A stretch of DNA of 64,000 bases from Pseudomonas sp. Leaf58. Its GTDB lineage: Bacteria > Pseudomonadota > Gammaproteobacteria > Pseudomonadales > Pseudomonadaceae. The notes under the pieces are model-generated. The model saw only the letters and a program-made list of their open reading frames with translations, ran no database searches and was not told the origin of the DNA. Of this stretch, positions 1 through 64,000 are shown in pieces. A program made the position numbers and the translations under genes. Where the stretch lies: NCBI RefSeq assembly GCF_003627215.1, contig NZ_CP032677.1:5337501-5401500 (forward strand). The letters are read 5' to 3'. Positions within the stretch are counted from its first letter, which is position 1. Each line of letters begins with the position of its first letter.

Positions 1-399
1 GTCGACCGCCACCCCTGCCAGGTTCGACAGCACGATCGTGGTAGCAACCACCAGCCCCCAGCCACCAATCCAGCCGATCATTGGGCCGAAGGCACGCGCC
101 GACCAGGTAAACGAAGTACCGCTATCTGGCTCCGCCGAGTTCAGTTCGCGGTAGCCCAGCGCCACCAGCAACATCGGCAGGAAGCCAACGATGAACACGG
201 CTGGCAGGTGCGCACCCACTTCACGCACGGTCGGGCCAAGGGCGCCGGTCAAGGTATAGACCGGGGCGATGGTAGAAATGCCCAGCACCACGCTGGCCAG
301 CAGGCCAAGGCGGCCTTTGGCCAAGCCTTTGCTGCGCTGGGTGTTGCCCGCTTCGGCTGCCACATCGGGTGGGCGGCCAGCTTCTGTGTAATTGCTCAT
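1..399 (-). CDS. APC-family amino acid/polyamine permease, N-terminal part (cut by window edge)
   Basis: Reading from an ATG at 399 toward position 1 gives 133 codons with no stop, so the gene continues beyond the window. A hydrophilic stretch of about 25 residues precedes membrane segments with the pattern GLLASVVLGISTIAPVYTLT and a second segment rich in Gly, Val and Phe. This is how APC-superfamily transporters begin, including the putrescine importer PuuP. The next genes on the same strand, 3' ends facing this one, are puuD and puuA, which makes a polyamine or GABA-type substrate plausible but unproven. The protein would sit in the inner membrane. The substrate cannot be read from this fragment. 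Confidence 0.85.
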   Translation of the reverse strand, partial: MSNYTEAGRPPDVAAEAGNTQRSKGLAKGRLGLLASVVLGISTIAPVYTLTGALGPTVREVGAHLPAVFIVGFLPMLLVALGYRELNSAEPDSGTSFTWSARAFGPMIGWIGGWGLVVATTIVLSNLAGVAVD

Positions 400-487
400 G
401 AGTATTTGCCGTAAATTTTGGAATTGTTTTCACAGGCCTTGTGCCAAGGCCCGCTTTCACTCATTGAAAGCTTGCTGCAGGGGACGA

Positions 488-510
488 GTCATCCGAGACC
501 TTCGGGTGAC
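488..510 (-). terminator. Hairpin just downstream of puuD
   Basis: Arms 488-496 and 502-510 form a 9-bp stem with one G-T pair and a 5-nt loop, starting 2 nt beyond the puuD stop. There is no T-run after it on the minus strand. It may attenuate or punctuate transcription between puuD and the permease rather than act as a full terminator. Confidence 0.4.
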
Positions 511-511
511 G

Positions 512-1285
512 TCAGCGTACGCTCTGGCGCTCACCCTCCCGTGCCGCATAGGCAATGCAGGCCTCACGAAAAGCCTGAAACAGGCGTAGGGAGACCGGGT
601 TTTCGCTAAATCGCCACTCAGGGTGCCACTGCACGCCAAGCACAAAGCCTGGCGCATCCGGCATCGACACCGCTTCAATCAGGCCATCCGGGGCCCGTGC
701 CTCGACGCGCAGGCCGGGAGCCAGGCGGTCGATGCCCTGGCTGTGCAGCGAGTTGACCTCGAACTGCGGCGCCAGGCCCAGGCGCTCGAACAACCCGCCA
801 GGCTCAATGCCGACCGGGTGACGAGGGCCGTATTGCACCTCCAGCGGTGCTTCCTCAGGTTCACGGTGATCCAGGTAGCCAGGCAGTTCCTGCACCCGCT
901 GGTGCAAGCTGCCACCCAGCGCCACATTCAATTCCTGAAAGCCACGGCAGATGCAAAACACCGGTACACCAGCAGCAATGGCCGCCTGCAGCAGCGGCAG
1001 GGTCAGCCGATCGCGTGCCAGATCGTGCCGGGTACCTGCCGCGCTGGGGGCGCCATTGTAATGATGCGGTTCGATATTTGAAGGCGAGCCGGTAAAAACA
1101 ATGCCGTGCAGACGGGCCAGCAGCGCCTGCGTGTCGCTGCCCCCGTCACGAGCCGGCAAGATCAGTGGCAAGCCGGCAAAGCCGGCCGCCTCGACATACT
1201 TGTCGCCTACCGTGTGCGACGAGTTCTTCCCCACCTGCTGGCGGCAGGCGCTGACACCGATCAAGGGGACCGCATTTGCGCTCAT
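512..1285 (-). CDS. puuD: Gamma-glutamyl-gamma-aminobutyrate hydrolase (class I glutamine amidotransferase fold)
   Basis: A 257-residue cytoplasmic hydrolase that would release GABA from gamma-glutamyl-GABA at the end of the gamma-glutamylated putrescine pathway. The nucleophile is visible as Cys113 in the context CRGFQE, as in PuuD-type enzymes, with the partner His221 and Glu223 in VQWHPEW near residues 218-224. The ATG at 1285 was chosen because it gives a normal family start (MSANAVPLIG); an in-frame extension upstream would run into puuA. It lies 4 nt after puuA and is surely co-transcribed with it. The P. aeruginosa spuA/pauD-type hydrolases are the same family, so the exact symbol is a matter of nomenclature. 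Confidence 0.88.
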   Translation of the reverse strand: MSANAVPLIGVSACRQQVGKNSSHTVGDKYVEAAGFAGLPLILPARDGGSDTQALLARLHGIVFTGSPSNIEPHHYNGAPSAAGTRHDLARDRLTLPLLQAAIAAGVPVFCICRGFQELNVALGGSLHQRVQELPGYLDHREPEEAPLEVQYGPRHPVGIEPGGLFERLGLAPQFEVNSLHSQGIDRLAPGLRVEARAPDGLIEAVSMPDAPGFVLGVQWHPEWRFSENPVSLRLFQAFREACIAYAAREGERQSVR

Positions 1286-1289
1286 GGGC

Positions 1290-2672
1290 TTACACCGTGT
1301 GCAGGTACCAGTTGTACTCAAGGTCGGAAATCGACACTTCGAATTCGGCCAGTTCGCTTTCCTTGCAGGCCACGAAGATATCGATGTAGTCCGGGCTGAT
1401 GTATTGGTTGAGAACTTCGCTGTCGTCCAGCGCGCGCAGGGCATCGCGCAGGTTGTTGGGCAGGCTCTGCTCCAGCTGTTCGTAGGAGTTACCCTCGATC
1501 GGCGCCTCTGGCTCGACCTTGTTGGTCAGGCCGTGATGAACACCGGCGAGGATCGCCGCAAGCATCAGGTACGGGTTGGCGTCGGCACCCGCTACGCGGT
1601 GCTCGAGGCGCACGTTGTCGCTGTTATCAGTCGGCACACGGACCGCCACGGTGCGGTTGTCCAGGCCCCAACTTGGCGCGTTGGGCACGTAGAACTGCGC
1701 GCCGAAGCGGCGGTAGGAATTGATGTTCGGGCAAAGGAAAGCCATCGACGCCGGCATGGTTTCCAGCACACCACCGATGGCGTGGCGCAGCGCATCGCTT
1801 TGCAGCGGGTCGTCGCAGGCGAAAATGTTCTTGCCGGTTTTCTTGTCCAGCAAAGAAATGTGCACGTGCAGGCCGTTGCCAGCCTGGCCCGGGTAGGGCT
1901 TGGCCATGAACGTCGTGTCCATTTCATGGTCGTAGGCAACGTTTTTGATCAGGCGCTTGAGCAGGATCGCGTAGTCGCAGGCCTTCAGTGGGTCGGCCAC
2001 GTGGTGCAGGTTGACCTCGAACTGCGCCGGGGCGCTTTCCTTGACGATCGCGTCGGCAGGCAGGCCCTGCTCCTTGGCCGCTTCCAGCATGTCCTGCAAG
2101 CAGTCGGCGTATTCATCGAGGTCGTCGATCAAGTACACCTGGGTCGACTGCGGGCGCTTGCCGGAAATCGGCGAACGCGGCGGCTGTGGGCGGCCGTTGA
2201 GGTTGTCCTGGTCGATCAGGTAGAACTCCAGCTCGAACGCCGCACAAATGGTCAGGCCCAGGTCGTCGAACTTGCTCACTATCTGGCGCAGCACTTCACG
2301 CGGGTCGGCGAAGAACGGTTTGCCTTCGATCTCGTGCATGGTCATCAGCAGCTGGGCGGTGGGGCGCTTCTGCCACGGCTCGTCCGACAGCGTGCCGGGG
2401 ATCGGGAAGCAGATGCGGTCGGCATCACCGATATCCAGGCCAAGGCCGGTGCTTTCGACGGTGGAACCGTTGATGTCCAGGGCGAACAGCGATGCCGGCA
2501 GGTTGATGCCCCTTTCGTACACCTTGTGCAGGCTGGCCCGCTCGATGCGCTTGCCACGTACCACGCCGTTCATGTCGGAGATCAGTAGGTCAACGTACTG
2601 CGTGTCCGGATGGGCCTGGAGGAAGTCATTCATCTCGCTGGAAGAACTGGCGCACGGGGTTACCGACGTCAT
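1290..2672 (-). CDS. puuA: Gamma-glutamylpolyamine synthetase, glutamine synthetase family
   Basis: A 460-residue member of the glutamine synthetase superfamily. The beta-grasp N-domain runs to about residue 115, followed by the catalytic domain. Visible landmarks are FELEFYLID (metal ligands) and the NGLHVHISL loop. The protein is close in length to E. coli PuuA and lacks the adenylylation region of GlnA. It would ligate glutamate to putrescine or another amine at the expense of ATP. AGGAT about 8 nt before the ATG at 2672 supports that start; a second in-frame ATG at 2633 is possible. It is the first gene of a puuA-puuD unit, divergent from a LysR-type regulator. Pseudomonads have several paralogues with different amine specificity, so the substrate is inferred. 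Confidence 0.87.
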   Translation of the reverse strand: MTSVTPCASSSSEMNDFLQAHPDTQYVDLLISDMNGVVRGKRIERASLHKVYERGINLPASLFALDINGSTVESTGLGLDIGDADRICFPIPGTLSDEPWQKRPTAQLLMTMHEIEGKPFFADPREVLRQIVSKFDDLGLTICAAFELEFYLIDQDNLNGRPQPPRSPISGKRPQSTQVYLIDDLDEYADCLQDMLEAAKEQGLPADAIVKESAPAQFEVNLHHVADPLKACDYAILLKRLIKNVAYDHEMDTTFMAKPYPGQAGNGLHVHISLLDKKTGKNIFACDDPLQSDALRHAIGGVLETMPASMAFLCPNINSYRRFGAQFYVPNAPSWGLDNRTVAVRVPTDNSDNVRLEHRVAGADANPYLMLAAILAGVHHGLTNKVEPEAPIEGNSYEQLEQSLPNNLRDALRALDDSEVLNQYISPDYIDIFVACKESELAEFEVSISDLEYNWYLHTV

Positions 2673-2878
2673 GGCTGTACATCCTATGATTTGCTGCGGC
2701 GATGTGGGGATACGGCTGGCGCCTCACGGGCGACGATGGTTGCAGCTGTTGTTGTTTTCACTTTCCCATCGTGGGGATTGGTTGCCCGACCGGACGCATT
2801 GATTCCGGGGGGCCGTTTCACTATAAAATGGCCCTGACGCAACAGACATTGGCAATTCGGCAAGCAGAGCGTGCACCA
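2673..2878. promoter_or_regulatory. Divergent promoter region, puuA / LysR-type regulator
   Basis: A 206-nt spacer holds both 5' ends. LysR-type proteins usually bind such spacers and control the divergent gene, so this is the expected control region for puuA-puuD. I cannot point to a convincing operator; an AT-rich TATAAAAT stretch near 2822-2829 could be part of a promoter for the regulator. Confidence 0.5.
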
Positions 2879-3751
2879 ATGCAATATCAGATTACCCACG
2901 CCGACCTCTCCCTGGTCCTGGCACTGGAACGTGGTCGCTCGCTGGCGAAGGCCGCCGAGCTGCTCAAAGTCGACGTTTCGACCGTTTTCCGCTCGATCCG
3001 CCGGCTAGAATCGGCACTCGGTACTGCGCTGTTTGTAAAAAGCCGCAAAGGCTACCTGCCAACCGACACTGCCCAGGCCTTGGCCGAACAGGCCGAACGT
3101 GCCGAACAGGCGCTGGAGGCGGCGCGTATTGCCATGACCAGTGGCGAACAAGTGGTCAGCGGCACGGTGCGCCTGACCTGTACCGAGGCGGTGATGCACA
3201 GCCTGCTGCTGCCGGCACTGGCCGAATTCATGCCCAACTACCCGGCCCTGTCGCTGGAGATGGGCACTTCCAACACCTTCGCCAACCTCAGCCGGCGCGA
3301 CGCCGACATTGCCCTGCGCCTGACCAACACGCCGCCGGAGCACCTGGTGGGCCGCAACCTGGGGTCCACCTCCTACGTGGTCTGCGGCCAGCCGCAGTGG
3401 CGTGAGCGCCTGGCCGAGGCGCCCGCCAGCGTGCCGTGGATTGCCCCCGACGACTCGATGCAGGATCACCCCACCGTGGTCTGGCGCAACCAGCAGCACC
3501 CGGGGTTGAGCCCGCGCTACCAGTGCAGCGGCATGTCGACCATCGCCCAGCTGGTCACCGCCGGGCTGGGCGTGGCGGCGCTGCCGGACTACATGGTGCA
3601 CGCACTGCCCGGCGTGGATGCCCTGACCGGGCCGCTGCCGGGTTGCGATACCCAATTGTGGTTGCTGACCAGGCCAGATTGCCGGGCATTGCGCTCGGTA
3701 CAGACTTTGTTCGAAGAGCTGACCCCGCGGTTGCGCGGCGCGATGCTCTGA
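2879..3751 (+). CDS. LysR-type transcriptional regulator divergent from puuA
   Basis: A 290-residue regulator. An N-terminal winged helix-turn-helix occupies about residues 3-62, with SLAKAAELLKVDVSTVFRSIRRLE as recognition region, written here only as its key pattern S-AKAAE-LKV-STVFR-IRRLE. It is followed by a periplasmic-binding-protein-like effector domain. The ATG at 2879 fits the usual distance to the HTH; an in-frame ATG at 2828 would add 17 residues. Its position opposite puuA suggests control of polyamine-type catabolism, but the ligand is unknown. It is followed by a spacer with REP-like sequence before rpoZ. Confidence 0.88.
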   Translation: MQYQITHADLSLVLALERGRSLAKAAELLKVDVSTVFRSIRRLESALGTALFVKSRKGYLPTDTAQALAEQAERAEQALEAARIAMTSGEQVVSGTVRLTCTEAVMHSLLLPALAEFMPNYPALSLEMGTSNTFANLSRRDADIALRLTNTPPEHLVGRNLGSTSYVVCGQPQWRERLAEAPASVPWIAPDDSMQDHPTVVWRNQQHPGLSPRYQCSGMSTIAQLVTAGLGVAALPDYMVHALPGVDALTGPLPGCDTQLWLLTRPDCRALRSVQTLFEELTPRLRGAML

Positions 3752-3794
3752 GGTTATCGTCAGGCTCATGCGGTAGGGTGTCTGTTCCGCCCCT

Positions 3795-3829
3795 TTCGCG
3801 GGCACACCCGCGCCAAGGGCGCCCGCGAA
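3795..3829. repeat. REP-like extragenic palindrome
   Basis: A TTCGCGGGCACACCCGCG palindrome is followed by a second GCGCCCGCGAAC half. It lies in the spacer after the LysR gene and resembles a degenerate P. putida REP unit. It may also weaken read-through into rpoZ. Confidence 0.5.
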
Positions 3830-3954
3830 CAAGCGAACAGCGGTCCACCCCGACAAAACAGCGCTTCCCTATTGGCTGGTGATTTTTTAAACTATCGAGT
3901 CCGCCTGCCCATTATTGGGCTGCACGCCCACCGCATTTGCTACTGAGGAAGACC

Positions 3955-4218
3955 ATGGCCCGCGTAACTGTTGAAGACTGCCTGGAACACGTGGATAACC
4001 GCTTTGAGCTGGTCATGCTCTCGACCAAGCGCGCTCGCCAGCTGGCGACCGGCGGCAAAGAGCCACGCGTAGCGTGGGAAAACGACAAGCCAACCGTTGT
4101 AGCCCTGCGTGAAATCGCCGAAGGCATCGTCACCAACGAGTTCATCGCCGCTGAAGAGATCGTCACCGAGGATCCGGTCTTCGCCGCGTTCGAGGACGAG
4201 AACAACGAGGCTGTCTGA
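3955..4218 (+). CDS. rpoZ: RNA polymerase omega subunit
   Basis: An 87-residue protein starting [20 protein letters not shown], which is the standard omega N terminus, with the conserved NRFELV-L-TKRARQL motif near residues 15-30. Omega binds the beta-prime subunit and helps RNA polymerase assembly; in proteobacteria it also contributes to one ppGpp site on the enzyme. The start at 3955 is preceded by GAGGA at a good distance; an upstream in-frame ATG at 3937 lacks support. spoT follows after 59 nt, the usual rpoZ-spoT pair. Confidence 0.97.
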
Positions 4219-4277
4219 TTGATGCCAGGTCGACGTCGTACGGCGCAAGGCCCTCTTCCTCGGCAGGAGGTGAACCC

Positions 4278-6386
4278 ATGCCGGGTATAGAAGCTTTGGC
4301 CGAACGGCTGTCGACCTATCTTGGCCCCGAACAGGTCAACCTGGTTCGGCGCGCCTATTTCTACGCCGAACAGGCCCACGATGGGCAGCGCCGCCGCAGT
4401 GGCGAACCCTACGTGACCCACCCGCTGGCCGTGGCCAGTATCCTCGCCGACATGCACATGGACCATCAGAGCCTGATGGCGGCCATGCTGCACGACGTGA
4501 TCGAAGACACCGGCATCGCCAAGGAAGCCCTCAGCCAGCAATTTGGCGAGACGGTGGCTGAACTGGTCGATGGGGTCAGCAAGCTGACCCAGATGAACTT
4601 CGAGACCAAGGCCGAGGCGCAAGCTGAAAACTTCCAGAAAATGGCCATGGCCATGGCCCGCGATATCCGCGTGATCCTGGTCAAGCTGGCCGACCGCCTG
4701 CACAACATGCGCACCCTGGAAGTGCTGTCCGGCGAAAAACGCCGGCGCATCGCCAAGGAAACCCTCGAAATCTATGCCCCCATCGCCAACCGCCTGGGGA
4801 TGCACACCGTGCGCGTGGAGTTCGAGGACCTCGGCTTCAAGGCCATGCACCCGATGCGCTCGTCGCTGATTCACCGGGCGGTGAAAAGCGCACGCGGCAA
4901 CCGTAAAGAGATCGTCGCCAAGATCGAACACTCGCTGGCCAACTGCCTGGCTGCCGACGGCATTCAGGGCGAGGTCAGCGGCCGGCAGAAACACCTCTAT
5001 GGCATCTACAAGAAGATGCGTGGCAAGCGCCGCGCCTTCAACGAAATCATGGACGTGTACGCCTTCCGCATCATCGTCGACAAAGTCGACACTTGCTACC
5101 GCGTGCTCGGCGCCGTGCACAACCTGTACAAGCCGCTGCCCGGTCGCTTCAAGGATTACATCGCGATCCCCAAGGCCAACGGCTACCAGTCGTTGCACAC
5201 CACGCTGTTCGGCATGCACGGCGTCCCCATCGAAATCCAGATCCGCACCCGCGAAATGGAAGAGATGGCCAACAACGGCATTGCCGCACACTGGCTGTAC
5301 AAGTCCAATGACGAAGAGCAGCAAAAGGGTAGCCACGCCCGCGCCCGCCAGTGGGTCAAGGGCATCCTCGAGCTGCAGCAACGTGCGGGCAACTCGCTGG
5401 AATTCATCGAGAGCGTGAAGATCGACCTGTTCCCGGACGAGGTCTACGTGTTCACGCCAAAAGGCCGCATCATGGAGCTGCCCAAAGGCTCCACGGCCGT
5501 CGACTTCGCCTACGCGGTGCACACCGACGTTGGCAACAGTTGCATCGCCTGCCGCATCAACCGCCGCCTGGCACCGCTGTCCGAACCGCTGCAAAGCGGC
5601 TCGACGGTGGAAATCGTCAGCGCCCCGGGGGCACGGCCGAACCCGGCCTGGCTCAACTTCGTGGTTACCGGCAAGGCGCGCACGCATATCCGCCACGCGC
5701 TCAAGCAGCAGCGTCGCTCCGAGTCCATCAGCCTGGGCGAGCGCCTGCTGAACAAAGTGCTCACCGGCTTCGACAGTAGCCTGGAGAAGATCCCCGAGGA
5801 GCGTATCCAGGCAATCCTCGCCGAGTACCGCCTGGAAGTGATCGAAGACCTGCTCGAGGACATTGGCCTGGGCAACCGCATGGCCTACGTGGTGGCGCGC
5901 CGCCTGCTGTCGGCCGACGGCGAGCAGCTGCCGGCGCCAGAAGGCCCGCTGGCGATCCGCGGTACTGAAGGCCTGGTGCTGAGCTACGCCAAGTGCTGTA
6001 CGCCGATCCCGGGTGACCCGATCGTCGGCCACCTCTCGGCCGGCAAGGGCATGGTGGTGCACTTGGAAAACTGCCGCAACATCAGTGAAATCCGCCACAA
6101 CCCAGAGAAGTGCGTACAACTCTCCTGGGCCAAGGACATCACCGGCGAGTTCAATGTCGAGCTGCGGGTCGAACTGGAGCACCAGCGCGGCCTGATCGCG
6201 CTGCTGGCCAGCAGCGTCAACGCCGCCGACGGCAACATCGAGAAGATCAGCATGGACGAACGCGACGGCCGTATCAGCGTGGTCCAACTGGTGGTCAGCG
6301 TGCACGACCGTGTGCACCTGGCGCGTGTGATCAAGAAGCTGCGTACCCTGACCGGTGTGGTCCGCATCACCCGCATGCGTACGTAG
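4278..6386 (+). CDS. spoT: Bifunctional (p)ppGpp synthetase/hydrolase
   Basis: A 702-residue cytoplasmic enzyme of the stringent response. The order of domains is: HD hydrolase (about 20-150, catalytic His72-Asp73 in LHDVIEDT), RelA/SpoT synthetase (about 220-340, with [24 protein letters not shown] pattern), TGS (about 385-445, [13 protein letters not shown]) and C-terminal ACT (about 630-700). The intact HD motif shows it is a SpoT/Rel-type protein that can hydrolyse (p)ppGpp, unlike RelA. AGGAGG lies 10 nt before the ATG at 4278. Upstream is rpoZ and 23 nt downstream is ridA. Confidence 0.96.
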
Positions 6387-6409
6387 TCCGCCAACCGCAA
6401 GGAGTCATC

Positions 6410-6790
6410 ATGAGCAAGACCGTCATCAACAGCGACAAGGCCCCTGCCGCCATCGGCACCTACTCGCAGGCGATCAAGGCCGGCAACACCGTGTACATGT
6501 CGGGCCAGATCCCGCTGGACCCAAAGACCATGGAACTGGTCGAAGGCTTCGAAGCGCAGACCGTGCAGGTGTTCGAGAACCTCAAAGCCGTGGCTGAAGC
6601 CGCTGGCGGTTCGTTCAAGGACATCGTCAAGCTGAACATCTTCCTCACCGACCTGAGCCACTTCGCCAAGGTCAACGAGGTGATGGGCCGCTACTTCGAG
6701 CAGCCGTACCCGGCCCGCGCCGCCATTGGCGTTGCCGCGCTGCCAAAAGGCTCCCAGGTCGAAATGGACGCCATCCTGGTCATCGAATGA
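6410..6790 (+). CDS. ridA: RidA family enamine/imine deaminase
   Basis: A 126-residue member of the YjgF/YER057c/UK114 family. It starts [20 protein letters not shown] and contains the conserved Arg of the active site in [15 protein letters not shown] near residues 103-117. RidA hydrolyses reactive 2-aminoacrylate and related enamines released by PLP enzymes, protecting those enzymes from damage. The family is a homotrimer in the cytoplasm. GGAG lies 5-8 nt before the ATG, and the gene is probably in one transcript with spoT. Confidence 0.94.
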
Positions 6791-6848
6791 TGCCGCGGTG
6801 ACGGGCGCCCTGCCCGTCACCTTCCCTTCTCTGCAAGGTTACCCCGTC

Positions 6849-7580
6849 ATGCGTCAAGCATTGCCCCTCGCGCTGGCAGCCCTGCTACTGGGCGGCTGCG
6901 CCAGCCACAAACCCGAAGATTTCAACGGTACCTGGATCAACCAGGACGCCATCACTGCGGCCGTCAAGGGCGGCAGCCTGCGCCAGGCGCTCAATGAGCA
7001 CGGTCCGGTGTTCGAGTGGAAGCTCGACGTCACCAACCAGCAGGCCAGCTTCAGTAATGGTTTCGAGGCGGCCGACGGCCAGCTGAGCGCCAATGACAAG
7101 CAGTGGCAGGCCAGCTTCCAGGGCGGCCAAACCGAGCAACTGTCGCTCGATGGCAATAAACTGCAAGCCGTCGATCAACGCGGCGCCAAACAGACCTTCG
7201 TGCGCACCAAGGCGCCAGCAGCGGCCAATGCGCCACTGGGCAGCAGCTTCGAGAAGGCGCTGTACCAGGCCTACTTGGGCGGCAGCTGGAAGATCATCGA
7301 AGGCCAAGGCAAAGGGGCCAGCGTCAGCTTCAGCGATACGGGCAGCGTCACCGGCCTGCCAGGGCCAGACCGTTTCGCCCTGTGCCTGGCAGGCGACTGC
7401 GCGACCATGGGCGGCAGCAATGACAGCCTGTGGCTGGAGCGTAACCAGCGTGGTGCGCCGTTCATCCTCAAGCGCGATGGCGACACGCTGGAGATCTTCC
7501 AGGCAGTGAACCGTGCGCAGCCGGATGAAATGCCAGTGCTGGCGGCCGGCAAGCGCCAGTGGGTGCTGGAGCAGGACTGA
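6849..7580 (+). CDS. Predicted outer-membrane lipoprotein of unknown function
   Basis: 243 residues. A short signal peptide ends in a lipobox LLLGGC with Cys17 as the lipidated residue; Ala at +2 suggests transfer to the outer membrane. The body repeats a pattern of a beta-strand with Asp-Gly turns (SLDGNKLQAVDQRG, then KASVSF-like strands), suggesting a beta-rich periplasmic domain. I do not recognise a named family with confidence. The ATG at 6849 was chosen because it opens the signal peptide. It follows ridA by 58 nt and ends 120 nt before the convergent epimerase gene. Confidence 0.8.
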   Translation: MRQALPLALAALLLGGCASHKPEDFNGTWINQDAITAAVKGGSLRQALNEHGPVFEWKLDVTNQQASFSNGFEAADGQLSANDKQWQASFQGGQTEQLSLDGNKLQAVDQRGAKQTFVRTKAPAAANAPLGSSFEKALYQAYLGGSWKIIEGQGKGASVSFSDTGSVTGLPGPDRFALCLAGDCATMGGSNDSLWLERNQRGAPFILKRDGDTLEIFQAVNRAQPDEMPVLAAGKRQWVLEQD

Positions 7581-7653
7581 CCCCTGCTTCGAGCCCCGCC
7601 TCTTTTGGGGAGCAACGGTCTCGCTGGAACGCTGAAAGCCTGGGTAATCCTTG

Positions 7654-7684
7654 TGGCAGCGGCACGCCCGCTCCCACAGGGGAC
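7654..7684. repeat. Single REP-type element between convergent genes
   Basis: The sequence contains GGCAGCGGCACGCCCGCTCCCACAG in two pieces, a solitary and degenerate copy of the P. putida REP core. No second inverted copy is seen nearby. Confidence 0.5.
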
Positions 7685-7700
7685 CGCATTAGGTTTGGCG

Positions 7701-8558
7701 CTAGTTTTTCCCCTCAAGGATCGCCGCATAGCCTTCCTTGTAACTCGGATACGCCGGCGCCCAACCCAACGCCCGCACCCGGGCATTGCTGCAGCGCTTG
7801 CTGCCGGTGCGCCGCACCCGCTGCTCATCGGACCATTCGGTAACACCCATGTACCCACGCAGCCAGGCCACCACATCGGCCAGCGGTGCCGGGTCGTCGT
7901 CCACGCCGATGTAGCAGGTGTCCAGCACCTTGCCAGCGGCATCGGCTTGCAACAAGAACGCTAACAGGCTGGCAGCATCTTCGGCATGAATGCGGTTGCC
8001 ATACAGCGGCGGGTCTTCGGCCACGCAGTAGCCTTGGCGCACCTGGCTGAGCAGCCACTCACGGCCGGGGCCATAGATGCCAGTCAAGCGCACCACACTC
8101 GCCGGGATGCCGCTGGCCAGTGCCAGCCGCTCAGCCTCCAGCATCACCCGCCCGGAATAACCCTCTGGCTCGGTGGCCGCGCCTTCCTCGATCCACTCGC
8201 CCCCCTTCTGCGCATATACGCTGCTGCTGGAGACGAACAGCAAGCGACGCGGCCGCTGGTTGCGCTCGGCCAACCAGGCCAGCACATGGCGCAAGCCTTC
8301 GACATACGCCGCCTGGTAACCCGCCTCGTCGTGTTGGCTGGCCGCCACGCAGTACACCAGGTAGTCCAACGCACCCTGTGGCCAGGCTTGCGGTATCGAT
8401 GAATCGGCCAGGTCCGCGGCAACCGGTTGCACGCCAGCAGGCAGCTGCCCAACCGAACGGCGCAGGCCGCTAACCTGCCAGCCGCGCGCCACCATCTGCC
8501 GCGCCAGGCGCCCACCTACATCACCACAACCCACCACCATTACGGAAAGGTCTGACAT
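7701..8558 (-). CDS. NAD(P)-dependent epimerase/dehydratase family protein (extended SDR, YeeZ-like)
   Basis: 285 residues with a Rossmann nucleotide-binding start VMVVGCGDVGGRLARQ (Gly-x-Gly-x-x-Gly at residues 9-14) and a middle LLFVSSSSVYAQKGGEWI that contains the Ser and Tyr expected in SDR enzymes. No substrate-specific feature is evident. The ATG at 8558 (MSDLSVMVVGCG) was preferred to an upstream in-frame extension that lacks conserved sequence. The gene is divergent from exbB across 188 nt. It could be a nucleotide-sugar epimerase, but pseudomonad members of this group are uncharacterised as far as I know. Confidence 0.82.
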   Translation of the reverse strand: MSDLSVMVVGCGDVGGRLARQMVARGWQVSGLRRSVGQLPAGVQPVAADLADSSIPQAWPQGALDYLVYCVAASQHDEAGYQAAYVEGLRHVLAWLAERNQRPRRLLFVSSSSVYAQKGGEWIEEGAATEPEGYSGRVMLEAERLALASGIPASVVRLTGIYGPGREWLLSQVRQGYCVAEDPPLYGNRIHAEDAASLLAFLLQADAAGKVLDTCYIGVDDDPAPLADVVAWLRGYMGVTEWSDEQRVRRTGSKRCSNARVRALGWAPAYPSYKEGYAAILEGKN

Positions 8559-8626
8559 CTCTAAACTCCCTAGACCATTGATCAGCCCGGCCACGCTACA
8601 GGATGGGCGGTTAGACCATAGGCGAA

Positions 8627-8647
8627 AAAAGCAACAAGATTGCTTTT
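8627..8647. promoter_or_regulatory. AT-rich palindrome in the epimerase/exbB divergent spacer
   Basis: AAAAGCAA (8627-8634) and TTGCTTTT (8640-8647) are perfect 8-bp inverted repeats around a 5-nt loop. Sitting in the middle of a divergent promoter region, this looks more like a protein-binding site than a terminator, since both flanking genes point away from it. Confidence 0.45.
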
Positions 8648-8666
8648 GTTAACAAGAATTACTTGC
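8648..8666 (+). promoter_or_regulatory. Weak candidate Fur box upstream of exbB
   Basis: By hand alignment 11 of 19 bases match the classical Fur consensus. TonB systems are usually iron-regulated through Fur, so a site is expected here. The match is at the low end of what real sites show, so this is only a candidate. Confidence 0.28.
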
Positions 8667-8746
8667 AATAATGGCCGCCAATTTGTTCTCGGCCTACCTC
8701 GAGGCCTTGGAGAACGCTCACTTTTTCTTCATCAGGTCCGGCCAGC

Positions 8747-9682
8747 ATGACACGTAATCAACCTTCCGCTTCGCCAACCCCGTCGCGCGCCTGGCGCGCC
8801 ATCGCCGCGCTGACGCTCAGCTTGGTGCTGGCCCCGGTGGCCATGGCCGATGAGCCAACCGCCACTACCGCCACGCCTGCTGCCGCTACTGCACCTGCGG
8901 CTCCAGCCGCTGCCCCGGCTGCCGCCCCGGTTGCGGTAGACCCAAGCGTTGAAGCGCTGGTTGAAGACACTTCCCTGGGCATGGCCCACGACTTGTCCCC
9001 ATGGGGCATGTACAAGAACGCCGACATCGTGGTGAAGATCGTCATGATCGGCCTGGCCATCGCTTCCATCATCACCTGGACCATCTGGATTGCCAAAGGC
9101 TTCGAACTGATGGGCGCCAAGCGACGCCTGCGGGGTGAAATTGCCCAACTGAAGAAATCGGCCAGCCTGAAAGAGGCCAGAGATGTCTCCAACAAGGAAG
9201 GCACCCTGGCCCACACCTTGGTTCACGACGCCCTCGAAGAAATGCGCCTGTCGGCCAACGCCCGCGAAAAAGAAGGTATCAAAGAACGCGTAAGCTTCCG
9301 CCTGGAGCGCCTGGTGCACGCCAGCGGCCGGACCATGAGCAGCGGCACCGGGGTACTCGCCACCATCGGTTCCACCGCGCCATTCGTCGGCCTGTTCGGT
9401 ACCGTTTGGGGCATCATGAACAGCTTCATCGGCATCGCCAAGACCCAAACCACCAACCTGGCCGTGGTCGCCCCTGGTATCGCCGAAGCCCTGCTGGCCA
9501 CCGCCTTGGGCCTGGTCGCTGCAATCCCGGCCGTAGTCATCTACAACGTCTTCGCACGCTCCATCGCCGGCTACAAGGCCCAAGTGTCCGACGCCTCCGC
9601 CCAAGTGCTGCTGCTGGTCAGCCGTGACCTGGACCACCAGGGCAGCGAGCGCGCCGTCCCGCACATGGTGAAAGTGGGGTAA
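8747..9682 (+). CDS. exbB: ExbB, proton channel subunit of the TonB energising complex
   Basis: 311 residues, longer than E. coli ExbB because of a signal-like N terminus followed by an Ala/Pro/Thr-rich stretch (about residues 30-65). Three membrane segments follow, near residues 100-120, 205-235 and 250-275, with the MotA/TolQ/ExbB pattern GTVWGIMNSFIGI and an EALLATALGLVAAIPAVV segment. ExbB forms a pentamer in the inner membrane that, with ExbD, uses proton motive force to drive TonB. The gene is first in an exbB-exbD-tonB operon; exbD starts 4 nt after its stop. Confidence 0.95.
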   Translation: MTRNQPSASPTPSRAWRAIAALTLSLVLAPVAMADEPTATTATPAAATAPAAPAAAPAAAPVAVDPSVEALVEDTSLGMAHDLSPWGMYKNADIVVKIVMIGLAIASIITWTIWIAKGFELMGAKRRLRGEIAQLKKSASLKEARDVSNKEGTLAHTLVHDALEEMRLSANAREKEGIKERVSFRLERLVHASGRTMSSGTGVLATIGSTAPFVGLFGTVWGIMNSFIGIAKTQTTNLAVVAPGIAEALLATALGLVAAIPAVVIYNVFARSIAGYKAQVSDASAQVLLLVSRDLDHQGSERAVPHMVKVG

Positions 9683-9685
9683 GCC

Positions 9686-10114
9686 ATGGGCCTGCATCTC
9701 AACGAAGGTGGCGACGACCTCGCCGAAAACCACGAAATCAACGTTACGCCGTTCATCGACGTGATGCTGGTGTTGCTGATCATCTTCATGGTGGCAGCGC
9801 CCTTGGCCACGGTCGACATCAAGGTCGACCTGCCGGCCTCAACTGCCAAACCGGCACCGAGGCCCGAGAAACCGGTGTTTGTCAGCGTCAAGGCCGACCA
9901 GAAGCTGTATGTCGGCGACGATCAGGTCTCTGCCCCCGACCAGCTTGGCCCGATGCTCGACGCCAAGACCAAGGGTGACAAGGAAACCACCATCTTCTTC
10001 CAGGCCGACAAAGGTGTGGATTACGGTGACCTGATGGAAGTGATGAACAACATGCGCGCGGCCGGCTACCTGAAAGTCGGTCTGGTAGGTCTCGAGACGG
10101 CAGCCAAGAAATGA
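9686..10114 (+). CDS. exbD: ExbD, TonB-system proton channel subunit
   Basis: 142 residues. After a short cytoplasmic start (GLHLNEGGDDLAENHEINVT) comes a single membrane helix, PFIDVMLVLLIIFMVAAPLA, whose Asp (residue 30 region) is the proton-carrying residue conserved in ExbD/TolR. The rest is a periplasmic domain. It is encoded between exbB and tonB; its stop overlaps the tonB start in ATGA. Confidence 0.95.
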   Translation: MGLHLNEGGDDLAENHEINVTPFIDVMLVLLIIFMVAAPLATVDIKVDLPASTAKPAPRPEKPVFVSVKADQKLYVGDDQVSAPDQLGPMLDAKTKGDKETTIFFQADKGVDYGDLMEVMNNMRAAGYLKVGLVGLETAAKK

Positions 10115-10842
10115 CAAAACCGCGCTCAAACGTGGCGCGCTACGGTGGCAGCCTGGCGATCGTGCTGGGCGTGCACGTGGTCGCCGTGCTGCTGACGCTC
10201 AACTGGTCGGTGCCCCAGGCCATCGAGCTGCCCCCGGCAGCCATGATGGTCGAGCTGGCACCGTTGCCAGAACCTGCGCCACCACCCCCTCCAAAAGCAG
10301 CGCCGCAGCCACCGGCACCGGTCGAAGAACCGCCCTTGCCAAAGCTGGCGGAGGCGCCCAAACCGAAAATCGCCATCGCCAAGCCGCCCAAGCCAAAGGC
10401 CAAGCCCCAGCCGCCGAAGCCCGAGAAAAAGCCTGAGCCGCCCAAGGAAGCACCACCCACCGAGCAAACGGTAGACGCACCGCCCAGCAATACGCCACCG
10501 CAGAAGTCTGCGGCACCGGCACCGAGCATTGCGTCCAACAGCAACGCCCTGCCAACCTGGCAGAGCGACCTGCTGCGCCACCTGGCCAAGTACAAGCGTT
10601 ACCCGGAAGACGCGCGCCGTCGCGGCCTGCAAGGCATCAACCGCCTGCGCTTCGTGGTCGACGCCGAAGGCAAGGTGGTGTCTTACGCCATGGCTGGGGG
10701 TTCGGGCAGTGCAGCCCTGGACCGAGCGACCCTGGAAATGATCCGTCGGGCCGGCACGGTACCCAAGCCGCCACCCGAGTTGCTGAACAACGGCACCATC
10801 GAAGTGGTGGCACCGTTCGTCTACTCGCTGGACCGCCGCTGA
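10111..10842 (+). CDS. tonB: TonB energy transducer
   Basis: 243 residues. One N-terminal membrane anchor (about 12-30) is followed by a long Pro/Lys-rich periplasmic spacer (about residues 50-135, with PAPPPPPKAAP, KPKAKPQPPKPEKKPEPP-like repeats) and a C-terminal TonB domain (about 150-243) containing YPEDARRRGLQG, the equivalent of the YP-A-G motif that touches TonB boxes of outer-membrane receptors. It overlaps exbD by 4 nt. The operon energises uptake of siderophores and other ligands. Confidence 0.95.
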   Translation: MTKPRSNVARYGGSLAIVLGVHVVAVLLTLNWSVPQAIELPPAAMMVELAPLPEPAPPPPPKAAPQPPAPVEEPPLPKLAEAPKPKIAIAKPPKPKAKPQPPKPEKKPEPPKEAPPTEQTVDAPPSNTPPQKSAAPAPSIASNSNALPTWQSDLLRHLAKYKRYPEDARRRGLQGINRLRFVVDAEGKVVSYAMAGGSGSAALDRATLEMIRRAGTVPKPPPELLNNGTIEVVAPFVYSLDRR

Positions 10843-10875
10843 GACTTTTGTTTCTGTCACAAATCGGCAAGTCTG

Positions 10876-10938
10876 ATAACGTGCGTCTATCGATTGCAGC
10901 CGCTATGCTGGGCCCGCAACTTCATGGACGCACGTTAT
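10876..10938. promoter_or_regulatory. Perfect 12-bp inverted repeat ending on the oxyR start codon
   Basis: ATAACGTGCGTC (10876-10887) and GACGCACGTTAT (10927-10938) are exact inverted copies separated by 39 nt. The second arm spans the Shine-Dalgarno region and the first two bases of the oxyR ATG. A -10-like TATGCT lies between them (10904-10909). As DNA it could be an operator; as RNA, in transcripts reading through from tonB, it could hide the oxyR start. Confidence 0.6.
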
Positions 10939-11863
10939 GACCCTCACAGAATTACGCTACATCGTCACACTCGCCCAGGAACAGCACTTCGGCCATGCCG
11001 CCGAACGCTGCCACGTGAGCCAGCCGACCCTGTCGGTCGGTGTGAAGAAGCTCGAGGATGAGCTTGGCGTGTTGATCTTCGAGCGCAGCAAGAGCGCAGT
11101 ACGCCTGACCCCAGTCGGCGAAAGCATCGTCGCCCAGGCACAAAAGGTTCTGGAGCAGGCCCAGGGCATTCGCGAGCTGGCCCAGGCCGGTAAAAACCAG
11201 CTGACCGCCCCGCTCAAGGTCGGTGCCATCTACACCGTCGGCCCCTACCTGTTCCCCCACCTGATCCCGCAACTGCACCGCGTAGCGCCGCAGATGCCGC
11301 TGTACATCGAAGAAAACTTCACCCACGTGCTGCGCGAGAAGTTGCGCAACGGCGAACTGGACGCGGTGATCATCGCCCTGCCGTTCAACGAAGCCGACGT
11401 GCTGACCCTGCCGCTGTACGACGAACCGTTCTGCGCCCTGATGCCAGCCGACCACCCTTGGACGGCGAAAAAGACTATCGACACCGCCATGCTCAACGAC
11501 AAGAGCCTGCTGCTGCTCGGTGAGGGCCACTGCTTCCGCGACCAGGTACTGGAAGCCTGCCCGACCCTGAACAAGGGCGGTGAAGGTTCCAGGCACACCA
11601 CGGTCGAGTCCAGCTCATTGGAAACCATCCGCCACATGGTAGCCTCGGGCCTTGGCGTGTCGATCCTGCCGCTGTCGGCAGTCCACAGCCACCACTACGC
11701 CCCCGGCGTCATCGAAGTACGCCCGCTGACCGCACCGGCGCCGTTCCGCACCGTGGCCATCGCCTGGCGCGCCAGCTTCCCGCGGCCGAAGGCCATCGAG
11801 ATTCTCGCCGACTCGGTCCGCCTGTGCTCGGTCGCCAAAACCCCTGCGGAACAACCGGCCTGA
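10937..11863 (+). CDS. oxyR: OxyR, peroxide-sensing LysR-type regulator
   Basis: 308 residues. An N-terminal winged HTH (AAERCHVSQPTLSVGVKKLE region, residues 21-40) is followed by the effector domain. The redox pair is visible as Cys199 (GEGHCF) and Cys208 (LEACP), matching the E. coli OxyR numbering, so peroxide would form the 199-208 disulfide and activate catalase and alkyl hydroperoxide reductase genes. recG follows after 3 nt, the arrangement known from Pseudomonas, where oxyR-recG are co-transcribed. The upstream inverted repeat is described separately. Confidence 0.96.
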   Translation: MTLTELRYIVTLAQEQHFGHAAERCHVSQPTLSVGVKKLEDELGVLIFERSKSAVRLTPVGESIVAQAQKVLEQAQGIRELAQAGKNQLTAPLKVGAIYTVGPYLFPHLIPQLHRVAPQMPLYIEENFTHVLREKLRNGELDAVIIALPFNEADVLTLPLYDEPFCALMPADHPWTAKKTIDTAMLNDKSLLLLGEGHCFRDQVLEACPTLNKGGEGSRHTTVESSSLETIRHMVASGLGVSILPLSAVHSHHYAPGVIEVRPLTAPAPFRTVAIAWRASFPRPKAIEILADSVRLCSVAKTPAEQPA

Positions 11864-11866
11864 GCC

Positions 11867-13945
11867 ATGAGTGAGCTGTCGAAGGTCCCGGTCACGGTCC
11901 TCAAAGGGGTGGGCGATGCCATGGCGGAAAAACTCGCCAAGGTCGGCCTGGAGAACCTGCAAGACGTGCTGTTCCACCTGCCGCTGCGCTACCAGGACCG
12001 CACCCGTGTGGTGCCGATCGGCCAACTGCGCCCGGGCCAGGATGCGGTAATCGAGGGGGTGGTCAGTGGTACCGACGTGACCATGGGCAAGCGCCGCAGC
12101 CTGGTGGTACGCCTGGGCGACGGCAGCGGCGTGCTGACGTTGCGCTTCTATCACTTCAGCAACGCGCAAAAAGAAGGCCTCAAGCGTGGCACCCACCTGC
12201 GCTGCTACGGTGAAGCCCGTCCCGGTGCATCGGGGTTGGAAATCTACCACCCTGAGTACCGCGCGCTGAATGGTGACGAGCCAGCACCACCGGTCGAACA
12301 GACCCTGACGCCGATCTACCCGTCCACCGAAGGCCTCACCCAACAACGGCTGCGGCAGTTGTGCCAGCAAAGCCTGGGCATGCTCGGCCCGCGCAGCCTA
12401 CCCGACTGGCTGCCGGACGAGCTAGCCCGGGACTACCAGCTGGCGCCGCTGGACGACGCCATCCGCTACCTGCACAACCCACCGGCCGACGCCGACCTCG
12501 AAGAATTAGCTTTGGGCCATCACTGGGCTCAGCACCGCCTGGCCTTCGAAGAACTGCTGACCCATCAGCTGTCGCAGCAACGCCTGCGCGAAAGCCTGCG
12601 CAGCTTGCGTGCGCCGGTACTGCCCAAGGCCACCCGCCTGCAGGCACAATATTTAGCCAACCTGGGCTTCCAGCCGACCGGCGCGCAGCAACGGGTAGCC
12701 AACGAAATTGCCTATGACCTCAGCCAGCACGAACCGATGATGCGCCTGGTGCAAGGCGACGTTGGTGCCGGCAAGACCGTGGTTGCTGCCCTGGCCGCCC
12801 TGCAGGGCCTGGAGGCCGGTTATCAGGTTGCACTGATGGCGCCCACCGAGATCCTCGCCGAGCAGCACTACATCACCTTCAAACGCTGGCTGGAACCGCT
12901 GGGCATCGAAGTGGCCTGGCTGGCCGGCAAGCTCAAAGGCAAAGCCCGAGTCGCTGCCATGGAGCAAATCGCCAGCGGTGCGCCGATGGTGGTCGGCACC
13001 CACGCACTGTTCCAGGAGGAGGTGAAGTTCAAGCACCTGGCGCTGGCAATCATCGACGAACAGCACCGTTTTGGCGTGCAGCAACGCCTGGCCCTGCGCA
13101 AGAAGGGCGTGGCCGGCGAACTGTGCCCACACCAGTTGATCATGACCGCCACGCCAATTCCGCGCACCCTGGCCATGAGCGCCTACGCCGACCTGGACAC
13201 TTCGGTACTCGACGAACTGCCACCCGGGCGCACCCCGGTGAATACGGTGCTAGTGGCCGATAGCCGCCGCTTCGAAGTGGTCGAGCGGGTACGCGCCGCC
13301 TGCGCCGAAGGCCGTCAGGCCTATTGGGTGTGCACCCTGATTGAAGAATCCGAAGAGCTGACCTGCCAGGCGGCCGAAAGCACCTACGAGGAGCTTGGCA
13401 GCGCGTTGGGCGAGCTTCGTGTAGGGCTGATCCACGGGCGTATGAAGCCGGCGGAAAAAGCCGAGATCATGGCCGAGTTCAAGGCCGGCAACCTTCAGTT
13501 GCTGGTAGCCACCACGGTCATTGAGGTGGGCGTGGACGTGCCTAACGCCAGCCTGATGATCATCGAGAACCCCGAACGCCTGGGCCTGGCCCAATTGCAC
13601 CAGCTGCGCGGTCGGGTTGGCCGCGGCAGCGCCGTCAGCCATTGCGTGTTGCTCTACCACCCACCGCTGTCACAAGTCGGCCGCGAGCGCTTGGGGATCA
13701 TGCGAGAAACCAACGACGGCTTCATCATCGCCGAGAAGGACCTGGAATTGCGTGGCCCAGGCGAGATGCTCGGCACCCGCCAGACCGGGCTGCTGCAGTT
13801 CAAGGTCGCCGACCTGATGCGTGATGCCGACCTGCTGCCGGCAGTGCGCGACGCCGCCCAGGCCTTGATCGCACGTTGGCCAGACCACGTCAGCCCACTG
13901 CTTGATCGCTGGCTGCGCCATGGCCAGCAATACGGCCAAGTGTGA
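11867..13945 (+). CDS. recG: ATP-dependent DNA helicase RecG
   Basis: 692 residues. An N-terminal wedge/OB domain (about 1-200) binds branched DNA, followed by the helicase core: Walker A GDVGAGKT near residue 297, DExH box as DEQH, TATPIPRTLA (motif III) and a C-terminal helicase domain with QLRGRVGRG. RecG reverses stalled forks and processes Holliday junctions and R-loops. It starts 3 nt after oxyR, so it is probably translated from the same transcript. Confidence 0.96.
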   Translation: MSELSKVPVTVLKGVGDAMAEKLAKVGLENLQDVLFHLPLRYQDRTRVVPIGQLRPGQDAVIEGVVSGTDVTMGKRRSLVVRLGDGSGVLTLRFYHFSNAQKEGLKRGTHLRCYGEARPGASGLEIYHPEYRALNGDEPAPPVEQTLTPIYPSTEGLTQQRLRQLCQQSLGMLGPRSLPDWLPDELARDYQLAPLDDAIRYLHNPPADADLEELALGHHWAQHRLAFEELLTHQLSQQRLRESLRSLRAPVLPKATRLQAQYLANLGFQPTGAQQRVANEIAYDLSQHEPMMRLVQGDVGAGKTVVAALAALQGLEAGYQVALMAPTEILAEQHYITFKRWLEPLGIEVAWLAGKLKGKARVAAMEQIASGAPMVVGTHALFQEEVKFKHLALAIIDEQHRFGVQQRLALRKKGVAGELCPHQLIMTATPIPRTLAMSAYADLDTSVLDELPPGRTPVNTVLVADSRRFEVVERVRAACAEGRQAYWVCTLIEESEELTCQAAESTYEELGSALGELRVGLIHGRMKPAEKAEIMAEFKAGNLQLLVATTVIEVGVDVPNASLMIIENPERLGLAQLHQLRGRVGRGSAVSHCVLLYHPPLSQVGRERLGIMRETNDGFIIAEKDLELRGPGEMLGTRQTGLLQFKVADLMRDADLLPAVRDAAQALIARWPDHVSPLLDRWLRHGQQYGQV

Positions 13946-14023
13946 CGCTAGTCCCACAATGGATCCAGATTTGTCCCGAGGCTGGTTATACTTCGCGTTT
14001 AAAAGAATTAGTGGATACGGACC

Positions 14024-15427
14024 ATGACTGAAGTTGCCCTGGACACCGCAACCCCACACGCACCCTCTGTCATCAGGCTGCTGCTCGACAAACTCGGCGT
14101 AGCCTACCGTGAGGTGGTCGAACATCCGCAACTGCCAGCGGCCTCACGGGTACAGGCCGTGCTGGTCGATGACGAGGTCGGCGCCATGATGGTGCTGTTC
14201 CCGCAGAGCCAGCTACTGGACCTGGACCGCCTGGCGGAACTGACCGGGCGCAAGCTCACTGCAGTGTCGGTACCGCGCCTGAAGCAGATGCTCGACAAAC
14301 ACCAGCTCAAGGCCCTGCCAGGCATCCCCGGGCTGACCAGTTCGCCGTGCCAGTACGAGAAAAGCCTGCTTGGCGTCGACACTGTGTACATCCAATCCGG
14401 TGAAGCCGGCCTGCTGCTGGAAATCGAGCACGCCCACTTCAAGCGCATGCTGGCCAAGGCTAGCGCCAGCAGCTTCGGCCAGGACGTCGAGGCCATCAAC
14501 CCCAACCTCGACCGCCCCGATGACGACACTCGGGAAATCAGCCAGGCCGTCCAGGCGTTCACTGCCCGGCGCATCCAGAAGCGCCTGGAAGAAACCATCG
14601 AGATTCCACCGCTGGCCGACACCGCGCAAAAAATCATCAAGCTGCGGGTAGACCCTAATGCCAGCATCGATGACATCACCGGCGTGGTCGAAACCGACCC
14701 GGCGTTGGCGGCGCAGGTGGTGAGTTGGGCGGCATCGCCTTACTATGCCTCGCCGGGCAAGATCCGCTCGGTGGAGGACGCCATCGTCCGCGTGCTGGGC
14801 TTCGACCTGGTGATCAACCTGGCCCTGGGCCTGGCACTGGGCAAAACCCTGAGCCTGCCGAAAGATCAGCCGCAGCAGGCCACGCCGTACTGGCAGCAGT
14901 CGATCTACACCGCCGCAATCATCGAAGGCCTGACCCGCGCCATGCCCCGGGCGGAACGCCCCGAAGCCGGCCTTACCTACCTGGCTGGGCTGCTACACAA
15001 CTTTGGCTACCTGCTGCTGGCGCACGTGTTCCCGCCGCACTTCTCGCTGATCTGCCGCCACTTGGAGGTCAACCCGCACCTGAACCACACCTATGTGGAA
15101 CAGCACCTGCTGGGCATCAGCCGCGAACAGATCGGCGCTTGGCTGATGAAGCTGTGGGACATGCCGGAAGAACTGTCGACTGCGCTGCGCTTCCAGCACG
15201 ACCCCGCCTATGACGGCGAGTATTCGGCATTCCCCAACCTGGTGTGCCTGGCGACTCGCCTGCTGCGCGCGCGGGGGATTGGCTCGGGGCCGCAGGAGGA
15301 GATTCCTGACCAATTGCTGGAGCGCTTGGGGATTACCCGGGACAAGGCCGATGATGCGGTGAATAAGGTGCTGGAGGCCGAGAGCCTGTTGCGCGAGTTG
15401 GCTTCGCAGTTCCACGCACCGCATTAA
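14024..15427 (+). CDS. YbaK/ProX-type domain fused to an HDOD domain
   Basis: 467 residues in two parts. Residues about 10-155 resemble the YbaK/EbsC editing domain that deacylates mischarged tRNA (SVIRLLLDKLGVAYREV, then VLVDDEVGAMMVLFP). Residues about 190-400 form an HDOD domain (PPLADTAQKIIKLRVDPNAS, AGLLHNFGYLLLAHVFP), related to HD phosphohydrolases but usually without catalytic metal ligands and used in signalling. The gene stands alone 78 nt after recG. A regulatory role is likely for the HDOD part; whether the YbaK part still edits tRNA cannot be judged without comparing its binding residues. Confidence 0.82.
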   Translation: MTEVALDTATPHAPSVIRLLLDKLGVAYREVVEHPQLPAASRVQAVLVDDEVGAMMVLFPQSQLLDLDRLAELTGRKLTAVSVPRLKQMLDKHQLKALPGIPGLTSSPCQYEKSLLGVDTVYIQSGEAGLLLEIEHAHFKRMLAKASASSFGQDVEAINPNLDRPDDDTREISQAVQAFTARRIQKRLEETIEIPPLADTAQKIIKLRVDPNASIDDITGVVETDPALAAQVVSWAASPYYASPGKIRSVEDAIVRVLGFDLVINLALGLALGKTLSLPKDQPQQATPYWQQSIYTAAIIEGLTRAMPRAERPEAGLTYLAGLLHNFGYLLLAHVFPPHFSLICRHLEVNPHLNHTYVEQHLLGISREQIGAWLMKLWDMPEELSTALRFQHDPAYDGEYSAFPNLVCLATRLLRARGIGSGPQEEIPDQLLERLGITRDKADDAVNKVLEAESLLRELASQFHAPH

Positions 15428-15442
15428 GCATTAGCGGATAAC

Positions 15443-15529
15443 CTGTGGGAGCGGGCGGGCCCGCGAATCAAGCGACGCAGTGCATGGCACCGGCTGCGCC
15501 GGTGTTCGCGGGCACGCCCGCTCCCACAG
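15443..15529. repeat. Inverted pair of REP elements
   Basis: A 25-nt REP (15443-15467) and its inverted partner (15505-15529) share the GTGGGAGCGGGC/GCCCGCTCCCAC core and flank an inner CACCGGCTGCGCCGGTG hairpin. The pair sits between the convergent HDOD and small-protein genes. Confidence 0.8.
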
Positions 15530-15555
15530 TATGAGTCAGCAGGGTCTATTGGGTT

Positions 15556-15930
15556 TCAGCCCTTCTTCTTCGGCTTCAGGTACTTCATCAACCCCTGAAA
15601 CCACATCACCAACGCCGGATTGCCCTTGATCTGGATGTTCTTGTCCTGAACCCCCTGCATGAACGCCAACTGCTTGTTGCCTGCCTGCATCGTGGCAAAG
15701 CCATAGGCCGCGTCCTTGAAGGCAATAGCAAAGGCCGGCTGCGGGTGGGCACCGCCTTTGCTGTTGATGCGCTCGTTGTTGACGATGAAGTGCCGGGCGA
15801 CCTTGCCGTCCAGGGTCTGCATCTGGAACACCAGGTCCTTGCCCTTTAGCTGCTGCTGGAAAGCCGGATTGTTACGGCTGGCCCTGGCCATCAATAGCCC
15901 CATGGCCCAGAGAAGAAAGCGGAACTTCAT
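15556..15930 (-). CDS. Small conserved protein, possibly SCP2-like
   Basis: 124 residues beginning MKFRFLLWAMGLLMARASRN, a short hydrophobic N terminus that could be a membrane-associated helix rather than a cleaved signal. The remaining beta-rich stretch (LVFQMQTLDGKVARHFIV, FAIAFKDAAYGFATM) faintly recalls the SCP2 lipid-binding fold, with a basic tail (LKPKKKG). I would not assign a function. It is downstream of HU on the same strand, separated by a strong hairpin. Confidence 0.7.
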   Translation of the reverse strand: MKFRFLLWAMGLLMARASRNNPAFQQQLKGKDLVFQMQTLDGKVARHFIVNNERINSKGGAHPQPAFAIAFKDAAYGFATMQAGNKQLAFMQGVQDKNIQIKGNPALVMWFQGLMKYLKPKKKG

Positions 15931-16025
15931 CAGCGCGCCTCGAATAAAAAGTGACTAAGGCGCGCAGTCTATCCTTTTCCAGAACTATTTTTGCAAGTTC
16001 GCAACATTTTGCCTGCAGAAAGCAC

Positions 16026-16049
16026 AGCGGGCGCCCTGGGGCGCCCGCT
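16026..16049 (-). terminator. Terminator-like hairpin after the HU gene
   Basis: AGCGGGCGCC (16026-16035) and GGCGCCCGCT (16040-16049) make a perfect 10-bp GC-rich stem with a 4-nt loop, 28 nt downstream of the HU stop. The minus-strand continuation is only moderately T-rich (GTGCTTTCTG). Confidence 0.65.
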
Positions 16050-16077
16050 TGGCTGACACGGGGTTGTCAGGGAGCGA

Positions 16078-16377
16078 TCACTTGCCTTTCTTGGCCGGCT
16101 TGGCGGGGGCGTTGACACTGTCGCGCAGGTTCTTGCCTGGCTTGAAGGCCACGGTATTGCTGGCCTTGATCTTGACCGGCTCACCGGTTTGCGGGTTTTT
16201 CCCGGTACGCGCGCCGCGATGACGTTTTTCAAAGGTGCCGAAACCGACCAGGGTCACTGTGTCCTTGTCCAAGGCACCGGTGATGCTGTCGAGAATCGCG
16301 TTCAAAACCTGATTGGCCTTTTCCTTAGTCAGATCGGCCTTTTCGGCAATGACGGCGGCGAGTTCTGGTTTGCGCAT
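16078..16377 (-). CDS. hupA: HU-family DNA-binding protein
   Basis: 99 residues with the full HU/IHF fold. The N-terminal helices run MRKPELAAVIAEKADLTKEK; the beta-arm region carries the signature GFGTFEKRHRGARTGKNPQTG (residues 46-66, key residues F47, R53, R55, G57, N60, P61), and a Lys/Pro/Ala tail (APAKPAKKGK) extends beyond the usual 90 residues. HU bends and compacts DNA non-specifically. A monocistronic unit is likely: a 187-nt upstream spacer and a hairpin downstream. P. putida has several hup paralogues; the symbol follows the gene at this locus. Confidence 0.92.
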   Translation of the reverse strand: MRKPELAAVIAEKADLTKEKANQVLNAILDSITGALDKDTVTLVGFGTFEKRHRGARTGKNPQTGEPVKIKASNTVAFKPGKNLRDSVNAPAKPAKKGK

Positions 16378-16564
16378 AGTGAAGCCTCTTTGACGGAATT
16401 CTTGTTGTTATGCCGTGCTGCCTTTGGGAGCAGCGCTCAAGGCACCGCAGGCTCTAATCTGCGGCAGACGGGAGTGAGGATGGCACGAGCATCGGGGCCG
16501 CGCCAGTATCTGCGCGGCCATTGTGCAGGCAACAACAGGATAAATCCGACAGAACGCCCGCTAT
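16378..16564 (-). promoter_or_regulatory. Upstream region of the HU gene
   Basis: 187 nt between the HU start and the end of the rubredoxin reductase gene, both on the minus strand. It must hold the HU promoter and the reductase 3' end. I see no clear hairpin or operator in it. Confidence 0.35.
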
Positions 16565-17713
16565 TTATGCCATTACCGGGGGTAACTGGCGATTAAGCGC
16601 CAGCTTGTCCATGACCGCCGCCCCCGTGAGGGCGTAGCCCAACAGCTTGCCATCGGTATCGACGCAGAGCACTTTGAGGTCATTGCCCTGCCCCTCCACC
16701 TGCCAGGTGCCTTCCTGGCCCCTGGGCGGTGGTGAAACTACCAGCGGGCAAGCTGGGGTTTTCACCGTAATCGGCATCGGCCCATAGGCCACTGCCGTGG
16801 GCTTGCCGGCCAAGGTTTGCGCCAGCGCCCGGGCACAGCTCATCAGTGGCATGACATAGAGCAGGTTGATGCCCTCGACCTCGGCACAGTCGCCAAGGGC
16901 AAAGATATTGGCGTGGCACGTACGCAACTCGCGGTCTACGCAGACGCCGCGGTTGGTCTGCAGGCCGGCGGCAGCAGCCAAGTCGATGCGCGGGCGCAGG
17001 CCAATGGCCGAAACCACCAGGTCGCAGGCGATTACGCGGCCATCGGACAGGTGCGCCTCCAAGCCCTGGGTCACCTGCTGCAGGCGGGTCAGAACCGGGC
17101 CCAGGTGAAAGCGCACGCCCAAACCTTCCAGGCCCGCTTGCACGGCGGCGGCGGCAGCCGGGTGCAACAGTGTCGGCATGATTTGCTCGCACGGCGCGAC
17201 CACGTCTACCTGGAAGCCACCCTGGCTCATGTCGTTAGCGAATTCACAGCCGATCAGCCCAGCACCGAGGATCAGCACACGTTGCTTGCCGTCAGCGGCG
17301 GCGCGGAAGCGGGCGTAGTCTTCCAGGTCGTTGATTGGGAACAACCCGTCGCCGCCATCGCCTTCAATTTGCACCTGCACGGTCTGCGCGCCCCAGGCTA
17401 GTACCAGGTCACGGTACTCCACCGCTTCTTCACCGATCCACAAGCGCTGGTGGCCGGGGTCGATGCCACTGATGCGGGTATGGGTGCGAATCTCGGCGTT
17501 CAGTTGCTCGGCCATGGCGCCCGCCTCGGCCATGCACAGGCCATCGGCGTCTTTCTGCTTGGCAAAGCCCATGGACAACATGGGTTTGGAGTACGAGCGA
17601 CCGTCATCGGCAGTGATCAGCAGCAGCGGCGTCTGCGCATCGAGCTTGCGAAATTCACGGGCCAAGTTGTAGCCCGCCAGGCCGGTACCGACGATTACCA
17701 CAGGGGACGTCAT
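16565..17713 (-). CDS. rubB: Rubredoxin-NAD(+) reductase
   Basis: 382 residues, FAD/NAD-dependent. The FAD-binding motif is at the very N terminus ([15 protein letters not shown]), the NAD-binding motif in the middle ([16 protein letters not shown], near residues 146-161), and the FAD/NAD fold closes with [13 protein letters not shown]. It would pass electrons from NADH to the rubredoxin encoded 16 nt upstream. In alkane-degrading pseudomonads the pair feeds AlkB; here no hydroxylase is nearby, so the final acceptor (alkane hydroxylase, oxygen/ROS reduction) is unknown. Confidence 0.93.
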
Positions 17714-17729
17714 GTCGTGCTTGCCTCGA

Positions 17730-17897
17730 TTAGCCGATGGAGATCATTTCAAAGTCGCTCTTGCCGACACCGCAGTCGGGGCACAACCAGTCTTGCGGCA
17801 CGTCTTCCCAACGGGTGCCGGGGGCGATGCCGTCGTCGGGCCAACCTTCAGCTTCGTCGTAGATCAGGCCGCAGACAATACATTGCCACTTTTTCAT
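17730..17897 (-). CDS. rubA: Rubredoxin
   Basis: A 55-residue iron protein too short for most ORF lists. The four iron ligands are Cys6, Cys9 (CIVCG), Cys39 and Cys42 (CPDCG), the AlkG2-type spacing. It is an acidic one-electron carrier. The start at 17897 has a GAGGAACC-like ribosome site before it. It is first in an operon with the rubredoxin reductase. Confidence 0.95.
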
Positions 17898-17944
17898 AGG
17901 GTTCCTCGGTTCAGGCTGGATTTCGTGTGGCTGCTGATGGCCCT

Positions 17945-18025
17945 TTCGCGGCTAAAGCCGCTCCTACAGGGACCGTGCAGCGTCAGCGGTTGTGCGGTCC
18001 GTGTGGGAGCGGCTTTAGCCGCGAA
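17945..18025. repeat. Inverted REP pair upstream of rubA and ubiC
   Basis: TTCGCGGCTAAAGCCGCTCC (17945-17964) and its exact inverse (18006-18025) face each other, enclosing a GGACCG...CGGTCC hairpin. It lies in the divergent spacer between rubA and ubiC, an unusual spot because REPs are more common after genes. Confidence 0.85.
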
Positions 18026-18139
18026 GAAGCCAGCGCGCAATTCGTGGTGGGCTTTGTAGCGGCCCTACCGGCAGTATGCAAGCAGTCGGGGCAATCATGC
18101 TAAGCTCGCCGCCTCTCTGGTGGTAACAAGCAGACCGAC

Positions 18140-18697
18140 GTGTCGTACGAATCCCCGCAAGCAGCCGCTGTCGCGTGGCTGCCGTATTCGCAGCTGGCGA
18201 CCGACATCGACCAGCCAACCCTAGACTGGCTGTTCGACGAGGGCTCGCTGACTCGCCGCCTGACCCGCCTGTCCCTTGATCACTTTTCCGTCACCCCGCT
18301 GTTCGAGGGCTGGCAGCCGCTGCGCGATGACGAAAGCCAAGCACTGGGCATCGCTGCCGGTGCCGAAGGCTGGGTCCGCGAGGTGTACCTACGTGGCCAT
18401 GGTCAGCCTTGGGTGTTCGCCCGCAGCGTCGCTAGCCGCAGCGCCTTGGAGCGCGGCGGGCTGGACCTGGAAACCCTCGGTAGCCGTTCGCTGGGCGAGT
18501 TGCTGTTCTGCGACCAGGCGTTCATCCGCCACCCCATCGAGGTGTGCAGTTATCCACAGCCGTGGCTGCCTAGCGAAGCTGCCCACACAGCTCTGTGGGG
18601 GCGCCGTTCGCGCTTCGAGCGTGGCGGCCTGGAGCTGTTGGTGGCAGAAGTGTTTCTGCCAGCATTGTGGCAAGCGGCCAAGGAGGAAAACCGCTGA
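18140..18697 (+). CDS. ubiC: Chorismate pyruvate-lyase
   Basis: 185 residues with a GTG start at 18140. UbiC removes pyruvate from chorismate to give 4-hydroxybenzoate, the head group of ubiquinone. Family landmarks are the SLTRRL segment near residues 36-41, [20 protein letters not shown] (residues 76-95), with the Arg and the LGELLF near residues 118-123. Its stop overlaps the ubiA start (TGATG), so translation is coupled. No strong ribosome site is seen before the GTG. Confidence 0.93.
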
Positions 18698-19587
18698 TGT
18701 ACCTGCAACTGCTCAAGTCGCTCAACCGCGTGCACCCGCGGGCCTGGGACTTCGTCCAGCTCAGCCGCATGGACCGGCCGATCGGGATCTACCTGCTGCT
18801 GTGGCCAACCTTGTCGGCAGTGTGGATTGCCGGCAACGGTTCGCCTACCCTGGCCAACGTGCTGATCTTCGCCCTTGGCGTGGTGCTGATGCGTGCCGCC
18901 GGCTGCTGCATCAACGACTTTGCCGACCGCAAGGTGGACGGCCACGTCAAACGCACTGCCGACCGCCCGTTGGCCAGCGGCCGCGTGCGACCACGCGAGG
19001 CGCTGACACTGTTCGCGGTCTTGGTCGGGGTGAGTTTCCTGCTGGTACTGTGCACCAACAGCCAGACCGTGTGGCTCTCGTTTGGCGCGGTAGCCCTGGC
19101 GTTCTGCTACCCATTCATGAAGCGTTACACCTATTACCCTCAGGTGGTGCTGGGGGCGGCGTATTCCTGGGGCATTCCGATGGCCTTCACTGCCGCCGGT
19201 GGGGAACTGCCGGCTAGCGCCTGGCTGTTGTATATCGCCAACCTGCTGTGGACGGTAGGTTACGACACCTACTACGCCATGGTTGACCGGGATGATGACC
19301 TGAAGATTGGCGTGAAATCGACGGCAATCCTGTTCGGTGACGCCGACCGCAGCATCATTCTGACCTTGCAGTTGTTGTCTTTGGGCTGCCTGTTGCTAGC
19401 GGGTAGCCGCTTCGACCTGGGGGGCTGGTTCCACCTGGGGCTGCTCGGTGCGGCGGCGTGCTTTGCCTGGGAGTACTGGTCGACGCGCAAGCTGGACCGG
19501 GAATCGTGCTTCAAGGCGTTTCTGCACAACCACTGGGCGGGGTTGCTGGTGTTCATGGGTGTGGTGCTGGATTACGCACTGCGCTGA
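18697..19587 (+). CDS. ubiA: 4-hydroxybenzoate polyprenyltransferase
   Basis: 296 residues, integral membrane protein with about eight or nine helices. The two Asp-rich motifs that bind the magnesium-prenyl diphosphate are [19 protein letters not shown] (residues about 73-91) and [20 protein letters not shown] (about 190-209). It attaches the polyprenyl tail to 4-hydroxybenzoate, the second step of ubiquinone synthesis here. It starts inside the ubiC stop, with GGAGG 7 nt before the ATG. Confidence 0.96.
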
Positions 19588-19602
19588 AGCTCCACCAACC
19601 TT

Positions 19603-19666
19603 GGAGCGGGTTTACCCGCGAATGCGATGCCTGCTGCACCACAGCATTCGCGGCTGAACCCGCTCC
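19603..19666. repeat. Inverted REP-like pair after ubiA
   Basis: GGAGCGGGTTTACCCGCGAA (from 19603) and TTCGCGGCTGAACCCGCTCC (ending 19666) face each other across a short loop between convergent genes. It could serve as a bidirectional terminator. Confidence 0.75.
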
Positions 19667-19684
19667 ATCGTTCGGTGGCGCTGT

Positions 19685-20056
19685 TCAGGGTTTGGCAACG
19701 TGCCAGACGTCCTTCACGCCATCACCGGTCTTGTCCCCGGCTTTCTTGTCCTTGATGAAGGTGTACAACGGCTTGCCGTCATAGGCCCACTGCTTGGTGC
19801 CGTCATCGCGCATCACCACTGTCCATTTGTCCTTGGCCGGTTCGTCATTGGCCTTGACCATCAACGGCGGCCAGTTGGTAGCGCATTCGCCATTACACAT
19901 CGACTTGCCGCCGGCATCCTTGTCAAAGGTGTACAAGGTCATGCCGGCATGGTCGACCAACATGTCACCCTTCTTCATCGCATGGTCGGCCGAGGCCACC
20001 CCCGGGAGCGCCAGCGCAGTGAAAAGGGCCATCCAGCTCAGCGTTTGTCGTGTCAT
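19685..20056 (-). CDS. Secreted small protein with COG4315-type repeats
   Basis: 123 residues. The signal peptide MTRQTLSWMALFTALALPGVASA is followed by two copies of a beta-hairpin repeat: L-VDHAGMTLYTFDKD and W-YDGKPLYTFIKDKKAGD. The first copy carries CNGECATNWPP with two cysteines. This matches the secreted repeat of unknown function (PF03640). The ATG at 20056 has GGTGA 5 nt upstream; an in-frame ATG at 20068 is the alternative. It is exported to the periplasm and divergent from phoB. Confidence 0.82.
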   Translation of the reverse strand: MTRQTLSWMALFTALALPGVASADHAMKKGDMLVDHAGMTLYTFDKDAGGKSMCNGECATNWPPLMVKANDEPAKDKWTVVMRDDGTKQWAYDGKPLYTFIKDKKAGDKTGDGVKDVWHVAKP

Positions 20057-20158
20057 TGGATTCACCATTGTTTCGGGGGGAGATGAGTTCGGATTGCCGC
20101 GATTGCGGCCCATTCAAGCCTAGTCCAGTCACGGAATGTCGCCAGAACGGCCAACACC

Positions 20159-20176
20159 CTGTCACACAGCTGCAAT
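20159..20176 (+). promoter_or_regulatory. Pho box of phoB
   Basis: Two 7-bp half-sites, CTGTCAC (20159-20165) and CTGCAAT (20170-20176), are spaced 11 bp start to start, as in PhoB-binding Pho boxes. Ten bases further on is TCTAAT (20187-20192), well placed as a -10 element. This implies autoregulation of phoBR. Confidence 0.75.
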
Positions 20177-20229
20177 AATTCCGTTATCTAATGCGGGCCA
20201 AGACACCGAATCCAGGAGAGGTTTTGAGC

Positions 20230-20919
20230 ATGGTTGGCAGAAACATTCTGATCGTCGACGACGAAGCGCCTATTCGCGAGATGATCGCCGTTGCTCTGGA
20301 AATGGCCGGCTATGACTGCCTGGAAGCGGAAAACTCCCAACAGGCCCATGCGATCATCGTCGACCGCAAACCGGACCTGATCTTGCTCGACTGGATGCTG
20401 CCAGGCACATCCGGTATCGAGTTGGCCCGCCGCCTCAAGCGCGACGAGTTGACCGGCGATATCCCGATCATCATGCTGACCGCCAAGGGTGAAGAGGACA
20501 ACAAAATCCAAGGCCTGGAAGTAGGTGCGGACGACTACATCACCAAGCCGTTCTCGCCGCGTGAACTGGTCGCCCGCCTGAAAGCCGTGCTGCGCCGCAC
20601 CGGCCCAAGCGACAGCGAGGCCCCGATCGAAGTCGGGGGCCTGCTGCTCGACCCGATCAGCCACCGCGTGACCATCGACGGCAAACCCGCCGAGATGGGC
20701 CCCACCGAATACCGCTTGCTGCAGTTCTTCATGACCCACCAGGAACGCGCCTACACCCGTGGCCAGCTGCTCGACCAGGTGTGGGGTGGCAATGTCTATG
20801 TCGAAGAACGCACCGTTGACGTGCACATCCGTCGCCTGCGCAAGGCGTTGGGTGAAGCCTATGAAAATCTGGTACAAACCGTCCGGGGCACTGGCTACCG
20901 CTTCTCGACCAAGAGCTGA
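20230..20919 (+). CDS. phoB: PhoB, phosphate regulon response regulator
   Basis: 229 residues: receiver domain (1-120) with phosphoacceptor Asp54 in LLDWMLPG, and an OmpR-type winged helix (about 130-229) ending in VRGTGYRFS. When phosphorylated by PhoR under phosphate limitation it binds Pho boxes and activates pst and other genes. AGGAGA at 20214-20219 precedes either a TTG at 20224 or the ATG at 20230; the ATG gives the normal family N terminus [12 protein letters not shown]. phoR starts 48 nt later. Confidence 0.97.
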
Positions 20920-20967
20920 TCAAGCTCAAAAGCGCCAAGCTGCACGTCGTTGTACAAGGACCGTCAA

Positions 20968-22275
20968 TTGAACCAGAACTGGCACGCGACCCTGATTCGC
21001 CACCTGCTGCTGCTGATTACCGTCTGCCTGATCGGTGGGCTGGTCAGCGGCTACTATGGCTGGAGCCTGGCCATCGGCCTGGCACTTTACCTAAGCTGGA
21101 CCCTCAAGCAACTGCTACGCCTGCATGACTGGTTGCGCAACCACCAACCCGATGAAGCACCGCCCGATGGCTACGGCCTATGGGGCGAGGTGTTCGACAG
21201 CATCTACCACCTGCAACGCCGCGACCAGCGCGTGCGCGGCCGCCTGCAGGCAGTGATCGACCGGGTGCAGGAGTCCACCGCCGCACTGCGTGACGCGGTC
21301 ATCATGCTCGACAGCGACGGCAACCTGGAATGGTGGAACCGCGCCGCCGAGACCTTGCTGGGCTTCAAGACCCCACAGGACGGCGGCCAGCAAGTGACCA
21401 ACCTGGTGCGCCACCCGCGTTTCAAGGAATATTTCGAGGCGGAAAACTACCTCGAACCACTAGAAATCCCCTCGCCGATCAACGACCGCATGCGCGTGCA
21501 GCTGCACATCACCCGCTACGGCAACAACGAGCACCTGATGCTGGTGCGCGATGTCACCCGCATCCACCAGCTGGAACAGATGCGCAAGGACTTCATCGCC
21601 AACGTGTCCCACGAGCTGCGCACGCCGCTGACGGTGATCACCGGCTATCTGGAAACCCTGCTGGACAACGTCGAAGACGTGAACCCCCGCTGGGGCCGCG
21701 CCCTGCAGCAGATGAGCCAGCAAGGTTCGCGCATGCAGACCTTGCTTAATGACCTGCTGCTGTTGGCCAAGTTGGAAGCCACCGACTACCCCTCGGACAA
21801 CCAGCCGGTGGCGGTCGATGCCTTGCTCGCGGCGATCAAGAACGACGCCCAGGCCCTATCCGGGCCGCGCAACCAGCGCATTACCCTCGAAGCCGCGCCC
21901 GGTGTATGCCTGAAGGGCAGCGAGTCGGAGTTACGCAGTGCCTTTTCCAACTTGGTATTCAACGCAGTCAAATATACCCAGGACGAAGGCAGTATCCGCA
22001 TCCGCTGGTGGGCCGATGCCCAGGGCGCGCACCTGTCGGTACAGGACTCGGGGGTGGGTATCGATGCCAAGCATTTGCCACGCCTGACCGAACGCTTCTA
22101 CCGGGTGGACTCCAGCCGTGCTTCGAATACCGGCGGCACCGGGCTGGGACTGGCAATCGTCAAGCATGTGCTGATGCGCCACCGTGGCAAGCTGGAGATC
22201 AGCAGCGTGCCGGGGCATGGCAGTACCTTTACCTGTCACTTTGCGCCTGCACAATTGGCTAACGGCAAGGGTTGA
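20968..22275 (+). CDS. phoR: PhoR, phosphate regulon sensor kinase
   Basis: 435 residues. Two hydrophobic segments (about 11-45) anchor it with almost no periplasmic part, as expected of a PhoR that senses through the Pst transporter. A PAS domain (about 95-200) precedes the HisKA domain with His215 in NVSHELRTPL and the ATPase domain with NLVFNAVKYT, DSGVGI and GGTGLGLAI. I chose the TTG at 20968 because AAGGA ends 7 nt before it; a TTG at 20950 would add six residues without a ribosome site. Confidence 0.93.
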   Translation: MNQNWHATLIRHLLLLITVCLIGGLVSGYYGWSLAIGLALYLSWTLKQLLRLHDWLRNHQPDEAPPDGYGLWGEVFDSIYHLQRRDQRVRGRLQAVIDRVQESTAALRDAVIMLDSDGNLEWWNRAAETLLGFKTPQDGGQQVTNLVRHPRFKEYFEAENYLEPLEIPSPINDRMRVQLHITRYGNNEHLMLVRDVTRIHQLEQMRKDFIANVSHELRTPLTVITGYLETLLDNVEDVNPRWGRALQQMSQQGSRMQTLLNDLLLLAKLEATDYPSDNQPVAVDALLAAIKNDAQALSGPRNQRITLEAAPGVCLKGSESELRSAFSNLVFNAVKYTQDEGSIRIRWWADAQGAHLSVQDSGVGIDAKHLPRLTERFYRVDSSRASNTGGTGLGLAIVKHVLMRHRGKLEISSVPGHGSTFTCHFAPAQLANGKG

Positions 22276-22356
22276 GTGCTTCGGGGGCTGCTTTGCAGCC
22301 CCAATGAATCCGCTGCCCTTTGCTTTTACCGTCCTAGCCGCTACATTGGATCCCCT

Positions 22357-22383
22357 GTGCCAGCAAGAGCTGGCACTTTTTTT
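22357..22383 (+). terminator. Rho-independent terminator after phoBR
   Basis: GTGCCAGC (22357-22364), loop AAGA, GCTGGCAC (22369-22376), then seven T. A textbook terminator, 82 nt after the phoR stop. Confidence 0.93.
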
Positions 22384-22421
22384 CTCTCTATCTCAAAGAC
22401 GGACCCCGTAAAAACTCCATC

Positions 22422-23762
22422 ATGGACCCTTCCCCTGGTATCAGCCTCACCTCGTTATTCGCCGATTTCGGCATGATCATCTTTGCCCTGCTGCTGGTGC
22501 TGCTCAACGGCTTCTTCGTTGCGGCCGAATTCGCCATGGTCAAGCTGCGCTCCACCCGCGTAGAGTCCATCGCCGAACAACATGGCTGGCGCGGCAACAT
22601 TCTGCGCAAGGTACACAACCAGCTCGACGCCTACCTGTCGGCCTGCCAGTTGGGTATCACCCTCGCCTCCCTGGGCCTGGGGTGGGTTGGTGAACCGGCC
22701 TTCGCCCACCTGCTCGAGCCGCTGCTGGCGTACTTCGGTGTCAACACACCCGAGCTGATCAAAGCGATTTCGTTCTTCGTCGCCTTCTTTGTCATTTCCT
22801 ACCTGCACATTGTGGTTGGTGAGCTGGCCCCCAAGTCCTGGGCCATCCGCAAGCCCGAGCTGTTGTCGCTGTGGACCGCGGTGCCGCTGTACCTGTTCTA
22901 CTGGGCGATGTACCCGGCCATCTACCTGCTCAATGCCAGCGCCAACACCATCCTGCGCATTGCCGGCCAAGGCGAGCCCGGCCCGCACCACGAACACCAT
23001 TACAGCCGAGAAGAGCTCAAGCTGATCCTGCACTCCAGCCGTGGCCAGGACCCAAGCGACCAAGGCATGCGCGTGCTGGCCTCGGCCGTGGAAATGGGCG
23101 AGCTAGAGGTGGTCGACTGGGCCAACTCCCGCGAGGACATGGTCAGCATCGATGCGCATGCGCCGTTGAAGCAGATCCTGGCCCTGGTGCGCCGGCACAA
23201 GTTCAGCCGCTACCCGGTATACGACGCCGAACGTGAGGAGTTCACCGGCCTGTTGCATATCAAGGACCTGTTGCTGGAGCTGGCCGAACTCGAGCACTTG
23301 CCAGAAACCATCGACCTGGACGATCTCGCCCGGCCGCTGGAGCGCGTATCGCGGCACATGCCGCTGTCGCAACTGCTGGAGCAGTTCCGCAAGGGCGGCG
23401 CGCACTTCGTGCTGGTGGAGGAAGCCGATGGCAAGGTAATCGGCTACCTGACCATGGAAGACGTGCTGGAAGTGCTGGTGGGCGACATTCAGGACGAGCA
23501 CCGCAAGACCGAGCGCGGCATCCTCGCCTACCAACCGGGCAAGCTGCTGGTACGGGGCGACACGCCGCTGTTCAAGGTCGAGCGCCTGCTGGGCATCGAC
23601 CTCGACCACATCGAGGCGGAAACCCTGGCCGGGCTGATCTACGAGACGCTCAAGCGCGTGCCTGAAGAAGAGGAAGTGCTGGAGGTCGAAGGGCTGCGCA
23701 TCATCATCAAGAAGATGAAAGGGCCGAAGATCGTGCTGGCCAAGGTGCTGAAGCTGGATTGA
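22422..23762 (+). CDS. CorC/HlyC-type membrane protein with CBS pair
   Basis: 446 residues. A DUF21 (CNNM) transmembrane domain covers about 10-200 with four helices (MIIFALLLVLLNGFFVAAEF at residues 18-37), followed by two CBS domains (about 215-335) and a C-terminal CorC_HlyC domain. Such proteins are linked to magnesium or cobalt efflux and are often called hemolysin-like, though haemolysis is rarely shown. It lies between phoR and the phoU operon; its own promoter must be in the short gap after the phoR terminator. No direct link to phosphate is seen. Confidence 0.9.
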   Translation: MDPSPGISLTSLFADFGMIIFALLLVLLNGFFVAAEFAMVKLRSTRVESIAEQHGWRGNILRKVHNQLDAYLSACQLGITLASLGLGWVGEPAFAHLLEPLLAYFGVNTPELIKAISFFVAFFVISYLHIVVGELAPKSWAIRKPELLSLWTAVPLYLFYWAMYPAIYLLNASANTILRIAGQGEPGPHHEHHYSREELKLILHSSRGQDPSDQGMRVLASAVEMGELEVVDWANSREDMVSIDAHAPLKQILALVRRHKFSRYPVYDAEREEFTGLLHIKDLLLELAELEHLPETIDLDDLARPLERVSRHMPLSQLLEQFRKGGAHFVLVEEADGKVIGYLTMEDVLEVLVGDIQDEHRKTERGILAYQPGKLLVRGDTPLFKVERLLGIDLDHIEAETLAGLIYETLKRVPEEEEVLEVEGLRIIIKKMKGPKIVLAKVLKLD

Positions 23763-23768
23763 GATTCT

Positions 23769-23787
23769 GGGGCCGCTTTGCGGCCCG
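23769..23787. terminator. Bidirectional hairpin between convergent genes
   Basis: GGGCCGC (23770-23776) and GCGGCCC (23780-23786) form a 7-bp stem around TTT, with a short extension, between the CorC-like gene and the M23 peptidase gene. Only a weak T-run follows on the plus strand. Confidence 0.6.
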
Positions 23788-23793
23788 GTAATT

Positions 23794-24690
23794 TCAAGGG
23801 TTACCCGCCGTGAAGTCAGGCATCCCGCTGATCGGCCGATCGAACCGGTAAGGTATCGATTCCAGCGCCAACCCCACATTGCGCTGCACCACAAAATGCA
23901 GGTGCGGCCCGGTGCTGTTGCCGGTATTACCCGACTTGGCCAGCACCTGCCCCTGACGTACTCGTTGCCCTTCCGCCACCACCACCGAACCGCGCATCAG
24001 GTGCAGGTACACGCCCATGGTGCCGTCCGCGTGCAGAACCCTCACAAAGTTGCCGGACGGGTTGGGCGCGCGGCCGCTTTGGCTGTTTTCCGTCTTCACC
24101 ACCACGCCTTCTCGCGCGGCAATGATGGTGGTGCCTTCAGGCATGGCGATATCCATGGCATAACGGCCTTTGGGCCCAAAATGGCTGATACGGCCATTGG
24201 GGCCCTGGGTGACACGGAACGGCCCGCCGAGCCAAGGGAACGCATAGCGAAAGCCCAGTGGCCGCTTGCTGGGGTCACCCATGGCCTGCAGCAGGGTCGA
24301 GCGGTAGTTCAACAGCAGCCCGGGGCGCCCCCTGAGCACGCTGAGCATTTGCGTGGTGCGCGGCGGCAGTACCCGGCGCACCATGCGCGGCGAATCGCCG
24401 CCTTGCGCGTTCACCAGGTTGTCCAGGCGCAATTCCACCTCCACCGGCACATGCAGTTCATTACGTGCTGAGAAGCTGACCCCGCCATCGAAGGTTTTCG
24501 CGTTCAACAGCACCTGGCCTTCGAGCATTTCGACCATGGGTTCACGCAGCACCAAAGGTTTGGCGCCGGGGCCAGGCCGGTCAGAATAGGAGATAACACC
24601 GGAATCGTCGGTGATCTTGTAGAGGGTCACACCCAGGCTCGACGCCGAGGCCATGAGCAATGCGCAGAACAGCAGCAGGCGGGCGGGCAT
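23794..24690 (-). CDS. M23-family (LytM) metallopeptidase, periplasmic
   Basis: 298 residues. A signal peptide (1 to about 20) leads to a DUF4124-like start (VTLYKITDDSGVISYSDRPG), a beta domain, then the LytM domain (about 165-285). Zinc ligand candidates are His170 (SHFGPKGRYAMD), Asp180 and the GPHLHF motif with His263 and His265. All ligands of an active peptidase seem present, so it may cut peptidoglycan cross-links; LytM proteins with degenerate sites instead activate amidases. It lies in the Pho region but on its own. Confidence 0.9.
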   Translation of the reverse strand: MPARLLLFCALLMASASSLGVTLYKITDDSGVISYSDRPGPGAKPLVLREPMVEMLEGQVLLNAKTFDGGVSFSARNELHVPVEVELRLDNLVNAQGGDSPRMVRRVLPPRTTQMLSVLRGRPGLLLNYRSTLLQAMGDPSKRPLGFRYAFPWLGGPFRVTQGPNGRISHFGPKGRYAMDIAMPEGTTIIAAREGVVVKTENSQSGRAPNPSGNFVRVLHADGTMGVYLHLMRGSVVVAEGQRVRQGQVLAKSGNTGNSTGPHLHFVVQRNVGLALESIPYRFDRPISGMPDFTAGNP

Positions 24691-24787
24691 GATAGTGGCT
24701 TTTTGACAGTTGAGATCTGTCGAAGCCTAGCAGCGGGTTTTGCGGCGGGTATTGCAGTTGGTCGGATGGCATCAGCAGGGCCGGCCC

Positions 24788-24868
24788 TATCGCCGGCAAG
24801 CCAGCTCCCACAGGAAGTGCACAAGGCCAGCGGTTGTCGCTGTACCTGTGGGTGGCTTGGCGGCGATA
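24788..24868. repeat. Inverted REP-like pair, variant core
   Basis: TATCGCCGGCAAGCCAGCTCC (from 24788) faces GGGTGGCTTGGCGGCGATA (ending 24868). The GCCGGCAAGCCAGCTCC core is a variant of the common P. putida REP. Confidence 0.7.
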
Positions 24869-24885
24869 AGTCCAGTGGCCGTTAC

Positions 24886-25782
24886 TCAGCCGCCAGGGGT
24901 AAAGTGCTTTTGCGCGGTCCCACGGGCAATCAGCCGCGACAGATAGTCGAGCTTCTGGGCATCCTGGTCGACGAACTTGAACGTTAGCTGCAGCCAATCA
25001 CTGTCGGGCTTAGGCTCCAGTGCCGCAACAGCATGCAGGTAGCCGTTCAGGCGCGCGACTTCGGCGCTCTCGCCCTGCTCCAGGTCCAGCACGGCGCCTT
25101 CCAGCACCTGTGGCAGCGCTTCGCCGCGGCGTACCACCAGCAACGCCTCTTTCAGGCTCAGCGCCTTGATCACGCACGGCTGCATGCCGCTGGCAAGGCG
25201 CAACTGGCCTTGGCCACGGCCAGCCGGCGCGGGGGCGGCTGACGCGGGTGCAGTAACCACTGGCTTGGACGGCGCCGGTGCCGCTGCGGGGGGCGTCACC
25301 TTGGCCACTTCGGGCTTGCCGGCAGTCAGGGCATTCAGCGAGTCATTGGCGAACGCCGAATTGATCCGGGCCGGGCCGCCGGCCATCAGGCTGTCGAGCT
25401 TGCCGATTTTGGTCAGGGCCTTTTTCACTTTGGTGAGCAACTGCTCATTGGTGAACGGCTTGCCAACAAAGTCGGAAACGCCCGCCTGGATCGCCTGGAT
25501 AACGTTTTCCTTGTCACCACGGCTAGTCACCATGATGAACTGCAGGTTCTTCAGCGCAGGCTGCTGCCGGCACCAGGTGAGCAGTTCCAGGCCGGACATT
25601 TCCGGCATTTCCCAGTCGCACAGGACCAGGTCGAACGCTTCCTTGCCCAACATGGCCATGGCCTTGCGCCCGTTGACCGCGTCGTCGATGGCCATGCCCG
25701 GGAAGGCATTGCGCAGGCACTTACGGACCAGGTCACGGATAAACGGGGCGTCATCCACGACCAGCACATTCACTTTACTCAT
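24886..25782 (-). CDS. Response regulator: CheY-like receiver plus PilZ-like domain
   Basis: 298 residues. The receiver domain (1-125) has the phosphoacceptor Asp56 (CDWEMPEMSG), acid pair Asp10/Asp11, Thr in MVTSRG and Lys in GKPF. An Ala/Pro-rich linker (about 165-195) leads to a C-terminal domain (about 200-298) whose pattern EVARLNGYLHAVAALEP...WLQLTFKFVD...LDYLSRLIARG resembles PilZ, the c-di-GMP-binding fold; the RxxxR hallmark is not obvious, so c-di-GMP binding is doubtful. No kinase is adjacent. It is encoded just after the phoU end of the pst operon. Confidence 0.85.
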   Translation of the reverse strand: MSKVNVLVVDDAPFIRDLVRKCLRNAFPGMAIDDAVNGRKAMAMLGKEAFDLVLCDWEMPEMSGLELLTWCRQQPALKNLQFIMVTSRGDKENVIQAIQAGVSDFVGKPFTNEQLLTKVKKALTKIGKLDSLMAGGPARINSAFANDSLNALTAGKPEVAKVTPPAAAPAPSKPVVTAPASAAPAPAGRGQGQLRLASGMQPCVIKALSLKEALLVVRRGEALPQVLEGAVLDLEQGESAEVARLNGYLHAVAALEPKPDSDWLQLTFKFVDQDAQKLDYLSRLIARGTAQKHFTPGG

Positions 25783-25896
25783 CGATACTCCTTCTGAATC
25801 CCGACTCGCCTACTGCCAAATAATGGCTATTTGCTACAACCTGGTCACGCCGGGACCTCTTCACATCGTTCGCGGGTGCCTGCCGGCTCCTCGACC

Positions 25897-25928
25897 GCAA
25901 ACGAAAACGCCCGGCCAAGGCCGGGCGT
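25897..25928 (-). terminator. Rho-independent terminator of the pst-phoU operon
   Basis: ACGCCCGGCC (25907-25916) and GGCCGGGCGT (25919-25928) form a perfect 10-bp stem; the minus strand continues TTTTCGTTT. It closes the operon 19 nt after phoU. Confidence 0.9.
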
Positions 25929-25946
25929 CGATGCTCGGGAGCAACC

Positions 25947-26717
25947 TTACTTATCGTCAGATTCGCCCGGAACATTAGCCTTTTCGCCGTCGGCGAGCGC
26001 AGTGCCCTGCACTTCTGCCGTCATGCGCTTGAGGCCCATGTGGCGCACGTCGGTACCGCGCACCAGGTAGATCACCAGTTCGGAGATGTTGCGCGCATGG
26101 TCGCCGATACGCTCCAGCGAACGCAGGACCCAAATTACACTCAGTACCCGCGAGATTGAGCGCGGGTCTTCCATCATGTAGGTCACCAGCTCACGCAGCG
26201 CGGTTTTGTATTCGCGGTCGATAGTTTTGTCGTACTGGGCCACCGACAATGCCAGGTCGGCGTCGAAGCGGGCAAAGGCGTCCAGCGCGTCACGGACCAT
26301 GTTGCGCACCTGGTCGCCGATGTGGCGCACCTCGACGTAGCCACGTGGCGACTCACCTTCTTCGCACAGCTGGATGGCGCGCCGGGCGATTTTGGTCGAC
26401 TCGTCACCGATGCGCTCCAGGTCGATCACCGATTTGGAGATGCTGATGATCAGGCGCAGGTCGGACGCCGCCGGCTGGCGACGGGCGAGGATGCGCAGGC
26501 ACTCCTCGTCGATGTTGCGCTCCATCTGGTTGATCTGCTCGTCGACTTCACGCACCTGCTGGGCCAGGCCCGAGTCGGCCTCGATCAGTGCGGTAACGGC
26601 GTCGTTGACCTGCTTTTCTACCAGCCCACCCATGGCCAGCAGGTGGCTGCGCACTTCTTCCAGCTCGGCGTTGAACTGCTGGGAAATGTGGTGCGTAAGG
26701 CTTTCTTTGTTGATCAT
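25947..26717 (-). CDS. phoU: PhoU, negative regulator of Pho signalling
   Basis: 256 residues, all-helical, built of two PhoU repeats (about 20-105 and 125-215); the repeat metal-binding E(D)-x-x-x-D pattern is present as VDEQINQMERNIDEECL and IDLERIGDESTKIAR. PhoU links the PstSCAB transporter to PhoR and keeps PhoB off when phosphate is plentiful. It is last in the pst operon, 130 nt after pstB, across a spacer with repeats. Confidence 0.97.
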   Translation of the reverse strand: MINKESLTHHISQQFNAELEEVRSHLLAMGGLVEKQVNDAVTALIEADSGLAQQVREVDEQINQMERNIDEECLRILARRQPAASDLRLIISISKSVIDLERIGDESTKIARRAIQLCEEGESPRGYVEVRHIGDQVRNMVRDALDAFARFDADLALSVAQYDKTIDREYKTALRELVTYMMEDPRSISRVLSVIWVLRSLERIGDHARNISELVIYLVRGTDVRHMGLKRMTAEVQGTALADGEKANVPGESDDK

Positions 26718-26735
26718 GCTGTCGCTCCGCGAAGT

Positions 26736-26840
26736 TGCTAGCTGCTAGCTGCAAGCTTCAAGTGGTTCGTGTCGTTCCCTGGCTCCGCGCTAACCGCTTT
26801 GTCTTGCAGCTTGCAGCTCGAGGCTTGCAGCTGCGCCAAA
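26736..26840. repeat. Repeat-rich spacer between pstB and phoU
   Basis: The spacer begins with TGCTAGCTGCTAGCTGCAAGC and ends with CTTGCAGCTTGCAGCTC followed by CTTGCAGCTGCG, so heptamers of the AGCTGCA/CTTGCAG type face each other in inverted orientation. A related array is on the other side of pstB. It may form a hairpin in the pst mRNA. Confidence 0.65.
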
Positions 26841-26847
26841 GGCGCTC

Positions 26848-27681
26848 TTAGCCATAACGACCGGTGATGTAGTCTTCGGTCTGCTTCTTCGCCGGGTTGG
26901 TAAACAGGGTGTCGGTGTCACCGTATTCGATCAGTTTGCCCATGTACATGAAGGCGGTGTAGTCCGAAACACGGGCCGCCTGCTGCATGTTGTGGGTCAC
27001 GATGACGATGGTGTACTTGGATTTCAATTCGTAGATCAGCTCTTCGACCTTCAGGGTCGAGATCGGGTCCAGTGCCGAGCACGGTTCATCGAGCAGCAGC
27101 ACCTCAGGTTCCACGGCGATGGTGCGGGCAATGACCAGGCGCTGCTGCTGGCCACCGGACAGGCCCAAGGCCGATTCGTGCAGGCGGTCCTTGACCTCGT
27201 CCCATAGGGCTGCGCCCTTAAGGGCCCACTCGACCGCTTCGTCGAGCACGCGCTTTTTGTTGATGCCCTGGATTCGCAGGCCGTAGACCACGTTCTCGTA
27301 GATGGTCTTGGGAAACGGGTTGGGCTTCTGGAACACCATGCCTACCCGGCGGCGCAGCTCGGCCACGTCCTCACCCTTACGGTAGATGTTGTTGCCGTAC
27401 AGGTTGATGGCGCCTTCCACGCGGCAGCCGTCAACCAGGTCGTTCATGCGGTTGAAGGTGCGCAGCAGGGTCGACTTGCCGCAGCCGGACGGGCCGATGA
27501 AGGCGGTCACGCGCTGCTTGGGGATGTTCATATTGACGTCGAACAAAGCTTGCTTGTCGCCGTAGAACAGGCTCAGGCCAGGTACTTCGATGGCCACCGT
27601 TTCTTCGGCCAGGCGCAGGCTTTGCTTGTTGCGGCCCAGGGCAGACATGTCGATGCCGTGGGTATGGGAGTCTTGCTGCAT
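26848..27681 (-). CDS. pstB: PstB, phosphate transporter ATPase
   Basis: 277 residues, ABC ATPase: Walker [10 protein letters not shown] (63-71), signature LSGGQQQR, Walker [14 protein letters not shown]. It powers high-affinity phosphate import with PstS, PstC and PstA. The ATG at 27681 was chosen (MQQDSHTHG); an in-frame extension upstream would run into the repeats after pstA. GAGTGAGACC lies before the start. Confidence 0.97.
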
Positions 27682-27693
27682 GGTCTCACTCCG

Positions 27694-27735
27694 TTTGTAG
27701 CTGCGAGCTGCAAGCTGCAAGCTGCAAGTTAGGGC
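27694..27735. repeat. AGCTGCA repeats between pstA and pstB
   Basis: The spacer carries TAGCTGCGAGCTGCAAGC followed by two more GCTGCAA units, tandem copies of a 7-mer. It is the direct-repeat counterpart of the array on the other side of pstB. Confidence 0.65.
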
Positions 27736-27783
27736 AAAGCGGCAATCTGCTTGGCGCTTGCCGCTTGTGACATAAAGCTTCAA

Positions 27784-29454
27784 TCAGCTGTCGAGGGCCT
27801 TGTACTTCTCGCGTAGGTGGTTACGGATCCACACCGCCGAGAGGTTGAGGGACGCGATCACCAATACCAGCAGCAGCGCCGTGGCATATACCAGCGGCCG
27901 CGCGGCTTCGACGTTCGGGCTTTGGAAACCGACGTCATAGATGTGGAAGCCCAGGTGCATGATCTTCTGGTCCAGGTGCAGGTACGGGTAGTTGCCGTCC
28001 ACCGGCAGCGACGGCGCCAGCTTCACCACACCCACCAGCATCAACGGCGCCACTTCACCGGCAGCGCGGGCCACGGCGAGGATCATGCCGGTCATCATGG
28101 CTGGGCTGGCCATGGGCAAGACGATCTTCCACAACGTCTCGGCCTTGGTCGCGCCCAGGGCCAGCGAGCCTTCGCGCACGGTACGCGGTATACGCGCCAG
28201 CCCCTCTTCGGTGGCCACGATCACCACCGGTACTGCCAGCAACGCCAGGGTCAACGATGCCCACAACAGGCCCGGAGTGCCCAAGGTTGGCGCCGGCAGG
28301 GCTTCGGGGAAGAACAAGCGGTCGATCGAGCCACCCAGCACGTAGACGAAGAAGCCCAGGCCGAACACGCCGTAGACGATAGCCGGTACACCGGCAAGGT
28401 TGTTCACGGCGATGCGGATCAACCGGGTCACGGGGCCCTGCTTGGCGTACTCGCGCAGGTAGACGGCAGCCAGCACCCCGAATGGGGTGACGATCACGGC
28501 CATGATCAGGGTCATCATCACGGTACCGAAGATGGCCGGGAAGATACCGCCTTCGGTGTTCGCTTCACGTGGGTCGTCGCTGAGGAATTCCCAAACCTTG
28601 GTGAAGTAGGTGCCCAGCTTGGTGAAACCCGACATGGCGTTCGGCTGGATGGCGTGCACCACCTTGCTCAGGTTGATTTCCACTTCACGGCCATTGCCAT
28701 CTCGGGCCACCAGGCTGTCGCGGGCGAAGGCCTGGTGCAACCCGCTCAGGCGCGCTTCGATGGCCTTGTAGCGGTTGTTCAGCTCCGCGCGGTCGGCGTC
28801 CATGTCGGCTTGCGCGGCGGCGTCCAGTTTGCCGTCCAGCTCCAGCTTGCGGGCATGCAGGCGCAGGCGCTCGAGGCCATGGTTGATGGCACCGATGTCT
28901 GTCTTTTCGAGGCTTTGCAGTTCGTTGTTGAGTTGGTTGGCACGCTTGAGGCGGGCCTGCAACTCGTTCCAGGCAGCAGGGCCCTCGGCGACCACGCGGC
29001 CTTGCTCCTTGACGCTGACCAGGTAGCCATAGAAGTTGCCCCACTCGCGGCGCTCCAGGGCAATCAGGTCGGCCGGGCGCTGTTCGTCGACCAGCCAGTC
29101 GCCAACCACCCAGGTGAAGTCGCTGCCATTGAGGTCACGGTTACCCACCTTGACCAGCTCGCGGGTCATGAACTCCGGGCCTTGGTCAGGCACCGGCAGG
29201 CCGGCGCCCTTCAGGCGGGCACGAGGTACCTCTTCTTTTTGCACCACTTCGCCGATGACGACAAGATCAGCCTGGCCTGGCACCTTGTAGGTGGCCTGGA
29301 CTAGATCGGCCGGCCAGAAGTGGCCCAGGCCGCGCACGGCGATTACCGCCAGCAGGCCGACAGTCATGATCACTGCCATGGCCACTGCGCCGCCGCTCAT
29401 CCAGACGCCTGGGGCGCCGCTCTTGAACCAGCCTTTGAGGGAATCCTTTTTCAC
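27784..29454 (-). CDS. pstA: PstA, phosphate permease subunit with large periplasmic insert
   Basis: 556 residues, nearly twice E. coli PstA (about 296). One helix at residues 18-40 is followed by a long hydrophilic insert (about 45-290, partly coiled coil with heptads rich in Leu/Glu/Arg near 150-240), then the five-helix permease core with EEGLARIPRTVREGSLALGATK, the EAA loop that docks PstB. Inserts like this are known in Pseudomonas Pst proteins. It lies 17 nt after pstC. Confidence 0.95.
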   Translation of the reverse strand: MKKDSLKGWFKSGAPGVWMSGGAVAMAVIMTVGLLAVIAVRGLGHFWPADLVQATYKVPGQADLVVIGEVVQKEEVPRARLKGAGLPVPDQGPEFMTRELVKVGNRDLNGSDFTWVVGDWLVDEQRPADLIALERREWGNFYGYLVSVKEQGRVVAEGPAAWNELQARLKRANQLNNELQSLEKTDIGAINHGLERLRLHARKLELDGKLDAAAQADMDADRAELNNRYKAIEARLSGLHQAFARDSLVARDGNGREVEINLSKVVHAIQPNAMSGFTKLGTYFTKVWEFLSDDPREANTEGGIFPAIFGTVMMTLIMAVIVTPFGVLAAVYLREYAKQGPVTRLIRIAVNNLAGVPAIVYGVFGLGFFVYVLGGSIDRLFFPEALPAPTLGTPGLLWASLTLALLAVPVVIVATEEGLARIPRTVREGSLALGATKAETLWKIVLPMASPAMMTGMILAVARAAGEVAPLMLVGVVKLAPSLPVDGNYPYLHLDQKIMHLGFHIYDVGFQSPNVEAARPLVYATALLLVLVIASLNLSAVWIRNHLREKYKALDS

Positions 29455-29471
29455 GGATCGCTACCTTTCTA

Positions 29472-31760
29472 TCAAAGCGACGAGTATTTCTTGCGCAGAC
29501 GCTGGCGAATCAGCTCGGCCAAGGTGTTCATGATGAAGGTGAACATCAGCAACACCAGCGCGGCCAGGAACAGCACGCGGTAGTGGCTGCCGCCGACTTC
29601 CGATTCAGGCATTTCCACGGCCACGTTGGCGGCCAGGGTGCGCATGCCTTCGAACAGGTTCAGCTCCATCACCGGGGTGTTGCCGGTGGCCATCAGCACG
29701 ATCATGGTCTCACCCACCGCCCGGCCCATACCGATCATCAGCGCCGAGAAGATACCCGGGCTGGCGGTGAGGATGACCACGCGGGTCAGGGTTTGCCACG
29801 GCGTTGCACCCAGGGCCAGCGAGCCCAGGGTCAGGCTGCGCGGCACGCTGAACACGGCGTCTTCGGCGATGGAGTAGATGTTCGGGATGACTGCGAAGCC
29901 CATGGCGATGCCCACTACCAGGGCGTTGCGCTGGTCGTAGGTGATGCCTAGGTCGTTGGTGATCCACAAGCGCATATCGCCACCGAAGAACCAGCTTTCC
30001 AAATGCGGGCTCATGGTCAGGGCGAACCAGCCGGTGAACAGGATGACCGGGATCAGGATCGCCGCCTCCCAGCCATCCGGCACGCGCAGGCGGATCGACT
30101 CTGGCAGGCGGCTCCAGGTAAAGCCGGCCAGCAAAATGCCGATCGGCATCAGCAGGAACAGGCTGAACACACCTGGCAGGTGGCCTTCCAGGTAAGGGGC
30201 CAGGAACAGGCCAGCGAAGAAACCGAGGATCACTGTAGGCATCGCTTCCATCAGTTCGATCACCGGCTTGACCTTGCGACGCATGCCGGGGGCCATGAAG
30301 TAGGCGGTGTAGATGGCTGCGGCAATGGCCAGCGGGGCCGCAAGGATCATCGCGTAGAACGCCGCCTTCAGGGTACCGAAGGTCAGCGGCGACAGGCTCA
30401 GCTTGGGCTCGAAGTCAGTGTTCGAAGCGGTCGATTGCCAAACGTATTTCGGCTCGTCGTAGTTCTCGTACCACACCTTGCCCCACAGCGCGCTGAAGGA
30501 CACTTCCGGGTGCGGGTTGCGCAGGCTCAGCGGCAGCAGCTTGCCGCCCGCTTCGATCATGATTCGGTTGGCGCGTGGCGACAGGGCCAAGATGCCCGGG
30601 CCTTCGGCAGCCGGCTCGACCAGCAAGGTGCGGTGGGCGGTGCTGTGGAACACCCCCAGCTTGCCCTCGGCGTCCAGGGCGACGAAGCCCTTGCGGCGCT
30701 CTTCGGCATCGATTTGCACGATTGGCGCCGTACCCATCTGGAAGGTGCGAATCTGCTTGAAGCGCGATTCGCCATCCGGGTCACGGGCCATGAACCACTG
30801 GGCCAGGCCACCCTTGGAGTTACCGATGATCAGCGAGATACCGCCGACCAACTGGGCGGTGGCAGTAATTTCGGTGTCGGCGCTTTCCGACAGCTTGTAG
30901 CGACCGTTGAGGCTCTTGTCGCGCAGGCTGAACACGTCGGCGGTGGCGCGCCCGTTGATCACATACAGCCACTGCTGGCGCGGGTCGATGAAGATGTTTT
31001 TCACCGTCTCGGTCATCTGCGGCAGTTCGATGCGCTTCTGCTCGGTAGTGACCTCTTCAGTCATCATGTTTTCGGTACGCGTCAGCTCGACCACCTGCAG
31101 GTGCGCGCCGGTGGAACCCGCCAGCACCAAAGTGTCACCATTGACGTTGATGCTGACATGCTCCAGCGCACGGCCCTGTTCGTCGAGGACGAACGGCTGC
31201 TCGCCGTAGGGGTAGTCGATACCCGCGGTAATGGTCTTGTTGTTGTCCGGGTAGGTGACCTTGTAGGTGTGGTGGAACGCCAGTGCCTGACCATTGGACA
31301 AGCCCAGCACCACCAGCGAGCTACCCGGCTGGTCGGCACTGATCGAAGTGACCTGGGTGTCTGGCGGCACCGGCAGGTCGACACGACTGAGCTCGTTACC
31401 GGTCTTGGTATCGAAGAACAGTGCCTGGCCTTTGTCCGAAACACGCATCCCCACCAGGTTCTGCTCTTCAAGCGCGATCATCAGCGGCTTGCCGGCATCC
31501 TGCTGCAGCCAGGTAGGTTCCAGGGCTTTCTTGCTGGTCAGCTCGGCGCCTTGGAACAGTGGCAGCACCACGTAGGCCAGGTAGAAGAAGATCAGGGTAA
31601 TTGCCGCCAATACGGCAAGCCCGCCTACCAGTACATACCAGCGGGTCAGGCGGTCCTTGAGCGCGCGTATGCGGCGCTTGCGTTGCAACTCGGGCGTATT
31701 GAAGTCAATCCGCACGGGCTGGGAGTTTTGGGTCATGTTGGAATTGGCCAGATCATTCAT
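29472..31760 (-). CDS. pstC: PstC, phosphate permease subunit with extracytoplasmic beta domain
   Basis: 762 residues, more than twice E. coli PstC. A membrane helix (about 40-65) is followed by a periplasmic region of about 350 residues with beta-propeller-like strands, and then the six-helix permease with EAA loop EDAVFSVPRSLTLGSLALGATP. I chose the ATG at 31760. Its Pho box is so close that a promoter with normal spacing would leave almost no leader, so translation might be leaderless or use the ATG at 31736. Confidence 0.93.
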   Translation of the reverse strand: MNDLANSNMTQNSQPVRIDFNTPELQRKRRIRALKDRLTRWYVLVGGLAVLAAITLIFFYLAYVVLPLFQGAELTSKKALEPTWLQQDAGKPLMIALEEQNLVGMRVSDKGQALFFDTKTGNELSRVDLPVPPDTQVTSISADQPGSSLVVLGLSNGQALAFHHTYKVTYPDNNKTITAGIDYPYGEQPFVLDEQGRALEHVSINVNGDTLVLAGSTGAHLQVVELTRTENMMTEEVTTEQKRIELPQMTETVKNIFIDPRQQWLYVINGRATADVFSLRDKSLNGRYKLSESADTEITATAQLVGGISLIIGNSKGGLAQWFMARDPDGESRFKQIRTFQMGTAPIVQIDAEERRKGFVALDAEGKLGVFHSTAHRTLLVEPAAEGPGILALSPRANRIMIEAGGKLLPLSLRNPHPEVSFSALWGKVWYENYDEPKYVWQSTASNTDFEPKLSLSPLTFGTLKAAFYAMILAAPLAIAAAIYTAYFMAPGMRRKVKPVIELMEAMPTVILGFFAGLFLAPYLEGHLPGVFSLFLLMPIGILLAGFTWSRLPESIRLRVPDGWEAAILIPVILFTGWFALTMSPHLESWFFGGDMRLWITNDLGITYDQRNALVVGIAMGFAVIPNIYSIAEDAVFSVPRSLTLGSLALGATPWQTLTRVVILTASPGIFSALMIGMGRAVGETMIVLMATGNTPVMELNLFEGMRTLAANVAVEMPESEVGGSHYRVLFLAALVLLMFTFIMNTLAELIRQRLRKKYSSL

Positions 31761-31782
31761 GCGCACACCCTAGCGGTCCCGT

Positions 31783-31800
31783 GTGACAAAAACATTACAA
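31783..31800 (-). promoter_or_regulatory. Pho box of pstC
   Basis: On the minus strand TTGTAAT (31794-31800) and TTGTCAC (31783-31789) are spaced 11 bp. TAGGGT lies about 10 bp further on, close to the pstC start, as a candidate -10. Confidence 0.65.
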
Positions 31801-31863
31801 AGTGGTGACGCGCGAAAGCCCGCCGCACAGGGAACCTGGCTTCGGACCGAAAATGCTTGGAAG

Positions 31864-31888
31864 AGGCCGGGCAGTTGCACCGGCCTCC
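31864..31888 (-). terminator. Hairpin after pstS
   Basis: GAGGCCGG (31864-31871) and CCGGCCTC (31881-31888) pair perfectly, 12 nt beyond the pstS stop. No T-run is present, so it may allow partial read-through from pstS to pstC while stabilising pstS mRNA. Confidence 0.6.
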
Positions 31889-31899
31889 CCTTCAGTTAA

Positions 31900-32898
31900 T
31901 TACTTTTTTGCGACATTACCAGCGTGGGACAGGCCCAGGTCAGCCAGGGTCTTGTCGACGACTTTGGCCGGCAGCGGGATATAACCATCCTTCACTACGA
32001 CCTGTTGGCCAGCTTGCGACAGCACCAGCTTGACGAACTCGGCTTCCAACGGGGCCAGCGGCTTGTTCGGCGCTTTGTTGACATAGACGTACAAGAAGCG
32101 CGACAGCGGGTAGGTGCCGTTCAGGGCGTTGGTTTCGTTGTCTTCAACGAACTCGCCGCCTTCCTTCTTAGCCAGGGCTACGGTCTTGACGCTGGCGGTC
32201 TTATAACCGATGCCCGAGTAGCCAATGCCGTTCAGCGAGGAGCTGATCGACTGCACGACCGAAGCCGAGCCAGGTTGTTCATTGACGTTAGGCTTGAAGT
32301 CGCCTTTGCACAGGGCTTCTTCCTTGAAGTAGCCGTAGGTACCCGATACCGAGTTACGGCCAAACAGCTGCACGGGTTTGTTGGCCAGGTCGCCGGTCAC
32401 GCCCAGGTCACCCCAAGTCTTGACGTCAGCTTTGCCACCGCACAGGCGGGTAGAAGAGAAGATAGCGTCAACCTGGGCCATGGTCAGGCCTTTGATCGGG
32501 TTGTCCTTGTGCACGAACACAGCCAGGGCGTCTACAGCGACTGGGATGGCGGTCGGCTTGTAGCCGTACTTCTGCTCGAAGGCCTGCAGTTCGACGTCCT
32601 TCATCTTCCGGCTCATCGGGCCGAGGTTGGCGGTGCCTTCGGTCAGCGCGGGTGGTGCGGTGGAGGAGCCGGCAGCCTGGATCTGGATGTTTACGTTCGG
32701 ATATTCCTTCTTGTAAGCCTCGGCCCACAGCGTCATCAAGTTCGCCAGGGTGTCCGAACCTACGCTGGAGAGGTTGCCCGAAACACCGGTGGTCTTGGTG
32801 TAGGTCGGGATCGCAGGGTCGACGGCGGCTACCGCGTTGGCGGTTGCAACGCCAGCGGCGGCAAAGGTGAGGGCCGCCATCAAACGCTTCAGTTTCAT
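31900..32898 (-). CDS. pstS: PstS, periplasmic phosphate-binding protein
   Basis: 332 residues with a signal peptide (1 to about 24, ANAVAA). It begins [20 protein letters not shown] and then shows [22 protein letters not shown] and [23 protein letters not shown], the phosphate-binding Ser and Asp region. It captures phosphate for PstCAB and also signals phosphate status to PhoR via PhoU. It precedes pstC by 139 nt; a hairpin and a second Pho box between them allow separate expression levels. Confidence 0.97.
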
Positions 32899-32961
32899 GC
32901 CTTGCTCCTAGCAGGAATATTGGGGTGTCGGATGGAACGGGCCCAAGTATCGGTAGGCCGC

Positions 32962-32990
32962 ATGAACACGATATGACTTGAATATGACAA
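32962..32990 (-). promoter_or_regulatory. Triple Pho box of pstS
   Basis: Three heptamers on the minus strand, TTGTCAT (32984-32990), AAGTCAT (32973-32979) and TGTTCAT (32962-32968), each spaced 11 bp. A GATACT -10-like hexamer follows toward pstS. The strongest Pho site in the window. Confidence 0.85.
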
Positions 32991-33020
32991 TTGGATGAAA
33001 GGCCATCACTGAAAATAGGT

Positions 33021-33056
33021 CCGGCCTCTTCGCGGGCGCGCCGGCGAAGAGGCCGG
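33021..33056. repeat. REP-like palindrome after the MHS transporter
   Basis: CCGGCCTCTTCGC (33021-33033) and GCGAAGAGGCCGG (33044-33056) form a perfect 13-bp stem. It lies 15 nt after the stop of the transporter and probably ends its transcript before the pstS promoter. Confidence 0.75.
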
Positions 33057-33071
33057 CCGCCTTGGCGCAGA

Positions 33072-34361
33072 TCAGCGCTTGTTGGCGAGCAGGTACAGGC
33101 CCACAAGCAGACCAACGGCACACAACCCCGCCACATAGTAGGCAGGTGCCATCGGGCTCACCTTCAGCAGCGCAGTCACCACCATCGGTGTCAGCCCGCC
33201 AAAGATCGCGTAGGCGACGTTGTACGAGAACGACAGCCCGCTGAAGCGCACTACTGCCGGGAACGCCTTGACCATCACATAAGGCACCGCGCCGATCACG
33301 CCCACGCACAGGCCGGTTATCGCATACAACGGGAACAGCAATTCGGGCCGTGCCGCCAGGCTGTGGTAGAACGCCCAGGACGACGCTAGCAGCAGCAGGC
33401 TGCCAATCACGAACACCCGCCCCGCGCCAAAGCGGTCGGCCAGGCTGCCCGCGCCGATACAGCCAAGGCTGAGCAGCACGATTGCCAGGCTGTTGGCCTT
33501 GAGCGCGTCGGTCGGGCTGATGTGGTGAATACTCTGCAGCAACGTCGGCGTCATCAGGATGACCACCACGATGGCAGCCGACAGCATCCAGGTCAGCAGC
33601 ATCGACAGGATGATCGCGCCGCGATGGTCACGCAGCACCGCGCGCAGCGGCAACTCCTCGGCCAGCGCCTTGCGCTGTTGCATCTCGGCGAACACTGGGG
33701 TTTCGTGCAGCCAGCGGCGCAGATACACCGAGAACAGGCCAAACACACCACCAAGCAGGAACGGGATACGCCAGGCGTAATCAGCCACTTCTTCCGCGCT
33801 GTAGACGCTGTTGATAAGGGTCGCCACCAGCGAGCCAAGCAGGATGCCCGCAGTCAGCCCGGCCGTGAGGGTGCCGCAGGCGTAGCCGGTGTTGCGCTCT
33901 GGGACGTGCTCGGACACGAACACCCAGGCGCCCGGAACCTCGCCACCGATCGCCGCGCCCTGGATCAGCCGCATCAGCAGCAACAGGACCGGCGCCCACA
34001 TGCCAATCTGTGCATACGTCGGCAGCAAGCCCATGATCAGGGTCGGCAGCGCCATCATGAAGATGCTCAGGGTGAACATTTTCTTGCGCCCGAGCAGGTC
34101 GCCAAAGTGAGCCATGATGATGCCGCCCAGCGGCCGCGCCAAGTAGCCGGCAGCGAAGATGCCGAAGGTTTGCATCAGGCGCAGCCATTCGGGCATGTCG
34201 GCGGGGAAAAACAGCTTGCCGACCACCGTGGCAAAGAACACAAAGATGATGAAGTCGTAGAACTCCAGCGCGCCGCCGAGGGCGGACAGTGAGAGAGTTT
34301 TGTAGTCACTGCGGGTCAGCGGCCGCGAGGGCTGCTCGATACTGCTCGGCACGGAAGTCAT
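33072..34361 (-). CDS. MFS transporter, metabolite:proton symporter (MHS/ProP-like)
   Basis: 429 residues with twelve predicted helices. Family marks: GGALEFYDFIIFVFFATVVG at the start of helix 1, GYLARPLGGIIMAHFGDLLGRKK (the RxGR-type loop 2-3) and RLIQGAAIGGEVPGAWVFVSEH. It belongs with proline/betaine and dicarboxylate symporters (ProP, KgtP); substrate unknown. The ATG at 34361 was chosen as it precedes the hydrophilic family N terminus. It lies downstream of nothing obvious and upstream of pstS, but reads as an independent unit. Confidence 0.9.
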   Translation of the reverse strand: MTSVPSSIEQPSRPLTRSDYKTLSLSALGGALEFYDFIIFVFFATVVGKLFFPADMPEWLRLMQTFGIFAAGYLARPLGGIIMAHFGDLLGRKKMFTLSIFMMALPTLIMGLLPTYAQIGMWAPVLLLLMRLIQGAAIGGEVPGAWVFVSEHVPERNTGYACGTLTAGLTAGILLGSLVATLINSVYSAEEVADYAWRIPFLLGGVFGLFSVYLRRWLHETPVFAEMQQRKALAEELPLRAVLRDHRGAIILSMLLTWMLSAAIVVVILMTPTLLQSIHHISPTDALKANSLAIVLLSLGCIGAGSLADRFGAGRVFVIGSLLLLASSWAFYHSLAARPELLFPLYAITGLCVGVIGAVPYVMVKAFPAVVRFSGLSFSYNVAYAIFGGLTPMVVTALLKVSPMAPAYYVAGLCAVGLLVGLYLLANKR

Positions 34362-34722
34362 CGCTGATTGTTCTCTTTGTAGGGCATGCAGGCCGCTTGG
34401 CACGCGGCTTCTGGATTGAACCACAGGCGAAGATAGCAAATTGCTGAGCGGCGCCGAAAGCGATACAAAAACCTTGTGGATATTCATGAATGCGCGGTCG
34501 TCGCTGGCGGTTATGCTCTATATACTGGCGCTTCGTAGGAAAAGGTTGCTCCTAACGTGGGATGTTGTGCGAAAACGCCGGTCATTATTGTCAGGCGGTT
34601 TCGCAGAGTTTCCCTACGGCCGCCCAGTGAAACGAAATCGGCGTAGTATGTTTCAAGCTGAATCGTTTACCCGGCCTTTGCGCCACACCAACGAAAGCGT
34701 CACGGGTCAGAGGCCCCATCGC
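34362..34722. other. 361-nt divergent spacer between transporter and thioesterase genes
   Basis: It holds both 5' ends. A TATATACT stretch near 34516-34523 could be a -10 for the thioesterase. A frame continuous with the thioesterase is open from 34441, but its product shows no conserved sequence, so I treat it as untranslated. I see no clear operator, RNA gene or riboswitch. Confidence 0.45.
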
Positions 34723-35121
34723 ATGATTGAGCTCGAACAAGAAGATCCAATCCCGCAAGGCGACCTGGCCTTGCAAATCACCGCACTGCCGCGCGAGACC
34801 AACGGGTTTGGCGACATCTTCGGCGGCTGGCTGGTCGCCCAGATGGACCTGGCCGGCACCGCCATGGCCAGCCGCGTCGCCGGTGGGCGCGTTGCTACGG
34901 TAGCCATCGACCGCATGGCCTTCCTGGTACCGGTCGCCGTGGGCGCGCAGTTGTCGTTCTATACCCAGACCCTGGAAATCGGTCGCAGCTCGATCCAGAT
35001 GATGGTCGAAGTGTGGAGCGACGACCCGCTTTCCAGTGAATGGCGCAAGGTCACCGAAGCGGTGTTCGTCTTCGTCGCCATCGACGGCAGTGGCCGCACC
35101 CGCTCCGTACCTCGTCGCTGA
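34723..35121 (+). CDS. Acyl-CoA thioesterase, YciA-like hotdog protein
   Basis: 132 residues, single hotdog domain. The key stretch TNGFGDIFGGWLVAQMDLAGTAMAS (key residues N, G-IFGG, MD) matches YciA enzymes that hydrolyse short- to medium-chain acyl-CoA. The ATG at 34723 fits the family length. The spacer to the mutarotase gene is 71 nt, so the two may share a transcript, though the functions are unrelated. Confidence 0.88.
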   Translation: MIELEQEDPIPQGDLALQITALPRETNGFGDIFGGWLVAQMDLAGTAMASRVAGGRVATVAIDRMAFLVPVAVGAQLSFYTQTLEIGRSSIQMMVEVWSDDPLSSEWRKVTEAVFVFVAIDGSGRTRSVPRR

Positions 35122-35192
35122 GCCACGCCGGCGGTAAACTCATTGCATGTGCCCGGGTCCAAGGCCCACTGGCAATCAATGAGATCAACGCA

Positions 35193-36089
35193 ATGGCTAC
35201 CTACCAGGTCGTAACCGAGCAACATGGCGAACTCAACTGCTGGCGTATCAGCAGCGACCACGCCGACTTACTGATCGCCCAGCAGGGCGCGCAGATCCTC
35301 AGCTACCAGCGGGTCGGCGAACCACCGCTGCTGTGGCTGAGTGACCAGGCCATGTTCCGCCAAGGTAAGTCGGTGCGCGCCGGGGTGCCGGTGTGCTGGC
35401 CGTGGTTCGGCAACCTGCAGCGCAATCCCCCGGTCGTACAGGCCATGTACCACGGTGAACAGGCGCCTGCCCACGGCCTAGCGCGCGCACGCGACTGGCA
35501 ATTGCTGGGCATCGAGGAAGCGGGCGACGGCCTGCGCATCGAATTCGAGCTGCCAGAAGCGCAGGGTGACCTACCTGGCTGGCCGCATGACGTCGAGCTG
35601 AAGCTGGTGGTGGAACTGGGCGCGGACCTGAAGCTGAGCCTGACCAGTCGGAATATGGGCAATACCCCCGTGACCATCAGCCAGGCCCTGCACAGCTACT
35701 TTGCGGTCAGTGACGTGCGTCAGGCGCGGGTCGAAGGGGTTGAGGGGCTGGGCTACATCGAGACCCTGGCTGACTGGGAGCAGCGCCAGCAGCAAGGCGC
35801 GCTGGGCTTTGCCGGGGAGACCGACCGCATCTATCTCGCTACCCCGCCGCAATTGAGCATTGTCGACCCACATTGGAACCGGCGGATTACCTTGACCAGC
35901 AGTGGATCACGCTCGGCGGTGATCTGGAACCCTTGGATCGAGCGGGCCAAGGAGTTGCCGGACATGGCCGATGACGGCTGGCAACGAATGCTGTGCATCG
36001 AGACGGCGAATGTTTGGGACGACCTGGTGGAACTTAAGCCAGGGGCTAGCAGCTCGCTGGGGGTCCGGATTGGCTGTGAAATGATCTGA
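35193..36089 (+). CDS. D-hexose-6-phosphate mutarotase (YeaD family)
   Basis: 298 residues, beta-sandwich of the aldose-1-epimerase superfamily. Visible marks are GVPVCWPWFG, HGLARARDW (catalytic His), LTSRNMGNTPVTISQALHSYFAVSD (second His and Asp) and WNPW near the C terminus. YeaD-type proteins interconvert the anomers of glucose-6-phosphate. The ATG at 35193 gives the normal start. It is followed by a REP hairpin. Confidence 0.9.
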   Translation: MATYQVVTEQHGELNCWRISSDHADLLIAQQGAQILSYQRVGEPPLLWLSDQAMFRQGKSVRAGVPVCWPWFGNLQRNPPVVQAMYHGEQAPAHGLARARDWQLLGIEEAGDGLRIEFELPEAQGDLPGWPHDVELKLVVELGADLKLSLTSRNMGNTPVTISQALHSYFAVSDVRQARVEGVEGLGYIETLADWEQRQQQGALGFAGETDRIYLATPPQLSIVDPHWNRRITLTSSGSRSAVIWNPWIERAKELPDMADDGWQRMLCIETANVWDDLVELKPGASSSLGVRIGCEMI

Positions 36090-36107
36090 GTTTTGCAGTG
36101 ACTTTGC

Positions 36108-36142
36108 GGGCCTCTTCGCGGGTTTACCCGCGAAAGGGCCGG
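36108..36142. repeat. REP hairpin after the mutarotase gene
   Basis: TTCGCGGGT (36115-36123) and ACCCGCGAA (36126-36134) with GGCC/GGCC flanks form a single REP palindrome between convergent genes. Confidence 0.75.
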
Positions 36143-36151
36143 CGCAGGCAA

Positions 36152-36685
36152 TCAGAGATCGGCGTCCTCCACCACCCTCACCTTCCCCGCATCCAGCGCA
36201 TAGGCCGCATCGGCCAGGTCATTGCTGACCTTCTCCACCTTCAGCGTGCCGCTGACCCACAGCGGTGCGTAGATGTCATCGATCTTCAAACCTTTTGGGT
36301 AGCGCACCAGCACCAGCTGGTTCGGCGGCGGCGGCGGCACGTGGATGCACGCGCCCGGGTACGGCACCAGGAAGAACAGCGTGCTGTTGCCCTTGGCATC
36401 GCTCTCCAGCGGCACCGGGTAGCCGCCCAGGCGGATGTCCTTGCCATCCATGGCCGCTACGGTCTTGGTCGAATACATCACCGCCGGCAGGCCCTTGCTC
36501 TGCTTCAGGCCACCCTTGGCGGTGAATACGCCCTGGGCTTCCGGCGAGTTGTGGTCGATTTCGGGCATCTGCTCAAGCGCCTTCTGGTCCGACTTGGGCA
36601 TCAACTGCAGCCAGTCAGTTTCGGGCAGTTCGGCATGGGCCAGGGTGCTGGCCAACAGCAGGGGGGCGAGGAAAAAAGCACGCAT
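36152..36685 (-). CDS. Secreted DUF3299 protein
   Basis: 177 residues. A signal peptide (MRAFFLAPLLLASTLAHA, cut after about 18) is followed by a conserved body with RLGGYPVPLE, FFLVPYPGACIHVPPPPPNQLV and a C-terminal YALDAGKVRVVEDADL. This is DUF3299, a periplasmic family of unknown role in gammaproteobacteria; the CIHVPPPPPN motif is its most striking feature. The ATG at 36685 opens the signal peptide. It ends next to a REP element. Confidence 0.85.
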   Translation of the reverse strand: MRAFFLAPLLLASTLAHAELPETDWLQLMPKSDQKALEQMPEIDHNSPEAQGVFTAKGGLKQSKGLPAVMYSTKTVAAMDGKDIRLGGYPVPLESDAKGNSTLFFLVPYPGACIHVPPPPPNQLVLVRYPKGLKIDDIYAPLWVSGTLKVEKVSNDLADAAYALDAGKVRVVEDADL

Positions 36686-36733
36686 GGAAATGCTCGGCAA
36701 CTCGAATGAATTGCCGGGCATTGTAACCAGTAT

Positions 36734-36979
36734 TCAGCGTTTCTTGATGAACCCGTAGATCACCAGAACGATGACGGCACCGACCAGCGCACCGAAGAAC
36801 CCTGCGGCTTGCCCGGCTTGGTAAATGCCCAGCGCCTGGCCGCCGTAGGTGGCCAGCAGGGAGCCGGCTATACCCAGCAGGATGGTCATGATCCAGCCCA
36901 TGCTGTCGTCGCCCGGCTTGATGAAGCGGGCCAGCAAGCCGACGATGAGGCCGATGAAGATGGTTCCGATGATGCCCAT
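36734..36979 (-). CDS. GlsB/YeaQ/YmgE-family small membrane protein
   Basis: 81 residues, three hydrophobic segments (about 2-20, 27-47, 55-77) with the family GL-ARFIKPGDDSMGWIMTILLG motif. Family members are induced by envelope or general stress; their action is unknown. The ATG at 36979 has AGAGGGATTGCC before it, a good ribosome site. Confidence 0.9.
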   Translation of the reverse strand: MGIIGTIFIGLIVGLLARFIKPGDDSMGWIMTILLGIAGSLLATYGGQALGIYQAGQAAGFFGALVGAVIVLVIYGFIKKR

Positions 36980-37075
36980 GGCAATCCCTCTGCAGTGAAG
37001 TTGGAACAAGCCAAAGCCTAGACAGCGCTTTGGCTTGTTGCCATTTCAGAGGGCAAGCCGCTTGCAGAAGTTCGA

Positions 37076-38158
37076 TCAGTTGCTGATCAGAGCCTCTACT
37101 TCGGCAATCTTGCGCTTGAGGGAAGCCATGTCCTGGCAGCGCAGGGTGGCGTGACCGACCTTGCGACCGACCTTGAAGGCCTTGCCGTAGTGATGCAAGT
37201 GGCAGTCATCGATGGCGACTACCTTGTTCACAGGCGGTACTTCACCGATGAAGTTGAGCATCGCGCTTTCGCCCACCTTGGCTGTCGAGCCCAGCGGCAG
37301 GCCGGCAATGGCACGCAAGTGGTTCTCGAACTGGCTGCACTCGGTGCCTTCGATAGTCCAGTGGCCGGAGTTGTGCACGCGCGGGGCAATTTCGTTGGCC
37401 TTCAGGCCCCCGTCGACTTCGAAGAACTCGAAGGCCATCACGCCCACATAGTCCAGTTGCTTGAGCACCCGGCCCACGTAGTCTTCGGCCAGGGCCTGCA
37501 GCGGGTGCGCCTGGCTGGCGACCGACAGCCGCAGGATGCCGCTTTCGTGCGTGTTATGTACCAGCGGGTAGAAGCGGGTTTCGCCATCACGGGCACGCAC
37601 GGCCACCAGCGATACTTCGCCGGTGAACGGCACGAAGCCTTCCAGCAGGCATGGCACGCTGCCCAGCTCGGCGAAAGTACCGACCACGTCTTCAGGCTTG
37701 CGCAGCACTTTCTGGCCCTTGCCGTCGTAACCCAGGGTGCGGGTTTTCAACACTGCCGGCAGGCCAATGCTGGCCACCGCGGCGTCCAGATCGGCCTGCG
37801 AGAGAATGTCGGCGAAGGCCGGGGTAGGAATACCCAGGTCGCGGAACATGCTCTTCTCGAACAAGCGATCACGGGCGATGCGCAGCGCTTCGGCACTGGG
37901 GTACACCGGCACGAACTGCGAGAGAAAGGCCACGGTCTCGGCCGGCACGCTTTCGAACTCGAAGGTGACCACGTCGACTTCGTCGGCCAGCTGGCGCAGG
38001 TGGTCCTGGTCGCCGTAGTCGGCACGCAGGTGCTCGCCAAGCGGGGCGGCGCAAGCGTCCGGTGCGGGGTCGAGGAAGGCGAAGTTCATGCCCAGCGGGG
38101 TGCCCGCCAGAGCCAGCATGCGGCCCAGCTGGCCGCCACCGATTACACCGATCTTCAT
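37076..38158 (-). CDS. purK: N5-carboxyaminoimidazole ribonucleotide synthase
   Basis: 360 residues, ATP-grasp fold. It starts MKIGVIGGGQLGRMLALAG (nucleotide-binding loop) and shows LKTRTLGYDGKGQKVL and the metal-binding NEIAPRVHNSGHWT. PurK carboxylates aminoimidazole ribonucleotide using ATP and bicarbonate, feeding PurE. It follows purE by 10 nt in the purE-purK operon. Confidence 0.97.
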   Translation of the reverse strand: MKIGVIGGGQLGRMLALAGTPLGMNFAFLDPAPDACAAPLGEHLRADYGDQDHLRQLADEVDVVTFEFESVPAETVAFLSQFVPVYPSAEALRIARDRLFEKSMFRDLGIPTPAFADILSQADLDAAVASIGLPAVLKTRTLGYDGKGQKVLRKPEDVVGTFAELGSVPCLLEGFVPFTGEVSLVAVRARDGETRFYPLVHNTHESGILRLSVASQAHPLQALAEDYVGRVLKQLDYVGVMAFEFFEVDGGLKANEIAPRVHNSGHWTIEGTECSQFENHLRAIAGLPLGSTAKVGESAMLNFIGEVPPVNKVVAIDDCHLHHYGKAFKVGRKVGHATLRCQDMASLKRKIAEVEALISN

Positions 38159-38168
38159 GGGTTCAACC

Positions 38169-38660
38169 TCAAGCCTGGCGCGGGTCTGGATTTTCCAGCA
38201 CGGTGTCGGTCTGCTCGGTGCGGAATTGCTTGAGCGCCGCGTGGTACTGCGGGTACTTGGCACCCAGGATGCTGGCCGACAGCAGTGCGGCATTGATTGC
38301 CCCGGCACGGCCGATGGCCAGGGTGGCTACCGGCACGCCGGCAGGCATCTGCACGATCGACAGCAGCGAATCGACGCCCGACAGCATCGACGACTGTACG
38401 GGCACGCCGAGCACCGGCAGGTGGGTCTTGGCGGCGCACATGCCTGGCAGGTGGGCTGCGCCACCCGCGCCAGCAATGATCACCTCGATCCCGCGCCCTT
38501 CGGCCTCTTCGGCGTACTGGAACAGCAAGTCCGGGGTGCGGTGGGCGGAAACCACCTTCACTTCGTAGGGGATGCCGAGTTTTTCCAGCATATCGGCGGT
38601 GTGGCTAAGGGTGGACCAATCGGACTTGGAGCCCATGATCACGCCAACCAGTGCACTCAT
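38169..38660 (-). CDS. purE: N5-carboxyaminoimidazole ribonucleotide mutase
   Basis: 163 residues. GSKSD (10-14), SAHRTPD (41-47) and [11 protein letters not shown] (68-78) form the CAIR-mutase active site. It moves the carboxylate made by PurK onto C4 in purine synthesis. AGGAG lies about 8 nt before the ATG at 38660. Its leader contains a strong hairpin. Confidence 0.97.
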
Positions 38661-38703
38661 CGTCGAGCCTCTCCTGCAAGCGCCTTCTGGCGCGCTAAAA
38701 GCA

Positions 38704-38735
38704 ACAAGCCACGCAGGTGGACCGGCGTGGCTTGT
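38704..38735 (-). promoter_or_regulatory. Leader hairpin upstream of purE
   Basis: ACAAGCCACGC (38704-38714) and GCGTGGCTTGT (38725-38735) pair perfectly over 11 bp with a 10-nt loop. On the minus strand it is followed by TGCTTTTAGC, then a smaller GCGCCAGAAGGCGC hairpin just before the purE ribosome site. It looks like an intrinsic terminator placed inside a leader, that is, a candidate attenuator. Confidence 0.5.
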
Positions 38736-38957
38736 CATACGGATTCTGAATCGACCAGGTCGGCCGAAGGCGCGGGATTGTAGCGTAATTCAAGGCGCGC
38801 CGCCCACCCCTGCAAGCACATGCCGGATCAAAGGGCAAGCTGTCTCGCGGGACAACTTTTCCGCACCGGAACTGCTCCTGCGCAAAGCCTTCCAAGTGCC
38901 CCTCTTGTGGCGGATGCCAGAGCATTTGCCAACACTCAACATACGAAGGGTTGCCCC

Positions 38958-39599
38958 GTGTCCCACATCAAACGACTCACTACATTTCTGCTTCTGTGCT
39001 GCGCCTTGCGCGTGTCGACGGCAATGGCCAGCGACACCTTGATCGTTCACGTTTACTTGCACGATGAGCTGGCAGCCGTCAGCGAGCAATCGCTGCATAG
39101 TGACTACCTGCAACACTGGGAAGACGAAATGCACACCTTCACCTCACACCCCATCGAGGTGGTGTTTCATCGCGACATCGCGGGTATCACCGATATCGAC
39201 TATGCCGCCAGCAACGATGCTGCCGCCACGCTAGAGGCTTTCCATCGCGCGGTGACCGAGCTGAAATTCCAGCATTATCCAAGCGGCATCAACAAATCGA
39301 TCCTGGTGACCGAAAGCGTTTTCCAGACACTCGACAACGGCTACGAAACTCAAGGCCTGGCACAGTTTGAAGGCAATTTCGCCATTGCCTCACGCGGCTC
39401 CTATGCCAGCCTGGCACACGAGATCGGCCACATGCTCGGGGCAACCCATGAAAATGCCGAAAAACAGATAAAGGTCTGGCCCCTTAAATGCGAGACCTAC
39501 GTCTTTCCTCAGCGGGCCTGGGACCGGGCGCACTGCTACCGCTACAGCGACGCCAATCGCGACAACATCACCGCGCACCTACAAAGCCACTCCCAATGA
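38958..39599 (+). CDS. Secreted metzincin-motif zinc metalloprotease, small
   Basis: 213 residues with GTG start at 38958, preceded by AAGGG. The signal peptide ends near residue 24 (STAMA). The zinc motif HEIGHMLGATH (His154, Glu155, His158, His164) is a complete metzincin HExxHxxGxxH. Cys178 and Cys193 may be paired. I see no Met after the motif for the Met-turn that defines classical metzincins. The GC content appears lower than in the flanking genes, a possible sign of transfer. It stands alone between purE and a LysR gene; substrate and family are unknown. Confidence 0.8.
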   Translation: MSHIKRLTTFLLLCCALRVSTAMASDTLIVHVYLHDELAAVSEQSLHSDYLQHWEDEMHTFTSHPIEVVFHRDIAGITDIDYAASNDAAATLEAFHRAVTELKFQHYPSGINKSILVTESVFQTLDNGYETQGLAQFEGNFAIASRGSYASLAHEIGHMLGATHENAEKQIKVWPLKCETYVFPQRAWDRAHCYRYSDANRDNITAHLQSHSQ

Positions 39600-39603
39600 T
39601 GCA

Positions 39604-40515
39604 TCAAAGCTCGCCCTGGGCGGCAGCCGACTCGAGCTTGCGCCACAACAGCCGTACGTTGGCCTTGCGCACCAGGGCGCAGCGGTAAAGGCGTATTTCC
39701 AGCGGTACATGCCACTGGCTGCCGCCGCAGATCGCCAGTTCTCCCCGCTCCAGCTCGCCGCGCATCGACAGGCGCGGCACCCATGCAATCCCCATCCCTT
39801 CCAGCGCCATGCTCTTGAGGCTGTCGGCCATGGCCGTCTCATAGACGGTGGTATAACGCAGATTGCGCTGGCGCAGCAGCAAATTCACCGAACGCCCGAG
39901 AAACGCGCCGGCCGTGTAGGCTAGCAGCGGCACGCTGGCCTCGCCTTCCAGGTCGAACATAGGCTTGCCATCGGTGCCCACGGCACACACCGGCAACATT
40001 TCCGTGGTGCCCATGTGCATCGACGGGAAGATCTCGGCGTCCATCTGCAAGGCCGCGTCCGGGTCATAGAAGGCCAACATCAGGTCACAGCCACCTTCGC
40101 GTAATGCATGCACAGCATCCCCAACGTTAGTCGCAACCAAGCGGGTGGCAATGTTCAAGCCTTCGTTACGTAACTGTGCCACCCAACGCGGGAAAAAGCC
40201 CGACGCCAGGGAGTGCGCCGCGGCCACCTGAACCACCTCACCCTGCCCGCCCTCAAGATGATGCAAATGGCGAAGAATTTCGCTCAACTGGTCGACAACC
40301 GTACGCGCTGTGACGAGAAACAGCTGGCCTGCCTCAGTCAATTCGATAGGCGTGCGGGAACGGTTCACCAACTGCAGGCCCAGCGCTGCTTCCAAGCTGC
40401 GGATACGCCGGCTAAACGCCGGTTGAGTGACGAAACGCCGCTCTGCCGCCTGGGAAAAACTGCGGGTAGCGGCCAGCGCACTGAAGTCTTCCAGCCATTT
40501 GCTTTCAAGGTTCAC
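39604..40515 (-). CDS. LysR-type regulator divergent from aspA
   Basis: 303 residues. The HTH (FSQAAERRFVTQPAFSRRI, residues about 18-36) begins early. The GTG at 40515 (MNLESKWLEDF) has AGGAG 9 nt upstream, whereas the ATG at 40524 abuts AGGAG; hence the GTG is preferred. The gene is divergent from aspA with an inverted-repeat operator candidate between them. It may control aspartate ammonia-lyase, but other targets are possible. Confidence 0.88.
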   Translation of the reverse strand: MNLESKWLEDFSALAATRSFSQAAERRFVTQPAFSRRIRSLEAALGLQLVNRSRTPIELTEAGQLFLVTARTVVDQLSEILRHLHHLEGGQGEVVQVAAAHSLASGFFPRWVAQLRNEGLNIATRLVATNVGDAVHALREGGCDLMLAFYDPDAALQMDAEIFPSMHMGTTEMLPVCAVGTDGKPMFDLEGEASVPLLAYTAGAFLGRSVNLLLRQRNLRYTTVYETAMADSLKSMALEGMGIAWVPRLSMRGELERGELAICGGSQWHVPLEIRLYRCALVRKANVRLLWRKLESAAAQGEL

Positions 40516-40582
40516 GAAGCACATCTCCTGGCGTGCACCAAAATGGAACACGCTCGAATGTCAATTGGCGTCACATGAAACA

Positions 40583-40601
40583 CTATGCCGTTTGTGCATA
40601 G
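40583..40601. promoter_or_regulatory. LysR-type operator candidate between the LysR gene and aspA
   Basis: CTATGC (40583-40588) and GCATAG (40596-40601) are exact inverted repeats separated by 7 nt, in the middle of the divergent spacer. It has the T-N11-A frame typical of LysR sites. Confidence 0.6.
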
Positions 40602-40697
40602 GTTAGCGTGCATCAGCATTGGCCGCAAAATCAGCTTCAGGCCTAGGATTGGCGCCATTCCGGCATGTGCCGGGTCAAAATCGAGATGATATACATC

Positions 40698-42122
40698 ATG
40701 TCCTCCGCTGCATCGTTCCGCGTCGAAAAAGACCTGTTGGGTACCCTGGAAGTTCCTGCAGATGCCTACTACGGCATCCAGACTCTGCGCGCTGCCAACA
40801 ACTTCCACCTCTCTGGTGTTCCGCTGTCGCACTACCCAAAGCTGGTCGTGGCCTTGGCCATGGTCAAGCAGGCTGCTGCCGACGCCAACCGTGAGCTGGG
40901 TCACCTGAGCGATGCCAAGCACGCTGCCATCACTGCAGCCTGCGCCCGCCTGATCCAAGGCGATTACCACGACCAGTTCGTCGTGGACATGATCCAGGGC
41001 GGTGCTGGTACTTCTACCAACATGAACGCCAACGAAGTTATCGCCAACGTTGCACTGGAGGCCATGGGCCACCAGAAGGGTGAGTACCAGTACCTGCACC
41101 CGAACAACGACGTGAACATGGCACAGTCGACCAACGACGCCTACCCGACGGCCATCCGTCTGGGCCTGCTGCTGGGCCACGACGCCCTGCTGAGCAGCCT
41201 CGACAGCCTGATCCAGGCCTTCGCGGCCAAGGGTAAAGAGTTCGACCACGTACTGAAGATGGGTCGCACCCAGCTGCAGGACGCCGTACCAATGACGCTG
41301 GGCCAGGAATTCCGTGCCTTCGCCACCACCATGACCGAAGACCTGCAGCGCCTGCGCTCGCTGGCCCCGGAACTGCTGACCGAAATCAACCTGGGCGGCA
41401 CCGCCATCGGCACCGGCATCAACGCCGACCCTGGCTACCAGGCCCTGGCTGTTCAGCGTCTGGCTGCTATCAGCGGCCAACCGCTGGTACCGGCTGCCGA
41501 CCTGATCGAAGCTACCTCCGACATGGGCGCCTTCGTGCTGTTCTCCGGCATGCTCAAGCGTACCGCCGTCAAGCTGTCGAAGATTTGCAACGACCTGCGC
41601 CTGCTGTCCAGCGGCCCACGCACTGGTATCAACGAGATCAACCTGCCAGCGCGTCAACCAGGCAGCTCGATCATGCCAGGCAAGGTCAACCCGGTTATCC
41701 CGGAAGCGGTCAACCAGGTGGCCTTCGCCATCATGGGCAACGACCTGGCACTGACTGTCGCCGCCGAGGGTGGCCAGCTGCAGCTGAACGTGATGGAGCC
41801 GCTGATCGCCTACAAGATCTTCGACTCGATCCGCCTGCTTCAGCGCGCCATGGACATGCTGCGCGAGCACTGCATCGTCGGCATCACCGCCAACGAACAG
41901 CGCTGCCGTGAACTGGTCGAGCACTCGATTGGCCTGGTCACCGCCCTGAACCCGTACATCGGCTACGAAAACGCTACCCGTATCGCCCGCGTTGCCTTGG
42001 AAACCGGCCGCGGCGTACTGGAACTGGTGCGTGAAGAGAAGCTGCTGGACGACGCGATGCTCGATGACATCCTGCGTCCGGAAAACATGATCGCTCCGCG
42101 TCTGGTTCCGCTGAAGGCGTAA
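40698..42122 (+). CDS. aspA: Aspartate ammonia-lyase
   Basis: 474 residues of the fumarase/aspartase superfamily. It begins with the family N terminus FRVEKDLLGTLEVPADAYYG and has TSTNMNANEVIAN, TQLQDAVPMTLGQEF (TxxQxA pattern) and the signature loop GSSIMPGKVNP (residues 322-332) that holds the catalytic Ser. It converts aspartate to fumarate and ammonia. The ATG at 40698 was chosen to match the family start. A terminator follows. Confidence 0.96.
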   Translation: MSSAASFRVEKDLLGTLEVPADAYYGIQTLRAANNFHLSGVPLSHYPKLVVALAMVKQAAADANRELGHLSDAKHAAITAACARLIQGDYHDQFVVDMIQGGAGTSTNMNANEVIANVALEAMGHQKGEYQYLHPNNDVNMAQSTNDAYPTAIRLGLLLGHDALLSSLDSLIQAFAAKGKEFDHVLKMGRTQLQDAVPMTLGQEFRAFATTMTEDLQRLRSLAPELLTEINLGGTAIGTGINADPGYQALAVQRLAAISGQPLVPAADLIEATSDMGAFVLFSGMLKRTAVKLSKICNDLRLLSSGPRTGINEINLPARQPGSSIMPGKVNPVIPEAVNQVAFAIMGNDLALTVAAEGGQLQLNVMEPLIAYKIFDSIRLLQRAMDMLREHCIVGITANEQRCRELVEHSIGLVTALNPYIGYENATRIARVALETGRGVLELVREEKLLDDAMLDDILRPENMIAPRLVPLKA

Positions 42123-42180
42123 CCCGGCTGCTGCAAACAGTCTCACCAGGTTAAGGGACTAGACACCTCTCAACCTTTCA

Positions 42181-42211
42181 AGGCCCGAGCCAATGCTTCG
42201 GGCCTTTTTTT
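42181..42211 (+). terminator. Terminator after aspA
   Basis: AGGCCCGA (42181-42188) and TCGGGCCT (42198-42205) form an 8-bp stem followed by a run of T. It lies 58 nt after aspA. Confidence 0.92.
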
Positions 42212-42337
42212 GCCTGACGGATTTTAGTGGCCCGTTGGCGGCACAAGGGCGCTCCAGAGCAGCGGTTTACCTGGGACCGCGCATATAGGCACACAACTTG
42301 CTCCATAATGCGTCCCAGCCCCACGGGATTACCCAGC

Positions 42338-43330
42338 ATGCTGCACAGTCACCTGACTACCCTCAACGCGGTTTCGCTGATCCTGAACGTCTTCCAGGCA
42401 GACGGTTGCGAGGCATCGGCGCTGCTGGCCGGCAGCGGCATTGGCCCGGCAGACCTGGGGCATGCCGATGCGCGCATCACCACCCAGCAGGAGCTGCAGG
42501 TGTGCGCCAACGCCGTTGCCCGGCGCGAGGACATCGGCCTGGAACTGGGCAGGCGCATGCATGTGTCGTGCTACGGCATGCTCGGTTACGCCCTGCTCTC
42601 CAGTGCCACTTTGGGTGACGCCTTGCGCCTGGCGCTGCAGTATCCGGCACTGCTGGGAACAGTCTTCAAGTTGCGTTTGCTCGACGACGGCCAGCGCGTC
42701 TGGTTCAGCGCCAGCGATTACCACGACAGCCCGGCACTTACCGCCTTCAATGCTGAGTTCTGCCTGGTGTCGCTGAAAGTGATCTGCGACGACCTGCTTG
42801 GCCGCCCGCTACCCCTGCTGGGCGCCCGTTTTGAACACCCACGGCCTGGCTACCACGCGCTCTACGCCGGTGCATTCCAGTGCCCGGTCGGTTTCGACGC
42901 CAAAGACAATGCCTTTGCCTTTGAGCGGCGCTGGCTGGACACACCGCTACCGCTGGCCGACCCGATAACCCACCAGGCCATGAGCGAACGTTGCCGGCGC
43001 CTGAACCTGGAGTTCACCGGCCGCCAGGCATGGCTGGGGCGGATTCGCCAACTGCTGACACAGCAACTGGATGCCGCGCCTGGGTTGGAAGGGCTGGCAC
43101 GGCAGATGAACTGCTCATCACGCACCCTGCGCCGGCATTTGCAGGCGTTGGGCAGCAGTTATCAACAGCTGCTGGATGAGCTGAGGTTCGAGCGGGCCAA
43201 GCAGTTGCTGGCCGATGCGCAGATGCCGATCTACCGGATTGCCGAAACATTGGGGTTCAGTGAGACGGCCAGTTTCCGGCATGCCTTTCAGCGCTGGAGT
43301 GGGGTAGCTCCCAGCCACTTCCGCGGTTGA
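42338..43330 (+). CDS. AraC-family regulator with Arabinose_bd-type N domain
   Basis: 330 residues. The N-terminal part (about 15-200) matches the arabinose-binding-like domain of many proteobacterial AraC regulators (RRMHVSCYGMLGYALLSSATLGDALRL pattern). The C-terminal double HTH (about 245-330) contains GLARQMNCSSRTLRRHLQALG and ETLGFSETASFRHAFQRWSG. The gene lies directly upstream of the acetylpolyamine amidohydrolase gene in the same direction, which makes it a candidate regulator of it. The ATG at 42338 was chosen; 42308 is possible. Confidence 0.88.
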   Translation: MLHSHLTTLNAVSLILNVFQADGCEASALLAGSGIGPADLGHADARITTQQELQVCANAVARREDIGLELGRRMHVSCYGMLGYALLSSATLGDALRLALQYPALLGTVFKLRLLDDGQRVWFSASDYHDSPALTAFNAEFCLVSLKVICDDLLGRPLPLLGARFEHPRPGYHALYAGAFQCPVGFDAKDNAFAFERRWLDTPLPLADPITHQAMSERCRRLNLEFTGRQAWLGRIRQLLTQQLDAAPGLEGLARQMNCSSRTLRRHLQALGSSYQQLLDELRFERAKQLLADAQMPIYRIAETLGFSETASFRHAFQRWSGVAPSHFRG

Positions 43331-43446
43331 CCTGTGCAGGCCAAAGAGCTTGGCCACATCGATCCCCTTTTGGCCGTTTGCGTCGTTCTCCGCCACAGAC
43401 CCGCCCATGACAATGGACCCACGCCAGTACCCACCGGAGAACAACA

Positions 43447-44490
43447 ATGCTGACGATCTATTCCGATGACCACCGCCTGCACCACGGCCGCTGCGAGCTG
43501 ATCGACGGCAAGCTTATGCCCTGCTTTGAAATGCCGTCGCGCGCCGAGCATGTGCTGGACCAGGTGAAAAAGCGCAACCTCGGTGACATCCAGGGCCCTA
43601 GCGACTTCGGCCGCGCGCCGCTGCTGCGCATCCACAGCGCCGACTACCTAGACTTTTTCCAAGGCGCTTGGGCGCGCTGGGCCGCAATGGGCCAGGAAGG
43701 TGACCTGCTACCCTTCACCTGGCCTGCACGCACCCTGCGCCAGGTAAAACCTACAGGCCTGCACGGTGAGCTGGGCTACTACAGCTTCGATGCCGGCGCG
43801 CCGATCACTGCCGGTACTTGGCAGGCGGCTTACAGCGCCGCTCAAGTCGCGCTCACCGCCCAGGCGGCGATCCAGCAAGGCGCCCATTCGGCGTTTGCCC
43901 TGTGCCGCCCGCCAGGGCACCACGCCGCCGGCGAAGTCATGGGCGGCTATTGCTACCTGAACAACGCCGCCATCGCCGCGCAGGCCTTCCTCGACCAGGG
44001 CCGGCGCAAGGTGGCCATCCTCGACGTCGACTACCACCACGGCAACGGTACCCAGGACATCTTCTACAGCCGGGACGATGTGTACTTCGCTTCGATCCAT
44101 GGCGACCCACGTGATGAGTTCCCGTTCTTCCTCGGCTATGCCGACGAAACCGGTGAAGGTGCCGGCGAAGGCTGCAACATCAACTACCCGCTGCCGGCCG
44201 GCAGCGACTGGGCCGCCTGGAGCGCTGCCCTGGAAGACGCTTGCCAGCGCATCACCACCTATGACGCTGACGTGCTGGTGATCTCGTTGGGCGTGGACAC
44301 CTTCAAGGACGACCCGATCTCCCAGTTCAAGCTGGACAGCCCGGACTACCTGGAAATGGGCAAGCGCATCGCCCAGCTCGGCAAGCCGACCCTGTTCGTG
44401 ATGGAAGGCGGCTACGCTGTGGAAGAAATCGGTATCAACGCGGTCAATGTGCTGGAAGGCTTCCAGCGCGCCCAGCCAGGAGCCCGGTAA
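43447..44490 (+). CDS. aphA: Acetylpolyamine amidohydrolase
   Basis: 347 residues, class II-type histone deacetylase fold. The active-site His pair is His158-His159 (PPGHHAAGE); zinc ligands Asp195 and His197 lie in DVDYHHGNGTQ, the third Asp in LGVDTFKDDP. It removes acetyl groups from N-acetylputrescine, N-acetylcadaverine and related amines, allowing their use. CGGAGAAC precedes the start. Its stop overlaps the next gene's start (TAATG), a polyamine-binding protein; the two are surely co-transcribed. Confidence 0.92.
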   Translation: MLTIYSDDHRLHHGRCELIDGKLMPCFEMPSRAEHVLDQVKKRNLGDIQGPSDFGRAPLLRIHSADYLDFFQGAWARWAAMGQEGDLLPFTWPARTLRQVKPTGLHGELGYYSFDAGAPITAGTWQAAYSAAQVALTAQAAIQQGAHSAFALCRPPGHHAAGEVMGGYCYLNNAAIAAQAFLDQGRRKVAILDVDYHHGNGTQDIFYSRDDVYFASIHGDPRDEFPFFLGYADETGEGAGEGCNINYPLPAGSDWAAWSAALEDACQRITTYDADVLVISLGVDTFKDDPISQFKLDSPDYLEMGKRIAQLGKPTLFVMEGGYAVEEIGINAVNVLEGFQRAQPGAR

Positions 44491-45593
44491 TGGTCCGACT
44501 CAAGCGTCTGCTCGCCCCACTCATCGCCGCCACCCTGTTCACCGGTGCCCTGCACGCCCAGGCCGAACAACGTACCCTGCGGGTGTATAACTGGTTCGAC
44601 TACATCACCCCGCAGACGCTCACCGACTTCCAGAAAGACAGCGCTGTGAAGCTGATCTACGACATCTTCGACACCAACGAGGCGCTGGAAGCCAAGCTGC
44701 TGACCGGTAACTCCGGGTATGACGTGGTGGTGCCGTCCAACGTGTTTCTCGCCAAGCAGATCGAAGCGGGGGTGTTCCAGCCACTGGACCGCAGCAAGCT
44801 ACCGAACTGGCAACACCTGGACTCGGCACTGATGAAGCTGATCGAAGCCAACGACCCGGGTAACAGGTTTGCCGTGCCCTACATGTACGGCACCGTGCTG
44901 ATCGGCTTCAACCCGGCCAAGGTCAAGGCTGCGCTCGGCGACCACGCCCCAGTGGACAGCTGGGACCTGATCTTCAAGGAAGAGAACATCGCCAAACTCA
45001 AACAGTGCGGTGTGGCGCTGCTCGATTCGCCATCGGAGATTTTGCCGCTGGCCCTGCAGTACCTAGGCCTGCCACCGAACAGTGACAAGCCGGCCGACTA
45101 CAAGCAGGCCGAGGCACTGATGCTGAAGATTCGCCCGTACATCACCTACTTCCATTCCTCGAAGTACATGGCCGACATCGCCAACGGCGATATCTGCGTG
45201 GCGGTGGGTTACAGCGGCAGCTTCTCCCAGGCCGCCAACCGCGCCCACGAGGCGAAGAACGGGGTGGTGGTGGACATGCGACTACCCAAAGAGGGTGCGC
45301 CGATCTGGTTTGACATGCTGGCGATTCCGAAGAACGCGGCCAACCCGGACGATGCCCACGCCTTTATCAACTACCTGCTGCGGCCTGAAGTGATTGCGCC
45401 GATCAGTGACTTTGTCGGGTACCCGAACCCAAATAAGGATGCGACCGACAAGGTGAGCCCGGCAATTCGCAACAACCCCAACCTGTATCCGACGGCGGAG
45501 GCGATGGCCAAGTTGTATACCCTCAAGCCTTTGGCACGGGATGCAGAGCGGGCCAGGACCCGGGCCTGGACACGGATCAAATCCGGTACCTGA
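44490..45593 (+). CDS. Polyamine ABC transporter periplasmic binding protein (PotF/SpuD family)
   Basis: 367 residues with a signal peptide (1 to about 25). The body has LRVYNWFDYITPQTL, the typical start of PotF-type proteins, with the Trp and Tyr/Asp residues that line the amine pocket, then YDVVVPSNVFLAKQIEAGVF, and a hinge with YMYGTVLIGFN. It would bind putrescine, spermidine or an acetylated form. There is no permease or ATPase gene beside it, so it must share a transporter encoded elsewhere or act as a sensor. It is coupled to aphA. Confidence 0.92.
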   Translation: MVRLKRLLAPLIAATLFTGALHAQAEQRTLRVYNWFDYITPQTLTDFQKDSAVKLIYDIFDTNEALEAKLLTGNSGYDVVVPSNVFLAKQIEAGVFQPLDRSKLPNWQHLDSALMKLIEANDPGNRFAVPYMYGTVLIGFNPAKVKAALGDHAPVDSWDLIFKEENIAKLKQCGVALLDSPSEILPLALQYLGLPPNSDKPADYKQAEALMLKIRPYITYFHSSKYMADIANGDICVAVGYSGSFSQAANRAHEAKNGVVVDMRLPKEGAPIWFDMLAIPKNAANPDDAHAFINYLLRPEVIAPISDFVGYPNPNKDATDKVSPAIRNNPNLYPTAEAMAKLYTLKPLARDAERARTRAWTRIKSGT

Positions 45594-45602
45594 TTTAAGG
45601 CC

Positions 45603-45621
45603 GGGGCTGCTTTGCAGCCCC
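45603..45621. terminator. Bidirectional hairpin between polyamine-binding and MocR genes
   Basis: GGGGCTGC (45603-45610) and GCAGCCCC (45614-45621), loop TTT, form a perfect 8-bp stem between convergent genes. Confidence 0.75.
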
Positions 45622-45623
45622 AT

Positions 45624-47153
45624 TCACTTTCTCCAGGCCTTGCGCAATTTCATCAAAGCCTCGGCAATCTCCCCCTCGGGCACCGCCGCAAACCCCAGCA
45701 CCAGCCCTGCCCGCTTATCCACAGGCACCTGGCTGTCCGCTAGCCAGAAATTGCTTAGCGGCGTCACCTCCACACCCACCGCTTCGGCCCGGGTTACCAG
45801 TTCCTGCTCCCGGGCAAAGTTATCCACATCTACCTTCACATGCAGCCCAGCCGCCACTTCCGGCATGCCGGCCAACCCTGGAATATCCACAGGCCAACCG
45901 GCCTTCAACACGTTTCGCCGGTTCAAAGCCGCCTTGCGCATGCGTCGGATATGCCGCTGGAAGTGCCCCCGGGCCATGAACTCGGCCATCACGCACTGGC
46001 TGCTAACCTCCGAATGCCGTACCGCCAGCGCCCTACCCTGGCTGAACGCCTGCGCCAGCTGCGGCGGGAGCACCAAGTAACCCAGGCGCAGCGCCGGAAA
46101 GGCGATTTTGCCGAAGGTACCCACGTACAACACCCGCCCGTGCCGGTCGAGCGCTGCAAGCGGGGCCAAGGGGGCGCCGCTGTAGCGGTATTCGCCGTCG
46201 TAGTCGTCTTCGATAACCCAGCCATCGCTGCGCTCGGCCCAGGCCAGCAATTCCAGGCGTCGCGCCAGGCTCATGGTCACCCCGGTCGGGTACTGGTGGG
46301 CTGGTGTGACATAGGCCAGCCGGCAATTCGCCAGCTGGCCGAGCCGGCGGCAGTCCATGCCATCCTCATCCACTGGCATGCCATGCAGCCTGCCGCCGGC
46401 CAGTGCAAAGGCATGCCCGGCCGCGCGGTACCCCGGGTTTTCCACAGCCACACCATCGCCTGGCTGCAACAGCAACTGTGCACAAAGGCTGATGGCCTGC
46501 TGCGCACCACTGGTGATCACAATTTGTTCAGCCGTACAACTCAGGCCACGCGAGCGACGCAAGTAGGCCGCGATCAGTTCGCGCAACAGCGGTTCGCCAG
46601 CCGGGTCGCCATAGCTCAGTTGCGAAGGGGCTGGTTTGCGCCAGAAACCCGCCTGCAGCTTGGCCCAGACGTCGAATGGAAACAGGTCGAATGCCGGAAT
46701 GCCTACCCGAAAAGCACGCGGCGCACCGCTTCGAGGCGGCGGCAAGTGGTTATTTTTCAGGCGCTGCAAAGGCTCGCTCAAACTTCGGTTGCTGGATAAA
46801 TCCTCAGTATTTTCTGAAGAAAATGTGGATAACTCTGTTGATAACCCCAGGGATAACCCTGTGGATAGTTGTGTGGATAGTTTTGGCAGCTGGCTAACGT
46901 ACGTGCCATCGCCTACTCGGCTTTCGATGAAGCCCTCGGCATAAAGCTGGTCATACGCACGCACCACGCTATTGCGCGACAGCGCCAGCATGGCGGCCAG
47001 GTCACGGCTGGCCGGTAGCCGCGTGCCACTGCTCAGTCGCCCGTCCAACACCCGCGCGCGCAACGCCTGGTACAGCTGCTGGCTGAGACCGCGGCGCCGA
47101 TCGAGGGCGATCCCGGCAGGGTCGAAAGGCAATACAAGGGGCTGCTCGCTCAT
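45624..47153 (-). CDS. MocR/GabR-type transcriptional regulator (GntR HTH plus aminotransferase domain)
   Basis: 509 residues. A GntR winged HTH (about 15-88, LPASRDLAAMLALSRNSVVRAYDQL pattern) is joined by a linker (about 89-145) to a type I aminotransferase-like domain whose PLP-binding Lys lies in GTFGK near residue 348. Such proteins sense amines or PLP. The linker contains five tandem LSTx tetrapeptides (residues 92-110) encoded by rare TTA/CTA/TCC/ACA codons, described separately. The gene is divergent from paiB across 90 nt with an inverted-repeat operator candidate. It may regulate the polyamine genes nearby. Confidence 0.92.
   Translation of the reverse strand: MSEQPLVLPFDPAGIALDRRRGLSQQLYQALRARVLDGRLSSGTRLPASRDLAAMLALSRNSVVRAYDQLYAEGFIESRVGDGTYVSQLPKLSTQLSTGLSLGLSTELSTFSSENTEDLSSNRSLSEPLQRLKNNHLPPPRSGAPRAFRVGIPAFDLFPFDVWAKLQAGFWRKPAPSQLSYGDPAGEPLLRELIAAYLRRSRGLSCTAEQIVITSGAQQAISLCAQLLLQPGDGVAVENPGYRAAGHAFALAGGRLHGMPVDEDGMDCRRLGQLANCRLAYVTPAHQYPTGVTMSLARRLELLAWAERSDGWVIEDDYDGEYRYSGAPLAPLAALDRHGRVLYVGTFGKIAFPALRLGYLVLPPQLAQAFSQGRALAVRHSEVSSQCVMAEFMARGHFQRHIRRMRKAALNRRNVLKAGWPVDIPGLAGMPEVAAGLHVKVDVDNFAREQELVTRAEAVGVEVTPLSNFWLADSQVPVDKRAGLVLGFAAVPEGEIAEALMKLRKAWRK
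45715..45723 (+). other. Exact DnaA box 1 in the MocR gene
   Basis: TTATCCACA, identical to the consensus DnaA 9-mer. Near-matches with one change are at 45883-45891 and 46438-46446. Confidence 0.5.
45820..45828 (+). other. Exact DnaA box 2 in the MocR gene
   Basis: A second TTATCCACA in the same orientation, 105 nt from the first. Confidence 0.5.
46824..46880. repeat. Five-unit 12-bp tandem repeat of DnaA-box-like sequence
   Basis: 9-mers start at 46824, 46836, 46848, 46860 and 46872: TGTGGATAA, TGTTGATAA, CAGGGATAA, TGTGGATAG, TGTGGATAG. The period is exactly 12 bp. The first is a perfect DnaA box (reverse), three others differ from the box by one base, and the CAGGGATAA unit by more. In the protein each unit encodes LST or LSL plus a variable residue. 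Confidence 0.85.
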
Positions 47154-47156
47154 GGC

Positions 47157-47203
47157 ATTGGACCTATCAAAACAGCTGTTAATGGCTCTTACATAGAACC
47201 AAT
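47157..47203. promoter_or_regulatory. MocR operator candidate in the divergent promoter
   Basis: ATTGGACCTAT (47157-47167) and ATAGAACCAAT (47193-47203) are inverted copies matching in 9 of 11 positions, centred in the 90-nt spacer between the MocR gene and paiB. A dimeric MocR protein could bind both. Confidence 0.6.
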
Positions 47204-47243
47204 AGCCTGCCTAGGATGAAGCTATCGCACAAGGATACCGAGC

Positions 47244-47873
47244 ATGTACAACAGCAAACCCCACCAGGAACACGACCTCGGTCGCCTGCACCAGCACATG
47301 CTCGACACCCGCTTGGCCGTTCTGGTCAGCCAGGGCGAGCAAGGCCTGCTGGCCACGCATTTGCCGGTGCTGGTCGATACCACCGAAGGTGCATACGGCA
47401 CTGTCTATGCCCACCTGGCGCGGGCCAACCGCCAGTGGCAGGACCTGGCGCAAGGTACCGAGGCACTGCTGGTGTTCCCCGGGGCCGATGCCTATGTCAG
47501 CCCTAGCTTTTACCCCAGCAAGGCCGATAATCCCAAGGTGGTGCCGACCTGGAACTACCTGGCTGTGCATGCCTATGGGCCAGCCGAGGTGATCCACGAC
47601 GCCGAGCCGCTGCTGGCTATTGTCAGCCGCCTGACCGAGCGCCATGAGCAAGGCCGCAGCGAACCGTGGAACATCAGCGACGCCCCGCGTGATTACCTCG
47701 ATAGCATGCTCCGCGCCATCGTCGGCATCCGCCTGCCCATCGCGCGCCTGCAAGGCGCACGCAAGCTCAGCCAAAACCGCTCGGCGCAGGACATTGCTGG
47801 TGTGCACGAAGGCCTGAGCGCCAGCCCCGATCATCAGGACAATCAACTCGCGGCGCACATGCGCCAACTCTGA
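47244..47873 (+). CDS. paiB: PaiB-family FMN-binding protein
   Basis: 209 residues, split-barrel flavin-binding fold. It contains the family motifs HQHMLDTRLAVLVSQGEQGLLATHLP, VYAHLARANRQWQ, VFPGADAYVSPSFYPSK and VPTWNYLAVHAYG, which line the FMN site. Bacillus PaiB is a regulator in sporulation/protease control and is paired with PaiA, a polyamine acetyltransferase; whether this one regulates transcription or acts as an oxidoreductase is open. It is first in a run with two acetyltransferase genes (12-nt and 7-nt gaps). Confidence 0.9.
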   Translation: MYNSKPHQEHDLGRLHQHMLDTRLAVLVSQGEQGLLATHLPVLVDTTEGAYGTVYAHLARANRQWQDLAQGTEALLVFPGADAYVSPSFYPSKADNPKVVPTWNYLAVHAYGPAEVIHDAEPLLAIVSRLTERHEQGRSEPWNISDAPRDYLDSMLRAIVGIRLPIARLQGARKLSQNRSAQDIAGVHEGLSASPDHQDNQLAAHMRQL

Positions 47874-47885
47874 AGGAATAGCCCC

Positions 47886-48332
47886 ATGTCCAGCGTTACC
47901 CTACGCCCGGTCACTGCCGAAGACCACGCTGCCTGGCTTGCCCTATGGCACGCCTACCTGCACTTCTATGAAACCGAATTGGCCGATGAGGTCAGCCTCA
48001 GCACCTGGCGGCGCCTGCTCGACCCGAACGAAGCAACCCATTCGGCCCTGGCCTGGGCCGATGGTAAAGCGGTGGGCATGGTCAACTTCATCTACCATCG
48101 TTCCAACTGGAGCATCGAGAACGCCTGCTACCTGCAGGACCTGTATGTGGACAGCACGCAACGTGGCCTGGGCATCGGTCGCCAGCTAATCGAGCACGTC
48201 TACGCTGCCGCCAAGGCCGACAACTGCATCAAGGTGCACTGGCTCACCCACGAGACCAACGCCACCGCCATCAGCCTGTACCAGCAAGTTGCCGAGCGTT
48301 CGGGCTTCATCCAATTCCGCAAAGGGTTATAA
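47886..48332 (+). CDS. GNAT acetyltransferase, Hpa2/PaiA-like candidate
   Basis: 148 residues, one GNAT domain. The acetyl-CoA loop is DLYVDSTQRGLGIGRQLIEHVYAAA (Q/R-x-x-G-x-G/A) near residues 86-110, and the C-terminal VHWLTHETNATAISLYQQVAERSGFIQFRK is typical of Hpa2-type enzymes, some of which acetylate polyamines. The neighbouring paiB, aphA and polyamine-binding genes fit an amine substrate, but nothing in the sequence alone proves it. Confidence 0.88.
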   Translation: MSSVTLRPVTAEDHAAWLALWHAYLHFYETELADEVSLSTWRRLLDPNEATHSALAWADGKAVGMVNFIYHRSNWSIENACYLQDLYVDSTQRGLGIGRQLIEHVYAAAKADNCIKVHWLTHETNATAISLYQQVAERSGFIQFRKGL

Positions 48333-48339
48333 GCCAACC

Positions 48340-49011
48340 ATGACCGACGTATTGAACTGGAAGCCCGCAGCGACGCCGAAGGCCGAACCTATCGACGGCC
48401 GCTTCATCCGCCTGGAACAGCTCGACCCGGCGCGCCATGGCGACGACCTTTGGGAAGTGCTGCAAGGCCCGGCTGCCGACCCCGCACTGTGGGACTACCT
48501 GCCCTACGGCCCGTTTGCCGAGCGTGCCGCCTTCGACCGTTGGCTGGAAGGCCATGCTGCCGGCCGCGACCCGCTGTGCTACACGGTCATCGACCGCCCT
48601 TGCGGCCAGGCCCAGGGCATTCTCGCCCTGATGTCGATCGTGCCCGATCACGGCCGCATCGAAATCGGCCATGTCGCCTTCGGCGCCGCCATGCAACGCA
48701 CACCCAAGGGCACCGAGGCGGTGTATCTGCTGGGCAAGCTGGCTTTCGAACTGGGTAATCGCCGACTGGAGTGGAAGTGCAACAACGCCAACATCCGCTC
48801 CAAGCGCTCGGCGGAGCGGTTTGGTTTTGTCTTCGAAGGGGTTTTCCGCAAGCACCTGGTGGTCAAGGGCCACAACCGGGATACGGCCTGGTATTCGATC
48901 ACCGATGAGGAGTGGCCGGCAGTGGCTGCCGGGTTCGAGCGGTGGTTGAGCGAGGAGAACCAACAGCCGACTGGCCAGGTGGAGACTCTCGAGGCATGCC
49001 GTAAAGGCTGA
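48340..49011 (+). CDS. GNAT acetyltransferase, RimJ-like
   Basis: 223 residues. The N-terminal FIRLEQLDPARHGDDLWEVLQG and the central EIGHVAFGAAMQRTPKGTEAVYLLGKLAFE, then KCNNANIRSKRSAERFGFVFEGVFRKHLVVKGHNRDTAWYSI are the RimJ/RimL-type GNAT pattern (N-terminal or small-molecule acetylation). It follows the first GNAT gene by 7 nt, so is in the same transcript. The ATG at 48340 was chosen. Substrate unknown. Confidence 0.87.
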   Translation: MTDVLNWKPAATPKAEPIDGRFIRLEQLDPARHGDDLWEVLQGPAADPALWDYLPYGPFAERAAFDRWLEGHAAGRDPLCYTVIDRPCGQAQGILALMSIVPDHGRIEIGHVAFGAAMQRTPKGTEAVYLLGKLAFELGNRRLEWKCNNANIRSKRSAERFGFVFEGVFRKHLVVKGHNRDTAWYSITDEEWPAVAAGFERWLSEENQQPTGQVETLEACRKG

Positions 49012-49056
49012 GGGTTGCGGTGGTGCAGCCCGCCAAGAGGCCGATCGCCCCCACAC

Positions 49057-49082
49057 AAAAAAAAGGGGAGCATCCGCTCCCC
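49057..49082 (-). terminator. Rho-independent terminator of pycA-pycB
   Basis: GGGGAGC (49065-49071) and GCTCCCC (49076-49082), 4-nt loop, followed on the minus strand by eight T. Ends 31 nt after the pycB stop. Confidence 0.93.
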
Positions 49083-49113
49083 AGAGGTTAACTACTTGTA
49101 GATGAGGGCTTAC

Positions 49114-50922
49114 TCAGCCCTCGATCTCGATCAGGATCTCGCCCGGTGTCACACGGTCGCCCTTGGCCACATGAATGGCAACGACCTTACCTGCGATGGC
49201 CGCCTGCACTTCGGTCTCCATCTTCATGGCTTCGGTGATCAGCACGGCCTGGCCGGTCTTGACCATGTCACCTTCCTTGACCAGCACATCGACGATGTTG
49301 CCTGGCATGGTGGTGCTGACGTGGCCCGGGGCACTGGCCTGCTTGCGCTTGCTGCCACCGCCACCAACGAATTCGTTGAGCGGCTCGAACACCACTTCTT
49401 CCGGCATACCATCGATCGACAGGTAGAAGTGACGCTTGCCCTCGGCCTTCACACCGACGCCGGTGATGTCGACGCGGTAGGTTTCACCGTGTACGTCAAT
49501 GACGAACTCGGTCGGCACACCTTCACCGCCATGGGACGCCACTGCGCCGGCTTCCGGAATCGGCAGCAGGGCTTCAGGCACGAGGGTGCCGGCTTCGCGC
49601 TCTTCAAGAAACTTGCGGCCAATGTCCGGGAACATGGCGAAGGTCAGTACGTCTTCTTCGCAACGGGCCAGGGCGCCGATGTCACCACGAAGCTTGGTCA
49701 TTTCCGGTTTGAGCAGGTCGGCCGGGCGCACGTCGATCACTTCTTCGCTGCCGATCGCTTGGCGACGCAGTTGCTCGTTAACCACGCCCGGTGCCTTGCC
49801 GTAACCGCCCTGCAGGTACAGCTTCACCTCGTTGGTGATGGTCTTGTAGCGCTCGCCAGCCAGCACGTTGAAGAACGCCTGGGTGCCGACGATCTGCGAA
49901 GTCGGGGTCACCAACGGCGGGAAACCGAGGTCTTCACGCACGCGCGGGATCTCTGCCAACACTTCGTTCATGCGGTTAAGGGCGCCCTGCTCCTTGAGCT
50001 GGTTGGCCAGGTTGGAAATCATGCCGCCCGGCACCTGGTTGACCTGCACACGGGTGTCCACGGCGGTGAACTCGCTCTCGAACTGGTGGTACTTCTTGCG
50101 CACGGCGTAGAAGTACAGGCCGATTTCCTGCAGCAGCTCCAGGTCCAGGCCGGTATCGAATTCGCTGCCCTTGAGCGCGGCAACCATCGACTCGGTACCC
50201 GGGTGGCTAGTGCCCCAGGCGAAGCTGGAGATGGCGGTGTCGATGTGGTCGGCGCCGTTTTCCACAGCCTTCAGCTGGCACATGGCGGCCAGGCCGGCAG
50301 TGTCGTGGGAGTGGATGAACACCGGCAGCGATTGCTCGGCCTTCAGTGCCTTGACCAGTTCACCAGTGGCGAACGGGGTCAGCAGGCCGGCCATGTCCTT
50401 GATCGCGATCGAGTCGCAACCCATGGCTTCCATTTGCTTGGCCTGGTTCACGAAGGCTTCGATGGTGTGCACTGGGCTGGTGGTATACGCGATGGTGCCC
50501 TGGGCATGCTTGCCAGCAGCCTTGACCGCTTCGATGGCCACACGCAGGTTACGCACGTCGTTCATGGCGTCGAAAATGCGGAATACATCGATGCCGTTAA
50601 CTGCCGCCTTGGCGACGAAGGCCTTGACCACGTCGTCGCTGTAGTGGCGGTAGCCCAGCAGGTTCTGGCCGCGCAACAGCATTTGCAGGCGGGTGTTGGG
50701 CAGGGCCGCACGCAGCTTGCGCAGGCGCTCCCACGGGTCTTCTTTGAGGAAGCGCACGCAGGCGTCGAAGGTGGCGCCACCCCAGACTTCCAGCGACCAG
50801 TAGCCGACTTTGTCGAGCTTGTCGCAAATCGGCAGCATGTCTTCGGTACGCATGCGAGTGGCCAGCAGGGACTGGTGGGCGTCGCGCAGGATCGTGTCGG
50901 TTACGTGAATTTTCTTGGACAT
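49114..50922 (-). CDS. pycB: Pyruvate carboxylase subunit B (carboxyltransferase and biotin carrier)
   Basis: 602 residues: HMGL-like carboxyltransferase domain (about 1-290) starting KKIHVTDTILRDAHQSLLATRM with the metal-binding Asp, a PYC/OADA domain (about 300-470) and a biotinyl carrier domain at the C terminus with EAMKMETE, whose Lys is biotinylated. With PycA it makes oxaloacetate from pyruvate. It is also annotated oadA in some genomes, but no sodium-pump subunit is seen here. It lies 11 nt after pycA. Confidence 0.95.
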   Translation of the reverse strand: MSKKIHVTDTILRDAHQSLLATRMRTEDMLPICDKLDKVGYWSLEVWGGATFDACVRFLKEDPWERLRKLRAALPNTRLQMLLRGQNLLGYRHYSDDVVKAFVAKAAVNGIDVFRIFDAMNDVRNLRVAIEAVKAAGKHAQGTIAYTTSPVHTIEAFVNQAKQMEAMGCDSIAIKDMAGLLTPFATGELVKALKAEQSLPVFIHSHDTAGLAAMCQLKAVENGADHIDTAISSFAWGTSHPGTESMVAALKGSEFDTGLDLELLQEIGLYFYAVRKKYHQFESEFTAVDTRVQVNQVPGGMISNLANQLKEQGALNRMNEVLAEIPRVREDLGFPPLVTPTSQIVGTQAFFNVLAGERYKTITNEVKLYLQGGYGKAPGVVNEQLRRQAIGSEEVIDVRPADLLKPEMTKLRGDIGALARCEEDVLTFAMFPDIGRKFLEEREAGTLVPEALLPIPEAGAVASHGGEGVPTEFVIDVHGETYRVDITGVGVKAEGKRHFYLSIDGMPEEVVFEPLNEFVGGGGSKRKQASAPGHVSTTMPGNIVDVLVKEGDMVKTGQAVLITEAMKMETEVQAAIAGKVVAIHVAKGDRVTPGEILIEIEG

Positions 50923-50933
50923 TATGGGGTTCC

Positions 50934-52349
50934 TCACAGGCCTGCGTGGGCGGCGATGGCGGCGGCGATGGCCAGGGCCAGCTCTTCGGGTTTGCGCTTG
51001 ATCGAGTAGTTGGTCAGTTCAGGGTGGCTTTCGACGAAGCTGGTATTGAACTGGCCGCTACGGAATTCCGGATTGCGCAGGATTTCCTGGTAGTACGCGG
51101 CGGTGGTCTTCACCCCTTGCACACGCATGTCGTCCAGGGCCCGCAGGCCGCGGTCCATGGCTTCTTCCCAGGTCAACGCCCACACCACCAGCTTCAGGCA
51201 CATGGAGTCGTAGAACGGTGGAATGGTGTAGCCGGTGTAGATCGCCGTGTCGGTACGCACGCCGGGACCGCCGGGGGCGTAGTAACGGGTGATCTTGCCG
51301 AAGCTGGGCAGGAAGTTGTTTTTCGGGTCTTCGGCGTTGATACGGAACTGCAACGCGTAGCCACGATGCTGGATATCTTCCTGTTTGACCGACAGCGGCA
51401 GGCCCGAAGCGATGCGGATCTGCTCACGGACGATGTCGATACCGGTGATTTCTTCGGTGATGGTGTGTTCCACCTGCACCCGGGTGTTCATTTCCATGAA
51501 GTACACCTCGCCATCAGCGAGCAGGAACTCCACAGTACCGGCGTTCTCGTAGTTCACCGCCTTGGCCGCACGCACCGCCAGGTCGCCGATATAGGCGCGC
51601 TGCTCGGGGGTGAGCTGTGGGCTTGGGGCGATCTCGATAAGCTTCTGGTTACGGCGCTGGATCGAGCAATCGCGCTCGAACAGGTGCACTACGTTGCCGA
51701 AGCTGTCACCGAGGATCTGCGCCTCGATGTGCTTGGGGTTGACGATGCACTTTTCCAGGAACACTTCGGCCGAGCCAAAAGCCTTGGTGGCCTCGGAGAT
51801 CACCCGTGGGAAGTTCTGTTCCAGTTCTTCGCGGCTGTTGCAACGGCGAATACCACGGCCGCCACCACCCGAGGTGGCCTTGAGCATGACCGGGTAACCG
51901 ATGCGCTCACCTTCGCTCAGGGCTTCATGAATATCGGCGACGTTGCCTTCGGTGCCCGGGGTTACCGGTACACCGGCGGCGATCATGGTGCGACGCGCTT
52001 CGGTCTTGTCGCCCATGCGGCGAATGACATCGGCAGCCGGGCCGATGAACTTGATGCCGCGCTCGGCGCAAATCTCTGCCAGTTCGGCGTTTTCCGACAG
52101 GAAACCATAGCCCGGGTGCAGGGCATCACAGCCGGTCTCCACAGCCAGGTTCACCAGCTTGCGCGGGTTCAGGTAACCGGCCAGCGGCTCGGCACCAATG
52201 CTGTGAGCTTCGTCGGCGCGCTTGACGTGCAAAGCGTGCCGGTCGGCGTCGGAATAGATCGCTACCGAGCGAATGCCCATCTCGGCGCAAGCACGCACGA
52301 TCCGAACTGCGATTTCACCCCGGTTGGCGATCAGGATTTTTTTTATCAC
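50934..52349 (-). CDS. pycA: Pyruvate carboxylase subunit A (biotin carboxylase)
   Basis: 471 residues, biotin carboxylase with ATP-grasp. It starts MIKKILIANRGEIAVRIVRA, and has LKATSGGGGRGIRRC (Gly-rich loop), EKCIVNPKHIEAQILGDSFG and MEMNTRVQVEHTITEEITG. It carboxylates the biotin on PycB using bicarbonate and ATP. Close relative of AccC, separated by context. First in a two-gene operon, divergent from a LysR gene. Confidence 0.95.
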   Translation of the reverse strand: MIKKILIANRGEIAVRIVRACAEMGIRSVAIYSDADRHALHVKRADEAHSIGAEPLAGYLNPRKLVNLAVETGCDALHPGYGFLSENAELAEICAERGIKFIGPAADVIRRMGDKTEARRTMIAAGVPVTPGTEGNVADIHEALSEGERIGYPVMLKATSGGGGRGIRRCNSREELEQNFPRVISEATKAFGSAEVFLEKCIVNPKHIEAQILGDSFGNVVHLFERDCSIQRRNQKLIEIAPSPQLTPEQRAYIGDLAVRAAKAVNYENAGTVEFLLADGEVYFMEMNTRVQVEHTITEEITGIDIVREQIRIASGLPLSVKQEDIQHRGYALQFRINAEDPKNNFLPSFGKITRYYAPGGPGVRTDTAIYTGYTIPPFYDSMCLKLVVWALTWEEAMDRGLRALDDMRVQGVKTTAAYYQEILRNPEFRSGQFNTSFVESHPELTNYSIKRKPEELALAIAAAIAAHAGL

Positions 52350-52456
52350 TGGAGTCTTCCCAAAGCCGTAGGAACAGTCGAGCCGGTTCTACCGGTCGGC
52401 GCGTGACCAGACGTTACTGGCCAGTCGCACATTCACCCTAGCGCTGTCGGTTGATA

Positions 52457-52476
52457 AACAAAAATCAATATTTGTT
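52457..52476. promoter_or_regulatory. Inverted repeat between pycA and pycR
   Basis: AACAAA (52457-52462) and TTTGTT (52471-52476) around an AT-rich spacer, in a locally AT-rich part of the divergent promoter. A candidate LysR operator and a likely promoter region. Confidence 0.45.
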
Positions 52477-52538
52477 AGGGGCTGTATTAGCAAAAGCTTA
52501 TAGTTGGGTAACAGGGTGTTGCCGAAGGGTCGATAAAA

Positions 52539-53501
52539 ATGCGTAAGTCACTGATGCGTATGACTTTGCGTCAACTGCAGATCTTCAATGAAGTCTGCGA
52601 TTTGCGCTCGTACAGCCGTGCGGCGGAGGAGATGGCGCTGACGCAACCCGCCGTTAGCCTACAGATCCGTCAGCTCGAAGAGCTAATCGGCCAGCCGCTG
52701 TTCGAGTACGTAGGCAAAAAGCTCTACCTAACCGAAGCCGCCGAGGCCCTGCAACGCGCCAGCCACGACATCTTCGGGCGCCTGGAGAGCCTGGACATGC
52801 AACTGTCGGACATGCAGGGCTCACTGCAGGGGCAGTTGAAACTGGCGATCGAGTCCAGTGCCAAGTACTTCGTGCCACACCTGTTCGCCGCCTTCAAGCA
52901 GCGTCACCCGGAGGTCAACCTGACCCTCACGGTGGTCAACCGCGCCCAGGCCATCCGCCGGCTTTCGGATAACCGCGACGACCTGATCATCATGTCCATG
53001 GTGCCGCAGGACATGGGCCTGGAGTTTCTGCCGTTCCTCAACAACCCGATCATCGCGGTGGCACCGCCCGAGCACCCGCTGTGCAAGCTGGAGCAACTGC
53101 GCCTGCAAGACCTGGAGCCTCATACCCTGCTGATACGCGAACAAGGCTCGGGGACGCGTAAGGCCTGCGAGGAGTATTTCAAGGACAAGCGCGTGCACTT
53201 TACCCAGACCCTGGAGGTGGCCTCGGCCGATGCCCAGCGCGAGTGCGTGATCGCCGGCCTGGGTATCGCCTTGCTGACCCGCCATGCGGTTAACCTGGAG
53301 CTGGCCACTGGTGTGCTGAAGGAGCTGCCGGTAGAGGAGTTGCCGCTGTACCGCAGCTGGTGCGTGGTGCAGGCCAAGGCCAAACGGCAATCGCCGGTAG
53401 CCTTGGCCTTTTTGGCGTTCATCCGCAGCGAACGTGCGCTGATCAGCGCGTTGGTTGAGCGTTTTTCGGGGAAGTTGCCGCCGACGTCTGCCACACCGTG
53501 A
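52539..53501 (+). CDS. pycR: LysR-type regulator of the pyruvate carboxylase genes
   Basis: 320 residues. The HTH (YSRAAEEMALTQPAVSLQIRQLE) lies near residues 25-47 and the effector domain follows. Divergent from pycA exactly as the PycR gene of P. aeruginosa is divergent from its pycAB; that protein is needed for persistence in the lung in animal work. The ATG at 52539 (MRKSLMRMTLRQLQ) was chosen, and one at 52557 is possible. Its 3' end overlaps the next gene by 59 nt. Confidence 0.88.
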   Translation: MRKSLMRMTLRQLQIFNEVCDLRSYSRAAEEMALTQPAVSLQIRQLEELIGQPLFEYVGKKLYLTEAAEALQRASHDIFGRLESLDMQLSDMQGSLQGQLKLAIESSAKYFVPHLFAAFKQRHPEVNLTLTVVNRAQAIRRLSDNRDDLIIMSMVPQDMGLEFLPFLNNPIIAVAPPEHPLCKLEQLRLQDLEPHTLLIREQGSGTRKACEEYFKDKRVHFTQTLEVASADAQRECVIAGLGIALLTRHAVNLELATGVLKELPVEELPLYRSWCVVQAKAKRQSPVALAFLAFIRSERALISALVERFSGKLPPTSATP

Positions 53502-53661
53502 GTGCTTGCAACTCGGGGTAATCCACCAGGTCACGGAGCAATTGACGTTGGTCGCAGTAGCTCTCGATCGCGCGGCGGTATTCCATGCGGCGTTGATCCT
53601 TTTCTTGTTGCTTGCGAGCCTTGGCGTTGGGTTGGTACGTACCGTCGAAGTCACGAGCCAT
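53443..53661 (-). CDS. Small PA3496-like conserved protein
   Basis: 72 residues, highly charged: ARDFDGTYQPNAKARKQQEKDQRR then MEYRRAIESYCDQRQLLRDLVDY (given as patterns). It resembles small Pseudomonas proteins annotated as PA3496-family putative envelope integrity proteins; that name rests on memory. Its last 59 nt overlap the 3' end of pycR on the opposite strand, so both reading frames are constrained there. Confidence 0.7.
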   Translation of the reverse strand: MARDFDGTYQPNAKARKQQEKDQRRMEYRRAIESYCDQRQLLRDLVDYPELQALTVWQTSAATSPKNAQPTR

Positions 53662-53760
53662 TGCCTGTCTCCCAGATTAGGATGCGGGAGTTTCAGAGTG
53701 GCCCGGATGGTTTACGGTTTGACTGTGGAATGGTGACAGACTGGTGAATTTTTACTGCCT

Positions 53761-53866
53761 GTACCGGCCCATTCGCGGGCAAGCCCGCTCCTACGGGGAT
53801 AGCGCCCCCTTCACGGGCAATGAAGCACCTGTGTAGGAGCGGGCTTGCCCGCGAAGAGGCCGGTAC
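53761..53866. repeat. Inverted pair of canonical P. putida REP elements
   Basis: 34-nt arms (53761-53794 and 53833-53866) match in 32 of 34 positions as inverted copies; each contains the TTCGCGGGCAAGCCCGCTCC core. This is the cleanest REP pair in the window and a good species marker. Confidence 0.92.
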
Positions 53867-53875
53867 ATGCTGAAC

Positions 53876-54742
53876 TCAGTCGTCGGTAGCCTTGATCGAC
53901 TTGGGCGACAAGCGCAGGCTGCGCAAGCTGCGCTTCACGCTCTTGAGGTGGTTGACCAGGCTCGGCCCGCGCGCCATGGCTACCCCCATCGCCAGCACGT
54001 CGATCACCACCAGGTGGGCGATACGCGAGGTCAACGGGGTGTAGATTTCGGTGTCCTCATGCACGTCGATGGCCAGGTTGACCGTCGACAACTCGGCCAA
54101 CGGCGTCTGGCTGGGGCACAGGGTGATCAGGTTGGCACCGCTCTCGCGCACCAGGTTGGCGGTGATCAGCAGGTCCTTGGAGCGGCCCGACTGGGAAATA
54201 CACACCGCCACATCGCCCGGCTTCAAGGTAACCGCCGACATCGCCTGCATGTGCGGGTCGGAATACGCTGCAGCGCTGAGTAGCAGGCGGAAGAACTTGT
54301 GCTGGGCATCGGCGGCCACCGCACCGGAGGCGCCAAAACCATAGAACTCCACACGCTGCGCCTGGGCCATGGCGCTTACAGCCTGCTGCAGCGCCTGCGG
54401 GTCGAGGTGCTCGCGCACCTCCATCAAGGTGTGCAGGGTGGTGTCGAAAATCTTCAGGCTGTAGTCAGCGACTGAGTCGTCTTCATGGATAGCGAACTGG
54501 CCGAAACTGGCCCCGGCGGCCAGGCTCTGGGCCAGCTTCAGTTTCAAGTCCTGGAAGCCCGAGCAACCGATGGCGCGGCAAAAACGCACGATGGTTGGTT
54601 CACTGATACCCACGCTGTGCGCCAGATCGGCCATGGAGCTGTGCATGACGGCAGCCGGGTCCAGTAGCACGTGGTCAGCTACCTTGAGTTCCGATTTGCG
54701 CAGCAGGTGGCGCGATTGGGCGATATGTTGCAACAAATTCAC
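53876..54742 (-). CDS. RpiR-family regulator (HexR paralogue)
   Basis: 288 residues starting with GTG at 54742. An N-terminal HTH_6 domain (about 1-77, SVGISEPTIVRFCRAIGCSGF) is followed by a SIS sugar-phosphate domain (about 125-255, EFYGFGASGAVAADAQHKFFR and VCISQSGRSKDLL). It resembles HexR, the KDPG-responsive repressor of glucose genes, but its N terminus is different enough to treat it as a paralogue. It is divergent from zwf with HexR-like sites between. Effector unknown. Confidence 0.9.
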   Translation of the reverse strand: MNLLQHIAQSRHLLRKSELKVADHVLLDPAAVMHSSMADLAHSVGISEPTIVRFCRAIGCSGFQDLKLKLAQSLAAGASFGQFAIHEDDSVADYSLKIFDTTLHTLMEVREHLDPQALQQAVSAMAQAQRVEFYGFGASGAVAADAQHKFFRLLLSAAAYSDPHMQAMSAVTLKPGDVAVCISQSGRSKDLLITANLVRESGANLITLCPSQTPLAELSTVNLAIDVHEDTEIYTPLTSRIAHLVVIDVLAMGVAMARGPSLVNHLKSVKRSLRSLRLSPKSIKATDD

Positions 54743-54774
54743 AGGCTGGACTCGGTTATGATCGGCTGGCCGGG

Positions 54775-54801
54775 TTGTAGCTATCTTGTAGTTATACTAC
54801 A
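54775..54801. promoter_or_regulatory. HexR-type operator before zwf
   Basis: TTGTAG occurs twice (54775-54780, 54786-54791), and the second begins the palindrome TGTAGT-TAT-ACTACA (54787-54801). Known HexR sites are TTGT-N7/8-ACAA-like, so this fits an RpiR/HexR operator for zwf and for the regulator's own gene. Confidence 0.65.
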
Positions 54802-54845
54802 TGGACGCCAACCCGCCCAGTTAAACGAACGTGGAGAGTGGTGGT

Positions 54846-56288
54846 TTGACTATTCCTTGCGACATTCTGGTCTTCGGCGGCACCGGCGATCTGGCCCTGC
54901 ACAAATTACTTCCGGCGCTCTACCACCTGTTTCGCGAGGCCCGTCTGAACAATGCCGTGCGAATTATTGCCCTGGCGCGACGCAACCTGCCCCGTAACGA
55001 TTACCTCAAGCTCGCCGAACGCCATTGCCGGGCACAGATCGCCCGCAGTGACTTCGACGAAGAGGTTTGGCAGCGGTTTTCCGCGCGGGTCGACTATTTC
55101 GCCATGGATGCTTCGCAAAGCGCCGACTTCGGCCGCCTGGCGCGCTACCTGGGCGAACCCGGCGGCTTGACGCGCATCTTCTACCTGGCCACCGCCCCCA
55201 ACCTGTTCGTGCCAATTGCCAACCACCTGCGTAACGCCGGGCTGGCCGATGCCGAAGCGCGCATCGTGCTAGAAAAGCCAATCGGCCACTCGCTGCAATC
55301 GGCTACCGCCATCAACGAAGCGATTGGCGCGGTAATGGAGGAAAACCAGGTATTTCGCATCGACCATTACCTGGGCAAGGAAACCGTGCAAAACCTGATG
55401 GCCCTGCGCTTCGCCAACGCCCTGCTGGAGCCAGTATGGCGCAACAATCAGGTCGACCATGTGCAGATCAGTGTGTGCGAGACCCTGGGTGTAGAGAACC
55501 GCGGCGCCTACTACGACCGCGCCGGGGCGACCCGCGACATGCTGCAAAACCACCTGCTGCAGTTGCTGTGCCTGGTGGCCATGGAGCCCCCGGCACAGTT
55601 CGAGGCCGAAGCGGTGCGCGACGAAAAAGTGAAAATTCTGCGTGCCCTCAAGCCCATCACAGGCCAGGACGTGCAGGACAAGACCGTGCGCGGGCAGTAT
55701 GGCGCTGGGCGCATCGGCGGCCAGGAAGTGCCGGCCTACTACTTTGAAAAGGACGTCGATAACGACAGCGACACCGAAACCTTCGTCGCCATCGAGGCGC
55801 ACATCGACAATTGGCGCTGGGCCGGTGTGCCGTTTTACCTGCGCACCGGCAAGCGCATGGCACGGCGCTCATCGCAGATCGTCATTCAGTTCAAGCCGGT
55901 GCCCCACGAGCTGTTCAGCGGTGGCCAGGTGAACCAACTGCTAATTCAGCTGCAACCGGACGAACGCATCAGCCTGCGCATGATGACCAAGAGCCCCGGC
56001 AAGGGCATGCGCCTGGAGCCAGTGGACCTGGACCTGAACCTGGCACAAGTGTTCAGCCAGACCCGGCGCTGGGAGGCTTATGAACGGCTGCTGCTGGATA
56101 TCCTGGAAGGCGATTCGACCTTGTTCATGCGGCGAGATGAAGTGGAAGCAGCCTGGGCCTGGATCGACCCGATCATCAAGGGTTGGGAGGAGCACTTCCA
56201 GCCCCCCCGCCACTATGCGGCCGGCAGCAACGGCCCGGAGCAGGCCAGCAGCCTGCTGGCCCGGCAGGCCAGGCACTGGCATGGTTGA
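54846..56288 (+). CDS. zwf: Glucose-6-phosphate dehydrogenase
   Basis: 480 residues. NADP-binding GGTGDLA (11-17), catalytic motif RIDHYLGKE (171-179, His174 the catalytic base region), then the beta+alpha domain. It oxidises glucose-6-phosphate to 6-phosphogluconolactone. The TTG at 54846 was chosen: GGAGAG ends 7 nt before it and gives the normal N terminus MTIPCDILVFGG; a GTG at 54831 has no ribosome site. This is a second, unlinked type of zwf (not next to pgl and eda). Confidence 0.95.
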   Translation: MTIPCDILVFGGTGDLALHKLLPALYHLFREARLNNAVRIIALARRNLPRNDYLKLAERHCRAQIARSDFDEEVWQRFSARVDYFAMDASQSADFGRLARYLGEPGGLTRIFYLATAPNLFVPIANHLRNAGLADAEARIVLEKPIGHSLQSATAINEAIGAVMEENQVFRIDHYLGKETVQNLMALRFANALLEPVWRNNQVDHVQISVCETLGVENRGAYYDRAGATRDMLQNHLLQLLCLVAMEPPAQFEAEAVRDEKVKILRALKPITGQDVQDKTVRGQYGAGRIGGQEVPAYYFEKDVDNDSDTETFVAIEAHIDNWRWAGVPFYLRTGKRMARRSSQIVIQFKPVPHELFSGGQVNQLLIQLQPDERISLRMMTKSPGKGMRLEPVDLDLNLAQVFSQTRRWEAYERLLLDILEGDSTLFMRRDEVEAAWAWIDPIIKGWEEHFQPPRHYAAGSNGPEQASSLLARQARHWHG

Positions 56289-56432
56289 AGTGTTTCAAGC
56301 CTGACGCCAACGCGCGTACTGCAGCGCAACCATCGCTATAGCTGAAACCCTGCCAAATCCCATAGGCCGCCCGGCAAAGCGAAAGTGGCAGCGGGCCTTG
56401 CGCCCTCACTTCCAATTACCGAGGCGTTCATC

Positions 56433-56759
56433 ATGAACACGATAGAAAACCTGTTTGCCTACAACAACGATGTACCGGGTGAGCCTACCTTTTTTGAAGT
56501 ACAGGGAACTGTGACAGTGGCTCACCCTGGCATCGAACCTGTCCTGGTAGAGCCGGCAGTGCGTCACAGGGGCGGCTGGGAAGTGCTTGAGCTCAAGCTG
56601 ATTGAAAAAGAAGGCGTGGCGCTGCAGGTCGGGACCACCAAACAGGTCAGCTTCAGGCGCGAAGGGGGAACCACTTGGAAGGCGCTGGAGATTATCCAGC
56701 CCGAAGGCGGTTCGCAAAGGGTAGAAATAGGCCACCGGGAAGCCATCAACGGCCAGTAA
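56433..56759 (+). CDS. Conserved hypothetical protein
   Basis: 108 residues, soluble, beta-rich, without signal or membrane segment. It contains FEVQGTVTVAHPGIEPVLVE and VLELKLIEKEGVALQVGTTKQVSFRRE, reminiscent of a small beta-barrel, but I do not recognise the family. GAGGCG lies before the ATG at 56433. It is followed by an 11-bp hairpin and then uvrD; a monocistronic unit is likely. Confidence 0.72.
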   Translation: MNTIENLFAYNNDVPGEPTFFEVQGTVTVAHPGIEPVLVEPAVRHRGGWEVLELKLIEKEGVALQVGTTKQVSFRREGGTTWKALEIIQPEGGSQRVEIGHREAINGQ

Positions 56760-56768
56760 CCCTCTACC

Positions 56769-56799
56769 AGCCTGATCGCAGCATCGCGGCGATCAGGCT
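56769..56799 (+). terminator. Hairpin between the hypothetical gene and uvrD
   Basis: AGCCTGATCGC (56769-56779) and GCGATCAGGCT (56789-56799) are perfect 11-bp inverted arms; no T-run follows. Confidence 0.65.
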
Positions 56800-56893
56800 G
56801 CTGCCTCCACGGACCGACGAGCGACCGCCTCGCAGGTGCATATTTATACAGTAGAAGTTTGCCCCTTCCCCTGCCGCGCCCTAGAATGGCCCG

Positions 56894-59080
56894 ATGCGCA
56901 CAGACGACCTCTCCCTCCTGCTTAACTCCCTCAACGATGCCCAACGCCAGGCCGTAGCGGCCACGCTCGGGCGTCAACTGGTGCTTGCCGGCGCCGGTTC
57001 CGGCAAAACCCGCGTGCTGGTGCACCGCATCGCCTGGCTGATCCAGGTGGAGCAGGCATCGCCGCACTCGATCCTGTCGGTAACCTTCACCAACAAGGCT
57101 GCAGCAGAAATGCGCCAGCGGATCGAGCAACTGCTGGGCATCAACCCAGCAGGCATGTGGGTTGGCACCTTCCACGGCCTGGCCCATCGCCTGTTGCGCG
57201 CCCACTGGCAGGAAGCGCGGCTGGTGCAGAACTTCCAGATCCTCGACAGCGACGACCAGCAGCGCCTGATCAAGCGGGTGATGCGCGAGCTGGGCCTGGA
57301 CGAGCAGAAGTGGCCGGCACGCCAGGCTCAGTGGTTCATCAACGGGCAGAAGGACGAGGGCTTGCGCCCGCAGCATATCCAGGCCGGCGGTGACCTGTTC
57401 CTGTCGACCATGCGCGACGTCTATAGCGCCTATGAACAGGCTTGCGAGCGCGCTGGGGTTATCGACTTCTCCGAGCTGCTGCTGCGCGCGCTGGACCTGT
57501 GGCGCGATCACCCAGGCCTGCTGGAGCACTACCAACGGCGCTTCCAACATGTGCTGGTAGACGAATTCCAGGACACCAACGCCGTGCAGTACGCCTGGCT
57601 GCGCCTGTTGGCGCGCGGTGGTGCCAGCCTGATGGCGGTGGGCGATGACGACCAGTCGATCTACGGCTGGCGCGGCGCCAAGATCGAGAATATTCACCAG
57701 TACACTGCCGACTTCCCTGACGCCGAAATGATCCGCCTGGAGCAGAACTACCGCTCCACCGGCGGCATCCTCAAGGCGGCCAACGCCCTGATCGCCAACA
57801 ACAGTGGGCGCTTGGGCAAGGAACTGTGGACCGACATGGGCGAAGGCGAACCGCTAACCCTGTACGCGGCCTACAACGAGCATGACGAAGCGCGCTATGT
57901 AGTGGAAACCATCGAGAGCCTGGTCAAGCAGGGCAATGCGCGTAACGAAATCGCCATCCTGTACCGCTCCAACGCCCAGTCGCGGGTGCTGGAAGAAGCT
58001 CTGCTGCGCGAGCGCATTCCCTACCGCATCTACGGCGGCCAGCGCTTCTTCGAACGCGCCGAAATCAAGAACGCCATGGCTTACCTGCGGCTGCTCGAAG
58101 GGCGTGGCAACGATGCCGCCCTGGAGCGGGTTATCAACGTGCCGCCGCGCGGCATTGGCGAAAAAACCGTCGAGGCTATCCGCGAACACGCGCGCCACAG
58201 CCAGCTGTCGATGTGGCAGGCGATGTGCCAGTTGCTGGCTGCCAAGGCCTTAAAAGGCCGCGCTGCCAGCGCCCTGGGGGCGTTCATCGAGCTTATCGAA
58301 GGGCTGGCTGCCAAGGTTGTGGACATGCCGCTGCATACCATGACCCAGACCACCATCGAGCAGTCCGGGCTGATCATCTATCACCAGGAAGAAAAGGGTG
58401 AAAAGGGCCAGGCGCGGGTAGAAAACCTTGAGGAACTGGTGAGCGCAGCGCGCAACTTCGAGTCCACTGACGAAGACGCCGACCTCTCGCCACTCTCGGC
58501 CTTCCTCGGCCACGCCTCGCTCGAAGCGGGCGATACCCAGGCCGACGAGCATGAAGACAGCGTCCAGCTGATGACCTTGCACAGCGCCAAGGGCCTGGAA
58601 TTCCCATATGTATTCCTGGTGGGCATGGAAGAAGGCCTGTTCCCGCACAAGATGAGCCTGGAAGAGCCCGGCCGCCTGGAAGAGGAACGCCGCCTGGCCT
58701 ACGTGGGCATCACTCGCGCCATGCGCCAGCTGGTCATGACCTACGCCGAAACGCGTCGCCTGTATGGCAGCGAGACCTACAACAAGGTATCGCGTTTTGT
58801 ACGTGAGATACCGGCGGGCCTGATTCAGGAAGTGCGCCTGTCCAACAGCGTCAGCCGCCCGTTCGGCGGGGTCAAGACGGCTACCAACAGCAACCTGTTC
58901 GCCAATGCCAGCATTCCACAGACTGCGTTCAATTTGGGCCAGCGTGTGCAGCACGCGGTGTTTGGCGAGGGCGTAATCCTCAACTTCGAGGGCTCCGGCG
59001 CCCAGGCACGGGTGCAGGTGAATTTTGCCGAAGGCAGCAAGTGGCTGATGCTGGGGTATGCCAAGCTCGAGGCCATCTGA
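56894..59080 (+). CDS. uvrD: DNA helicase II
   Basis: 728 residues of superfamily 1A. The Walker A is GAGSGKT (33-39), motif II VDEFQDTN, motif III DDQSIYGWRGA, motif IV-VI with QNYRST, HSAKGLEFP and VGITRAM. A C-terminal tudor-like tail (about 665-728, QHAVFGEGVILNFEGSG) helps bind RNA polymerase. It acts in excision and mismatch repair. It has its own upstream region. Confidence 0.97.
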   Translation: MRTDDLSLLLNSLNDAQRQAVAATLGRQLVLAGAGSGKTRVLVHRIAWLIQVEQASPHSILSVTFTNKAAAEMRQRIEQLLGINPAGMWVGTFHGLAHRLLRAHWQEARLVQNFQILDSDDQQRLIKRVMRELGLDEQKWPARQAQWFINGQKDEGLRPQHIQAGGDLFLSTMRDVYSAYEQACERAGVIDFSELLLRALDLWRDHPGLLEHYQRRFQHVLVDEFQDTNAVQYAWLRLLARGGASLMAVGDDDQSIYGWRGAKIENIHQYTADFPDAEMIRLEQNYRSTGGILKAANALIANNSGRLGKELWTDMGEGEPLTLYAAYNEHDEARYVVETIESLVKQGNARNEIAILYRSNAQSRVLEEALLRERIPYRIYGGQRFFERAEIKNAMAYLRLLEGRGNDAALERVINVPPRGIGEKTVEAIREHARHSQLSMWQAMCQLLAAKALKGRAASALGAFIELIEGLAAKVVDMPLHTMTQTTIEQSGLIIYHQEEKGEKGQARVENLEELVSAARNFESTDEDADLSPLSAFLGHASLEAGDTQADEHEDSVQLMTLHSAKGLEFPYVFLVGMEEGLFPHKMSLEEPGRLEEERRLAYVGITRAMRQLVMTYAETRRLYGSETYNKVSRFVREIPAGLIQEVRLSNSVSRPFGGVKTATNSNLFANASIPQTAFNLGQRVQHAVFGEGVILNFEGSGAQARVQVNFAEGSKWLMLGYAKLEAI

Positions 59081-59094
59081 AGCCTGCACCGGCC

Positions 59095-59211
59095 TTGTAG
59101 GAGCAGCCTTGTGCCGCGATGGGCTGCAAAGCAGCCGCAGGATTTTTACCTGAACGCTGAACCTGCCGGGGCTGCTGCGCAGCCCATCGCGACACAAGGC
59201 TGCTCCTACAA
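59095..59211. repeat. 33-bp inverted repeat with one mismatch, REP-like but a different family
   Basis: Arms 59095-59127 and 59179-59211 match in 32 of 33 positions as inverted copies. Core TTGTAGGAGCAGCCTTGTGC, distinct from the GCGGGCAAGCCCGC core of the other REPs. Lies between uvrD and the Tim44 gene. Confidence 0.9.
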
Positions 59212-59334
59212 GAGCCGTCCATAAGTACCTTGTAACATTCAGGCAAAAGCTCGAAACATTATGTCGCTGGTCATGTGCCCGGGAACCTGTGCAACATGAC
59301 GCGCGTGCAATCCACAACAGGGGATATCCCACTT

Positions 59335-60189
59335 ATGCAACGTTTTCTTAGCATCGCACTGGCGCTTTGCGTCGGCTTGACGCTGAGCCTGGACGCCAAC
59401 GCCAAACGTTTCGGCGGCGGCAAGAGCTCGGGCTCCGCGCCTATCCACCAGACCCGCCAGGCCACGCCAACCACGCCTGCCGCCGCGCCGACCGCACCTG
59501 GCCGTGCCGCTCCGGCCGCCAGCGGTGCTTCGCGCTGGTTGGGCCCACTTGCCGGCCTGGCCGCCGGTGGCCTGCTGGCTTCCATGTTCATGGGCGACGG
59601 TTTCGAAGGTTTCCAGATCATGGACTTCCTGATCGTGGCGCTCATCGCCTTCCTGGTGTTCCGCTTCATCGCTGCGCGTCGTCGCCAGCAGCAGCCGCAA
59701 ATGGCCATGCCAGGCCATGCGCCGATGCAGCGTGAAGCTCACGCGCAGCCTGCCCAGCCGTCGGTCTTCGGTGGTTCGGCCGCACCCGCTGCCGCTGCCA
59801 CTCCGGTGATCAACGCCCCGGCCTGGTTCAACGAGCAAAGCTTCCTGGCTGCCGCCCGTAACCACTTCCAGTCGCTGCAGCAGCACTGGGATGCCAATGA
59901 AATGGACAAAATCGCCGAGTTCGTCACCCCGCAAATGCTTGAGTTCCTCAAACGCGAGCGCGCCGAGCTGGGTGATGGCTTCCAGTCCACCTACATCGAC
60001 AACCTTGAGGTACAGTTGGACGGTGTTGACGACCGCGCCGACCGCACCGACGCCACCCTCACCTTCCGTGGCGTATCGAAAAACTCGCGCTTCGACCAGG
60101 GCGAACTGTTCAGCGAAAGCTGGCACATGGTTCGCGCCCCAGGCGAAAACCAGCCTTGGCTGGTCGCCGGTATCCGTCAAAACGGCTAA
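59335..60189 (+). CDS. Tim44-domain protein, inner membrane
   Basis: 284 residues. A signal/anchor (1 to about 20), a Thr/Pro/Ala-rich stretch with Gly motifs KRFGGGKSSGS, two hydrophobic stretches (about 78-95 GPLAGLAAGGLLASMFMG, and 100-122 IMDFLIVALIAFLVFRFI), and a C-terminal Tim44-like domain (about 165-280, AARNHFQSLQQHWDANEMDKIAEFVTPQM). Family members often sit in the inner membrane; role unknown. The ATG at 59335 has AGGGGAT before it. Confidence 0.88.
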   Translation: MQRFLSIALALCVGLTLSLDANAKRFGGGKSSGSAPIHQTRQATPTTPAAAPTAPGRAAPAASGASRWLGPLAGLAAGGLLASMFMGDGFEGFQIMDFLIVALIAFLVFRFIAARRRQQQPQMAMPGHAPMQREAHAQPAQPSVFGGSAAPAAAATPVINAPAWFNEQSFLAAARNHFQSLQQHWDANEMDKIAEFVTPQMLEFLKRERAELGDGFQSTYIDNLEVQLDGVDDRADRTDATLTFRGVSKNSRFDQGELFSESWHMVRAPGENQPWLVAGIRQNG

Positions 60190-60206
60190 CCGCTGCATGC
60201 TGCACA

Positions 60207-60235
60207 AAAAACCCCGGGCCTGCCCCGGGGTTTTT
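60207..60235 (+). terminator. Rho-independent terminator after the Tim44 gene
   Basis: A stem of CCCCGGG and CCCGGGG with a short loop, followed by TTTTT. Lies about 18 nt after the stop. Confidence 0.92.
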
Positions 60236-60303
60236 GCTTTTGCCAGAGTGGCCTACTAGGGTATAACGCGCAGCGTTGTCATCTAGGTCAGAGGAAGTGA
60301 ACC

Positions 60304-60711
60304 GTGGAAGAAGTGATCGAACAACTCCGTGAAGCCAATGAGCCGGTACCAGTGCCCTTGGAGCTTCCCGACGAGGACCAGCTGGTAGAGATCGAAGAAC
60401 AGCTGTTCATCAATATTCCATTCGTGTTCAAAGAGTTTCTCCTGACCGTAAGCGATGTGGTTTACGGCTCCCTTGAGCCTGTGACCGCCACCGACCCGCA
60501 GTCTCACACTTACCTGCCAGATGTGGCGTCCAACGCCTGGGATGCCGGCGTGCCGCGGGACCTGATTCCGCTGTGCCAGGACGGCGACAACTACTACTGC
60601 GTCGAAGAAGACGGCACCGTGGTGCTGTGGGATGCGGAAGAAGAAATCGTCGGCGAAGAAAGCTGGGAATCGGTATGGCATTGGGCGCGGGATGTTTGGC
60701 TGGAAAGCTGA
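60304..60711 (+). CDS. SMI1/KNR4-like protein
   Basis: 135 residues, GTG start with AGAGGAAG at 60291-60298. Strongly acidic, with PVPVPLELPDEDQLVEIEEQLFINIP at the start, DVVYGSLEPV and VVLWDAEEEIV, typical of SMI1/KNR4 domains. Such proteins often serve as immunity proteins in toxin systems but some are housekeeping; no toxin gene is beside it, and its position next to core genes argues against an immunity role. Confidence 0.82.
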   Translation: MEEVIEQLREANEPVPVPLELPDEDQLVEIEEQLFINIPFVFKEFLLTVSDVVYGSLEPVTATDPQSHTYLPDVASNAWDAGVPRDLIPLCQDGDNYYCVEEDGTVVLWDAEEEIVGEESWESVWHWARDVWLES

Positions 60712-60776
60712 TTCCAACCTCTATTTGAAGTTGCCCCTGCGCTGGCCACTGAGGCCAGCACAGGGGACATCGCCCC

Positions 60777-62537
60777 TTAGTGGGTGTTCTCGCGACTGTT
60801 CTCCAGGGTCTCCAGCAAGGCGATCTGCATGCGCGTGTGCACGCGAATGAACCAACGCCACAGCAAGGCCACCACCACGGCGGCCACTACGGCAATCACT
60901 AGCAGCAGTTCGCTGGTCGGCAGAATGCTTGCCGACAATGCCGACAGCAGCAGGAAAATCACCAGCAACGACAGCAGCGGGATCACCTCGGCAATTACAC
61001 GGCGCACGCGCTGGGTATGCCGCCCGGCCATTTCCGGCTTTACTCCCATCTCCGCCAACAGCATCGACAGCGCCTTGAGCTTGCGATAGGCAGCAATCAG
61101 GAATGGCAGCGACAGCAGCAACGCCGCGCCCCAAATCAACGCTTTCTGCTGGCTGGCATCGCTGACCCACTCGCTGAGCCAGTTGCCGATACGCTCGGCA
61201 AAGTAACCACCACTGAAGAAGATAGCGATCACCAGCGCCAGGTTTACCCCCACCTGCAGCAAGATGCGCCGAATCATCGCCGCCAACATGGCACTCTCAC
61301 CCTGTGGCTGGATGCTGCGCAACCATTCGCCATACAACGACAACACCCGTGCCAGACGGCTGGGCACGACATTGCCGAGCTTCTGCGACAGGGGGTCGGC
61401 CGCACGAATCAGGTACGGTGTCAGCAACGTGGTGATTGCCGATACGGCGACCGCCACCGGATAGAGGAAGTCGCTGGTCACCTGCAGGGTCATGCCCAGC
61501 GCAGCGATGATGAAGGAAAACTCGCCAATCTGCGAAAGCCCCATGCCCACCCGCAGCGACGTGCGCCCGTCATTACCGGCGATGAACGCGCCCATGCCGC
61601 AAGACAGCATTTTGCCCAGCACCACTGCCAGGGTGATGACCACGATCGGCCAGGCGTAATCGATCAGCACTTGAGGGTCGATCATCAAGCCAATGGCGAC
61701 GAAGAAAATCGCGCTGAACAGGTCCCGTACCGGCTCGATCAGGCGCTCAATTTTTAGCAACTGGCGCGATTCGGCCATGATCGCGCCAATCAAAAAGGCG
61801 CCCAACACCATGCTGTACTCCAGCTTTACCACCAACAGGCAAAAGCCAAAGCACAGGCCCAGCACGGTAATCAGCAACATCTCATTGCTTTCGAACTTGG
61901 CCACATAGGCCAGCAGCCGCGGCACCAGCAGGATGCCGATGACCAGCGCGACGATCATGAACAGCGACAGCTTGCCAACAGTGGAGAACACCTCGCCCGA
62001 GCTGACCGTGCCGCTGACGGCGATGCCCGACAGCAGGGCGATGATGCCGATGCCAAGGATGTCCTCGACAATCAGCACACCAAAGATCAGCTGGGCAAAA
62101 CGCTCATTTTTCATCTTCAGGTCGTTGAGCGCCTTGACGATGATGGTGGTCGAGGAAATGGCCAGGATGGCACCGAGGAACAGTGAATCCATGGTGTTCC
62201 AGCCGAACCAGCGGCCAATCTCGAAGCCGATCCAAATCATCAGCACGATTTCCAGGAACGCCGCGATAAACGCCGTAGCACCCACCTTGAACAGCTTGCG
62301 CAGGCTGAATTCGAGCCCCAGGCAGAACATCAGGAAGATAACCCCCAGCTCGGCGAGGGTCTTGATGGTGTCTTCATCGTGGATCAGGCCAAACGGCGGC
62401 GTGTGTGGGCCAATGATGAAGCCAGCGACAATGTAGCCCAACACCACGGGCTGCTTGAGTCGGTGAAACAGAATGGTAACCACGCCAGCGACCAGCATGA
62501 TGACTGCCAGGTCCTGGATAAAGCTAATGGCATGCAT
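60777..62537 (-). CDS. CPA2-type cation:proton antiporter without RCK domain
   Basis: 586 residues. The first 390 or so form the twelve-helix Na+/H+ exchanger core (FHRLKQPVVLGYIVAGFIIGPHTPP, the conserved TTIIVKALNDLK and GEFSFIIAALGM). Instead of the RCK/TrkA-N domain found in KefB/KefC, the C-terminal 200 residues contain four further hydrophobic segments (LVIAIFFSGGYFAE, ALLLSLPFLIAAY, LLSLLVIFLLLSAL, LLLVIAVVAAVVVALLW). It is likely a potassium or sodium antiporter, but regulation must differ from Kef. The ATG at 62537 has GGAGTA upstream. Confidence 0.9.
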   Translation of the reverse strand: MHAISFIQDLAVIMLVAGVVTILFHRLKQPVVLGYIVAGFIIGPHTPPFGLIHDEDTIKTLAELGVIFLMFCLGLEFSLRKLFKVGATAFIAAFLEIVLMIWIGFEIGRWFGWNTMDSLFLGAILAISSTTIIVKALNDLKMKNERFAQLIFGVLIVEDILGIGIIALLSGIAVSGTVSSGEVFSTVGKLSLFMIVALVIGILLVPRLLAYVAKFESNEMLLITVLGLCFGFCLLVVKLEYSMVLGAFLIGAIMAESRQLLKIERLIEPVRDLFSAIFFVAIGLMIDPQVLIDYAWPIVVITLAVVLGKMLSCGMGAFIAGNDGRTSLRVGMGLSQIGEFSFIIAALGMTLQVTSDFLYPVAVAVSAITTLLTPYLIRAADPLSQKLGNVVPSRLARVLSLYGEWLRSIQPQGESAMLAAMIRRILLQVGVNLALVIAIFFSGGYFAERIGNWLSEWVSDASQQKALIWGAALLLSLPFLIAAYRKLKALSMLLAEMGVKPEMAGRHTQRVRRVIAEVIPLLSLLVIFLLLSALSASILPTSELLLVIAVVAAVVVALLWRWFIRVHTRMQIALLETLENSRENTH

Positions 62538-62819
62538 GGCGTGATACTCCTTTTCTCGTCTTTTGCTGGATGCCGGGGCAGACCGCTCCTCTGCCAAGGC
62601 ACCCCTAAGCGAGCAGCAAGCACATACTGTATTGAAAGCGGGAAAGCCCATGTTGCATGGGTGTACTCAGGTTAACATCGCACCCCACAGCAAAAAGCCG
62701 GTGCAATATGCAGAAACAGATCGGCTGGAAAAGCGCCGCTGATGGCATGATCGGCGTGACGATGGCGCGTCAGCCAACGTCCCGTACCAAGAAGGCAAAT
62801 TCACAAGAGGGGAAAAGAA
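62538..62819. other. 282-nt divergent spacer between antiporter and thioesterase genes
   Basis: Both 5' ends lie here. AAAAGCCGGTGCAATATGC sits near 62692-62710. I find no clear operator, hairpin or RNA gene. Confidence 0.4.
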
Positions 62820-63365
62820 GTGTCTGCAGATAACGCCCCCCATCCGCCCGATTCAGCGCAACCTCACCGTGAGCACACTATGGAACCTGGAAACGCCCAG
62901 CTGAGCATGACCGTCCTGATGACCCCGGACATGGCCAACTTTTCTGGCAACGTACATGGCGGCACCTTGCTCAAGTACCTCGACGAAGTGGCTTATGCGT
63001 GCGCCAGCCGCTATGCCGGCAGCTATGTGGTGACCCTGTCGGTCGACCAGGTGATCTTCCGCGAGCCGGTGCATGTGGGTGAACTGGTGACCTTCCTGGC
63101 GTCGGTCAACTACACCGGCAACACCTCGATGGAGGTAGGAATCAAGGTGGTGACCGAGAATATCCGCGAACGCTCGGTGCGCCATTCCAACAGCTGCTTC
63201 TTCACCATGGTCGCGGTCGATGACAACCGTCGCCCGGTGCAGGTGCCGCCACGCCAACCGCACAGCAGCGAGGAAAAGCGCCGCTTCCTGCAGGGCCAGC
63301 AGCGCCGCCAGATCCGTCAGGAACTGGAAAAGCGCTACCAGGACCTGAAAACCGACGCCATTTAA
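62820..63365 (+). CDS. Acyl-CoA thioesterase, hotdog fold with extended C terminus
   Basis: 181 residues from a GTG at 62820, preceded by GAGGGGAAAAGAA. The hotdog core is [26 protein letters not shown] (key residues N, HGG, D) and [26 protein letters not shown]. The C-terminal 45 residues are highly charged ([28 protein letters not shown]) and probably helical. A shorter start at 62880 is possible. It ends against pdxY with overlapping stop codons. Confidence 0.88.
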
Positions 63366-64000
63366 AACGCCAGCAACTGCGCCTCGAAGCGCACCCGAGG
63401 GTGCGCAATGCGGTCCTGGGCCCGCACCAGTTGCAGTTCGTAACTGGCGCTGGCCTGGGTTTCCAGCAGTACTTCGTGAACTGCCGCCGCGGTGAACTCG
63501 AACGCCTGCACCCAACTGTCGCCGAGCAGCACGCGTGCCAGGAACAGGCCTGAGGTCAGGTCGCCCACCCCCACCGGCTGCCGCGGGAACGCCAGCAACG
63601 GGCGGCGCAAGTGCCAGCTGTGTTCGGCAGTCACCAGCAGCATCTCGAACTGGTCCTCGACACGCCCGGGGTACGCCAGGTGCTTGACCAGCACCACCTG
63701 CGGCCCACGTTGCAGCAGGCTGCGGGCCATATTCACACAGTCTTCCAGCGACTGCGCACGCCGCCCACAAAAGCTATCCAGTTCCAGCTGGTTGGGGCAC
63801 AGGATGTCGGCCTGGGCGGCTGCCTCGTCGAGTAGAAACGCGCTGACTTCCGCTGGCACGATGCAGCCCTTCTCTGGGTGCCCCATGACCGGGTCGCACA
63901 GGTACAACGCTTTTGGGTTTACCGCCTTGATTCGCTCGACGCCCGCCAGAATCGCCCGCCCTTGCTCGGCACTGCCCAGGTAGCCGGAAAGCATCGCGTC
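63362..64000 (-). CDS. pdxY: Pyridoxal kinase PdxY, C-terminal part (5' end beyond window)
   Basis: 213 codons are visible, the last about 70% of the gene. Marks are [14 protein letters not shown] (ribokinase-fold metal/phosphate region), [11 protein letters not shown] and the anion-hole [17 protein letters not shown] near residues 155-171, whose Asp is the catalytic base. PdxY phosphorylates pyridoxal to PLP in the salvage pathway. Its stop overlaps the thioesterase stop by 4 nt in opposite strands. Confidence 0.94.

Follow-up and report, generated by a model that had tools for sequence, protein, structure and literature searches.

A row of five DnaA-box-like units, set exactly 12 bp apart, lies within the coding sequence of a MocR-type regulator gene of Pseudomonas sp. 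Leaf58, about 47 kb before dnaA (dnaA at C1:16; C1 is 5,431,558 bp). The row is conserved as DNA across the orthologs read from the genus and is retained in lineages that no longer have the gene. Since the array can outlive its gene, the sequence seems to serve a purpose as DNA, probably that of setting the frequency of chromosome replication. On the strength of these sequence comparisons, we favor the reading in which the array, although hosted in coding sequence, serves the chromosome as a regulatory site for DnaA binding and would draw off DnaA near oriC in the way of the DnaA-box clusters (DBCs) of Bacillus subtilis and datA of Escherichia coli.

As far as the literature searched goes, little is known of the means by which pseudomonads restrict initiation to a single round per cycle. 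The papers that it yielded on control sites deal with E. coli and B. subtilis, and no description of a comparable site in Pseudomonas appeared in the openly available literature that was searched. A review notes that additional DnaA in P. putida failed to repress the promoter of its own gene (PMC8203912). A candidate control site that is conserved, compact, dispensable and recodable with the protein unchanged makes the initiation question directly testable. The array further provides a clear natural example of regulatory DNA laid over coding sequence, with lineages in which element and gene have parted both ways.

The array and its host gene

The window, meaning the whole 64,000-nucleotide stretch of DNA that was analyzed, carries the array on the minus strand. 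Its features are given below, with mismatches counted against the DnaA-box consensus TTWTNCACA.

45624..47153, minus strand: host gene, a MocR/PdxR-type regulator with a GntR helix-turn-helix (HTH) and an aminotransferase fold, 509 aa
47244..47873, plus strand: FMN_bind_2 protein gene, the divergent neighbor and synteny marker for orthology
46824..46880, minus strand: array of five DnaA-box units, 57 bp, 12-bp period, in frame in the MocR linker (LSTQLSTGLSLGLSTELST)
46872..46880, minus strand: unit 1, CTATCCACA, one mismatch
46860..46868, minus strand: unit 2, CTATCCACA, one mismatch
46848..46856, minus strand: unit 3, TTATCCCTG, three mismatches; in register, no usable DnaA box in this window
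46836..46844, minus strand: unit 4, TTATCAACA, one mismatch
46824..46832, minus strand: unit 5, TTATCCACA, a perfect DnaA box and likely the high-affinity anchor

Read on the minus strand from 46880 to 46824, the array is CTATCCACA caa CTATCCACA ggg TTATCCctg ggg TTATCAACA gag TTATCCACA, and all of its units are direct repeats in one orientation at exact 12-bp steps. A preliminary description of this DNA had listed five 9-mers every 12 bp, one perfect and three with a single mismatch; its coordinates and content were right, the remaining 9-mer having three mismatches. Tandem Repeats Finder placed 12-bp arrays at 46824-46867 and 46860-46882. In frame, the array begins 274 nt into the host gene and encodes residues 92-110, between the GntR HTH (residues 23-86) and the aminotransferase fold (residues 173-419), which bears out its earlier description as an LST repeat in the interdomain linker written with TTA/CTA leucine codons.

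The host protein scores 422.3 bits against NCBIfam NF052282 (MocR-like PdxR), above the cut-off of 320, a match that supplies a family name and no tested function; against NF052281 (rhizopine MocR) its 424.9 bits fall short of the cut-off of 650. An FMN_bind_2 gene is the divergent neighbor at 233 of the 241 loci where MocR was matched, a count in which some genomes are represented more than once. The FMN_bind_2 gene is followed by a GNAT gene and by a further ORF that is presumably also acetyltransferase-like.

The window has four boxes of at most one mismatch in the five 12-bp registers. When 64 kb of sequence was simulated 200 times under a Markov-1 model, no 12-bp chain held more than one such box in 187 runs, and the maximum was two in the other 13. 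When synonymous codons were re-drawn for the window's own residues, an equal number of boxes appeared in 0 of 100,000 trials. A strict pair pattern, YTWTCMACANNNYTWTCMACA, found two matches in the 6.34-Mb genome, both within the array, and the reversed control of the pair pattern found two matches in 199 genomes. Single DnaA-like 9-mers of at most one mismatch number 58 in the 64-kb window against a shuffle mean of 45.5, with 4 of 100 shuffles reaching 58; as isolated 9-mers are barely above chance, the anomaly is the array and not the single 9-mer.

Conservation and constraint on the DNA

Conservation was followed through a search of 199 genomes of the genus, 193 of which gave a MocR-like match at E 1e-60, paralogs included. 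Linker DNA was read for 110 orthologs, made up of 30 loci and 80 further places among the matches listed, and the array is kept in 109 of them. Boxes of at most one mismatch occur in 102 of the 110 orthologs at unit 1, 78 at unit 2, 52 at unit 3, 106 at unit 4 and 109 at unit 5, the last being a perfect box in all 109. A near-invariant strong box therefore ends a row of boxes that differ in which base is wrong.

The codons that spell these boxes vary little. In unit 5, TTA is found in 109, TCC in 110 and ACA in 109 of the 110 orthologs; unit 1 has TCC in 109 and ACA in 104, and unit 2 has TCC in 106 of 110 and ACA in 109 of 109. Over the 110 orthologs, the gene has a median synonymous difference of 0.50, and all five of the 10-codon windows with the least difference (0.14-0.17) lie on the array. 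TTA and CTA together make up 383 of 447 leucine codons in the arrays of the orthologs versus 241 of 5903 outside the linker, and ACA makes up 470 of 489 threonine codons versus 117 of 1485. Boxes of at most one mismatch number 4.06 per array, compared with 0.05 after synonymous re-drawing, where the highest of 200 runs reached 0.12.

A sixth perfect box, TTATCCACA, is present in 76 of the 110 orthologs in another reading frame, as part of V-I-H, and 75 of these 76 have it at one common distance from unit 5. In all 80 named loci (the best 80 of 572 relatives, including P. putida, P. monteilii, P. entomophila, P. fluorescens, P. koreensis and others), at least three boxes stand in the five registers at the array versus at most one box in the rest of the gene. 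The place of the sixth box and the single boxes of the host gene in the window are as follows.

46778..46786, minus strand: place of the sixth box of other species; no box in this window
46438..46446, plus strand: single box TTTTCCACA in the host gene, perfect at the same alignment place in 41 of 110 orthologs
45820..45828, plus strand: single box TTATCCACA in the host gene, perfect at the same alignment place in 28 of 110 orthologs
45715..45723, plus strand: single box TTATCCACA in the host gene, perfect at the same alignment place in 35 of 110 orthologs

The preliminary description had suggested that repeat expansion tunes the spacing between the two domains, and that orthologs be compared for changes of copy number in whole 12-bp units. 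Neither the idea nor the expected variation was borne out, because the five-unit register is nearly constant and orthologs without the array have a quite different linker. The exceptions to the register are an ortholog with four units (L164), a pseudogene with four units (G037) and three close relatives (L002-L004) with a 15-bp insert that is out of the 12-bp register and carries a degenerate extra LS motif.

A constraint on the protein or its translation was also weighed, in which the LST repeat is needed as a flexible linker or the rare TTA, CTA and ACA codons slow translation at the domain border. The repeat is indeed in frame at that border, and these codons are rare in this gene family. 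We nevertheless find this explanation very improbable, given that the sixth box is out of frame, that other orthologs are entirely without this linker sequence, that deletion or fragmentation of the gene has left the array in place, and that TCC varies as little as TTA and ACA without being a rare serine codon here. Pausing at rare codons was rejected on the out-of-frame box, the arrays without a gene and the frozen TCC.

The constraint had earlier been assigned to the DNA, the protein or both. The DNA part of this claim stands on the frozen synonymous sites, while the protein part is disfavored by linkers that lack the array and arrays that lack the gene. Constraint at the DNA level is strongly supported by the frozen synonymous sites, the out-of-frame box and the survival of gene loss, and the same observations lend strong support to the original reading of the units as putative DnaA boxes.

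Distribution in the genus and separation from the gene

Among 199 genomes of the genus, 160 matched a pattern for the whole array that allowed up to three mismatches, and none matched the reversed control; the matches were read in part. This prevalence excludes a strain-specific accident, a possibility that the first description had raised. Reading of further genes added G192, G094 and G037, for a total of 163 of 199. The 36 genus genomes without the array consist of 27 with a short-linker ortholog, one that has lost the array (G129) and eight with no MocR match at E 1e-120, three of which have a weaker MocR-like match at E 1e-60. From G129 and the 27 short-linker genomes, it follows that the array is dispensable.

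The 27 array-less orthologs of the genus and 11 orthologs from other genera carry other linker sequence, so the protein itself can do without the array. All four g12 orthologs among these 11 (L165, L246, L247 and L264) are without the array and have a single TTATCCACA at the start of the linker, which is possibly the seed of the array. A genome labeled as genus g9 (G326, locus L141) does have the array. In a protein tree calculated with the linker removed (62 proteins, 40 with the array and 22 without), there are two changes of state, which we read as one gain and one loss on a tree made by a quick method with a midpoint root and 16 of its 59 forks open.

An order-level scan with the array pattern matched 7 of 293 genomes, and the reversed control 1 of 293. 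Five of the seven are from the genus, one is a weak match outside long reading frames (G677), and one is G630, from another family of the order. In G630 (L306), CTATCCACA units stand at 12-bp steps in a different gene and frame, within a YPQN/YPQD repeat 81 kb from dnaA. This row is possibly a case of convergence, a single one that recent duplication could also explain.

Two genomes of the genus retain the array without an intact host gene. In G043, no MocR or FMN_bind_2 match was found at E 1e-3 in the surrounding 5.5 kb, and the array is still present as TTATCCACA caa GTATCCACA ggg TTATACCCA agg TTACACACA ggt TTATCCACA (mismatches 0, 1, 1, 1, 0). It is flanked by a GNAT gene and a sulfur-transport gene (Pfam), with dnaA 53 kb off, and a relative of this sulfur-transport gene adjoins MocR in G094. 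G037 has only fragments of MocR (the start and residues of about 256-271 and 436-450) in a broken frame with a best E of 0.046; its four array units have mismatches of 1, 1, 1 and 0, and dnaA is 103 kb off. These two retentions are the strongest evidence for a function of the DNA, although the cases are few and G037 also keeps other scraps of the gene. The reverse separation is seen in G129 (L083), where an intact gene has a linker of similar length from which every unit and the sixth box have disappeared. There the gene and dnaA share a contig, 2.1 Mb apart, and the loss of the array so far from dnaA is suggestive only as support for the function of the site.

DnaA is also a known transcription factor (PMC8203912), and it might bind the array in that role, blocking or modulating the transcription of the host gene or of the FMN_bind_2 and GNAT genes and so coupling them to the cell cycle. 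The array is 364 bp from the start of the divergent FMN_bind_2 gene, and in both G043 and G037, whose MocR and FMN_bind_2 genes are missing or fragmentary, it is found upstream of the nearest GNAT gene. Regulation of these genes nonetheless seems unlikely as the explanation, since the array survives the loss of both the host gene and the divergent neighbor, and nearness to dnaA would be left unexplained.

An RNA element, or a binding site of MocR itself serving autoregulation, is scarcely credible. Direct repeats do occur in the binding motifs of some MocR regulators (PMC5320631), but the array remains where MocR has been lost, and the operator reading was rejected on this ground. The main text of a regulon paper makes no mention of this FMN-binding neighborhood. 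RNA structure was likewise rejected, because the fold of the region is no better than that of shuffles (z -0.33) and no Rfam match was found at E 0.1.

Position near dnaA and comparison with known DnaA-box sites

The array is not oriC, which is expected next to dnaA and with an AT-rich unwinding element: the array is about 47 kb away, and another cluster of boxes is found 78-341 bp ahead of the contig start, where dnaA begins. In 35 of 36 genomes, mostly closed, the distance from the gene to dnaA is 48-158 kb, the exception being G029 at 1335 kb; this count leaves out G065, G110 and G015. In 63 of 65 cases with both genes on the same contig, the distance is 48-174 kb, with G094 at 274 kb and G192 unplaced; the count leaves out 12 genomes with the genes on different contigs, and same-contig drafts bias it to short distances. 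As the array of G029 is intact with the gene about 1.3 Mb from dnaA, a place near dnaA is not strictly required. Among eight array-less genomes placed by hand, five also have the gene less than 190 kb from dnaA (G113, 68 kb; G078, 126 kb; G138, 106 kb; G109, 125 kb; G177, 187 kb) and three have it far away (G194, G041 and G164), so nearness alone is no mark of the array-bearers. Nearness to dnaA is partly inherited synteny and not independent evidence.

Perfect boxes are dense in this part of the chromosome. The 800 kb around dnaA contain 55 copies of TTATCCACA against a Markov-1 expectation of 1.9, of which 36 are no more than 50 kb from dnaA and 19 fall in the other 700 kb. About 300 permuted 9-mers gave a mean of 0.26 and a maximum of 4 in the inner 100 kb, compared with the 36 copies of TTATCCACA, which rules out a composition gradient near the origin as the cause of this density. 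Counts of TTATCCACA relative to the reversed control are similar in array-bearing and array-less genomes (five genomes). Among 72-bp clusters of DnaA boxes in the same 800 kb, the array ranks second to oriC, by weights of our own choosing and by the narrow margin of 2.05 to 2.0 for six clusters with two perfect boxes each.

Several observations concern this halo of boxes, which extends 50 kb either side of dnaA. The array sits at its edge (G000 C1; L117, L118, L283-L286), and seven copies of TTATCCACA fall within 1.3 kb just outside the window, 27.8-29.2 kb before dnaA (G000 C1). Far from dnaA, six copies are found in 2 kb over ORFs at 365.0-367.1 kb of G000 C1 (L119, 7050-9066). In the array-less genome G078, which has dnaA near position 1, the last 49 kb of its listed matches contain 16 copies.

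The enrichment raises the possibility that the array is a passive sink, a dense member of many titrating boxes near oriC with no filament or nucleotide effect. The imbalance between 36 boxes in the 50 kb either side of dnaA and 19 in the other 700 kb speaks for this, as does a similar, broader enrichment reported for E. coli, where boxes, counted mainly in windows of 10 centisomes, are over-represented near the origin and argued to titrate DnaA (PMC12371093). Here, by comparison with E. coli, the copies of TTATCCACA crowd into the roughly 50 kb nearest dnaA, and a tandem array is among the sites (PMC12371093). Passive titration is conceivable, though we doubt that it suffices, since it predicts scattered perfect boxes and not the fixed 12-bp register of one strong box with one-mismatch boxes found in 109 of 110 orthologs.

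The DnaA of this genome carries the motif GGRDHTTVLHACRKI, the usual signature of DnaA domain IV. We infer that DnaA would bind the array in a cooperative and nucleotide-dependent manner with an effect on initiation. In the regulatory site that we favor, the near-invariant perfect box of unit 5 would anchor DnaA, and the weaker boxes, pointing in the same direction and little over one helical turn apart, would fill cooperatively to form a short filament, most likely with ATP-DnaA; the combination of an anchor and weak boxes in one direction is what suggests cooperative filling. In most of the other species read, the strong sixth box could add to this filament. Lying mostly 48-174 kb from dnaA, the site would be doubled soon after initiation, and we propose that it therefore draws off DnaA, and perhaps helps to inactivate it, at the time when re-initiation must be prevented.

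Clusters of DnaA boxes in B. subtilis are reportedly oriC-proximal, as the title of a 2012 paper by Okumura and colleagues is said to put it. Six such DBCs lie outside oriC in that species and are proposed to limit free DnaA, according to two papers (PMC5295017, PMC13220808). The present array resembles the DBCs, as described there, in that its boxes are closely grouped away from oriC, with one perfect and three one-mismatch boxes in 57 bp, and are near the origin across relatives. It differs in that its boxes form a single tandem row, fixed in 12-bp register within coding sequence, where B. subtilis has six clusters. A site of the DBC kind is bound by DnaA, and its removal advances initiation.

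In PMC4585315, datA of E. coli is described as five boxes outside oriC, with conserved sites and freer spacers, always close to oriC. Five units outside and close to oriC, with conserved sites and freer spacers, are likewise found here. By the same account, datA is non-coding and needs an IHF site and set spacing, whereas the array is in the MocR reading frame with its units in one direction (PMC4585315). The IHF consensus WATCAANNNNTTR was not found near the array in 110 coding sequences, its 10 matches each lying at least 800 nt downstream of unit 1. Given that this search gave no IHF site by the array and that the locus is coding, the array is not classed as datA. Sites of the datA type also stimulate hydrolysis of the ATP bound to DnaA.

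DARS1 and DARS2 of E. coli, in the same source, have a core of three boxes and a conserved location and reactivate DnaA, DARS2 needing Fis and IHF (PMC4585315). They share with the array the form of a short DnaA-box cluster outside oriC at a conserved location, and they differ in their core of three boxes and in an effect opposite to the one proposed here (PMC4585315). All units of the array are direct repeats at 12 bp. A more specific proposal can be advanced with low confidence. The array may be a datA equivalent within a coding gene, an IHF-free filament site in 12-bp register that would inactivate or lock ATP-DnaA soon after fork passage, fix the synonymous codons of its host across much of the genus and outlive the gene in some lineages.

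Other 12-bp box pairs recur in these genomes. One is TTACCCACAAAGTTATCCACA here (L118, about 6130-6150; G000 C1, 26.1 kb) and, for example, TTATCAACAAAGTTATCCACA in relatives; it is also found in G190, G163, G003, G015 and others, at 26-34 kb from dnaA in the genomes where it could be placed. It directly precedes an ORF that we take to be dprA. Another recurrent pair, CTATCAACA(C/A/G)AGTTATCCACA, was seen at L124, L125, L127 and L131, with several of the genomes being without the MocR array, and its copy in L124 lies at the 3' end of an ORF.
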